A stretch of 35,901 nt of DNA from Thermoproteota archaeon (GTDB lineage Archaea > Korarchaeota > Korarchaeia > Korarchaeales > Korarchaeaceae): the NCBI GenBank assembly GCA_027061785.1, contig JAMOVA010000130.1, positions 1-35,901 of the forward strand, in the 5' to 3' direction. This document shows positions 1-35,901 of this stretch, piece by piece; within the stretch, counting starts at the first letter, position 1; each line of letters starts with the position of its first letter. The translations under genes and the position numbers were made by a program. A model generated the notes under the pieces. That model was not told where the DNA came from. It saw nothing but the letters and a program-made list of their open reading frames with translations, and ran no database searches.

Positions 1-924
1 GTCCAGCTGCTCGGCCGCGTGGGCCGCCCAGTAGCCGAGGCCCTTCAGCTCGAACACGGTCTCCGTTATCACGAGCCCAGTCATCAACCCGGCCACCAGT
101 ACGCCGGCCATGGTCACCACTGGTATGAGGGCGTTCCTGGTCACGTGCTTGTTTATTATGTCCTTCTCCCTGACTCCCTTTGACCTGGCGGCTAGGACGT
201 ACTCCTTGTTCAGCTCCTCGAGCATGCTGGACCTCATCACCCTCATTATGCCCGCGTTACCCACGATGACGAGGTTCAGGACTGGAAGGAAGAGGTGCCT
301 CACCGCATCAACGAAGACGAAGAGGTTCCCGTTGAGCAGTGCGTCTATCGTGTAGAGGCCCGTGTAGGTGACCCACTCGCTCGACCTCACTATGGCCTCA
401 GCCTCCGGTCCCAGTCTACCCGGAGGGAACCAACCCAGCCATCCGTAGAATATGGCGAGGAGTATGATCGCTGACCAGAAGGTGGGAAGGGACCAGCCCA
501 CTATGGCGAGCACCCTAGCTATGTGATCGGGGAGCTTATCCCTGTATATGGCTGATATCTTCCCCAGCTTCACTCCCACGAGCACTATGAAGGGGGCCGC
601 GTACATGGCTATCTCCACCGAGGTGGGCCACAGATCGGTGAATGCTCTTATGACGGGTATGTTCATGGACTTGGAGTAACCCAGATTCCCCCTCAGGACG
701 TTGGAGAGCCACGTGATGTATTGCTCGTGAGCCGGCCTATCCAGTCCGTACTTCTTTATGATCTGATATATCTTGGAGGCTGCCTTGGGCGAGGTAACGT
801 ACAGGGCAGCCCTCTGCTCGGGGGTGAACACCATGGATATTGCGAAGATGAGTATGGAGACCCCGAGGAGCGTCGGTATTATCAGGAGCAACCTCCGGGC
901 TATGTAAGTAGCTAAGCTTCCCAA
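1..924 (-). CDS. dppB: Peptide ABC transporter permease, DppB/OppB family (3' end outside window)
   Basis: This is an inner-membrane permease of a dipeptide/oligopeptide ABC importer. The frame is open from a TTG at 924 to the left edge, so the C-terminus is missing. The N-terminus (MGSLATYIARRLLLIIPTLL) has the family's typical first helix and is followed by a periplasmic-type loop (YGLDRP, NVLRGNLGYS). The inner-membrane EAA-like loop is visible near the left edge (EYVLAARSKGVREKDI). Helices around GWSLPTFWSAIILLAIFYGW and the loop FPPGRLGPE also fit DppB. It lies 64 nt downstream of the binding-protein gene on the same strand, as in dpp operons, so further permease and ATPase genes are expected beyond the edge. 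The TTG start is chosen because it is the only start codon just before the conserved first helix. Confidence 0.9.
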   Translation of the reverse strand, partial: MGSLATYIARRLLLIIPTLLGVSILIFAISMVFTPEQRAALYVTSPKAASKIYQIIKKYGLDRPAHEQYITWLSNVLRGNLGYSKSMNIPVIRAFTDLWPTSVEIAMYAAPFIVLVGVKLGKISAIYRDKLPDHIARVLAIVGWSLPTFWSAIILLAIFYGWLGWFPPGRLGPEAEAIVRSSEWVTYTGLYTIDALLNGNLFVFVDAVRHLFLPVLNLVIVGNAGIMRVMRSSMLEELNKEYVLAARSKGVREKDIINKHVTRNALIPVVTMAGVLVAGLMTGLVITETVFELKGLGYWAAHAAEQLD

Positions 925-988
925 GAGAACACCACCCCATTTATCGGGATAGGACGCGATACAAAGTAAAAAAGATGGGAGGGAGCGC

Positions 989-2857
989 TCAGCCCTTCCA
1001 GAGTGGATAGGCGTAGACGCCAGGATATATCGGGTTGTAGTACCATCCGTGCACCCAAGTCCTCTCGTAGTGCCTGCCGAGCGGCTGGTACACTATCACG
1101 CTGGGTATGTCCTCGTAGTAGATCTTCGTGAGTTCCCTGCATATCTCGATCCTCTTCTGCTGGTCGGTGGTGGTTATCAGTTTCTCCACCAGCTCATCCA
1201 CCTTCGGGTTCTTGTAGTGCTGCCAGGCAGCGAAGGTCCCGGAGGAGTGCATGTACGGGAAGACGAAGTTGTACGGGTCTGGGTAGTCGGCCAGCCACCC
1301 TATTATGAAGAGCGGCAGCTCGCCCCTGACCATGGCCTTCAGGTAGTCGGGCCACTCCACGGCCTTGACCTCTATGTGGAACTTCGGGTTTATGCTCTCC
1401 ACCTTGTCCTTTATCATCTCAGCGAGGGCCTTCCTCTGCTCGTTTCCGGTGTTGTAGAGGATGCTGAACTTGAAGCCCTTCTCCCATACCTTGCCGTCCC
1501 AGGCCTTCTGGAAGAGTTCCTTGGCCTTCTCTATGTCGTAGGTGTACATGGGCATGTTGGGATCGTAGCCGGGCAGTCCCTTCGGTATCGGACCAGGGGT
1601 CCTTATGGCCTCGCCGAACCAGGCCTCCTTTATGTAGGTGTCGTAGTCGATGGAGTAGGCGAAGGCCTTTCTCAGGTTCTTGTCCTGGAAGAAGTCCGGA
1701 GGAACTCCATTACCGTCGAGCTTGCCGCTGCCTATGTACGGGGAGGTGGGCGATATCTTGAAGTTGAAGAACAGGGCCGCGTTGCTGAGGGTCGGCAGGT
1801 TCTTGTAGACCCTTATGCCCGGAGCTCCCTCGACCTCCTTGGCGTGCTGCCTCGGGACGTAGGCCATGTCCACGTCTCCCTTCAGGAACATGAGCTTCCT
1901 AGTGGACCACTCGTCGACCTTCATTATGATGAACTCGGTGAAGTTGGCGGGTCCACGCCAGTAGTCGTCGAACCTCTTCAGGACGACCTGCTTGCCGTGC
2001 TCCCAAACGCCGAGCTTGAAGGGACCGGATCCGCAGTCGGCCTCCTGGAGGGGCGGGTTGTCCGGGTTGTTGTACTTGGTCCAGGTCTCGGCCTTACCGT
2101 CCCAGGCGCCGTGCTTTATGGCGCACTGCTTGTCCACGATGCTGCTCCATGTCTGGGAGAGTATCTGGAGCAGGGTGGTCAGCGGATATGGCTTCTTCAG
2201 GTGCAGGACGACGTTGTTGCCCTCCACCTCAACGGCCTTGTCGATGTCCTCGAACTTCACCACTATGTTCCCATCCTTGTCCCTAGTGGACTCCACCCCC
2301 AGCAGTGGGTCGAGGAGCATCCAAGAGGGACCTCCGTCCCTGTCCATGACCATGACCCTCTCGAGTGAATACTCCACGTCCTCCGGGGTGAGCTCCCTGC
2401 CGGAGTGGAACTTTATGCCCTTCCGTATCGGGAAGATTATCGTCTTGCCCCCGTCCTTGACGAGGCCGTTATCGAAGGACGGGACCTTAGTGGCCACTAT
2501 GGGCACGAACTGATCCACTTTCTCCCTGTCGAAGAATATGAGGGTCTCGTACATGTTGAAGATGACCTCACCGCTGGCGGTGTCGTAGGCCCACGCCGGG
2601 TCTAGGGTTTCGGGCTCCCCTATCGTCGCTACTATCAGCTTGTCTGGGTTCTTCACCTTCTCGGCGGGAGCGGTGGTTGTCTTCGTCGTGGTCGTTGTGG
2701 GCTTGGGCGCCCCTGCCGTCACCGTCGTCGTCACGGTCTTGACCGATGTCTGGGTCACCGTGGTGGTGGTGACCTTGCCGGGACCGGCCGCGAAATAGCC
2801 GATGAGGAGTCCTATGATGAGCAACACTATCGCGATTCCCCAATCCTTCGCGCTCAT
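989..2857 (-). CDS. dppA: Peptide ABC transporter substrate-binding protein, family 5 (DppA/OppA)
   Basis: This is an extracytoplasmic solute-binding protein that captures peptides or similar solutes for the DppB-type permease. Seen: one N-terminal hydrophobic helix (residues about 5-24) without a lipobox Cys, then a Thr-rich stalk (TTTTVTQ, TTTTTKTTT; about residues 30-65). The SBP family 5 fold follows (GEPETLDPAWAYD, KGIKFHSGRELTPEDVEYSLERV, then DNPPLQEADCGSGPFKLGVWEHGKQ and FAYSIDYDTYIKEAWFGEA). The helix plus Thr-rich linker is the usual archaeal way to tether such proteins to the membrane. The ATG at 2857 is preferred over a GTG three codons upstream (2866), because GAGGTG, which overlaps that GTG, sits at good Shine-Dalgarno distance from the ATG. 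First gene of the transporter operon. Substrate specificity cannot be read from sequence. Confidence 0.92.
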   Translation of the reverse strand: MSAKDWGIAIVLLIIGLLIGYFAAGPGKVTTTTVTQTSVKTVTTTVTAGAPKPTTTTTKTTTAPAEKVKNPDKLIVATIGEPETLDPAWAYDTASGEVIFNMYETLIFFDREKVDQFVPIVATKVPSFDNGLVKDGGKTIIFPIRKGIKFHSGRELTPEDVEYSLERVMVMDRDGGPSWMLLDPLLGVESTRDKDGNIVVKFEDIDKAVEVEGNNVVLHLKKPYPLTTLLQILSQTWSSIVDKQCAIKHGAWDGKAETWTKYNNPDNPPLQEADCGSGPFKLGVWEHGKQVVLKRFDDYWRGPANFTEFIIMKVDEWSTRKLMFLKGDVDMAYVPRQHAKEVEGAPGIRVYKNLPTLSNAALFFNFKISPTSPYIGSGKLDGNGVPPDFFQDKNLRKAFAYSIDYDTYIKEAWFGEAIRTPGPIPKGLPGYDPNMPMYTYDIEKAKELFQKAWDGKVWEKGFKFSILYNTGNEQRKALAEMIKDKVESINPKFHIEVKAVEWPDYLKAMVRGELPLFIIGWLADYPDPYNFVFPYMHSSGTFAAWQHYKNPKVDELVEKLITTTDQQKRIEICRELTKIYYEDIPSVIVYQPLGRHYERTWVHGWYYNPIYPGVYAYPLWKG

Positions 2858-2879
2858 CCGGTTCACCTCTAGATGTCAA

Positions 2880-2895
2880 GACACCTTGCGGTGTC
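2880..2895. promoter_or_regulatory. 6-bp dyad in the dppA leader
   Basis: GACACC (2880-2885) and GGTGTC (2890-2895) form a perfect inverted repeat with a 4-nt loop. It lies just upstream of the dppA start and just downstream of the predicted transcription start, so it could be a repressor site or a leader hairpin. No regulator is identified. Confidence 0.3.
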
Positions 2896-2919
2896 CGTGA
2901 TCTCCTTTCGCGATGAAAT

Positions 2920-2931
2920 AATATAAAAATT
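2920..2931 (-). promoter_or_regulatory. TATA-like box for the dpp operon
   Basis: On the minus strand an AATTTTTATATT box is centred near 2926. Initiation about 26 nt downstream would give a leader of about 43 nt that contains the GAGGTG ribosome binding site of dppA. Confidence 0.45.
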
Positions 2932-2964
2932 TGGTCGAATCTCGCATTCTATTTTGACTATATG

Positions 2965-2999
2965 GTAATTAGATGCACGAACGATTTACTTCTAATTAC
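2965..2999. repeat. 9-bp inverted repeat in the dppA / HD-gene intergenic region
   Basis: GTAATTAGA (2965-2973) and TCTAATTAC (2991-2999) are perfectly complementary arms separated by 17 nt. The element lies within the gene-free stretch 2880-3230, where I otherwise see only promoters. It could be an operator or an edge feature of the AT-rich islet. AT-rich arms of this size can occur by chance. Confidence 0.3.
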
Positions 3000-3196
3000 T
3001 GACCTCGTAGTCATGCTTAGGGACCACTCTAACATATGGCGATCATTTTTCCTGAGTAGAAAATCTGGCCGATTCAAACAATCATTTCTCACTTAAATTC
3101 TTTAACTAGAACAGCCGGGAGACTCACTCAAGATCTCTTTGCTAATGACAAGGTACTCGTAGAAGCCTATTGGCGGAGATGAAATCAGTGCTTCAA

Positions 3197-3206
3197 TTTT
3201 TAAATA
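3197..3206 (+). promoter_or_regulatory. TATA-like box for the HD-domain gene
   Basis: TTTTTAAATA is centred about 29 nt upstream of the ATG at 3231, the distance expected for a leaderless archaeal transcript. No Shine-Dalgarno sequence precedes the ATG. Confidence 0.5.
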
Positions 3207-3230
3207 ATTTACTGCCAAGTCCAATGAACG

Positions 3231-5234
3231 ATGTCCTTAGACGACTTCGATTCGGATAAGCCGTCCTCTGATAAAGCGAGTGAAAGAGAAAGGGTGGATA
3301 TTGGCCTGATAAGGGAAGATTTAGAAGCTAAAGTTATAGAGGAAGCGATGAGACCTCATAAGACGATTAGAGATATTCTACATGGAGATATCCTCCTTAA
3401 CCACATAGAAATCGAGGTGTTAGATACGAAAGCCATGCAGAGGCTAAGAAATCTTTTGCAATTGGGGATGACCCATATAGTATATCCGAGCGCTACACAC
3501 ACTAGGTTCTCCCATAGTCTGGGTACTTTGCAGGTAGCGGAAGATATGTGGCATTATTATTTTGACAGAAATCCCATAAAAGATTTTGAATATACAGACC
3601 TAATTGATGGAAAAAAGATAGTGGATGAAGAAGAAGCACGTCGGGCATTAAAATATATGCATATGATTCTAAGGTTAGCGGCATTGCTTCATGATTTGAC
3701 CACCCTTCCCTTCGGGCATAGCCTTGAAGATGAGGGACAATTAATATTCTCTGAAGAAAACGGTTTGAGGCGTCCGGTAAATCAGTGGTCTGATATAAAG
3801 AGAGTGCTCTTCTTTTTTGATGAGAGTGGGGAGATTAGGAGCAAAATTAGATCCTTTGTGATCAGTACTATGTTGGAGAATTCTAAAGAAAATGGCCATT
3901 TAAAGGATAAAATAGAAAAGGAATGGGGTCCAGATCTAGAGAGAAGGATAGTCGCGGACCTACTTACAGTCATACTGTATTACGATGAAGATCTATTAAG
4001 GAAAGTGCTGGAAAATCTAAAATTATCCAGATACCAGTCTCAAATTATTAAAGAGAATATGTTTATCGCAGAAATTATCACCAATACCGTGTGTGCAGAT
4101 TATATAGACTACGTGCTTAGGGATTTCACCCTCTGCAATCTCGGGGGTGTCCCCTCCGTAGAAAGGCTCCTCAAGTATGCTGTCATCTCAAAAGACAGGA
4201 GAAGCCTCTATTTTAGGATGTTTAAGCCAAAATTGAAAAGAGGTGCATCTACTAACGAGCTGATTAGAAGTGGTGTACTATCGGAGCTCATTGGATTACT
4301 AAACCTGAGGATTAAGCTAGCCGAATCAGTACATCAGCATAGAACCAAGATTAAGGCGACAGCGATGCTTCTTAGAGCTGTAGAGCTTTGGATCAAGTCA
4401 AAGGAGAAAAAGGGTGAGGAGAACTGGCTTGAGAGTTTATATCAGATGGGGGACTTCGAATTTCTAGATGTGTTAAAGCAGAACGAGGAAGCCAGGCACA
4501 TTATAGAGAAGCTAGAGAGAAGAGAGCTCTACAAGGTCCTTTATTCAGCCACCTACAGAGAGTTTCTGAGCACCAGTAGTATGGATAAAAAAGACATTGA
4601 TCACTTCCTAAGGAAAATGCGAAAATATAGGATAGACATTGAGGAAACTCTAGAAGACTGGAATGATTTAAAACCAGGGACCATTTCATTATATGTTCCC
4701 CCTCTACCGGAGAAGATGTTTAAAGAGTGGAAGGTAAAAGTGGGATGGCTAGACGAGAAGAGAGGTTCGAGGAAACACACAATTCTCTCCTTGGAAGATG
4801 TCGCCGAGAGGGGGAAAAATAGAGATCCTCTTACAGGGGATCTCGGTATGTACGAATACCGAATACATCTAGAACATGACCTACTGAAGAATAAGTATGA
4901 ATCCATTTGGACAATATACCTGCTTGGTGATGTTGGCGAAGGAGGAATTCAATGGGATAATGAGAATGTTCAAGGGAGAATTCTAGCAGATTTTACTCTA
5001 ATCTGCAGCTCTCTGATGAATGGAAATGGATCCTTTACTAGTGACGTAACCTTTAGGTGCCCGAGAATTAAATCCACAATAATTGATTACTCTACGATCC
5101 AACATCTCCTTGTCCAGGCTAGGAAAGATCTTAAAATTCAACAGGCACTCAAGGAAATATCACAGCGACGATCAAACAGAGAAGCAGCGTTACTTATCCC
5201 CAAGGACGAAATCAAGAAGATACTCAAAATATGA
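3231..5234 (+). CDS. HD-domain phosphohydrolase (dGTPase-like, COG1078 type)
   Basis: The family hydrolyses phosphate esters, often nucleotides; the substrate here is unknown. The 667-residue protein has the HD metal ligands in order: H95 in HTRFSHSLG, H154-D155 in AALLHDLTTLPFGHS with a further His at 163, and a distal Asp near residue 290 in CADYIDYVLRD. The segment RLRNLLQLG...VYPSATHTRFSHS is the family signature. The C-terminal half (about residues 330-667) is charged, helical and not recognised, and is longer than in compact HD hydrolases. Base composition is clearly AT-richer than the flanks (many AAA, ATA, TTA and AGA codons), suggesting transfer. The next gene on the same strand, 94 nt downstream, is a zinc peptidase with the same composition, so the two probably work together. 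A defence or nucleotide-stress role is inference. Confidence 0.85.
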   Translation: MSLDDFDSDKPSSDKASERERVDIGLIREDLEAKVIEEAMRPHKTIRDILHGDILLNHIEIEVLDTKAMQRLRNLLQLGMTHIVYPSATHTRFSHSLGTLQVAEDMWHYYFDRNPIKDFEYTDLIDGKKIVDEEEARRALKYMHMILRLAALLHDLTTLPFGHSLEDEGQLIFSEENGLRRPVNQWSDIKRVLFFFDESGEIRSKIRSFVISTMLENSKENGHLKDKIEKEWGPDLERRIVADLLTVILYYDEDLLRKVLENLKLSRYQSQIIKENMFIAEIITNTVCADYIDYVLRDFTLCNLGGVPSVERLLKYAVISKDRRSLYFRMFKPKLKRGASTNELIRSGVLSELIGLLNLRIKLAESVHQHRTKIKATAMLLRAVELWIKSKEKKGEENWLESLYQMGDFEFLDVLKQNEEARHIIEKLERRELYKVLYSATYREFLSTSSMDKKDIDHFLRKMRKYRIDIEETLEDWNDLKPGTISLYVPPLPEKMFKEWKVKVGWLDEKRGSRKHTILSLEDVAERGKNRDPLTGDLGMYEYRIHLEHDLLKNKYESIWTIYLLGDVGEGGIQWDNENVQGRILADFTLICSSLMNGNGSFTSDVTFRCPRIKSTIIDYSTIQHLLVQARKDLKIQQALKEISQRRSNREAALLIPKDEIKKILKI

Positions 5235-5328
5235 CCTTCTAATTATTTTTACTTACTTTGTCTTTGACTGGAACAATCTTTCCGCCATCCTTTTAATGCT
5301 AAGTGTAACGTTATCTAATTGAGAGAGG

Positions 5329-6180
5329 ATGGGTGATCTACTATCGGCAATGCTTGACTATTGGGTACCCAGAAGAAGGATCGCTGAAATAAGGAGACCT
5401 CTCAGCATCCTCCGTGAGGTTTTACGTAAGAAAATATGGAACTTACTCCTTGAATCAGGTGAAACCGATCCTCCGATCGAACCTCTAAGGATCACTAGGG
5501 TGGATACGTTAAAGATATTCTATAGAGTGGATAATTCAATAAGATCAGAAGCGTTTATTAGAGCCAATTACGATAACTTTGAGATAGTATATAGGACAAG
5601 AAACAAAGAGGGCAGACTTATTCCTCTCGTAAGAGTAAGATTCACATTGGCTCATGAGTTAAGTCACCTTTTCGCTTTTTCCTTGAGAGAGAGACCACCC
5701 CGCCCTCTAGGGATTAGTACAGGATGGGAAACCGAAGGATTCTTCAATGAGTTGGCTAGGGAATTTTTAATTCCTTCATATTTCCTCTTGAAGGAGGATT
5801 CTCCGGTTCAGGAGTATATAAGAAAGCCCTTGTTAGATAATTTTCTTATACTGATGAAGACGTTCCAAGTGTCTTCGGATGTTCTTGCGATCAGGCTCAT
5901 TAAGGACCTATCACTCTGGGATGCGCTATTTGTAAAAGGCACCTTAGTAAAGGGGTCTGAGTTAAGGCCTCATCTTCTTCTAAAAGGCCCTTCCTTTAGG
6001 AATTTTAAGGTGAGACCAGCGTTAGAAAGCGTAAATAAGAAAATAAATCTAGGAGAGGATCTATCTCAGCCGCAAAGAGGTCTTATAAGGATTAGAAGGA
6101 AGAAGTATCCGTTTGAATTACTTTTCTACAAAAATTCGGCTGATGATAGAGAAAAAAGGTTCATCTTGCTTATAAGGTGA
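5329..6180 (+). CDS. ImmA/IrrE-family zinc metallopeptidase (COG2856-like)
   Basis: This is a predicted zinc endopeptidase of the family that cleaves phage or stress repressors in bacteria (ImmA, IrrE/PprI). In the 283-residue protein the metal site is clear: FTLAHELSHLFAF gives H109, E110 and H113. The downstream element ETEGFFNELAREFLIPS matches the family's ExxANxFAxxLLxP pattern and supplies E136 as third ligand. The N-terminal part (1-100) and C-terminal part (about 190-283, rich in KGPSFRNFKV-type basic segments) are not recognised, and no helix-turn-helix is visible. It follows the HD-domain gene on the same strand and shares its AT-rich composition, unlike all neighbours. ImmA-like enzymes normally act on a partner repressor; none is seen here, so the HD protein is the obvious candidate partner or target. 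Confidence 0.82.
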   Translation: MGDLLSAMLDYWVPRRRIAEIRRPLSILREVLRKKIWNLLLESGETDPPIEPLRITRVDTLKIFYRVDNSIRSEAFIRANYDNFEIVYRTRNKEGRLIPLVRVRFTLAHELSHLFAFSLRERPPRPLGISTGWETEGFFNELAREFLIPSYFLLKEDSPVQEYIRKPLLDNFLILMKTFQVSSDVLAIRLIKDLSLWDALFVKGTLVKGSELRPHLLLKGPSFRNFKVRPALESVNKKINLGEDLSQPQRGLIRIRRKKYPFELLFYKNSADDREKRFILLIR

Positions 6181-6226
6181 TACTCAAGAAACTCTAGGCT
6201 ATTGTTTAAGTTAAGGATTCTCCCAA

Positions 6227-7021
6227 CTATGTTGACAAGAACCCCCCATCAACCGGTATCACTGCCCCGTTGACGTAACTGGCCATGTCACTTGCCAAGA
6301 ACAGTATCACCCTAGCCACCTCATCGGGGTCTCCCATCCTCCCCATGGGGAGGCGCTTCATGAACTCCTTGGCCTCGCCCACGGCCCTTATCCCGAGCTT
6401 CTTGGCGATCTTCTTGACTCCCTCCGTGTATATCCCGCCTGGAATGACAACGTTCACCCTGAACTTCCTTCCATAGTCCCTAGCGAGCGATCTGGTTAGA
6501 GCTATCACCGCAGCCTTGCTCATGGTGTAATGGGCGAGGTCCTCCTTGAACGGGAGTATTGCCTCTATGGAACCCACGTTAACGATCACACCGCCTCGTT
6601 TCTCCCTCCTCCTGATCATGTGCTGGCTCATCCAGAACACGGAGAGTGCGTTCACCTTCATCACCCAGTCGAGAAAACCCTCGTCCACCTCCGTGAACCC
6701 CTTGAAGGGATAAACCCCGGCATTGTTCACAAGGATGTCCGGAGCCTCCTCTATCTCGTCCCAAAGCCTGTCTATCTCGCTCTTGTTGGAGAGATCCACT
6801 AGCTTCGCCTGAATCCTGACCTCCGAGATCTCCCTAGTTAGCTTCTGCAGTCCATCCCCATCCACATCCACAGCTATTATATCGGCACCCGCCTCCGCGA
6901 ACCTCAATGCGGTGGCTTTACCTATCCCTGACGCTGCTCCGGTGACCATAGCGGTCTTCCCTGTGAGCGAGACCATCTCGCTCAAGGCCGGCCTCTCAAC
7001 CGTGGGTAATCCAGGTAGCAT
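6227..7021 (-). CDS. Short-chain dehydrogenase/reductase (SDR, FabG-like)
   Basis: This is an NAD(P)-dependent oxidoreductase of the classical SDR family. Seen: the dinucleotide-binding TGAASGIG near residue 27, an acidic residue after the second strand (IIAVDVDGDG) that favours NAD, NNAG (DILVNNAGVYPF), catalytic Ser in VNVGSIEA, and the catalytic YxxxK in HYTMSKAAV. The C-terminal VNGAVIPVDGGF is typical. At 264 residues it is of normal length. The substrate cannot be assigned. It is transcribed alone and converges on the zinc peptidase gene. A start at residue 16 (MVSLTGKTAMV) would also leave a complete domain; the ATG at 7021 is kept because a TATA-like box sits about 26 nt upstream of it. 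Confidence 0.9.
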   Translation of the reverse strand: MLPGLPTVERPALSEMVSLTGKTAMVTGAASGIGKATALRFAEAGADIIAVDVDGDGLQKLTREISEVRIQAKLVDLSNKSEIDRLWDEIEEAPDILVNNAGVYPFKGFTEVDEGFLDWVMKVNALSVFWMSQHMIRRREKRGGVIVNVGSIEAILPFKEDLAHYTMSKAAVIALTRSLARDYGRKFRVNVVIPGGIYTEGVKKIAKKLGIRAVGEAKEFMKRLPMGRMGDPDEVARVILFLASDMASYVNGAVIPVDGGFLST

Positions 7022-7042
7022 GATGACCTATCTAGCTGATCC

Positions 7043-7052
7043 GTTAATAAAT
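7043..7052 (-). promoter_or_regulatory. TATA-like box for the SDR gene
   Basis: ATTTATTAAC on the minus strand is about 26 nt upstream of the ATG at 7021, which fits a leaderless transcript. Confidence 0.45.
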
Positions 7053-7183
7053 CGAGCGGTGAAGTGAGTGCCATCGAGTTAAGTCACTGGAGGTCAACCG
7101 GTTCGTAAGATAATGAAATAATTTGGGGTATATTTTTATGATTATTTATGCAAAATGCCTCCATCCTGTGCTTTATTTTGTAT

Positions 7184-7196
7184 AGACAAATTGTCT
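7184..7196. promoter_or_regulatory. Palindrome next to the promoter of the ferritin-like gene
   Basis: AGACAA and TTGTCT flank a single A, and the symmetry extends imperfectly outward (7181-7200). It sits immediately upstream of a TATA-like CTTATAAC at 7203-7210, a position suited to a dimeric repressor or activator. Because the downstream gene is ferritin-like, a redox or metal regulator is possible, but that is inference. Confidence 0.4.
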
Positions 7197-7240
7197 GTAT
7201 CACTTATAACCTGAAACCCGGGGTTGGTCTCGGTGATTCC

Positions 7241-8014
7241 ATGACAGCCGTCAAGGTAGCCGTGGGCGTCCTAGCCATCCTGGTGCTGGGACTGGCCAGT
7301 TATGCGATACTGAATGCTGCCCAAGACAATCTAATGGGCACATCCGCAGCAGAGCAGCCCCTCACCTCCGAGGCAAGGAGGGGCTACGGATACGGGTATG
7401 GAGGAGGGAGAGGGGGAGGCGGACCACCCGCTGAGGTGGGCGACCAGCCACTAGCCACGATCCCATCAGGAGAACTCAGTGAGGAGGAGAGGGAGAGCAT
7501 CTTCTACATGAGGGAAGAGGAGAAACTGGCAAGGGACGTGTATCTTTACCTGTACGAGAAGTGGGGGCTCCAGATCTTCCAGAACATAGCGAGGAGTGAG
7601 CAGCAGCACATGGACATGGTCAAGACTCTCATCGACAGGTACGGTCTGGAGGATCCGGCCAAGGACAGGGGAGTCTTCACCAATCCAGATCTACAGGCCC
7701 TGTACGATGAATTGATTCAGAAGGGAAGCCAGTCTCCAGAGGAAGCCCTGAAGGTCGGTGCCCTCATAGAGGAGGTCGACATCAAGGACCTGAAGGAGTG
7801 GTTGAGCAAGGTGGACAACGCCGACATAACTCAGGTCTACGAGAATCTGATGAGAGGGAGTAGAAACCACCTGAGGGCCTTCACATCCGTGTTAAAGCAG
7901 TACGGGGTGACTTATCAGCCGCAGGTCCTCAGCTTGGAGGAGTACACTTCCATAATCAGCGGTGAAATGGAAACGGGAATGGGCAGGGGACCGGGGTACG
8001 GGAGGAGGGGCTGA
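7241..8014 (+). CDS. Exported ferritin-like DUF2202 protein
   Basis: The DUF2202 domain is a four-helix ferritin-like fold of unknown activity. The 257-residue protein begins with one membrane segment (VKVAVGVLAILVLGLASYAIL), then a Gly/Tyr/Arg-rich linker (GYGYGYGGGRGGGG, about residues 45-60). The ferritin-like domain has metal-ligand-type Glu/His residues (MREEEKLARDVYLYLYEKW; ARSEQQHMDMV; RGSRNHLRAF). The C-terminus is again Gly/Arg-rich. The start at 7241 is preferred: GGTGAT lies about 6 nt upstream and the signal or anchor segment starts right there, whereas an upstream start at 7148 would add an unconvincing extension. It is probably located outside the membrane. A role in iron or oxidant handling is inferred from the fold only. 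Confidence 0.85.
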   Translation: MTAVKVAVGVLAILVLGLASYAILNAAQDNLMGTSAAEQPLTSEARRGYGYGYGGGRGGGGPPAEVGDQPLATIPSGELSEEERESIFYMREEEKLARDVYLYLYEKWGLQIFQNIARSEQQHMDMVKTLIDRYGLEDPAKDRGVFTNPDLQALYDELIQKGSQSPEEALKVGALIEEVDIKDLKEWLSKVDNADITQVYENLMRGSRNHLRAFTSVLKQYGVTYQPQVLSLEEYTSIISGEMETGMGRGPGYGRRG

Positions 8015-8043
8015 GCTCAGCGGTCGCTTTCCCGCCCACCACC

Positions 8044-8083
8044 TAATTATATTTTTCCGATCGGGTAAGTCCATCCGGGAGGG
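8044..8083 (+). promoter_or_regulatory. Promoter and strong RBS of the NifX-like gene
   Basis: A TATA-like TAATTATATTTT (8044-8055) is followed by GGGAGGG (8077-8083) immediately before the ATG at 8087, giving a very short leader that nevertheless contains a Shine-Dalgarno sequence. Confidence 0.45.
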
Positions 8084-8086
8084 AAA

Positions 8087-8455
8087 ATGAGGATCGCTTT
8101 CCCTGTCTACGACCACAGAGGATTGAATGAGGAAATTTTCGAACATTTTGGGCATGCTCCTGCCTTCCTACTGGTGGAGGTGGAAGGTGGGACCGTGAGA
8201 TCCTACGAAACGGTCGAGAATCCCCACTCCGAGGAGCACGGGCCGGGCGTCGTTCCCTCCTTCCTGGCTCAACTGGGCGTGGATGTGCTGATATGCGGGG
8301 GAATGGGTGGAAGAGCGCGCCTGTTCTTCCAGCAGCTGGGAATAGAGGTCATCACGGGAGCTCAGGGGAAGGTGAGTGAAATCCTCGAAGCCTACCTCTC
8401 GGGGAAGCTGATGTCCCTACCCTACGAACCGAGGGAAAAGTGGCACCACCACTGA
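8087..8455 (+). CDS. NifX/NafY-like dinitrogenase cofactor-type protein (COG1433)
   Basis: This 122-residue protein belongs to the small RNase H-like fold family related to NifX, NafY and the NifB C-terminus, which bind Fe-S or FeMo-cofactor-type clusters. Seen: the start MRIAFPVYDHRGLNEEIFEHFGHAPAFLLVE, the turn VENPHSEEHGPGVVPSFL, and the core GVDVLICGGMGGRARLFFQQLGIEVITGAQG. The only Cys is in ICGGMGG, and the C-terminus ends in three His. No nitrogenase genes are present, so a general cluster-carrier or chaperone role is more likely, consistent with the Fe-S genes that follow about 100 nt downstream. Its own promoter suggests it is not strictly part of their operon. Confidence 0.88.
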   Translation: MRIAFPVYDHRGLNEEIFEHFGHAPAFLLVEVEGGTVRSYETVENPHSEEHGPGVVPSFLAQLGVDVLICGGMGGRARLFFQQLGIEVITGAQGKVSEILEAYLSGKLMSLPYEPREKWHHH

Positions 8456-8535
8456 TCCCCTTCTTTACGAATTTATAGCCATCTTAAAACTATTGTTTAC
8501 TTTATTTATTAATCTGCATTTCGCGAAAATCTCAA

Positions 8536-8546
8536 AGTTTTTATTC
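8536..8546 (+). promoter_or_regulatory. TATA-like box for the cysteine desulfurase gene
   Basis: AGTTTTTATTC is centred about 26 nt upstream of the ATG at 8567, supporting that ATG over the one at 8561 and a leaderless transcript. Confidence 0.45.
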
Positions 8547-8566
8547 TAACATTCGCTGGTATGTTC

Positions 8567-9769
8567 ATGCCAAGCGTTTCAGCCCTCCTGAAGGCCCACG
8601 GAACGCCCCCAAGGGAGGTTTATCTCGATCATGAGAACTCGGGATGGGTCCCTCCTGAAGTGGTCGAGTCCATGCTTCCCTACTTCAATGAGAGGGGGTA
8701 CGGGCATCCTTCAATAACGAACAAGCCGGGCTGGGAAGCCCTAGAGGTCGTTGAATCTACTGCGGAGGCCGTGGCCGCTACCTTGGGCGTCGATCCCTCC
8801 GGGATCCACTTCGTCCACAGCGGTACGGAGGCCAACAACCTGGCGATCCTCGGATCCATGAGGGCCCTGAAGAGGAAGGGGAAAATCATCGTTTCGGATA
8901 TAGAGCATTACAGCGTGCTGCTTCCGGCGCTGTCCCTGGAGGAGGCTGGGTTCGGGGTGGTGAGGGCGCCCGTGGATGAGGAGGGGTTCGTCGACATCGA
9001 CGTCCTAGGGGAGCTCGTCGACAGCGAGACGGTCATGGTGAGCGTTCAGGCCGTGAATCACGAGATAGGCACTGTACAGAGGCTGAAGGAGATAGTCGAG
9101 GTGGTGAAGGATAGAAATCCGGATGTTATCTTCCACACGGATGCCTGTGACGCTTACGGGAGGATCCCCCTCAGGGCGGAGGAGCTGGGCCTAGACTTGA
9201 TGACCCTCAGCTCCCACAAGATCCTCGGGCCCAAGGGCGTTGGGGTCCTCTGGGTATCGGAGGGGGTCAGGGTTGAGCCCATCCTGAGGGGGGCTCTGAG
9301 CTCCCAGTCCCTTTGGCCGGGGGTGGAGAATGTCCCGGCACTGGCAGGGTTCAGGAAGGCAGTGGAGTTGGCCTTTCGGGACGGATCATCGAGTGTGTCT
9401 TCGCTCAGGGACAGGCTCATCAACGGCATCCTGAATGAGGTCCCGGATACCCTGCTCAACGGGCCGTTCGGCGAGATGAGGGCACCGGACAACGTAAACA
9501 TAAGTTTCCTGCACGTGGAGGGAGAGGCCCTGACTGTGGAGCTCAGTCTCAGGGGTGTTTACGTTTCCAGCGGAAGCGCTTGCACCTCCAGGGTGCTGGA
9601 GCCCAGCCACGTCATGCTCGCTATCGGCAGGGATTACGAGGCAGCCCATGGGAGTCTGCTCTTCAAGCTCACGAGGTATCACAGCGAGCGAGATATTGAC
9701 TACGTCGTGGAGCAGGTTATCGAATCCGTTCGCAGGCTGAGGGAGATAAGCCCCTTGGGGAAAGGTTAA
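8567..9769 (+). CDS. iscS: Cysteine desulfurase (IscS/NifS class)
   Basis: This is a PLP-dependent enzyme that removes sulfur from cysteine as an enzyme persulfide for Fe-S clusters and thiolation. The protein of about 400 residues shows: substrate and PLP-site residues in HSGTEANNLAI, the PLP-contacting HTDACDAYGRIPL, the Schiff-base lysine in LSSHKILGPKGVGVLW (about residue 218), and the persulfide cysteine in SSGSACTSRVLEPSHVM (about residue 339). The N-terminus YLDHENSGWVPPEV replaces the usual YLDNNATTP, which is unusual. An in-frame ATG two codons upstream (8561) is possible. An IscU gene follows 37 nt downstream, so the two form an Fe-S assembly unit. Confidence 0.92.
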   Translation: MPSVSALLKAHGTPPREVYLDHENSGWVPPEVVESMLPYFNERGYGHPSITNKPGWEALEVVESTAEAVAATLGVDPSGIHFVHSGTEANNLAILGSMRALKRKGKIIVSDIEHYSVLLPALSLEEAGFGVVRAPVDEEGFVDIDVLGELVDSETVMVSVQAVNHEIGTVQRLKEIVEVVKDRNPDVIFHTDACDAYGRIPLRAEELGLDLMTLSSHKILGPKGVGVLWVSEGVRVEPILRGALSSQSLWPGVENVPALAGFRKAVELAFRDGSSSVSSLRDRLINGILNEVPDTLLNGPFGEMRAPDNVNISFLHVEGEALTVELSLRGVYVSSGSACTSRVLEPSHVMLAIGRDYEAAHGSLLFKLTRYHSERDIDYVVEQVIESVRRLREISPLGKG

Positions 9770-9806
9770 TATGTCCATGACTATGGTTATATGAGAAGGT
9801 GTGCAT

Positions 9807-10307
9807 ATGAGTACCAGAGTGCCCCTCCCGTACACTCCCATGGTGCTGGAGCTCTTCAGGAACCCGAGGAACATGGGGAAGATGGAGGATCCCGACGCCT
9901 TCGCCCAAGCCGGCAGTCCGGCCTGTGGGGACGTGATCAGCATATACCTCCGCGTGGTGAGGAAGGGGGAGGAGGATGTGATAGAGGAGGCGAAGTTCGA
10001 GAGTTACGGCTGCGCCGCGAACATAGCGGCTGCGAGCATACTGACCGAGATGGTCAAGGGGAAGAGCCTCAGGGATGCGTGGGAGATAGGTTGGGAGGAT
10101 GTCGCTGAGAGATTGGGCGGGCTGCCTCCCGTCAAGAGGCACTGCAGCATCCTGGCTGTTGGTGGATTGAGGAGGGCGATTCGTCACTATTACGAGGGGA
10201 ACAGGCCTGAGTGGCTCCCCGAGGATCTCACAACGGTCGAGAAGCAGGCGTTGGAGGAGGAAGAGATGATAGAGAGGTTGTACGGTGGTAAGGTTGGGAG
10301 GAAGTGA
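9807..10307 (+). CDS. iscU: Fe-S cluster scaffold IscU/NifU-N
   Basis: This scaffold protein assembles [2Fe-2S] or [4Fe-4S] clusters from sulfur delivered by the adjacent desulfurase. All three cluster cysteines are present: C40 in SPACGDVISIYL with the following Asp, C69 in SYGCAANIAAAS, and C113 in PPVKRHCSILAVGGLRRAI. Variable positions differ from the bacterial GCGSAIASSS and LPPVKLHCS patterns, as in other archaeal homologues. The C-terminal tail of about 35 residues is Glu-rich and longer than in bacterial IscU. The ATG at 9807 is chosen because GAAGGTG lies at Shine-Dalgarno distance; a GTG at 9801 is in frame. Its 3' end overlaps the next gene. Confidence 0.92.
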   Translation: MSTRVPLPYTPMVLELFRNPRNMGKMEDPDAFAQAGSPACGDVISIYLRVVRKGEEDVIEEAKFESYGCAANIAAASILTEMVKGKSLRDAWEIGWEDVAERLGGLPPVKRHCSILAVGGLRRAIRHYYEGNRPEWLPEDLTTVEKQALEEEEMIERLYGGKVGRK

Positions 10308-10563
10308 GTACACCCTAGTGGCGGAGCTCAGGATGTACGCCAGGCAGAGGGGGTGCACGGAATCTCCCGTAGCAACCCTGCTGAGGTTCCTGAGGGAGCT
10401 TCGAGAGGGCGAGGGCATCAAGGTGTTGACGGACAGTAGGTTCCCCTACAGGGCGGTCGAGGCGCTGGTCAGGAAGATGGGGCTGGATTTCGAGCATCTG
10501 GGTAGGGAGGGGGAATACGATGTATGCGTCGTCTACAGGGCTAAAGACCGTGGTACGTGCTAA
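10285..10563 (+). CDS. TusA/SirA-like sulfur-carrier protein (probable)
   Basis: The 92-residue protein follows the TusA pattern: a short N-terminal strand, RGCTESPVATLLRFLRELREGEGIKVLTDS (compare the family's CPxPxxxxxxxlxxlxxGexlxvxxDD), then AVEALVRKMGLDFEHLGREGEYDVCVVYRA. The motif cysteine is kept, but the second Pro follows Ser instead of lying in CPxP. It overlaps the end of the IscU gene, so it is translationally coupled to an Fe-S/sulfur operon, which supports a sulfur-relay role. Candidate starts are GTG 10285, TTG 10294 and GTG 10318; the last gives a typical TusA length. The 3' end overlaps the convergent nucleotidyltransferase gene by 23 nt. The family call is from pattern only. 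Confidence 0.65.
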   Translation: MVRLGGSEYTLVAELRMYARQRGCTESPVATLLRFLRELREGEGIKVLTDSRFPYRAVEALVRKMGLDFEHLGREGEYDVCVVYRAKDRGTC

Positions 10564-10888
10564 GATTTCCCCCGGCCTTCCAAAGCAGAAACCCCTCCCT
10601 TCTTGCTCTCCTTATTAGAGAGAAGCTTTCCTCCGAATAATCCTCAGGTGAGACAACTATGACCGTCACCGGGACTCCTGTATCGGCGAAAATATTCGAG
10701 GAAATTTCCCTAGCCATCTTTCTAGCTTCCCTCACATTCTCGGCTACTAACATCACATCCACATCGCTGTCAGGCCGATAGCTCCCCCTAGCCACCGATC
10801 CGAATATCAAGATGAGCTTAGCGCCCGGGACCTTGGACAGCTCCTCTCTGAGCCTGCGGAGCACTTCATCGAGCTTCAGCGCGATCAT
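10541..10888 (-). CDS. Minimal nucleotidyltransferase (MNT, COG1708-like)
   Basis: This 115-residue protein carries the nucleotidyltransferase core: ILIFGSVARGSYRPDSDVDVMLVAE contains the GSx(10)DxD motif with both catalytic Asp, and a third acidic position may lie in VTVIVVSPED. Stand-alone MNT proteins usually pair with a HEPN-domain protein as a toxin-antitoxin module, in which the MNT transfers AMP to the HEPN toxin. No HEPN gene is adjacent here, so it is an orphan or a solitary enzyme. The 3' end overlaps the TusA-like gene on the other strand. Upstream, TAAACAGTTTA (10911-10921) is a small palindrome overlapping the likely TATA region. Confidence 0.85.
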   Translation of the reverse strand: MIALKLDEVLRRLREELSKVPGAKLILIFGSVARGSYRPDSDVDVMLVAENVREARKMAREISSNIFADTGVPVTVIVVSPEDYSEESFSLIRRARREGFLLWKAGGNLSTYHGL

Positions 10889-10994
10889 CGCATTGTATGG
10901 AGGGGAGCACTAAACAGTTTAACCATTAAAAGGCGGAACCGATTGAGGATCCTCCCTAACATTTCCCCCGCAACTCGATGTGCTGGAGACCTCA

Positions 10995-11004
10995 GTTTTA
11001 ATTG
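10995..11004 (+). promoter_or_regulatory. TATA-like box for the MFS/hydrolase operon
   Basis: GTTTTAATTG is centred about 27 nt upstream of the ATG at 11026, the basis for choosing that start over the TTG at 11002. Confidence 0.45.
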
Positions 11005-11025
11005 ATATCGCCGTGGCGTGGAGCG

Positions 11026-12309
11026 ATGAGGACGAGGTTCAGGTGGATCGCTGTCTTGAGCCTAGCCTTCCTGGGATTCGCTAGGAGCACTGGGTGGGCA
11101 CTCAACAAGGGGCTCTCCTTCCCCCTCCTCTCGAGTTACACTGAATCAGCCTTCGTGAAGGGGAGCGTGCTCGCCTTGGAGGGGCTCATAGGGATGGTGA
11201 TCCCTCCCCTACTAGGTTACTACAGCGACCTGATGAGGTCGAAGCATGGACGGAGGAAACCGTTCGTGGCTGTGGGAGGTGTGTTGGCGGCCCTCGCCTC
11301 CCTCTCCATATACCTGGCTTACGCGTCGGGAGTCGGACTTGTTGGCTTCTCCATGACCCTAGCGTTCCTCTACCTGTCCCTCCACATATACACGGCCCAG
11401 TACAGGGCGCTGATGCCCGACACCGTGGAGAGCGGTCAGAGGGGCAGGGCCAGCGGGGTTATAACCCTCTTCGAGTGGGCCGGAAACCTCTTCCTCTTCG
11501 GGCTTGCAGGCGTTCTGGTCGCCATGGCCGTGGAATCGGTGGGTGGATCGGGCATAAGGGCTCTGGCTGCCACTCCCTACCTCCAGATACCCTTCTTCGT
11601 GACGGCCGCGTTCCTCCTAGCGAGCGCCCTAGTCGTGTACGGCGTGGTCAAGGAGCCCGAACCGGGGGAGGTCAGTGAGGAGGGGCTCTGGGAATACGTG
11701 AGGAATGTCGTATCAAACAGGGACTTCCTGCGCTTCTACGCCGCTCAGGTCATGTGGTGGCTCAGCTTCGAGTTCGTGGCCATCTTCCTCTACGGCATCC
11801 TAGCTTACATCCTCAGGGGAGCTGCCAGCGAGGCGGATGTGAAGGCCGTCACTTCGTTGGGCCTCCTCCTGATGGCCCTCTTCAACGTGACCGTCCTAGT
11901 GGGATCCCTCCCCGGAGGCTTCATGTATGATAGGGTGGGCAGGAGGATCAGCATCGTGCTCGGCAGCTTAGTCTTCGCCCTTCCCCAGTTGTGGGCCTGG
12001 ACCATAAGGACGAGGGAGGAGATAGTGCTGACGCTGGCAGTAGCTGGAATCGGCTGGGGGATGCTCATGGCCTCCTCCTTCCCAGTGATAGGCGACTTGC
12101 TGACCAGTTATGAGAAGGAGGAGCTTACAGGTCGCTACTACGGGTTCTTCGAGGCCACGAAGTCCCTCCCGATACTGCTCGCGGGCGTCATAGGAGGGGC
12201 CATCGTCGACCTGGCTGGGGGCAACTACAGGGTGCTCTTCCCAATAGGCGCCGCCCTAGTTCTGGCGTCGATCCCCCTCATATGGGGCATGAGGAGGCTG
12301 GAAGGATGA
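11026..12309 (+). CDS. MFS transporter, SLC45/sugar:cation symporter-like
   Basis: This integral membrane transporter has about 12 predicted helices in 427 residues. The MFS loop 2-3 signature is present as GYYSDLMRSKHGRRKPFVAVG, close to the YSDRTxSRxGRRxP form found in SLC45/GPH-like sugar transporters. The second-half equivalent is GGFMYDRVGRRISIVLG. The segment LMPDTVESGQRGRASG is typical of the same group. Its stop overlaps the start of the alpha/beta hydrolase gene (ATGA), so the two are co-translated and may act on one substrate. A homologous transporter lies at 14309-15589. The substrate is unknown; sugars or small polar solutes are plausible. Confidence 0.85.
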   Translation: MRTRFRWIAVLSLAFLGFARSTGWALNKGLSFPLLSSYTESAFVKGSVLALEGLIGMVIPPLLGYYSDLMRSKHGRRKPFVAVGGVLAALASLSIYLAYASGVGLVGFSMTLAFLYLSLHIYTAQYRALMPDTVESGQRGRASGVITLFEWAGNLFLFGLAGVLVAMAVESVGGSGIRALAATPYLQIPFFVTAAFLLASALVVYGVVKEPEPGEVSEEGLWEYVRNVVSNRDFLRFYAAQVMWWLSFEFVAIFLYGILAYILRGAASEADVKAVTSLGLLLMALFNVTVLVGSLPGGFMYDRVGRRISIVLGSLVFALPQLWAWTIRTREEIVLTLAVAGIGWGMLMASSFPVIGDLLTSYEKEELTGRYYGFFEATKSLPILLAGVIGGAIVDLAGGNYRVLFPIGAALVLASIPLIWGMRRLEG

Positions 12310-13169
12310 TCTGGCTCGTGCTCGCGGCGTTAGCGGCATTCCTCCTCTTCATCCTCTTCGTCCTCTACGTGAGCTACAGGCTTGTGAAGCCGCCCAGGTA
12401 CGTTGGTGAGTGGACTCCCTCTGACTTGGGCCTCGAATACGAAGAGGTAGCGCTGAGCACCGAGGACGGCGTGAGGCTGGAGGGGTGGTGGATGGACAGG
12501 GGGAGCGCTAAGACGGTGGTGCTGCTCCACGGCTACACGGTGAGCAGGTGGGCGTTCTATATAAGGAAGATGATCGAGTTCCTTGCTCAGGAGGACTACA
12601 ACATTCTCGCCTTCGACTTCAGGGCCCACGGGAGGAGCGGAGGGCGTTACACCACCTTCGGCAATAGGGAACTTCTGGACCTGAAGGCAGCTTTGGAATG
12701 GCTCCGCGCGAACAAGCCGGACAGAGCGGTAAAGATAGGGCTTATAGGATACTCCATGGGAGGGATCGTTACCATTAGGGCCCTAGCTGAGGGCGTGGCC
12801 GACGCGGGAGTTGCCGATAGCCCACCATTCTACGCGGATAGGAGCGCCGCCAGGGGGCTGAAGTACTTCGCCAAGCTCCCCTCCTCCCTCTACCCCCTCG
12901 TCAGGGTCTTCGCCCAGATGCTGATAGGTGTCGGGAACGTCGATGTCATGGGGTACGCTAAGAAGGTGAGGAGGCCTCTCCTCATAATCGTGGGGAGGCA
13001 GGATCCCCTAGTCAAGGTCGAGGAGGCCGAGGAGTTCCTCTCCCTGAACAGGAGGGTCAATCCTAACGTGGAACTGTGGGTCGGGGAGGGCGCGCACGTG
13101 CGGATAATAGAGGTGGAGCCCGACGAGTATAGGGAGAGGGTGCTCGACTTCCTCAGAGCCCATTTGTGA
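12306..13169 (+). CDS. Membrane-anchored alpha/beta hydrolase (BAAT/acyl-esterase-like)
   Basis: This 287-residue serine hydrolase starts with a single hydrophobic helix (LVLAALAAFLLFILFVLYVSY) that probably anchors it. The fold markers are LLHGYTVSRW (oxyanion region) and AFDFRAHGRSGG. The nucleophile elbow is IGYSMGGIVT (S150), the acid GRQDPLVK (D233) and the base GAHVRI (H264), so the triad is complete. The ATG at 12306 overlaps the stop of the upstream MFS gene by 4 nt, indicating an operon. An ester or amide substrate brought in or put out by that transporter is a reasonable inference. A start further upstream inside the MFS gene is in frame but less convincing. Confidence 0.85.
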   Translation: MIWLVLAALAAFLLFILFVLYVSYRLVKPPRYVGEWTPSDLGLEYEEVALSTEDGVRLEGWWMDRGSAKTVVLLHGYTVSRWAFYIRKMIEFLAQEDYNILAFDFRAHGRSGGRYTTFGNRELLDLKAALEWLRANKPDRAVKIGLIGYSMGGIVTIRALAEGVADAGVADSPPFYADRSAARGLKYFAKLPSSLYPLVRVFAQMLIGVGNVDVMGYAKKVRRPLLIIVGRQDPLVKVEEAEEFLSLNRRVNPNVELWVGEGAHVRIIEVEPDEYRERVLDFLRAHL

Positions 13170-13191
13170 GGACCCACTAGGGCCACCATGC

Positions 13192-13221
13192 GGTAAACCA
13201 TAAATATTACTCATGGTAAAC
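13192..13221. promoter_or_regulatory. vapBC promoter with paired GGTAAAC elements
   Basis: GGTAAAC occurs at 13192-13198 and again at 13215-13221, flanking a TATA-like CATAAATATT (13199-13208). Two copies at a 23-nt offset around the TATA box look like an autoregulatory operator for the VapB antitoxin. The same heptamer occurs at 14111 and, inverted, at 14135. Confidence 0.4.
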
Positions 13222-13227
13222 GCAAAT

Positions 13228-13461
13228 GTGTCTGAGGTAGTATCATTCAAGATAAGGAAAGATCTGAAGAGGAGGATGGAAAAGCTTAAAGACAAGGTAA
13301 ACTGGTCAGAAGAGCTAAGAAGGTTCGTAGAACTCAAAATAAAGGAGATGGAGGCCAAAGAGAGTAAGGAGAGGATAAGAGAGAAGCTGAGAAAGGCTCC
13401 CTGGTCCCTCCAGAAGGGAACCTCCGCCAAGCTAGTGAGGGAAGACCGTGATAGTCATTGA
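13228..13461 (+). CDS. vapB: VapB-type antitoxin
   Basis: This small DNA-binding and toxin-neutralising protein would be the partner of the PIN-domain toxin that follows. The sequence SEVVSFKIRKDLKRRMEKL is a ribbon-helix-helix N-terminus of the archaeal VapB group. The C-terminal half is charged and helical (ELKIKEMEAKESKERIREKLRKAP), suited to wrapping the toxin. The leaderless GTG at 13228 gives the usual MSEVVSF start and fits the TATA box about 25 nt upstream; an in-frame ATG at 13213 is also possible. It overlaps the toxin gene by 14 nt. Autoregulation through the GGTAAAC repeats is suggested by position. Confidence 0.85.
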   Translation: MSEVVSFKIRKDLKRRMEKLKDKVNWSEELRRFVELKIKEMEAKESKERIREKLRKAPWSLQKGTSAKLVREDRDSH

Positions 13462-13846
13462 CGCCTCGGCCCTAACTGCCATAATCCTCAAGGAGGAGGG
13501 ATGGGAGAGCCTACTCGATGTCTCGGACCTGTTCTTATCGGTCGATCTGGTCCTTAAAGAGACGGCCAATGCCGTCTGGGCTGCCTCACTTTCAGGTAGG
13601 ATCTCCGAGGATAATGCCAAGGAGGCGTTTTCCCTGTTGAAGGAATTCATCGACCACAACGTGATCTTGAGACCTCAAGCTCGATACATGGATAAGGCCT
13701 TCGAGCTGGCACTCAAGCACCGGATTACGGTGTACGATTCCCTATACATAGCCCTATCCATCGAGGAAGCTTCACCTCTCCTGACCTTGGATTCCGAGCA
13801 GGCGAGGGTGGCGTGGACGGAAGGGATAAAGCCCATAAGATGGTGA
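13448..13846 (+). CDS. vapC: VapC-type PIN-domain ribonuclease toxin
   Basis: This 132-residue PIN-domain RNase probably cleaves tRNA or rRNA when freed from VapB. The acidic metal site is complete: D5 in IVIDASAL, Glu in LVLKETAN, Asp in ITVYDSLYIAL, and Asp in LLTLDSEQA. The GTG start at 13448 lies inside the antitoxin gene, so translation is coupled. Length and motif spacing are normal, with no sign of inactivation. Confidence 0.9.
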   Translation: MIVIDASALTAIILKEEGWESLLDVSDLFLSVDLVLKETANAVWAASLSGRISEDNAKEAFSLLKEFIDHNVILRPQARYMDKAFELALKHRITVYDSLYIALSIEEASPLLTLDSEQARVAWTEGIKPIRW

Positions 13847-13860
13847 GCGTTCTCATAAGT

Positions 13861-13880
13861 ATAGGAGGTCGCCTATTTTC
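13861..13880 (+). terminator. Possible vapBC terminator
   Basis: ATAGG (13861-13865) and CCTAT (13872-13876) form a 5-bp hairpin followed by a short T run, starting 15 nt after the vapC stop. Confidence 0.35.
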
Positions 13881-14308
13881 CCCAGTAAAGAGAGCAGACC
13901 CGACTAGAACTCTACGGTCGGGAGACAATGAGTTATCCTCACCTGAGCGCCACGCGCTTCAGGCAGTCCCTCTATGGAACTCCTGTACCTCGTTAAGCAT
14001 CAAGTATGCCCTGCCTTTGAGCAGGACCTGCCTCGGCTTGGCCGGAAGGGACCTAGACCTCCCACCTCGGACATCGGCATTTACCTCTCCCTAACGCTCA
14101 CGGGTCTAAAGGTAAACTACTTAGATGCGATCTCGTTTACCTAAGTAAACGAAATATCGGTAGAATTCCCGCCTGTATCGAGACATTATTTCAAATACAT
14201 AAGGCGAAAAGCCGACCATGTCTTAAATCAGACTGGATTACGGCGGGATTTGGTTCAAATCTACTTATCGTCACACTAGATCGGAAGAAGAAAGGGGGGT
14301 CGTGGGAC
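13881..14308. other. Gene-free stretch rich in short hairpins
   Basis: No convincing gene lies in these 430 nt between converging vapC and MFS genes. Hairpin-forming segments include CCCGAC/GTCGGG (13899-13904/13917-13922), CCTGAGCG/CGCTTCAGG with a one-base bulge (13942-13949/13955-13963), and CCTGC/GCAGG (14010-14014/14021-14025). On the minus strand about 13960-14090 reads GEVNADVRGG..KPRQVLLKGRAYLMLNEVQEF between stops, which could be the decayed end of a transposon TnpB gene, but this is weak. Confidence 0.35.
14133..14152. repeat. 8-bp inverted repeat containing the GTAAAC motif
   Basis: TCGTTTAC (14133-14140) and GTAAACGA (14145-14152) are perfect arms around CTAA. A further GGTAAAC lies at 14111-14117. 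The core is the same heptamer family as at the vapBC promoter 0.9 kb upstream, so the two sites may bind the same protein. Alternatively it may be a hairpin between convergent genes. Confidence 0.4.
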
Positions 14309-15589
14309 TTACGAATGGTGATCGCTCGCCTTTATCTCACCTCTCCTGACGAACTGCATGGTCAACAAGGAGGCTGCGAAGAAGGCAATGGCGAACGGAA
14401 GGAGGGAATCGTACCCCAGAGCGTCGATGAAGAGCCCGGCTAGGGGAGGGGCGAATATGTTGGCTGCCTGGGAGAAGAAGTAGTAGAGGCCCGTGTATCC
14501 ACCCAGCTTCTCGTCCACGGTCATGTCCACTATCATGGGGAGGGAGTTCACGTTCACCAGGGCCCATCCCAATCCTCCCAAGAAGAAGAGTCCGGAGAAG
14601 AGCGGCAGGACGTTAGGGGAGTCGCTCACCTGGATGGCCAGCAGCATCATGACCGTGATCAGTATGAGACCTAAGGAGATGGTCCTTCTCCTGCCGAACC
14701 TCGCCCCTATGAAGCCAGCGGGTAGCGAGAAGAGTATGAAGCCGAGGGCCACGAATCCGAGTATGAGCGCCCCCGTAGATTCACCTATACCCAGCCTGAA
14801 CTTGGCGTAACTGGTGAAGAACGTTTCAAGCGAGTTGAAGGCTATGAACCACAGCAGTATGGAGAGGAGCATGAAGAACAGGCTCCTCTCGCCGCTGGAG
14901 AACACGTCCTTGAGGTTCTCCTTGAGCTCTCCGAAGCTCTCCTCCGTAGTCTTCCTGAAGAACTCTTTTAGATCGAGTTTCTCTCCCTTCCGCTTGTACT
15001 CCTCCGGTTCAGGGACCAGGAGAACCACCGCCAGGTTGGCCAAGAGCATGAGGGCAGCCCCGACGAGGAAGGGCAGGGAGTAGTGGATGTCGTAGAGCAC
15101 CTTACCGGCGAAGTACACCAGGAGGGATCCTACGCCGCCCATGAAGTTGATTATCCCGTTAGCCTGGCTCCTGTACTGGGAGGGGGTGATGTCTGGCATG
15201 AAAGCTATCACGGGGGAGCGGAAGAGGGCCATGAAGAAGTTCATCGTGATTATGGTCCCCATCATCAGCGCCAGGTCGGCCCTCTCCCTGGCTAGGGGAA
15301 TGAGCGCGAACATTAGAGCAGCTAGAGGAGCGCCCACCATTATGTAGGGCTTTCTCCTCCCCCACCTGGTTCTGGTCCTGTCGCTGAGGGCGCCGAGGTA
15401 AGGCAGGAGGAGTATCGCGAACACGTTGTCTATGACCATCACGATCCCAATGATGAAGGAGGAGAGGGCGAAGTCCTTCAGGAAGATGGGAACGTAAGCG
15501 TTGTAGAGCGACCATATTATGCTTATCCCGAAGAAACCCAAGCCCAGCACGAATATGCGCCTGTAGCTGAAGTCCGGGTCCGAGGGCAT
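14309..15589 (-). CDS. MFS transporter (SLC45/GPH-like), candidate glycerophosphodiester or polyol importer
   Basis: This 426-residue permease has about 12 predicted helices. The signature loop is [20 protein letters not shown], and the second half has [18 protein letters not shown] long charged central loop ([33 protein letters not shown]) separates the halves. [12 protein letters not shown] parallels the MPDTVESGQRGRASG motif of the transporter at 11026, so the two are paralogues. The ATG at 15589 is preferred, since GGAGGTC lies 6 nt upstream and a TATA-like box about 35 nt upstream; a start at 15715 would add an unlikely hydrophilic extension running into the divergent gene. It is divergent from the glycerophosphodiesterase and G3P dehydrogenase genes, which suggests glycerophosphodiesters or glycerol phosphate as substrate (inference). 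Confidence 0.83.
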
Positions 15590-15620
15590 GTTGACCTCCG
15601 CAGCCCTGAGGACCGGTTCC

Positions 15621-15654
15621 TTAAAAGGCGCCCAAATGGCACCCAGTTTAAAAG
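15621..15654. promoter_or_regulatory. Divergent promoter pair between the MFS and glycerophosphodiesterase genes
   Basis: On the minus strand a CGCCTTTTAA box (15621-15630) serves the MFS gene. On the plus strand AGTTTAAAAG (15645-15654) is about 27 nt upstream of the ATG at 15677, implying a leaderless glycerophosphodiesterase mRNA. The two boxes are about 20 nt apart, so one regulator could control both directions. Confidence 0.5.
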
Positions 15655-15676
15655 CTCCATCCACCTCCCTACCCCG

Positions 15677-16417
15677 ATGAGCTGGGAAGCGGACAATGTG
15701 CTTGTGCTCGGCCACAGGGGTTACAGCGCTCTATACCCCGAGAACTCGTTATTGGCCTTCGAGGAGGCCGTGAAGGCCGGAGCTGATGGGGTAGAGCTTG
15801 ATGTGAGGCTCACGAGCGACGGAGAGGTAGTGGTGATCCACGACGAATCCTTGGACAGGACGTCGAACATGTCCGGGCTGGTGGGCGAGCTCACCTTGGC
15901 TGAGATAAGGAGGGCCGATCTAGGGATGGGCCAGTCCATCCCCACCCTGAGGGAGGTCCTCTCCAAGGTGAGGGGACTGGTGAACGTGGAGATAAAGGAG
16001 GAGAGGGCCGCGGAGAGATGCGTTCAGGTGGTGAGGGAGACGGGCTCCTCCGATCGTGTCCTCTACTCGTCTTTCGACGTTAATGCCCTGAGGAGGGTGA
16101 GGTCCCTCGATCCCGAAGCGAGGCTCGGCCTCCTGATAGATAGCGAAGAGATGCTCGCCGAGATCCCTTCCCTCGCTAGGGAGCTAGGGCTCTTCTCCGT
16201 GAACGCTCCGGTGGAGGGAGTTGACCTCTTGGGCATCGAGGGCTTCGCCGCGGCGTCGGAGATGCTCAGGAGTTTAGGGCTCAGGCTGATACTGTGGGCA
16301 GCTAACGATGAGCGCCTCCACCAGCTGCTACCCGAGCTGGCCGGCACGTTCGACGCCGTAATTACCGACGATCCGCCCCGGGCATTAAGGCTGCTGAGGG
16401 GCATGGGCCTGAGGTGA
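15677..16417 (+). CDS. ugpQ: Glycerophosphodiester phosphodiesterase (GDPD)
   Basis: The enzyme hydrolyses glycerophosphodiesters to an alcohol and sn-glycerol 3-phosphate. The 246-residue TIM-barrel protein shows the catalytic and metal residues: [13 protein letters not shown] (H13, R14, E22), [26 protein letters not shown] (E and D metal ligands and catalytic His about 55), and VNVEIKEE (third Glu). Length is normal for cytoplasmic GDPD, with no signal peptide. It is the first gene of a run with a GlpA-like dehydrogenase 15 nt downstream, so the G3P it releases can be oxidised directly. Confidence 0.92.
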
Positions 16418-16432
16418 GGTAGGTTAGGTCCC

Positions 16433-17848
16433 ATGAGGGTCGCGATCGTCGGCGCTGGAATCGTGGGGGCCAGCATAGCCAGGGAGCTGAGCCGGTACGA
16501 GTTAGAGGTCCATTTAGTGGAGAGGGAAGCTGACGTCGGCTGGGGAGTGAGCAAGGCAAATACGGGCCTCATCCACGCTGGATACGACGATGATCCGGAC
16601 AGATTTCCCAACAGGGCCAAGCTCTGCGTCCAAGGAAACAGGATCTGGCATCGGTGGGTGGAGGAGCTGGACATCCCTCACGCCTGGAGCGGTGCCCTCG
16701 TAATAGCCAAGGAGGAGTCGGAGATCAAGATGTTAGGGGAGCTCTTGAGGAGGGGAGAGAGGAATGGGGTCCCAGAGCTGAGGTTACTGGAGAGGGATGA
16801 GACGATCTCGATGGAACCGAACCTGAGGAGGGTGGAGGCCGCCCTCTACGCTCCCACCGTCGGCCAGATCTCACCGCCCCAGGCGGTGATCGCGCTGGTG
16901 GAGAATGCTGTCGACAACGGGGTGAGGGTACATCTGGAGACTGAGGTGAGGGGCGTGGAGGTGAGTGGGGAGAGGGTGAAAGGGTTAAAGACCAACGAGG
17001 GATTCTTGGAGGCTGACGTCGTGATAAACGCCGCCGGCCTGCACGCTGACGAGGTCTCGAGGATGGCTGGGATCGACTACTTCGAGATAAGACCGAGGAA
17101 GGGCGAATACCTCATATTCGACGAGGATACCGGCCCCAAACCGTCTAGGGTGCTCTTCCCCACCCCCAGCGAGAGGAGTAAGGGGGTAGTGGTCACCACC
17201 GAGGTTCAGGGCCACCTGATGGTGGGACCCAACGCTCAGGACCTCCCGAAGGAGGAGAAGAAAGATAGGAGCACCACTCCTCAGGGGCTAAGGGAGGTCT
17301 ACGAGAAGGCATCGGAGATGTGGCCCCTCCCTCCCCTTAGCAGGGTGATAAGGACCTTCTCCGGGCTGAGGCCGGAGCCGACGGGAGGGGACTTCGTGAT
17401 CAGGGCTGAGGACGTTTGGGGATTCGTGAACGTGGCTGGCATGAGGTCTCCGGGACTGACGGCAGCCCCGGCCGTCGCCAAGGAAGTGGTCAGGATACTG
17501 GAGGGGATGGGCATCAACCTGAGGGAGAAGGCGGGGTGGAAGGCCAGGAGGAAGGGGATCCATAATGGAGCTCGAGGAAGGGTGATCTGCCGCTGCAACC
17601 TAGTCAGGGAGTCCGAGATAAGGGAGGCGATCGGGAGGATGAAGCGCGTGGGGGTGAAGACCCCGAGCGTGGACTCCGTTAAGTTCAGAACCTCCGCAAC
17701 CACGGGCACGTGCCAAGGATCCTTCTGCAGGATCGAGATAGCTAGGATACTGGCCGAGGAGTTCAGCGTTCCGCTGTGGGATGTCACCCTGAAGGGCAGG
17801 GGAAGCGAGCTGGGAGTGGGCGATGTGAAGGTTCTCCTGAGGCGATAG
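16433..17848 (+). CDS. glpA: FAD-dependent glycerol-3-phosphate dehydrogenase, GlpA-like, with C-terminal BFD-type Fe-S domain
   Basis: This enzyme probably oxidises glycerol 3-phosphate to dihydroxyacetone phosphate. The 471-residue protein starts with the FAD-binding GAGIVGASIARELS. It has the DAO-family core (GWGVSKANTGLIHAGYDDDP, VVINAAGLHADEVSRMAG, RPRKGEYLIFDED, TFSGLRPEP, VAGMRSPGLTAAPAVAKEV). The C-terminal BFD/bacterioferredoxin-like [2Fe-2S] domain has C386xC388 in VICRCN and C427xxxxC432 in TGTCQGSFC. The same architecture occurs in bacterial and archaeal anaerobic G3P dehydrogenases. The following gene starts 1 nt after its stop, and together with the DUF1667 gene the set resembles the three-gene clusters of Thermotoga and clostridia. 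Confidence 0.88.
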   Translation: MRVAIVGAGIVGASIARELSRYELEVHLVEREADVGWGVSKANTGLIHAGYDDDPDRFPNRAKLCVQGNRIWHRWVEELDIPHAWSGALVIAKEESEIKMLGELLRRGERNGVPELRLLERDETISMEPNLRRVEAALYAPTVGQISPPQAVIALVENAVDNGVRVHLETEVRGVEVSGERVKGLKTNEGFLEADVVINAAGLHADEVSRMAGIDYFEIRPRKGEYLIFDEDTGPKPSRVLFPTPSERSKGVVVTTEVQGHLMVGPNAQDLPKEEKKDRSTTPQGLREVYEKASEMWPLPPLSRVIRTFSGLRPEPTGGDFVIRAEDVWGFVNVAGMRSPGLTAAPAVAKEVVRILEGMGINLREKAGWKARRKGIHNGARGRVICRCNLVRESEIREAIGRMKRVGVKTPSVDSVKFRTSATTGTCQGSFCRIEIARILAEEFSVPLWDVTLKGRGSELGVGDVKVLLRR

Positions 17849-17849
17849 C

Positions 17850-19067
17850 ATGTACGACGTGGTGGTCGTGGGTGGCGGTCCAGCCGGGCTGGCCGCAGCT
17901 TCTGAGTCGTCCAAGCTGGGGTTGAGGACCCTCCTCCTAGACGAGAACTCCAGACTGGGTGGCATACTCCCCCAGTGCATTCACCCCGGATTCGGACTCC
18001 ACTGTCTCGGGGAGGACCTGACCGGACCCGAGTTCGCGCACCGCCTGATTGATGAGGTGAAGGGGAGTAATGTGGAGGTGAGGACCCAAGCTCATGTCAC
18101 CTTCATCGGGATGAGGTCCGACCTCGTCAAGGAGGTGACCTACGCGTCGCCTCAGGGCACCGAATCCGTGCAAGCCAAGGCGGTGATATACGCTGCGGGG
18201 GCGAGGGAGAGGCACAGGTTCGAGGTGGGGATAGCTGGGGACAGAGTGGCTGGGATATACACCGCCGGAGAGGCTCAGGCCCTCATGGACCTTCATGGGG
18301 TCATGCCCGGGAGGAGGATCGTAATCGTCGGCTCCGGGGATGTGGGCCTGATAATGGCGAGGAGGTTCGCTTTAGAGGGCGCGGAGGTGATTGCCGTCGT
18401 GGAGATGCTGCCCTACCCAGGCGGACTAGCGAGGAACCTTATGATCCTCAGGGACTTCGACATACCCCTCTACCTGAGCCACAAGGTTACTGAGGTCAGG
18501 GGAAGGGGCAGGGTCGAGCGAGTTAAAGTGGTGAGGGTAGATGAGGAGCTGAGGGAGACGGGCGAGGGTTTCTGGATAGAGTGCGACACCCTCCTCATAT
18601 CCGCTGGCCTAGTTCCCAGAGTTAAGGTCTTAAAGAGGGCCGGAGCGATCATGGATCCCGCCACAGGCGGACCGGTGGTCAACGACAGGCTCGAAACCAC
18701 GTTACCTGGGGTATTTGCGGCCGGCAACTCCCTGATCATAAATGACCTGGTGGACTACGCCGTCGAGCAAGGTAGGACTGCAGCTAGAGGCGCTGAGGAA
18801 TTCGTCAATGAAGGAGGGATCCCGACGAGAAGGTGGATCAGGGTCAGGAGGCAGGGAAACGTCAGGTTCGTCGTCCCCCACATGCTGGGAGGAGACAGGG
18901 ATGTCTGGCTCTACGCTAGGGTGTCGAGGCCTGTGGAGGACGCGATGGTGGAGGTGCCCGAGGTCGGGCTGAGGAGGAAGGTACCAGTGCTCAAGCCGTC
19001 TGAGATGCTCAGGCTCAGGATCAAGGCGGGGGTAAAGGAAGAAAGGGTCACGCTGGTGGTCAGATGA
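17850..19067 (+). CDS. FAD/NAD(P)-binding oxidoreductase, GlpB-like partner of the G3P dehydrogenase
   Basis: This 405-residue flavoprotein has an FAD-binding GGGPAGLAAASES near the N-terminus (residues 8-20). A second dinucleotide fold, IVIVGSGDVGLIMARRF, lies near residue 155, and the C-terminal FAD motif is LPGVFAAGNSL. LGGILPQCIHPGFGLH is characteristic of the subgroup that accompanies GlpA and DUF1667 and may include a redox-active Cys. It probably passes electrons from the G3P dehydrogenase to NAD(P) or a quinone/Fe-S carrier. It is directly coupled to the genes on both sides: 1 nt after GlpA, and 4 nt overlap with DUF1667. Confidence 0.87.
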   Translation: MYDVVVVGGGPAGLAAASESSKLGLRTLLLDENSRLGGILPQCIHPGFGLHCLGEDLTGPEFAHRLIDEVKGSNVEVRTQAHVTFIGMRSDLVKEVTYASPQGTESVQAKAVIYAAGARERHRFEVGIAGDRVAGIYTAGEAQALMDLHGVMPGRRIVIVGSGDVGLIMARRFALEGAEVIAVVEMLPYPGGLARNLMILRDFDIPLYLSHKVTEVRGRGRVERVKVVRVDEELRETGEGFWIECDTLLISAGLVPRVKVLKRAGAIMDPATGGPVVNDRLETTLPGVFAAGNSLIINDLVDYAVEQGRTAARGAEEFVNEGGIPTRRWIRVRRQGNVRFVVPHMLGGDRDVWLYARVSRPVEDAMVEVPEVGLRRKVPVLKPSEMLRLRIKAGVKEERVTLVVR

Positions 19068-19429
19068 CGGTATACAGGTTCACCTGCGTGATCTGCCCGC
19101 TCAGCTGCTCCGTCGAGGTGGAGGTAGAAGGGGACAGGATCAAGGAAATCAGGGGATTCAGCTGCCCCCGGGGGAAGGAGTGGGCCGTGGAGGAGGTTCT
19201 CTCCCCGAAGAGGGTGGTCATGACCGTGATACGCGTAAAAGGTGGTAAGGAGCCCGTTGTCAGCGTGAAGACCGATTCTCCCATCCCCAAGGAGAGGATC
19301 CGCGAATTGATGAGCTACTTGGCCACCTTGGAGGTGGAGGCCCCCATCTCCATAGGTCAGGTGTTGATAGAGCGTCCTCTGGGCTTGGAGACCAAGGTTG
19401 TAGCGACCAGGAGTGTGGAGGCTGTCTAA
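19064..19429 (+). CDS. DUF1667 protein, third subunit of the G3P oxidation module
   Basis: This 121-residue protein has the DUF1667 cysteine set: C8 and C11 in FTCVICPLSC, C15 in the same motif, and a later Cys in GFSCPRGKEW, which together could bind an Fe-S cluster. The remainder (RVVMTVIRVKGGKEPVVSVKTDSPIPKE) matches the family. DUF1667 genes occur next to GlpA-like and FAD/NAD oxidoreductases in many anaerobes, where the three are thought to form one complex; the biochemical role is not established. The start overlaps the previous stop (ATGA). Confidence 0.88.
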   Translation: MTVYRFTCVICPLSCSVEVEVEGDRIKEIRGFSCPRGKEWAVEEVLSPKRVVMTVIRVKGGKEPVVSVKTDSPIPKERIRELMSYLATLEVEAPISIGQVLIERPLGLETKVVATRSVEAV

Positions 19430-19446
19430 ACGTGTGGGCACGCGTT

Positions 19447-19644
19447 GTGATGCTTACGAATCACCTAGAGCCGGGGATCGATGAGCTTCGAGATAGACGA
19501 GCGTCGGCTTTCAGTGAGAGTCCGGTGAAGGTAGATTGCCATCAACGAATGCCCGTCACCGGATGCAGGGAACCTTTATGGTTACAGAACAGGTCCTGTC
19601 TGCATCACGCCCCTGCGAAACTTTCCGTTAAGCTCGCCGGAAGT
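19447..19644 (+). ncRNA. Possible structured RNA between the G3P operon and the coiled-coil gene
   Basis: A run of complementary arms tiles this gene-free stretch: GTGAT/ATCAC (19447-19451/19460-19464); AGCCG/CGGCT (19469-19473/19505-19509); CCGGTGA/TCACCGG (19522-19528/19556-19562); GATGCAG/CTGCATC (19562-19568/19600-19606), which encloses AACC/GGTT and ACAG/CTGT hairpins; and ACTTTCCG/CGGAAGT with one bulge (19620-19627/19638-19644). The arrangement resembles a multi-stem RNA but no known family was recognised. The strand and ends are not determined, and some short stems will be chance. Confidence 0.3.
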
Positions 19645-19652
19645 AAGAACAT

Positions 19653-19663
19653 AGCTTTTTAAC
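19653..19663 (+). promoter_or_regulatory. TATA-like box for the coiled-coil gene
   Basis: AGCTTTTTAAC is centred about 29 nt upstream of the ATG at 19687, consistent with a leaderless mRNA. Confidence 0.45.
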
Positions 19664-19686
19664 TTAGGATCGAGTGTGATGGTGGG

Positions 19687-20514
19687 ATGTCAGAGGCAGT
19701 GATCTCTTCGGTGCTCGAGGAGGCCCTTAAGCTCGTGTCCGAGAGGATTGCGAGGAAGCTCTCCGAGGGTAAGAAGCTCACTGACACGGAGGTAATAGTT
19801 CTGCTCTTGGATCTCATGAATAAGAGGATAAGCGACATGAACGTCGGCCTGAATAAGAGGATCGACGACTTGAATGGAAGCCTGAACCGGAGGATCGACG
19901 ATTTAGGGATGAGTTTGAGCGTCAAGATCGAGGAACTGGATAAGAGGCTGAGTCAGAGGATAGATGAGACGAACAAGAGGATAGACTCGGTGGAAGAGAG
20001 TCTCACGGCCAAGATGGAGGAAATGAATAGGAAGTTAAGCCAGCGCATAGAGTCCGTGGAAGCTAATTTGAGGGCCGATATGAAGGAACTGGATAAGAGG
20101 CTAAGTCAGCGCATAGATTCGGTGGAGGTGGGGCTCACGGCGAAAATGGAGGAGATGAGGGAGAGCTTAAGCCAGAGGATAGATACGGTGGAGGCTAATT
20201 TGACTGCTAAGATGGAGGAGATGGACAAGGGGCTCAGCCAGAGGATAGACTCCGTGGAATCCGGTCTAACCACCAAGATCGAGGAGATGGATAAAAGGGT
20301 CAACCAGCGCATAGACGACACCAACAAGCGCATAGACGATCTGAGCGCCAGCCTGAACCAGAGGATAAGCGACCTCTCCAGCGAGGTAACGGAGCTCAGG
20401 AAGGACATCAGGGTGCTCCAGCAGGAGGTCTCCTCGATAAGGGCTGATGTGATAGAGCTCATGAAGAGGAAGCTGTTCCCGGAGGAAAAGCGATTCAATC
20501 ATCCGAGGTCCTAG
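19687..20514 (+). CDS. Coiled-coil protein built of 11-residue (hendecad) repeats
   Basis: This 275-residue soluble protein has no signal peptide. The N-terminal 50 residues form a helical cap. Residues about 50-245 consist of near-perfect 11-residue units such as KRIDDLNGSLN, QRIDSVEVGLT, AKMEEMRESLS, QRIDTVEANLT, often pairing into 22-residue super-repeats (66 bp in DNA). Eleven-residue periodicity predicts a long, weakly right-handed or straight coiled coil, probably oligomeric. The last 30 residues (DIRVLQQEVSSIRADVIELMKRKLF) return to heptad-like spacing. Similar repeat proteins occur in thermophilic archaea and have no assigned function. The pattern suggests a cytoskeletal, scaffold or partition-like role, but nothing nearby tells which. 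Homogeneous repeats imply recent expansion by unequal exchange. Confidence 0.85.
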   Translation: MSEAVISSVLEEALKLVSERIARKLSEGKKLTDTEVIVLLLDLMNKRISDMNVGLNKRIDDLNGSLNRRIDDLGMSLSVKIEELDKRLSQRIDETNKRIDSVEESLTAKMEEMNRKLSQRIESVEANLRADMKELDKRLSQRIDSVEVGLTAKMEEMRESLSQRIDTVEANLTAKMEEMDKGLSQRIDSVESGLTTKIEEMDKRVNQRIDDTNKRIDDLSASLNQRISDLSSEVTELRKDIRVLQQEVSSIRADVIELMKRKLFPEEKRFNHPRS

Positions 20515-20530
20515 GCAATACTCCACGATC

Positions 20531-20743
20531 ATGATCTGGATCGTGGCCCTCGCACTCAGCCTGATAAATATTCCGGTGGAGACCTTGTTGAGTGCCACCT
20601 TGTCGAGGAGGCCCGAGTTCAGGGCCGACGAGTTCTCCGCGCTCACTACGGGGAAACTCTTCCACCTCGCATCCGCGCTCGTGAAAGTGGTAACCACTAG
20701 GTCCGAGAATCCCCTCCTAGTGCCGGGATTCGCCCCTCGCTAA
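20531..20743 (+). pseudogene. Remnant of an M48 (HtpX-like) metallopeptidase
   Basis: The 70-residue frame reads ALALSLINIPVETLLSATLSRRPEFRADEFSALTTGKLFHLASALVKV, which matches the C-terminal region of M48/HtpX peptidases: the last hydrophobic segment, the SRRxEFxAD element whose Glu is the third zinc ligand, and the following xxLASAL helix. The HEXXH motif and all upstream membrane segments are missing. The space upstream is occupied by the coiled-coil gene, so this is a truncated relic and not a functional protease. The similarity is by pattern only. Confidence 0.6.
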
Positions 20744-20975
20744 GGGGGGTTTCTGAGTTTGTTCTCCTGGAGGCCTCCCCTAACAAGCCTGCTGAGGAGG
20801 ATCGGGGGGAATATGTGCAGGTTGACTCGCGGTTGATTATTTCGTGAGCGATGCCAGGATATGCTAGTCAACCTTCCTGAAAGAGGGGCTAACTCTGTGA
20901 ATTTCGCTGATCTTGAGGAGGTTCACCGCCACAATGCCTTTTAACCTAGGCAAAGGTGAAAGGGGGCCTTTTTAA
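20744..20975. other. Gene-free stretch with a 9-bp inverted repeat
   Basis: AGGTTGACT (20819-20827) and AGTCAACCT (20866-20874) are perfect arms around 38 nt that themselves contain TCGC/GCGA. GGAGGCCTCC (20768-20777) is a 10-bp palindrome. A TATA-like CCTTTTAACC near 20936-20945 probably serves the next gene. No coding potential seen. Confidence 0.35.
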
Positions 20976-21596
20976 GTGAAGTTCGGTGAGACAGTAGGTG
21001 CTAATTTGTTAGCAAGTGAGATGGTATTTGCTAGACCACTTCTCTTCGCCAAGAAGGCGAAACTAGTAGGATACAAGGATCCCTGCTCCGGTCAGAAGGT
21101 TTCTAAGGAAGATCTTGCCTCTAAGGTGATTATGGCTGCCCTCCAGTGGTTGATGGAGGAGGGAGCGCTGACCATACGTTACGTGGATAGGAAGGAAAAG
21201 GGCCTACTCCTCAGCAAGAGGATCAAGGGGCATGAGATATCGAGGGAAAAGGACATCCAGGTTGATGGGCTCGAGGGAGACCTACACAGACTTAGCAAGG
21301 GCGAGGTCATGCTGAAGGACGTGATCTCCTCCCTAGTTGGCGGTAAAAGCGACTTCCCACACTCAAAGGTCCTTGCTAGAGTGGAGAGGAGCCTGGAAAG
21401 GAAGGGTTTCGGGAGATACGAGGGCAGGATATTCAAGTCCTTCAAACTTGACTGTGACAAGCTGGAAGGATCAGATTACAAGTTCGCGGAGCTCCACTCA
21501 TCCCTAGAGGAGATGTCCAAGAGGTTCCCTGAGCTCGAAAAGGAGATAGGAAAGGTGCTCAGGTCTCTGGTGGAGTCAGACGACGATTGGGATTGA
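20976..21596 (+). CDS. Unknown protein, 206 residues
   Basis: No family recognised. It is a soluble charged protein with no signal peptide or membrane segment. The middle holds an amphipathic helix followed by a strand (VIMAALQWLMEEGALTIRYVDRKEKGLLLSKRI), similar in layout to winged-helix or GPP34-type helical repeats. A later segment (SKVLARVERSLERKGFGRYEGRIFKSFKLD) could be a second such unit. The C-terminus is acidic (ESDDDWD). The GTG at 20976 is the first start codon downstream of the promoter region. It is monocistronic and converges on the MBL-fold genes. Codon usage matches its neighbours, so it is probably real. Confidence 0.75.
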   Translation: MKFGETVGANLLASEMVFARPLLFAKKAKLVGYKDPCSGQKVSKEDLASKVIMAALQWLMEEGALTIRYVDRKEKGLLLSKRIKGHEISREKDIQVDGLEGDLHRLSKGEVMLKDVISSLVGGKSDFPHSKVLARVERSLERKGFGRYEGRIFKSFKLDCDKLEGSDYKFAELHSSLEEMSKRFPELEKEIGKVLRSLVESDDDWD

Positions 21597-21606
21597 TTCG
21601 ATCTGC

Positions 21607-22290
21607 CTAGCTGAAGGTCAGGGTGCTGCCCGCCATGACCTCGCATAGCTTCTCGGGATATTTCCTCCTGAGGTAGCTCACCGATCTACCACCACTGCAG
21701 TGGGCTGGGCAGATCTTCCGGCTCATTCCAGCGAGCTCATCTAGGACACGTTCGCTGGGCATGTGAAAGCCCCCCACCACCAGAAATACGTCAATGCCGC
21801 TGACGTCCCTCGCGGCCCTGACCAGGCGATGGACCCCGGGGTGGGAGCAGCCCACCACAACGACCAACCCCTCCTCAGTCGAGATCGCCAGCGCCTGCTC
21901 AAGGATCCATCCAGCGCTCAAGGGGCCCGTCAGCCAGAATCCCCTCTCCACCTCCAAGGGGGAAGTGACCAGCACGGGATTCAGGCCCCATTCCCTCAGA
22001 TATCCAAGCTCCCCCGGAGGTGAGTAAACCCTCAGATCTCCAGTAACGCTGCCCACGTAGCGGAATCCCCCGTAGTGGTCGCCGTGATGGTGGCTCAGGA
22101 CCGCAAAATTGAGGCGCGAGAGATCCAGGCCCAACCTCTTGGCATTGAACTCCAAGGTGGAGGGGCTCGCTCCCGCGTCGAAGAGGACCCTGTGTCCATG
22201 AGTTTCGATGTAAGCGCTCCAGCCCCACTCCTTCCTGAGGCCCTCTTTGGCCCTGTTATCCACGACCACCACTAGCCTCATATCAGCCAC
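21607..22290 (-). CDS. MBL-fold metallohydrolase, cytoplasmic (COG1237-like)
   Basis: This 227-residue metallo-beta-lactamase-fold hydrolase has the metal motif LSHHHGDHYGGF (H67, H69, D71, H72). Further ligands lie in VVVGCSHPGVHRLV and PAHCSG. It belongs to the group that includes the archaeal dihydropterin (ribofuranosyl aminobenzene phosphate) synthase-like enzymes, marked by the GCSHPG and GGFHM motifs. There is no signal peptide. Its start overlaps the stop of the upstream paralogue by 8 nt, so the two are co-translated. Function beyond metal-dependent hydrolysis or cyclisation cannot be assigned. Confidence 0.87.
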   Translation of the reverse strand: MADMRLVVVVDNRAKEGLRKEWGWSAYIETHGHRVLFDAGASPSTLEFNAKRLGLDLSRLNFAVLSHHHGDHYGGFRYVGSVTGDLRVYSPPGELGYLREWGLNPVLVTSPLEVERGFWLTGPLSAGWILEQALAISTEEGLVVVVGCSHPGVHRLVRAARDVSGIDVFLVVGGFHMPSERVLDELAGMSRKICPAHCSGGRSVSYLRRKYPEKLCEVMAGSTLTFS

Positions 22291-23143
22291 CCGAACCCCA
22301 CTTTATCACCGTTCCAACGTGGCCGTCCCTGTAGACTTCAGGCAGGTGCTCCCGGATGAAGGACCTGGCCTCGTCCCCGGAGCAGTGTATGGGATACACC
22401 TCCTTCACGCCTACCTCCTTTATCTCCCTTACCACCCTCTCTAACCTGTCGGTGCTGGCCCCGATCAGGTGGAAGCCTCCGATGACAGCATACAGGTTGC
22501 CCGTCAGGTCCTTCGCCTTCCTCATCATCTCCTCTATTCCCGGGTGGGCGCACCCCGTCAGCAACACCCACCCCGATCCTGAGGGGCCTCTGACGAGAAG
22601 CCCCTGCTCACTCGGAGGACCCCTCAAAGGACCTGTCGTCATTATACCATCGCTCAGCTCGGTCGGGCCCTCGAGCACCACCACATCGGCTCCAAGTCCT
22701 CTCATTCGGCGTATTAACCCTTCATCAAATCCCTTCGGGACGTAGATCCTTATTCCAGGCTTCTGGCTGATCACGTAGGATATTCCTCCCGTGTGATCCG
22801 CATGCTCATGGGACAGGACCACGAAGTCGACAGAGGAGAGAACTATCCCAAGAGCCTCGCAGTTAGTCCTCAGCACCTCCGGATCGGGCCCCGTGTCGAA
22901 CAGCACCGAGGTCCCATTCCTCCTGACCAGGAGGGAGATCCCCCAAGCGTTCTTCAGCCTCCCAGCTGGCGATGGGTTGTTATCGACGAGAACGATGATC
23001 TCGAGCCCGCTCTCGGTGGGTACTTGCTGGCCCCGCTGACTGCCGCTGTGACCGTAATGTGGGAGGACGGCTGGAACGACGAGAAGGAGAAGGACGACCG
23101 CGAGTATCAAGGAGGCGACCGCCCATGCCTTGGGACTCATCAC
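22283..23143 (-). CDS. MBL-fold metallohydrolase, exported or membrane-anchored paralogue
   Basis: This 286-residue protein shares its fold and motifs with the downstream gene (LSHEHADHTGG, LLTGCAHPGIEEMM, VIGGFHLIGAS, PIHCSGDEARSF). It also carries an N-terminal hydrophobic segment (VASLILAVVLLLLVVPAVLP), so its catalytic domain lies outside the membrane or on its outer face. Duplication into a cytoplasmic and an extracytoplasmic copy of a COG1237-type enzyme is uncommon. It is followed by its paralogue with an 8-nt overlap. The upstream regulator gene starts a separate unit about 50 nt away on the same strand. Confidence 0.87.
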   Translation of the reverse strand: MMSPKAWAVASLILAVVLLLLVVPAVLPHYGHSGSQRGQQVPTESGLEIIVLVDNNPSPAGRLKNAWGISLLVRRNGTSVLFDTGPDPEVLRTNCEALGIVLSSVDFVVLSHEHADHTGGISYVISQKPGIRIYVPKGFDEGLIRRMRGLGADVVVLEGPTELSDGIMTTGPLRGPPSEQGLLVRGPSGSGWVLLTGCAHPGIEEMMRKAKDLTGNLYAVIGGFHLIGASTDRLERVVREIKEVGVKEVYPIHCSGDEARSFIREHLPEVYRDGHVGTVIKWGSGG

Positions 23144-23195
23144 GTAGAGTCTCCTATAAAACCGTAAAATCGTAACCTCCTCGATCTGCTACAGT

Positions 23196-24209
23196 TCATT
23201 TGGGAAGCTCCACGACCGTGAATCTGCCCTCCTTGGTGAGCCTCACCTTCCCCTCCCTCTCCATTCTCCTGAGCCGCCTCCAAACCGTGGCTCTGGGGGC
23301 ATCCATGGACCTTATGATCTCCGACTGCATGGCCCTCCCCCCTCTCTCCTCCAGGAACTCCAATATCCGCTGTTCCAACTCGTCCGTCGCCTCGGGTACC
23401 ATTCTTCCCTTTCTTCCCCTCCCTCTCAACGCGAGGAGGATGATTGCGAGTGAAGCGACCCCCAAGGGCAGGAGGTAGACGTAGGGGAATGGGCTTGTCT
23501 CCTGAGATAGTTGGCTCTCCGCTTTCTCAGTCGATCTCGTAAAGGACGCAGGGGTGAACGACGACGTTTCAGGGGTCTGGGTCCCCGAGCTCGTCGTTAT
23601 AGGTGGAGAGGAGGTTGACGGCCGCCATCTGACATTTTCGGTGGTCTCGTTCATGTTCCCGGTTGTGGAGGGAGTGATTTGTGGTGCTGATGTCTTCTGG
23701 GTCAACTTATATGAAATCCAATGTCTCCCACCCTTGAAATCTATGATCAGCCAACTACCTGCCAGTTCTAACCTATCCGGGATGTCCGACATCCCCAAGA
23801 TGACGCACTCATTAATGAGTCTGACCTGCGAGCTGTTCACATCCAGATCGAAGGTGAGGTTCCACACGGGACCCGTCTTGGTGGTGAGAGAGGGGGTCTG
23901 GTATGAAACACTCAGGTGCCTGATTCCAGGCGCCTGAACAACTATCTTATTTCCTTTAAGCGTGTAATTAACCAAGAGGCCATCTCCCACGACGATCAGG
24001 TGATGTGGCTCCCCATCAATCTTCAGAGAGACACCTCTGCTGCTCAGGGTGAGATTCGTCTCCAACAGGACATCGACCCAGCCATCAGGAAAAACCGTCA
24101 AGACTGCTTTGGACGACATCGAGGCCACGACTGGAATCGGGGTAATGAGTGCCAGTGTCATTGTAATGAGCACTATTGTCGCCAGTACAGGCCCCTTGCA
24201 TCCTCTCAA
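23196..24209 (-). CDS. Membrane-anchored winged-helix regulator with extracellular sensor domain (COG2512-like)
   Basis: This is a one-component signal transducer of 337 residues. Order: signal or anchor helix (VLATIVLITMTLALITPIPVVA); a beta-rich extracellular domain (about 30-165); a Ser/Thr/Pro-rich stalk (about 165-230); a transmembrane helix (YVYLLPLGVASLAIILLAL); and a cytoplasmic winged helix (LEQRILEFLEERGGRAMQSEIIRSMDAPRATVWRRLRRMEREGKVRLTKEGR) with a clear recognition helix and wing. Transmembrane winged-helix regulators of this design are an archaeal speciality. Being next to exported MBL hydrolases and surface proteins, it may sense the cell surface and control them, though no target site is visible. 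Confidence 0.85.
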   Translation of the reverse strand: MRGCKGPVLATIVLITMTLALITPIPVVASMSSKAVLTVFPDGWVDVLLETNLTLSSRGVSLKIDGEPHHLIVVGDGLLVNYTLKGNKIVVQAPGIRHLSVSYQTPSLTTKTGPVWNLTFDLDVNSSQVRLINECVILGMSDIPDRLELAGSWLIIDFKGGRHWISYKLTQKTSAPQITPSTTGNMNETTENVRWRPSTSSPPITTSSGTQTPETSSFTPASFTRSTEKAESQLSQETSPFPYVYLLPLGVASLAIILLALRGRGRKGRMVPEATDELEQRILEFLEERGGRAMQSEIIRSMDAPRATVWRRLRRMEREGKVRLTKEGRFTVVELPK

Positions 24210-24299
24210 TTGTCCTCATGGGAAGGTTGGCGGGTGTCATATTAACCATTCCGGTCCCGTTCCAAACACACCAAGTTTCGATAAAACCGGGCTACTACA

Positions 24300-25100
24300 T
24301 TAGTGGGGAGATCCACCATCGGAGGATGTTCCTGTCATCCCTCCCTTGCCCATCCCTCCGCTCTCCTCGTGATCACGGGTTGGATGCTCTCCCGCAGATC
24401 CCGGCTGAGCGTTTCCTCCAGTGGTGGAGATAGTCTTCGTCATCTTAACGCTCTGCTGTGCCACGATTGCGTCAATAACGTCGGAGAGCAGTTGATCTAC
24501 CACTCTCAGGTAATGAGCGGTCTCATTGCGGTCTCCGGAAAGCCCGGAAATTCTAGCTCTGCTCAGGTTACGCTCCGCCTGCAGGAGGAGCCCCTCGATC
24601 CGACTGGTGTCCACACCCTCGGCCTTCATGTTGATCACAACCGATTTCAGCCTTTCCAATCTCATCTCGTGTCTCATCACATCATATATGGGACTGGGTC
24701 GTTGATTTCCTAGAACATCTATCCTCCACCTGCTGAGGCAGATGAGCAGGTCTGCGTAGGAATTTCCCAGCAGGTTAAGGGCCTTAAGAGCGTTCGTTGC
24801 AGCCAATCTCTCATTAGATGATTGTAGACTGACCTCAGCGGCCTTGGCGTATTTATCGGAGAGTTCCAAATTCGTTTCAGCCTCCTTGTACTGCTGACCG
24901 CAGTGCTCCATGACAGGTTCCGCGCCTCCTATGCGGGAGAGGAGGACGGAGAGGTCCGTTCTGGTGACATTATAGAGGCCGAGAATGCCTAGGGTGACAG
25001 AATTCCCTGCCTCTGAGTGAACATATAGTGTTCCGGTGAGAATAGCAGCAATTAGGATCGCTAGCAGGCTCAGACTTCCCTTCCCTTTCGTCCAAGTCAC
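24300..25100 (-). CDS. Exported helical protein of unknown function
   Basis: No family recognised. After a signal or anchor helix (LSLLAILIAAILTGTLYVH) the protein is almost entirely helical (residues about 55-235), with Ser/Asn-rich turns and two Cys (MEHCGQQ, LLICLSR). It ends in a Gly/Ser/Thr-rich hydrophilic tail. The layout resembles four-helix sensor or hemopexin-free spacer domains of archaeal surface proteins. The GTG at 25100 is preferred because AGAGGTGG lies just upstream; in-frame ATGs at 25127 and 25184 are possible. It lies 90 nt upstream of the membrane-bound regulator on the same strand, so the two may be linked functionally. Confidence 0.75.
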   Translation of the reverse strand: MTWTKGKGSLSLLAILIAAILTGTLYVHSEAGNSVTLGILGLYNVTRTDLSVLLSRIGGAEPVMEHCGQQYKEAETNLELSDKYAKAAEVSLQSSNERLAATNALKALNLLGNSYADLLICLSRWRIDVLGNQRPSPIYDVMRHEMRLERLKSVVINMKAEGVDTSRIEGLLLQAERNLSRARISGLSGDRNETAHYLRVVDQLLSDVIDAIVAQQSVKMTKTISTTGGNAQPGSAGEHPTRDHEESGGMGKGGMTGTSSDGGSPH

Positions 25101-25229
25101 CTGATGGGCACCACCTCTTTCGCTCATTGTAGAATAAAACTGCGCCGCGTGAGCGATGGGCGCTAGGTGGGCGGAAGATGCCATCAGATCTGGGTTGTCA
25201 TCGTGTCGTTAGAAAGGTTCCAATGCCCA

Positions 25230-25415
25230 TCACCTGATAATGATGTCAATGATGCGCGGATCAGCGAAGTCCTTCTTCTGGCCCTCCTCGTGATCCAACT
25301 CTGGGTCCAGATAGCCCGTGATCGGGGGAAGACCCAGCGCTGCATGAGGTGGTAATAAGCCCGCTGGTGCCCACTTCATCCTAACCGTGACACCATTACC
25401 CTTCTTGGCCTTCAA
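25230..25415 (-). CDS. Possible small protein (61 residues or fewer)
   Basis: A frame from a TTG at 25415 (or ATG at 25379) reads MKWAPAGLLPPHAALGLPPI followed by TGYLDPELDHEEGQ, with amino-acid content like a real protein. The open frame continues upstream without stop to about 25493. A TATA-like GTTATATCTT on the minus strand near 25447-25456 would start transcription about 10 nt before the TTG. No family recognised. It could be a fragment of a larger decayed gene. The rest of 25185-25550 holds nothing else that I can identify. Confidence 0.35.
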   Translation of the reverse strand: MKAKKGNGVTVRMKWAPAGLLPPHAALGLPPITGYLDPELDHEEGQKKDFADPRIIDIIIR

Positions 25416-25550
25416 ATCAATCCCGTAATTTGATATGGAGGCGAAGATATAACGGCGCCGATCGAGCGGAAGGCGCTCGCCCAGCGCTCACGACCTGCGG
25501 GGTGGGTTACGGGAGCTATCCCTCGAATCGTCCCCTATTTTTTCGGCTAC

Positions 25551-26153
25551 TTAAATCCACCTTCCCTCCATCATGTGAGAGACCGATTCTATAATGAGGT
25601 GTTTCCTCACCTTGATTAGGAAATCCTTGAAGGCCCTTTCCACATTGAAACCCTTGAGGGCCGAGATCTCCCACACATCAGCCTTTATCCCTAGAAGGGG
25701 GACGATGCTGCTCGGGTCCTTGGCGTAGGGGAGGTCGTGCTTGTTCGAGAATATCACCGTCGGGAAGCGGGCACCGAGGACCTCCCTAGCTTCCTGGTAC
25801 TGTTCCATCGCGTAAACTAAGTGAGCCGGTTGAGTGGCATCTATCAGGAGGATCACCCCGTTCTTGCCCCTGAGAAGTGCCTTTCTGGCGCCGGAGAATG
25901 CTACTTGTCCCGGAGTTCCGGTAATGGTGACCTTCCAGATCTCATTCGAGGGATCTACCTCATCTATCTGGTTTCTCCTGTATATCCTGTTCTCAGTCGC
26001 GTCCCACAGGACTATACCGTAGTCGAAGCCCACGGTTGTGGAGAATGTCCCCTTGGAGTAGTCCATCCTGACGGCCCACGGGTCGAGCTTCCTTATCAGC
26101 GTCGTCTTGCCAGCTTGGTGCGGCCCTATTACAACGAGCTTCATTTTCTTCAT
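25551..26153 (-). CDS. Small Ras/SRPRB-like GTPase (COG2229, MglA-like)
   Basis: This 200-residue P-loop GTPase contains G1 GPHQAGKTT (residues about 10-18), a G2 Thr in KGTFSTTVGFDYG, G3 as TGTPGQ in place of DxxGQ, G4 SNKHD, and G5 SALKG. COG2229 proteins are the prokaryotic relatives of the SRP receptor beta subunit and of MglA, which controls polarity of type IV pili in Myxococcus. The missing Asp of DxxG (here Thr) is common in this group. The gene lies 38 nt after a stalked surface-protein gene and is divergent from the pilus-like operon, so a role in placing or switching that machine is a reasonable hypothesis. Confidence 0.85.
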   Translation of the reverse strand: MKKMKLVVIGPHQAGKTTLIRKLDPWAVRMDYSKGTFSTTVGFDYGIVLWDATENRIYRRNQIDEVDPSNEIWKVTITGTPGQVAFSGARKALLRGKNGVILLIDATQPAHLVYAMEQYQEAREVLGARFPTVIFSNKHDLPYAKDPSSIVPLLGIKADVWEISALKGFNVERAFKDFLIKVRKHLIIESVSHMMEGRWI

Positions 26154-26190
26154 GGAGGGACCCTCCCTAAGTGGCAGGCGACCCCTTTGA

Positions 26191-26946
26191 TCACCTCCTC
26201 CTAAGAGCCATCACCAAGAGAATGATCACTAGAACGCCGATCACTCCTAAGCCGATCAGCCGAACATCCAGCTGTGCCCCCGCGGAGGAGCCGGAGGTCA
26301 CCGTTATCGTGCGCACCTTGGTCAGCGTAACGTTTTTGGTCAGAGTGGCAGTTTTCGTTACATTCTGTGTCACTGTCCTGAGGATGGTGAGGGTCGTTAT
26401 ATTGAACTGGGTGAAGGTAGTGGTTTCAGTCCTAGTAACCGTTTGTGTCACAGTTTGAAGGTACTCCAGCGCCTTGGTCACGGTCTCCGTTAGGGTGACG
26501 GTCGTGACGTTAGTAATCGTCTGTGGAACCGGGACCACTATTGAGAAGTGCTCAGTATCGGCATCGAACCACCCGGAGGATGAATCTTTCATCTTCAGGA
26601 TGGCCGTGTACGAGTAAGTTCCGGGATCCGTGAGCCTCTCGAAGTGGAGGGTCACGGTCTTCTCCTCTGATATGGCACCTACCGAGTACCTGATGGATTC
26701 GGCCAAGTACTCGCCCGTTGAATCGTCCCTTATGAGCACGACGTAGTAGCCGGGTGAGTCGAACTGAACCTTCACTCCCACCTCTACCGTTACTTTGACG
26801 ACCGTCTCGTTGATAGGAGTTTCCTCCAAGCTTATATCGGTTATCCATCCCTGCGTCGCCGCGCTCCTTGCTAATGGGAATGAGAGAGCGGCTAACAAAA
26901 TCACAAGGCCAAGTCTCAGGTATGATGGCGGGATTTTCATTTTCAC
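26191..26946 (-). CDS. Stalked surface protein with C-terminal membrane anchor
   Basis: This 251-residue protein has a signal peptide (LRLGLVILLAALSFPLARSAATQG) and a beta-sandwich-like ectodomain (about 30-130; VTVEVGVKVQFDSPGYYVVLIRD). A Thr/Val stalk of some 75 residues follows, made of TVT-type repeats with several N-x-T sites (NVTTVTLTETVTKAL, TQNVTKTATLTKNVTL), then a C-terminal helix (LIGLGVIGVLVIILLVMAL) and basic tail. This is the standard form of an archaeal surface protein tethered below the S-layer and probably glycosylated. The gene leads a two-gene unit with the GTPase. The ATG at 26940 would suit a leaderless start better than that at 26946. Confidence 0.8.
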   Translation of the reverse strand: MKMKIPPSYLRLGLVILLAALSFPLARSAATQGWITDISLEETPINETVVKVTVEVGVKVQFDSPGYYVVLIRDDSTGEYLAESIRYSVGAISEEKTVTLHFERLTDPGTYSYTAILKMKDSSSGWFDADTEHFSIVVPVPQTITNVTTVTLTETVTKALEYLQTVTQTVTRTETTTFTQFNITTLTILRTVTQNVTKTATLTKNVTLTKVRTITVTSGSSAGAQLDVRLIGLGVIGVLVIILLVMALRRR

Positions 26947-26964
26947 TCATGTGATGTGCATGGT

Positions 26965-26974
26965 GCTTAAAAGG
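26965..26974 (-). promoter_or_regulatory. TATA-like box for the surface protein/GTPase unit
   Basis: CCTTTTAAGC on the minus strand is 23-29 nt upstream of the two candidate ATGs (26946, 26940), consistent with a leaderless mRNA. Confidence 0.45.
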
Positions 26975-27056
26975 GTAAAACATGGAAGTGATGAATCCCC
27001 GCTTTCCCCATCCAATTTTTACCGTTGGGTGGGAACAGAAAGAATTGTAAGTTAGG

Positions 27057-27064
27057 GATATATT
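27057..27064 (+). promoter_or_regulatory. TATA-like box for the LamG pilin-like gene
   Basis: GATATATT is centred about 45 nt upstream of the TTG start at 27105, so the transcript should have a short leader. Confidence 0.4.
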
Positions 27065-27104
27065 GGAGGAACATATCGCAGATCCGGAAAGGGGGCTGTG
27101 AAGG

Positions 27105-28250
27105 TTGGAAAGCGCCATAGCTCTGCTGTTCTTCGCCATTATAATACTGCTCATGATCGGCTTGGTCGTCCAGATACAAGCGGACTTCATTTCACTCTCA
27201 AACAACGTCCAGAAGATCCTCGCTCTTGAAAGGGAGAGGGCTAAAGAGAACGCTGAGATAACGTGGAGGGGAAGGTACGATATTATATTGAGGAACCTCG
27301 GTACCAACACCAGTATTAGATACATCTACGTCTATGTGAACGGATCCAAGGTACCCAGCTTCCAATTACCGGTGGAGGACTTGGTCGCCATAGTGAATGG
27401 AACCCTCAGGCCTCATTACTACTCTGGGGGGCTTCTACTGAGTCCCAATATCAGGGTTAGACTGAACTTGGAGCAGTTTGGGCATTGGAGGATTCTCTAC
27501 AATCTACAGCAGATCGCCAGCGGCTCCACAGTCCTTCTGCAAGTTCCAATTCCTTCAGATACGGATCCCGCTAAATACTTCCCGGACGAGCAATTCCTGA
27601 ATACGAGTTGGCTTGATTTCGGAGCTGATGGTTACGCCCTCTACAGGAATCTGTCCGCTATCACCAGACCAAGGGTAAATACTGGTCTTTCCTCTGGGGA
27701 GAATTGGACGGCCTGCCTCTGGCTCAAAATCATCGATCATAAGAACTGGGGAAGTCCCTGGACGGTCCTAGACATGGACTCAATTCAGGTGATGATAGAT
27801 CCCGATTTCGATGGGGCTGAGTACCATCCGAAGGTATTCCTCAGGGTCGCAGGAACCGACCTAGTTCAGGGGGCAGACTACGTCAACGCCACTGATTGGA
27901 ACCATTACTGCGTAGTCAGCAACGGTACGCACATGCTATTCTACGTGAACGGCAGAGTGGTTGACATAAAGGATCAACCCTCTCCTCTGAGTGTCTCTTA
28001 CATTCAGTTACCGCACCAGCAATACGAGAAAGCCGAGGTAGCTGCCTTCGACGATCTTTACATTGCCAAGCGATACCTCGAATCCAGCGCGGTGAGGGCC
28101 TTAGCGGCCAACGCGATATTCGACCCGGGAGCTCCTTACATATACTTCTCGTTCGACAGGCTTCCCAATGTGATAACCAGGGTGGATTTAGTGACCGATC
28201 TCGGCGTAGTATTCGCTTCTAGTGCGCCTCAGAAACTACTGCCCGGGTAA
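27105..28250 (+). CDS. Pilin-like membrane protein with LamG/concanavalin-like domain (first copy)
   Basis: This 381-residue protein starts MESAIALLFFAIIILLMIGL, one hydrophobic helix with an acidic residue at position 2, resembling a mature type IV pilin helix but without a charged leader. A stop codon directly before the TTG excludes a longer form. Helix residues continue to about 50 (NNVQKILALERERAKENAE). A first beta domain has a conserved strand (RYIYVYVNGSKVPSF). A LamG-like fold follows (about 195-340) with two Cys that can pair (TACLWLKI, WNHYCVV), FYVNGRVVDI, and FDDLYIAKRYLESS. LamG domains bind glycans or matrix proteins. A paralogue is at 31164. Probable role: surface adhesin or minor filament subunit. 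Confidence 0.75.
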   Translation: MESAIALLFFAIIILLMIGLVVQIQADFISLSNNVQKILALERERAKENAEITWRGRYDIILRNLGTNTSIRYIYVYVNGSKVPSFQLPVEDLVAIVNGTLRPHYYSGGLLLSPNIRVRLNLEQFGHWRILYNLQQIASGSTVLLQVPIPSDTDPAKYFPDEQFLNTSWLDFGADGYALYRNLSAITRPRVNTGLSSGENWTACLWLKIIDHKNWGSPWTVLDMDSIQVMIDPDFDGAEYHPKVFLRVAGTDLVQGADYVNATDWNHYCVVSNGTHMLFYVNGRVVDIKDQPSPLSVSYIQLPHQQYEKAEVAAFDDLYIAKRYLESSAVRALAANAIFDPGAPYIYFSFDRLPNVITRVDLVTDLGVVFASSAPQKLLPG

Positions 28251-28270
28251 TAACGCGCGCTAATCGATCG

Positions 28271-28281
28271 ACATTTTTTTC
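28271..28281 (+). terminator. T-run terminator after the first LamG gene
   Basis: Seven consecutive T follow the GC-rich CGCGCG segment shortly after the stop at 28250. Archaeal transcription commonly ends at such runs. It would separate the first LamG gene from the large Cys/His-rich gene, which has TATA-like sequences of its own near 28312 and 28332. Confidence 0.4.
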
Positions 28282-28370
28282 ATGGGAAACCTCTCTCCTG
28301 CGATTTTGAAGCTAAATAATGGATGAGAAGGTTAATAAGAGTTACGGAGTTCACGCGCGAGGAGATGGGA

Positions 28371-31154
28371 ATGAAAACCCAGAGGAGGAAATTGGATGGA
28401 ATATTCTGGAAAAGAGTTGTCCTCATACTGACGCTGTCGATTCTAATAGTCCCGATTCTCCCTGTAAGTAGCAATCCATTGCACTCATTCTGGAGCTTCT
28501 TCACCTACGAGGTTCATGAGGGGGACATTGGCTGCCCTGCATCACCGGCATGCCACTGCAGCAAGACCCTAGATGTGTTCTTCGGACACCATCACCACGA
28601 TTTGAGGTTTGACGTTGAGTCCGGGCTGAGTGCTAGCTGCTGTGGATGGGACGCCAGGGACATGGACATTCCTGTGACGGCGGAGGCGTTCATAGGGGCG
28701 ATAGACTCCAGTTACATCAGGCACCTCTACAACAAATACGAGTTCCTCTTCCGACCAGGATGGGAGGACCACGTCCAGAATCGCGAGCCTTTCAGGGCCT
28801 TCGCGATAGGTCACTCCCTGCTCAAGGCTGCACCAACTTTCGCCACTTTCAACGTCAGCCAGTGCTTTGGAAACGTCTGTGGGCCATTCAAGATAACGGC
28901 CGAGGTGCATGAGGGTGGAGGATGCTGCTGGGGTAGGTACGCCAATGTATCTGTTTGGTTCAACAATTACGGCAGGTGGGAGCTCCTCCATTCTGAGAGA
29001 TTCCACCTCTCCGGGCATTGTGGCTGCGGTGGCTGTTCATCCGGGGACGTGATATCTGGATTCTTCCCGCATCTCAACGTCAATGGAATCTCCTACAGCT
29101 TCGCGTTCTTCTACTTCAACGTGACATCCAACAGATTCCTGACTCATGAGGAGGCCATGAACTACTGCCACTGCAACCCGACCACCACCAGGATATCGAT
29201 CATGCTCACCCCATGTCCTGATTACAGGTATGGAAGCGTGGCCTACGAGAGGAAGAGGTTCTGGGACACGGACGAGGGACACATGTTCAGGTACTTCTAC
29301 TCCAATGTCACCACGTGGGGATGGAGATGGTGGCATCACTACTTCCGCTGGTTCCTCTTCTCCAATGACCTCGTGTACAAGGACTCATTCGTCTATCCAA
29401 GCCTGGATGAGGCTCCCGTCAGAGAGATCGCTTCTGATAGCGTGACTGGTCATCTGACATTCTATCACAGGAGTGTTGAGGCTACGGCTTCCGCTAGCGT
29501 GGAGGATGTACTCTTCAATAACGAGGATCTGCCTGTGTTCATCGCGTCCCTGAACACAACCAATGGCATGGAGAGGAAGATCGTTTACGGACCGGTCCTG
29601 AGGCCCACCATCCTGAACTACACCATAGAGATTGTGGGGCCGAAGAAGTACCATGTGAAGCTCTGGGTGGATCCGAACATCGTTTGGGAGAACAACTTCA
29701 CAAAGGCGAAGCTGTTAGTGATCTCCTCATTCAACAAGGAGAAGGACATAGATGAGATGATATGGCACTCTTACGCTGGCTCCATCTTCAAGTTCACCGT
29801 CTCTGACGAGTACGAGCTGCCGGGCCATGTGGTGGAGAGCGGGCATGAGTGCGGATGTGGATGCGGGTGTCACCACCATCACCACCACACCCACAACATC
29901 TACGTCTTCGAAGGGACCGTTGACCTCTACGGCAAGGACTTCAGCGGCATAGCGCTGCTCTCCTACAACAACCTGCTCTACTCTGACGCGATAGTGTTGT
30001 TCACAGAGCCCGACCACAAGGTCACTCCGGTGATAAAGGTCCTCGATAATGAGACGAGCGAGGTCATCCCTGGAGCCACCGTGGTGATTGGGTCCCCGGA
30101 TGTCAGGCTGGAGGGCACCACGGACGGAACAGGAATGTGGCAGCCCGATCATCCTATAGATCCCGGACTCTACTGGGTGTACACCTACAAGGAGGGATAC
30201 CTGCCTAGGAACGAGACCATACTCATAGACCACTCTGGAGTATATGAGATGAGACTCCAGAGGGCAGAGGGAATGCTCACAGTACATGTTGTGGACAACG
30301 AGACCTCCGGGCCCATAGATCAGGCCTACGTCGTCATGACCAGGGAGTCCGATGGCATGAACGCCTTCTCCTACACCGACGTTAACGGTACAGCTTACTT
30401 CTCCTCTGACGAGGGCACCTGGCTCATCACCGCATCCAAGGAGGGATACTTCCCGTCTAACGTGACCATAACCCTGACATCAGACAACCTCACCTCCGAG
30501 GTGACCTTACGCCTCGTGAGGAACCCGAACGCCACCACCGAGACTACGGCAGCGGCCAACTACAACACCAGAGTGATACTCGGCGGATGGCTCGACGTTG
30601 AGCTTCCGGGCAACCTGAGCGGGACCTACATAATCCTCTCCAAGTACGCCAAGTACTGGAACGGCTCCACCTACGTGACTGGTCTGCCAATGGTTTACAA
30701 CGAGGTGGAGAACAAGACTTACGTGGACACGAGCGGTGGTAAGGGCCTGCAGTTCTTCCCGCTGTACGACCTGCTTGAGCATCCAGGCGAGGCCCTATCG
30801 CTCATAGGAAACAACGTGACCATAGAACTTGTGAGGACTGACGGCTATACCGTGAGGGTCAACGCAAGAGTCGGAACGCTGAGGTTCGATGATGTGCAGG
30901 TGTCAGGTACCACCGTGACCGGCAGGCTCGTATGGGACGATGGAACTGAGTTCAGACCGCAGAACGAGTGGGAGTTCGTGCAGGTGGTCGTGGCAGAGAC
31001 GGGCGACGCTGTGATAGTCAGTCCAGACGGGACGTTCACGCTGCACCTGAGCCGCGAGCTGAGTTCGTTCACCCTCAACGTGTTCTTCAAGGGACGCGGT
31101 GGGATGGAGAGCTACCAGGTTCCCTTCTCAGGGAGCTACGTGTGGAAGGGCTAG
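28371..31154 (+). CDS. Large secreted Cys/His-rich protein with two carboxypeptidase-regulatory-like domains
   Basis: This 927-residue protein has a signal peptide (WKRVVLILTLSILIVPILPVSS) and no C-terminal anchor. The N-terminal half (about 35-530) matches no family I know and is full of Cys/His clusters: CPASPACHC, GHHHH (about 72-76), SCCGWD, CFGNVCG, GCCWG, HCGCGGC, YCHCN. At about 494-508 a CGCGCGC run is joined to six His and THN. Two carboxypeptidase-regulatory (transthyretin-like) domains follow at about 550-630 and 634-715 (LDNETSEVIPGATVVIG; VDNETSGPIDQAYVVM). A beta-rich region with many N-x-T/S sites ends the protein. Metal binding (Zn, Cu or Ni) or dense disulfides are likely. 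The ATG at 28371 is chosen for the GGAGATG just upstream; 28323 is an alternative. It lies between two LamG pilin-like genes. Confidence 0.8.
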   Translation: MKTQRRKLDGIFWKRVVLILTLSILIVPILPVSSNPLHSFWSFFTYEVHEGDIGCPASPACHCSKTLDVFFGHHHHDLRFDVESGLSASCCGWDARDMDIPVTAEAFIGAIDSSYIRHLYNKYEFLFRPGWEDHVQNREPFRAFAIGHSLLKAAPTFATFNVSQCFGNVCGPFKITAEVHEGGGCCWGRYANVSVWFNNYGRWELLHSERFHLSGHCGCGGCSSGDVISGFFPHLNVNGISYSFAFFYFNVTSNRFLTHEEAMNYCHCNPTTTRISIMLTPCPDYRYGSVAYERKRFWDTDEGHMFRYFYSNVTTWGWRWWHHYFRWFLFSNDLVYKDSFVYPSLDEAPVREIASDSVTGHLTFYHRSVEATASASVEDVLFNNEDLPVFIASLNTTNGMERKIVYGPVLRPTILNYTIEIVGPKKYHVKLWVDPNIVWENNFTKAKLLVISSFNKEKDIDEMIWHSYAGSIFKFTVSDEYELPGHVVESGHECGCGCGCHHHHHHTHNIYVFEGTVDLYGKDFSGIALLSYNNLLYSDAIVLFTEPDHKVTPVIKVLDNETSEVIPGATVVIGSPDVRLEGTTDGTGMWQPDHPIDPGLYWVYTYKEGYLPRNETILIDHSGVYEMRLQRAEGMLTVHVVDNETSGPIDQAYVVMTRESDGMNAFSYTDVNGTAYFSSDEGTWLITASKEGYFPSNVTITLTSDNLTSEVTLRLVRNPNATTETTAAANYNTRVILGGWLDVELPGNLSGTYIILSKYAKYWNGSTYVTGLPMVYNEVENKTYVDTSGGKGLQFFPLYDLLEHPGEALSLIGNNVTIELVRTDGYTVRVNARVGTLRFDDVQVSGTTVTGRLVWDDGTEFRPQNEWEFVQVVVAETGDAVIVSPDGTFTLHLSRELSSFTLNVFFKGRGGMESYQVPFSGSYVWKG

Positions 31155-31163
31155 GGGACTTAG

Positions 31164-32315
31164 GTGGACAGCGCCATCGGCCTCATCTTTTTTGTTTTTT
31201 TGACAGTCATAGCCCTCTCCTTCTTTCTCAGTGCGCAGACTACTGCGAGCCAGTCAGTAGTCAAGATGAGAAAGAAGCTGGACATGGAGAGGGAGAGATC
31301 TAAGGAAAGCGTCCTCATAAGATGGCTGGACAGGTACAGTCTCCTAGTAATTAACAGGGGCAGGTCCACGGTGCTAAGATACCTTTACGTACACATCAAC
31401 GGCTCTAGAACTCCCACATTCTTCAAGGAGCTCTCGATTAACGACACCAACCTTCCCGCCGGCACGTGGACCGGCTCGGGGGTCCCGCTCGGAGAGGGGG
31501 AGTCGGTGAAGATTAGCCTCTTGGAGTACGTGAAACCGCACTTGGACTGCGATCATCCCGACTGCGTGGGCTTCGTCACCGTCTACGATGATAGGGATGT
31601 GGGGGATCTAAGGTGGGGGAACAACCCCGTCGCGGCCAGGCTGGAGGAGGGCCTGAGGGGCTACTCGTTGCACGTGGATCTGGACTACGATAACTGGGGC
31701 GTTGGCCACTTCCAGCTGCCCTCCAACTACAATTATACCGGATGCTCCTGGATCATGGTCACCAATCCGAGGGGTTCCGGATCACCCTGGCTCCTTCTGA
31801 AGCTTCAGGACTTCGAGTTCTGGTTGGATCCTCACTCGGGCAGCCCCAGAGTCATAGCGAAGATAACCAATGGGGTTGAGCTGGATCAGCCTGATGAGAG
31901 AGTGGCTGCCCCGGAGGAGTGGAACCATTACTGTGTGACCACCAGGAGGTACTGGAACGGCACCAACTGGATCAGCGAGTTTTACTTCCTCATCAATGGC
32001 AGGATTGTGGACTTCGAATCAGAGATAGATAGCGGTTTTCAGCCTAATCTAAACCAGATAAACCTTCCTCAGAGCACCAGCATGGCCGATGACGCCTGGT
32101 TCGATGAAATATTCGCTGCAACGGTTTACCTTAATCCCTCGCAGGTGAGGAAGCTCTCCTTCGGGAACCTGCCCGAGGGCCTCAGCACTACCTCTTACTC
32201 CAGGTTCTCGTTCGAGAATGTGAGGAACAGGATAACGGCTGTGGAGATAGTTACCGATCTGGGAAGGGTGTTCTCCTCCGAGTATGCGGAGGAGGGATCT
32301 CCAGGCTTACCTTGA
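31164..32315 (+). CDS. Pilin-like membrane protein with LamG/concanavalin-like domain (second copy)
   Basis: This 383-residue paralogue of the protein at 27105 starts MDSAIGLIFFVFLTVIALSFF, the same MxSAIxLxFF opening. A charged helix (KMRKKLDMERERSKESVLIRW) and the strand RYLYVHINGSRTPTF follow. The LamG-like domain (about 180-345) has the equivalent Cys pair (GCSWIMV, WNHYCVTT), the strand FYFLINGRIVDF and the helix-strand DEIFAATVYLNPSQVRKL. It ends with a strand shared by both paralogues (RITAVEIVTDLGRVFSS). A TAG directly before the GTG start rules out a prepilin leader here too. It begins 9 nt after the large Cys/His-rich gene and overlaps or abuts the ATPase gene, so all are in one operon. 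Confidence 0.75.
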   Translation: MDSAIGLIFFVFLTVIALSFFLSAQTTASQSVVKMRKKLDMERERSKESVLIRWLDRYSLLVINRGRSTVLRYLYVHINGSRTPTFFKELSINDTNLPAGTWTGSGVPLGEGESVKISLLEYVKPHLDCDHPDCVGFVTVYDDRDVGDLRWGNNPVAARLEEGLRGYSLHVDLDYDNWGVGHFQLPSNYNYTGCSWIMVTNPRGSGSPWLLLKLQDFEFWLDPHSGSPRVIAKITNGVELDQPDERVAAPEEWNHYCVTTRRYWNGTNWISEFYFLINGRIVDFESEIDSGFQPNLNQINLPQSTSMADDAWFDEIFAATVYLNPSQVRKLSFGNLPEGLSTTSYSRFSFENVRNRITAVEIVTDLGRVFSSEYAEEGSPGLP

Positions 32316-32329
32316 AGGAGGGAATGCTT

Positions 32330-33904
32330 ATGTTTGGTATTGGGAAGTTGAGGTTCCCCCTGAGGGGGGTCAATCTAAATATGGTGAGCGTGATAGAGGG
32401 TCTCGAATCAGTCGATCTGGAGAGCGAGAAGGGGAAGGGAAAGGAGAAGAAGGAGAAGCAGGAGGAGCTGAAGATACCGATAATAGGAAAGGAGATCTAC
32501 GTCACTAGGGAGGAGGTCCCGCCCGGCAGGGAGCTCATGAGGGCCGAGGGAACTGGTTTCACCAACGTACTGGTGAGGGAGTCTGACGGGAGCTACAGGT
32601 ACGTGGTCAACGAGTGGATGCTCACCAAGAACGACAAGAAACTGATCAACCTGATCCTCTCGGACGTGATGATGTTCCAGGAGCAGTACTACGACAAGCT
32701 CGTGGCCGGCAGGCTGGAGGAGGTCATACAGGAGATAGTGAGGAAGTACAGGCTCGAGACCGAGTTCAACCTCAGGAAGGACGTGGTCATGTACTACGTG
32801 CTGAGGGACACCATAGGCTTCGGCATGATCCAGCCCCTCATCTACGACTGGAACATAACGGACATCGATGTGAAGGGAACCGACCCCGTGAGGGTGAAGA
32901 TGAGGCGCTTCGCCGGCAGGTGGATAAACACGAACGTGAGGTTCCCGACTGAGATAGCCCTCAGGAGGTTCACCTCTAGGATCGCGTCGCTCTACGGGAG
33001 GGGCATAAGCGAGGCCACCCCGCTAGTCTCCTTCATGTACAAGAGCAAGGACGGTAGCCTGAGGTTCAGGGTCGCCGCAAGCTTCGGCGGGGTTAAGAGC
33101 GAGCAGACCACGGTGCAGATAAGGAAGTTCCCTGCAAAGCCATTCCTCTTCAACGACCTGATAAAGTTCGGATCCCTCTCCCCTGAAGCTGCAGTAGCGA
33201 TATGGATGATGGTCGACCACAAGGGGAAGGTCGCCTACTCGGGTCCTGTAGGCACCGGAAAGACCACGCTGCTCAACGCCGCCCTCGCGATGTTCGATCC
33301 CAGGAAGAAACTGGTCACCATAGAGGACATAGAAGAGCTGGCCCTTCGATTCAAGGGCAACAGCTGGGTCCCGTACTACGCCAGAGGAGGCGAGTTCTAC
33401 GAGATAGTGAGGTTCGCCCTCAGGATAACTCCCGATCTCCTCATACTGGCCGAGGTCCTGGGAAGGGAGCTGGGGGATGTGATAGCCTCGCAGACGGGTC
33501 ACGGACTGGCCTTCACCATACACGCCAACACGGTGGAGGAGTTCAAGCTGAGGGTCAGGATGCTGCTCAGGATGTACTACGGGGAGAACGCCAGCGAGGA
33601 GCTGATAAACTCTGTGATGAGGGAGCTCTGGTCACTCCTCTTCCTGAACATCAAGGAGGATAAGAGGGTCTTGGACCAGATCTACATGGTGGATATAAGC
33701 ACGGGGGACATGATACGCGTGTACCAGCATCCCACGGACTTCGATCTGGACAGGTTCTTGTGGCAGCTCCACTCCAGGACCAACAAGCCAGTCAGCGACC
33801 TGAGAGACGAGTTCGAGGACAGGCTGGACTTCCTCCTCACCCACATGGATCTGGAGCTGGAGGACTTCTACAGAGAACTCGTGAGGTGGTACTACAGGAG
33901 GTGA
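32330..33904 (+). CDS. Type IV filament/secretion ATPase (FlaI/TadA/PilB-like)
   Basis: This motor ATPase powers extension or retraction of type IV filaments. The 524-residue protein has an N-terminal domain (about 60-270; YVLRDTIGFGMIQPLIYDWNITDIDVKG is the usual FlaI/TadA N2D signature). Walker A is GPVGTGKTTLLN (about 305-316), the Asp box is VTIEDIEELAL, the Walker B-equivalent is TPDLLILAEVLGRELGDV, and the His box is GHGLAFTIHAN. Most homologues have GEVRGxE, and here the Gly and Arg are Ala and Leu. GGAGG precedes the ATG at 32330 by 8 nt; ATG 32324 and TTG 32312 are in frame. The following small proteins and the FlaJ-like protein complete the core of a filament system. Confidence 0.9.
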   Translation: MFGIGKLRFPLRGVNLNMVSVIEGLESVDLESEKGKGKEKKEKQEELKIPIIGKEIYVTREEVPPGRELMRAEGTGFTNVLVRESDGSYRYVVNEWMLTKNDKKLINLILSDVMMFQEQYYDKLVAGRLEEVIQEIVRKYRLETEFNLRKDVVMYYVLRDTIGFGMIQPLIYDWNITDIDVKGTDPVRVKMRRFAGRWINTNVRFPTEIALRRFTSRIASLYGRGISEATPLVSFMYKSKDGSLRFRVAASFGGVKSEQTTVQIRKFPAKPFLFNDLIKFGSLSPEAAVAIWMMVDHKGKVAYSGPVGTGKTTLLNAALAMFDPRKKLVTIEDIEELALRFKGNSWVPYYARGGEFYEIVRFALRITPDLLILAEVLGRELGDVIASQTGHGLAFTIHANTVEEFKLRVRMLLRMYYGENASEELINSVMRELWSLLFLNIKEDKRVLDQIYMVDISTGDMIRVYQHPTDFDLDRFLWQLHSRTNKPVSDLRDEFEDRLDFLLTHMDLELEDFYRELVRWYYRR

Positions 33905-33908
33905 GCCC

Positions 33909-34280
33909 TTGGAGATAACTCTGGAGTCGATATCCCTCATCGTGATAGCGCTTACGTCGATAATCGTAGTGGGATCCATAGTGTTCGAGGTACTTCCCGC
34001 TCAGATGAAGGTGATGGAACCGGGCATAATGGTTCGAGTTGAGGACACTGAGTTCTCACTAAACAGAACCTGGTTCATCCTTTCCATTACTTCAGACAAC
34101 GAGATGCAGAACATTACTATTATGAAAACGGATGGAACGGTTTGTAATATGAGTAAGATCTCGTACACCGAGCGCACTGTCAAGGTCTTCGGCTTCTGTG
34201 AGGGAGATCTTAGGGGAGATGTGGTCGTTATTGCCGTAAAAGTTGGAGAATACACGTATCAGTACAATGCTCGCCTCTAA
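33909..34280 (+). CDS. Small N-terminally anchored beta protein of the pilus-like operon (FlaG/FlaF-like)
   Basis: This 123-residue protein begins MEITLESISLIVIALTSIIVVGSIVFEV, a single helix with no charged leader. A beta-rich outer domain follows (GIMVRVEDTEFSLNRTWFILSITSDNEMQ) with two Cys (GTVCNM, GFCEGD) that could pair. Size and layout resemble FlaF/FlaG of archaella, which form the periplasmic stator, or a minor pilin. AGGAGGTGA lies 4 nt before the TTG start, 4 nt after the ATPase stop, so coupling is tight. No family motif is certain. Confidence 0.7.
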   Translation: MEITLESISLIVIALTSIIVVGSIVFEVLPAQMKVMEPGIMVRVEDTEFSLNRTWFILSITSDNEMQNITIMKTDGTVCNMSKISYTERTVKVFGFCEGDLRGDVVVIAVKVGEYTYQYNARL

Positions 34281-34535
34281 CCCCTTTACCGTTTTTAGGT
34301 ACTTTTTGATTGAGGATTATTATATAGCAGGTTCGACGTTATATTAAATAAGCTACTTAATGGGGTTTACTACAAGGAAATAATTGCATGTAGGATTCTA
34401 GTTACCTTTCTTCCTACAAATTTTCCAGTTTTATGAGTTCCAAAAAGAAAAAGAAAGGACGTCGGCGATTGCTTTAGGAAAAGAAAGGCTATCTTTTTAT
34501 TTGGCTAAGAGAGGATAAAGAGGGGTGTATAGCCC
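34281..34535 (+). promoter_or_regulatory. AT-rich internal promoter region before the putative major subunit gene
   Basis: This 255-nt gap is AT-rich and holds no gene. T runs after the stop at 34280 (34292-34296, 34303-34307) could stop transcription. A TATA-like ATCTTTTTATTT (34491-34502) is followed by AGGGGTG (34521-34527) before the TTG at 34536. A separate promoter in the middle of the operon suggests that the next gene is expressed at a higher level. Confidence 0.5.
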
Positions 34536-34967
34536 TTGCAGATAACCGTAGAAAAGGTCGTGTGGATCGCCCTAGTGCTGGTGGTTGTAGCAGTCGTGGG
34601 TCTCTTCCTGATGGGTCAGGTACTTACCGGAGCTCAGCAGGTAGGGCAGAGATTCTACGTCAGGCTGATCAACAGCCAGTACTCCGACTCGAACCAGTCA
34701 TACATCATAAGCTTCAGGGTCGTCAATACCGGTGAGGGAGGCAATAACCTGACCAGCATAGACATAGATCCCGTTGGATTCGGTTCTGGCGCCAGCGTCT
34801 ATCCGATAAGCCCGGACAGCCTCAACGACCTCAACATCCCGCCCAAGGGAACCATGGACATCACGGTGAGGGTCTCTGGCGGATACGTGACTGGAAGCAA
34901 GTCCCTAGTGATAACTGCTACTTTTAGCGACGGTTCTACTGCCGCTCAGACTGTCGAGATTCCGTAA
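34536..34967 (+). CDS. Putative major filament subunit or anchored beta protein
   Basis: This 143-residue protein starts MQITVEKVVWIALVLVVVAVVGLFLMG, followed by a beta domain (RFYVRLINSQYSDSNQSYIISFRVVNTGEGGNNLTSIDIDPVGFG) with N-x-T/S sites and an Ig-like C-terminus (TMDITVRVSGGYVTGSKSLVITATF). It has no Cys. The layout matches archaeal pilins and archaellins after processing, yet no Lys/Arg-Gly cleavage site lies before the helix. Having its own promoter and good RBS, it is the best candidate for the abundant subunit. It is followed by a similar gene 12 nt downstream. Confidence 0.68.
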   Translation: MQITVEKVVWIALVLVVVAVVGLFLMGQVLTGAQQVGQRFYVRLINSQYSDSNQSYIISFRVVNTGEGGNNLTSIDIDPVGFGSGASVYPISPDSLNDLNIPPKGTMDITVRVSGGYVTGSKSLVITATFSDGSTAAQTVEIP

Positions 34968-34979
34968 GGGGATCTCCCC

Positions 34980-35486
34980 TTGGAACTCTCTTTTTCTAAG
35001 CTCGCCATGGTCGGTATAGTCCTTGTGGCACTGGCGATAGTCTCTACTGCTTTTATAAGGGCCTATAGCCAATATTCCGAGGCCCACACGTACATAAGCA
35101 AACTCTCTTCCAAGGCCTCGAGCAAGTCAATAGCTGTGGTATCCTGTTACACTAACACCACGTATCGCGTGAGCGGGGGGTCCCTCATTCCCGATCACAA
35201 CTACACCGCGATACACCTCTATAATTACGGGGACTGGACCTACTCCGACAGGATAACCATTTATTACAGCGAGACCGGAGAGAACCTGACCATCTACTAC
35301 AACGGAACCAAGTACACTGAGGAGAACGGGACCGTCATAGTCTTTCCACCTAAGGAGCTGGTTGAGGTGGATGTGAACCTCACGGACCTTCCCTCCGTAT
35401 CCGCTTACCCGTCTGAAGATTACTATCTAGTCATTATGTGGCTGGAGTCTGGTGATGTAGAAGTTGTTAGATGCTATAGCCCTTGA
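34980..35486 (+). CDS. Second anchored beta protein of the pilus-like operon
   Basis: This 168-residue protein has an N-terminal helix (MELSFSKLAMVGIVLVALAIVSTAF), a short charged segment (YSQYSEAHTYISKLSSKAS), and then a beta domain rich in Tyr, Asn and Thr with many N-x-T sites (NTTYRV, NYTAI, ENLTIYYNGTKY, NGTVIV). It ends with strands DYYLVIMWLESGDVEVVRC. Two Cys (VVSCYTN, VVRCYSP) may pair. AGGGGAT precedes the TTG start. Its end overlaps the start of the platform-protein gene by 23 nt. It resembles minor pilins or FlaF-like proteins; no certain family. Confidence 0.68.
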   Translation: MELSFSKLAMVGIVLVALAIVSTAFIRAYSQYSEAHTYISKLSSKASSKSIAVVSCYTNTTYRVSGGSLIPDHNYTAIHLYNYGDWTYSDRITIYYSETGENLTIYYNGTKYTEENGTVIVFPPKELVEVDVNLTDLPSVSAYPSEDYYLVIMWLESGDVEVVRCYSP

Positions 35487-35901
35487 GCTGGAGAAGAAGG
35501 GAGTTTACAACGCTAAGGAAAGGCTCGAGGGGGCGATAAAGAAGGTAATCGCCTCCTCGCTTCTACTTGGGGTCTTGGCCTATGTAACCGGTTATTACGT
35601 GGTTTTGGTCCTAGTTCCCCTGTTCGCTGTGATGCTCATCTATGGCCTCTTCACCACAGGAAGGGACTACGGGCTCGTCAACAGGGAGACGGTGCTCTTC
35701 GCCCTGCACGGCTTCATACTTGCCAATGCGGGGTTCGACGTTACCGGCATATTCGATCAGTTCGCCAAGATGAGGGAGTACGAGGGAAGCTACGTCTTCA
35801 GGAAGATCATGGGATACTTCTACTTCATGGGTATGGACCTTAGAGAGGCGATAAATCGCGTACTCCAAGAGGAGAAGAGGTTAGGGGTGAGCTTCAAGAG
35901 C
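35464..35901 (+). CDS. FlaJ/TadC-like membrane platform protein (5' part; runs off the right edge)
   Basis: This would be the integral membrane assembly platform that the ATPase drives. From a TTG at 35464 (GGTGAT about 8 nt upstream) the frame is open to the window end. It reads MLDAIALELEKKGVYNAKER, then two membrane helices (IASSLLLGVLAYVTGYYVVLVLVPLFAVMLIYGLF) and a cytoplasmic segment (RETVLFALHGFILANAGFDV, KIMGYFYFMGMDLREAIN) like the four-helix T2SSF module. An in-frame stop shortly upstream excludes a much longer N-terminus. The order ATPase, small anchored proteins, platform protein is typical of archaeal type IV filament operons. Confidence 0.75.
   Translation, partial: MLDAIALELEKKGVYNAKERLEGAIKKVIASSLLLGVLAYVTGYYVVLVLVPLFAVMLIYGLFTTGRDYGLVNRETVLFALHGFILANAGFDVTGIFDQFAKMREYEGSYVFRKIMGYFYFMGMDLREAINRVLQEEKRLGVSFKS

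Follow-up and report, generated by a model that had tools for sequence, protein, structure and literature searches.

A korarchaeal type IV filament-related locus with predicted lectin-module pilins, a large secreted protein and an adjoining MglA-family GTPase

What does an archaeon assemble from a gene cluster that combines a pilus-type ATPase, two LamG-domain proteins, a very large secreted protein and a Ras-like GTPase? The window that we analyzed is the entire contig JAMOVA010000130.1 (35,901 nt), whose host very probably belongs to Korarchaeum, a genus of heat-loving archaea. The original prediction for this DNA proposed an undescribed, linked type IV filament-related surface system, and all the genes it named were found where it had placed them, including the stalk protein and the Ras-like GTPase. 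The end of the contig cuts the platform gene, so the last two entries below extend onto a second contig, C131.

25551..26153, minus strand: GTPase1, a small GTPase of the MglA family (Pfam Ras 1.2e-10; alignment)
26191..26946, minus strand: stalk protein with a signal peptide, a beta domain, a Thr/Val-rich stalk and a C-terminal TM segment (230-248)
26947..27104, no strand: divergent promoter region between the stalk and LamG1 genes (four-genome alignment, with conserved blocks on both sides)
27105..28250, plus strand: LamG1, predicted modular pilin (Pfam Laminin_G_3 1.4e-8; BasB 1e-3; AF2; Foldseek)
28371..31154, plus strand: Big, secreted Cys-rich protein of 927 aa (N-terminal ~545 aa an orphan, then CarboxypepD_reg beta domains and a carrier domain of ~190 aa at the C-terminus)
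31164..32315, plus strand: LamG2, predicted modular LamG pilin and paralogue of LamG1
32312..33904, plus strand: assembly ATPase of the T2SSE/FlaI superfamily, nearest to BasE (BasE 160 bits, FlaI 133 bits)
33909..34280, plus strand: pil1, short pilin-like protein with an invariant Glu6
34536..34967, plus strand: pil2, short pilin and candidate major pilin (own conserved upstream region, invariant Glu6, paralogues)
34980..35486, plus strand: pil3, short pilin-like protein without Glu5/6
35464..35901, plus strand: platform membrane protein, 5' part (the rest on G000 contig C131, L099 2-1141)
1159-1668 on contig C131: pil4, 3' of the remainder of the platform gene

The ATPase places the locus among type IV filament systems, as it is T2SSE/VirB11-like (Pfam T2SSE 2e-21), with BasE as its best NCBIfam model (6e-47). 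Its predicted membership of the T2SSE/FlaI superfamily is thus confirmed, with scores nearer to BasE than to FlaI. By sequence it is closest to the ATPase of the Sulfolobus bindosome, although its BasE score lies below the curated cut-off of 1000; conventional korarchaeal ATPases have profile scores of 251-257 for FlaI and 150-167 for BasE. The full platform protein has 531 aa and about nine TM segments, a length and TM layout as in the T2SSF platforms of relatives. It has no Pfam T2SSF match and matches at the profile level only weakly (hhalign 14%, E 0.002), so the label "FlaJ/TadC-like" rests on layout and position: length, TM layout and position agree with it, but sequence homology is not significant.

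LamG-type proteins occur in 8 of 16 congeneric genomes and in none of 13 genomes elsewhere in the phylum. All eight carriers have a linked ATPase and/or platform, and both the LamG proteins and this type of ATPase/platform are absent from the 8 other congeners and the 13 other genomes of the phylum. The order LamG pilins, ATPase, pil1-3, platform is kept at 35-70% identity (G015, G007), and the stalk gene is divergently paired with a LamG pilin gene in G000, G006, G007, G009, G010 and G012. The original prediction had named its own test, by which ATPase/platform genes without the LamG and large-protein genes, together with a random spread of the latter elsewhere, would make the linkage accidental; in the genomes examined, every ATPase/platform of this type is accompanied by LamG pilins, so we reject an accidental linkage and conclude that the linkage is genuine. 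A linked surface system is therefore supported by a cluster conserved in eight genomes, and we found no description of it in the literature searched. No LamG pilins were found on viral contigs, and PHROGs gave no matches.

LamG1 and LamG2 were predicted to be paralogous LamG-domain proteins, and this proved correct: they are 32% identical, and Laminin_G_3 is matched by 7 of 9 LamG-family members, the other two being LamG-less paralogues of 142-147 aa that consist of the pilin without the insert. LamG2 alone reaches 0.009 in this search. In the AF2 model of LamG1, which is of moderate confidence (pLDDT 62), a 46-residue helix (2-47) leads into a beta domain, LamG is inserted at ~112-354, and final strands follow at 357-373. 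Foldseek matched the model to ConA-like lectin folds, while the N-terminus matches BasB at 1e-3 and BasC at 0.16, so that a pilin part and a ConA-like/LamG module are found in one protein. LamG1 and LamG2 are modular pilins in their architecture, the last beta strands being preceded by an inserted ConA/LamG lectin module. Among the top Foldseek hits for LamG1 are the lectin-like half of neurotoxin receptor domains, pentraxins and PAPP-A, which we take to share only the ConA-like jelly-roll fold, at low TM-scores; no toxin is implied. Searches of the LamG pilins and Big against PDB sequence profiles gave no matches, and profile comparison of the LamG pilin with pil2 or pil3 was not significant.

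Between the two LamG pilin genes lies Big. Its frame is readable from 28323, but a start at M17 (28371) gives the predicted 927 aa, and the G011 orthologue has a stop directly upstream of the M17 position. That orthologue had seemed a pseudogene with an internal TAG, a reading we discarded as the upstream start was wrong; it is intact from its Met to the contig edge. Big had been described as a Cys/His-rich secreted protein, of which the length, the Sec-type signal and the cysteines stand: 13 Cys, including four CxC, are invariant in five genomes. The His6 run is absent from the orthologues, and with it goes a conserved His-rich metal site; for the CxC cysteines, disulfides are as likely as metal binding. 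In G007 and G015 the C-terminal ~190 residues of Big form part of a LamG pilin by fusion, which ties Big to the pilins. This end is also the most conserved, with 90% identity to G011, against 64% for the N-terminus, the least conserved part. The N-terminal ~545 residues are an orphan across 394 archaeal genomes, Pfam gave no PilY1 beta-propeller match for Big, and its AF2 model (mean pLDDT 39.6) is too low in confidence for a fold search.

The three short one-TM beta proteins were confirmed. Each has one N-terminal TM segment in a long hydrophobic helix ahead of a beta head, as in pilins, and the LamG1 model agrees. pil1 and pil2 are homologous to each other, and the paralogues of pil2 comprise pil4 and stand-alone copies; its match to a solved archaeal pilin is weak (E 2.4), and its profile comparison with leader-bearing pilins was not significant. 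In the gene models, no locus pilin has a class III (prepilin) leader. All start M[EQDN]; directly before this start lie in-frame stops or no alternative start codon, and most of the starts follow a purine-rich stretch that resembles a ribosome-binding site. For shaft pilins the lack of such a leader is unusual, and proteins anchored in the envelope would be consistent with it as well. Leader-bearing pilins like those in the conventional pili of relatives were not found in the genomes carrying the LamG locus, and for that reason the leaderless linked pilins are candidates for the shaft. The prepilin peptidase sought past the right edge did not appear: the complete G010 locus has none, and each genome has a single A24 peptidase gene that is not linked to the locus. 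One archaeal genus has two non-orthologous pilus loci, steadily accompanied by MglA/roadblock-type GTPases.

GTPase1 carries the motifs GPHQAGKT (G1), GTPGQ (G3) and NKHD (G4). In the alignment of the GTPases, TPGQ, the P-loop GK and NKxD are invariant and the Gly before TPGQ nearly so, the combination of GTPGQ in G3 with P-loop and NKxD that marks Groups 2-5 of the MglA family, as defined in PMC4316618. Orthologues of GTPase1 adjoin the pilus locus in G010, G011 and G012. The locus also adjoins a module that is found throughout the genus and comprises an MglA-family GTPase (GTPase2), a roadblock protein and coiled coils; GTPase1 is a pilus-linked duplicate of GTPase2. The roadblock protein matches Robl_LC7 at 1.1e-6 in the G016 copy, with weak or absent matches in single-sequence scans of other copies. 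Its D33-G34 pair, the Asp-Gly pair of MglB, is invariant in the alignment; the coupled roadblock protein of an MglA/MglB system is thus present, in the adjoining module and not beside GTPase1. The comparison with MglA drawn in the original prediction is therefore apt. Because the GTPase2/roadblock module also occurs in genomes without the pilus, we infer, and do not assert, control of the filament by the GTPase.

Taken together, a Bas-branch type IV filament system that makes an adhesive surface fiber or a short pseudopilus is the reading that we consider probable. The cytoplasmic ATPase and membrane platform would pull pilins from the membrane, with pil2, together with pil1 and pil4, probably supplying the shaft. 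LamG1 and LamG2 would be modular minor pilins, probably at the tip since they are too bulky for the shaft, where the C-terminal carrier domain of Big would anchor this protein, much as minor pilins hold PilY1 in bacteria. The fast-evolving, Cys-rich N-terminal part of Big would be the likely contact or binding region, and the target may be a glycoprotein or polysaccharide carried by minerals, biofilm or other cells. The sequences themselves show the gene content and its conserved linkage, the modular build of the LamG pilins, the carrier-domain fusion and gene models free of class III leaders; that a filament forms, that the LamG pilins and Big sit at its tip, that it binds sugar and that the GTPase/roadblock module controls it are what we infer from these. 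That all of the following hold for one archaeal type IV filament, namely pilins without a prepilin leader, no need for a prepilin peptidase, a lectin/Cys-rich tip, and placement under a duplicated GTPase of the MglA type and its roadblock partners, seems to us unlikely.

The rival that deserves most attention, though we doubt it, is a bindosome-like envelope assembly, in which the leaderless pilin-like proteins remain anchored in the membrane or form a short pseudopilus in the pseudoperiplasm, and LamG and Big serve uptake of polysaccharide or peptide, not distant adhesion. BasE and BasB are the closest matches for ATPase and pilin, the lack of class III leaders in all the locus pilins would fit, and the bindosome locus also has a secreted protein, of ~500 aa (PMC4858521). 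Against this, the locus has no substrate-binding protein bearing a pilin-type N-terminus, and pil2 has stand-alone paralogues, as major pilins do.

A secretion pseudopilus for the export or display of Big, in which the LamG pilins act as pseudopilins that touch the cargo, could explain why the Big gene lies between both LamG pilin genes and why, through the fusion, they have a domain in common; yet Big has its own Sec signal, such archaea have no outer membrane of the kind that the bacterial T2SS crosses, and a carrier domain that is part of a pilin in G007/G015 suggests display rather than release, all of which makes this reading improbable. ArlF and ArlG are short, N-terminally anchored beta proteins of the archaellum that have no leader, and the short proteins of the locus resemble them in layout, so an archaellum-type motility organelle with ArlF/ArlG-like stator parts might be read from these proteins and a FlaI-superfamily ATPase. 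We think it highly improbable: the linked genes of the complete G010 locus contain no ArlH, archaellin or ArlC/D/E candidate, the FlaI model scores below BasE for the ATPase, and NCBIfam ArlG does not match the short proteins. Scarcely credible is an accidental neighborhood of unrelated surface genes beside a pilus ATPase, for which the occurrence of the GTPase2/roadblock module without the pilus speaks, but against which stand the kept gene order and the co-occurrence in eight genomes.

The favored filament system has counterparts for most of its parts. The Bas system of Sulfolobales likewise has a BasE-like ATPase, the BasB N-terminus, several short operon pilins and a large secreted protein in its locus (PMC4858521). 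It differs in that here the ATPase stays at 160 against a cut-off of 1000, the pilins carry LamG and no class III leaders, the large protein is a 927-aa orphan, and the platform sequence is another. In S. sanguinis, a minor pilin with a lectin module has been proven to bind glycans and is proposed to sit at the tip (PMC9934059). Its PilA/PilB/PilC tip complex shares with our system the ConA-like lectin module on a minor pilin and two bulky modular pilins, but in PilC the modules are appended to the pilin, while here the LamG insertion precedes the final pilin strands, and it is bacterial, with a different assembly machine, whereas ours has an archaeal host. Like Big, the PilY1/PilC tip adhesin is a large non-pilin protein among minor pilins, with a conserved C-terminal carrier and a variable N-terminal effector (PMC8179133); Big differs in having no detected PilY1 beta-propeller domain, and here the carrier domain is also fused to a pilin. 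Archaeal T4P loci often encode large secreted proteins rich in cysteine (PMC4858521), among them the secreted or S-layer/adhesin proteins of Thermoproteales, to which Big shows no detectable sequence relation. With MglA/MglB the GTPase module shares the GTPGQ G3, the roadblock Asp-Gly pair and a place next to a type IV filament locus, but it occurs without this pilus and has an extra Arf-like GTPase and coiled-coil proteins. The statement that known filaments lack LamG-like subunits and a large secreted protein therefore falls, as a pilin with a lectin module has been described before (S. sanguinis PilC), and so have large Cys-rich proteins encoded within archaeal pilus loci. The locus is a lectin-pilin version of an already known machine type, and its product is probably an adhesive filament tipped with lectin modules and the large protein.

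Lectin-bearing modular pilins are known in bacteria, and here an archaeal lineage has come to the same design independently. The LamG-less paralogue and the carrier-domain fusion in sister species show how a pilus tip may gain a binding function. Absent leaders in a whole pilin set make the need for prepilin processing testable, and MglA/roadblock-type GTPases beside pilus loci turn Ras-like control of archaeal surface filaments into a concrete hypothesis.

The locus is a gene cluster on the plus strand from position 27105; on its LamG1 side, the genes of a Ras-like GTPase and of a stalked surface protein lie divergently:

25551 to 26153, minus strand: GTPase1, Ras-like
26191 to 26946, minus strand: stalked surface protein
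27105 to 28250, plus strand: LamG1, a LamG pilin
28371 to 31154, plus strand: Big, a large Cys-rich protein
31164 to 32315, plus strand: LamG2, a LamG pilin
32312 to 33904, plus strand: assembly ATPase
33909 to 34280, 34536 to 34967 and 34980 to 35486, plus strand: pil1, pil2 and pil3, short proteins each with one N-terminal transmembrane (TM) segment
35464 to 35901, plus strand: start of the platform membrane protein, truncated by the contig end

The window is one entire contig (35,901 bp) of a 1.76 Mb genome, and the locus continues on another contig of that genome (C131) with the rest of the platform, pil4 and GTPase2. We found the complete locus in a congener, G010 (L032/L033), in the order GTPase1-stalk, then divergently LamG1-Big-LamG2-ATPase-pil1-pil2-pil3-platform-pil4. 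Beyond pil4 come a convergent 190-aa protein, GTPase2, a 562-aa coiled-coil protein and, further on, a 247-aa coiled coil, a roadblock protein, an Arf-like GTPase, a 152-aa protein that itself matches no Pfam family, and a 7-TM protein. Positions 23196-24209 and 24300-25184 of the window (both minus strand) encode a membrane-anchored regulator, a secreted/TM protein whose C-terminal winged helix (DUF7343/HTH_24) is cytoplasmic, and an adjoining one-TM protein; fast-evolving relatives adjoin GTPase1 in G011 and G012, not in G010.

Across 29 genomes of the phylum, LamG pilins occur in 8 of the 16 from the genus and in none of the 13 from elsewhere. All eight carriers have a matching ATPase (seven) or platform (seven), the missing cases falling at contig ends or in an incomplete assembly, and gene order is preserved in G015 and G007 despite identities of 69-70% for the ATPase and about 30% for the LamG proteins. 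Among the 24 genomes of the family, a split of 8/8 versus 0/16 would arise in about 1 in 735,000 chance draws, uncorrected for shared descent. The noted linkage of the ATPase and platform with the LamG genes is thus borne out by their co-occurrence and conserved order. Relatives without the locus have a conventional type IV pilus, or none was detected. A leader-bearing pilin family (MRAG|ISRVVVE..., as in G021 and G002) is present in G001-003, G013 and G020-023 and absent from all eight LamG-type genomes; within the genomes sampled, conventional and LamG-type pili are mutually exclusive. The incomplete genome G009 carries two LamG-type platform paralogues (L096, L097), reflecting either two loci or mixed strains.

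The locus ATPase scores 160-163 bits against BasE, the ATPase of the Sulfolobales Bas filament (bindosome), and 132-133 bits against FlaI, whereas the conventional ATPases of relatives score 251-257 against FlaI and 150-167 against BasE. Because of this difference, its sequence places it on a separate line, nearest Bas, with a score far below the curated BasE cut-off of 1000. In length and TM layout the platform is as expected, but its sequence does not match T2SSF significantly. Elsewhere in the same genome (C97; L115 2569-3942) lies another type of secretion ATPase, the second, along with a short TadC-like protein and a large Ig-like surface protein, and most congeners have a similar second ATPase match.

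Pil1 is a homologue of pil2, and both retain a Glu at position 6 (5 without the initiator Met). Pil2 also has its own conserved upstream region, a linked paralogue (pil4) and stand-alone paralogues, the pattern expected of a major pilin. One stand-alone paralogue adjoins a roadblock/LC7 protein (L152 10547-11161 / 9187-9648), again a pilin next to a GTPase-regulator type. No class III leader was found in any locus pilin in any genome read: the proteins start M[EQDN], the region immediately before them has in-frame stops or offers no other start, and most starts follow a purine-rich, ribosome-binding-like stretch. An obvious leader is also missing from some minor pilins in the conventional loci of relatives, so leaderlessness is not unique to this locus; the unusual feature is its extension to the entire linked set.

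The LamG proteins are modular pilins. Their N-terminal residues match the Bas pilin BasB (profile search, E 1e-3), and in an AF2 model of LamG1 (mean pLDDT 62; mostly 70-85 in the pilin part) a helix at 2-47 is followed by beta strands, then by a ConA-like domain and two final strands at 357-373, with Foldseek matches to ConA-like lectin folds. A 142-147-aa paralogue in G007 and G015 shares the ~110 residues at the N-terminus and the ~30 at the C-terminus with nothing between; the lectin module has therefore been inserted ahead of the final strands of the pilin beta domain. This arrangement was found in no other genome among 394 archaeal genomes of 252 genera. An unrelated archaeon, G035, encodes a stand-alone pilin with LamG appended C-terminally (L177 7222-8367; Pilin_N 2.5e-6, Laminin_G_3 1e-24). 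This is a second design for an archaeal lectin pilin, probably of independent origin. In Streptococcus sanguinis, the minor pilin PilC bears a glycan-binding ConA-like lectin module and has been proposed to sit at the pilus tip (PMC9934059). Two ~1200-residue surface proteins of the host genome combine LamG-like regions with a Thr/Val-rich stalk (L152 4545-8234, C103; L156 6486-10037, C48) and are a possible source of the module.

Big has the predicted 927 residues, counted from its true start at M17 (28371), and a Sec-type signal. Thirteen of its cysteines are invariant across five genomes, including four CxC pairs; this conservation does not extend to the His6 run. At the C-terminus, after two CarboxypepD_reg-like domains, comes a ~190-aa domain, which is the best conserved part (90% versus 64% for the N-terminal region); for the N-terminal ~545 residues, the 394 archaeal genomes contain no relative. 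In G007 and G015 a LamG pilin carries this C-terminal domain as a fusion at its own C-terminus, and the remainder of Big is absent. The fusion and the conservation pattern suggest that the domain is a carrier seated on LamG pilins and the variable part a binding part, as proposed for PilY1 (PMC8179133). The AF2 model of Big was too poor for use.

Both GTPases have GTPGQ in G3, the mark of MglA Groups 2-5, in agreement with the comparison to MglA in the original prediction. The first korarchaeal genome was reported to encode one MglA of Group 4, a group for which conserved neighbours were not known (PMC4316618). The GTPase2 module (roadblock protein, Arf-like GTPase, coiled-coil proteins and 7-TM protein) is conserved throughout the genus, G004 included, whether or not this pilus is present, and GTPase1 is a duplicate of GTPase2 restricted to pilus-bearing genomes. 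The roadblock protein has an invariant Asp-Gly pair and matches Robl_LC7 at 1.1e-6 in G016, other copies being weak in single-sequence scans. In G013 (L108 5561-17527), a conventional pilus locus adjoins relatives of the 7-TM and 152-aa proteins, a Ras-like GTPase (DLAGQ) and an A24 prepilin peptidase, and roadblock proteins have been reported in various archaeal type IV pilus loci (PMC4858521). This recurring company suggests that the GTPase module may be functionally tied to surface filaments.

The components are of known kinds: a type IV filament, lectin-bearing pilins, large Cys-rich adhesin-like proteins and an MglA-type GTPase. The claim of an undescribed machine accordingly narrows to the whole combination, the inserted LamG, the fusion intermediates and the leaderless set, which are new as far as the literature was searched. 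The main rival to an adhesive filament is a bindosome-like uptake assembly, which we consider rather unlikely. We lean towards an adhesive filament with a lectin/Big tip: the ATPase and platform would assemble it, pil2 would form the shaft, LamG1, LamG2 and Big would make up a tip that may bind glycans, and the neighbouring GTPase may control it.
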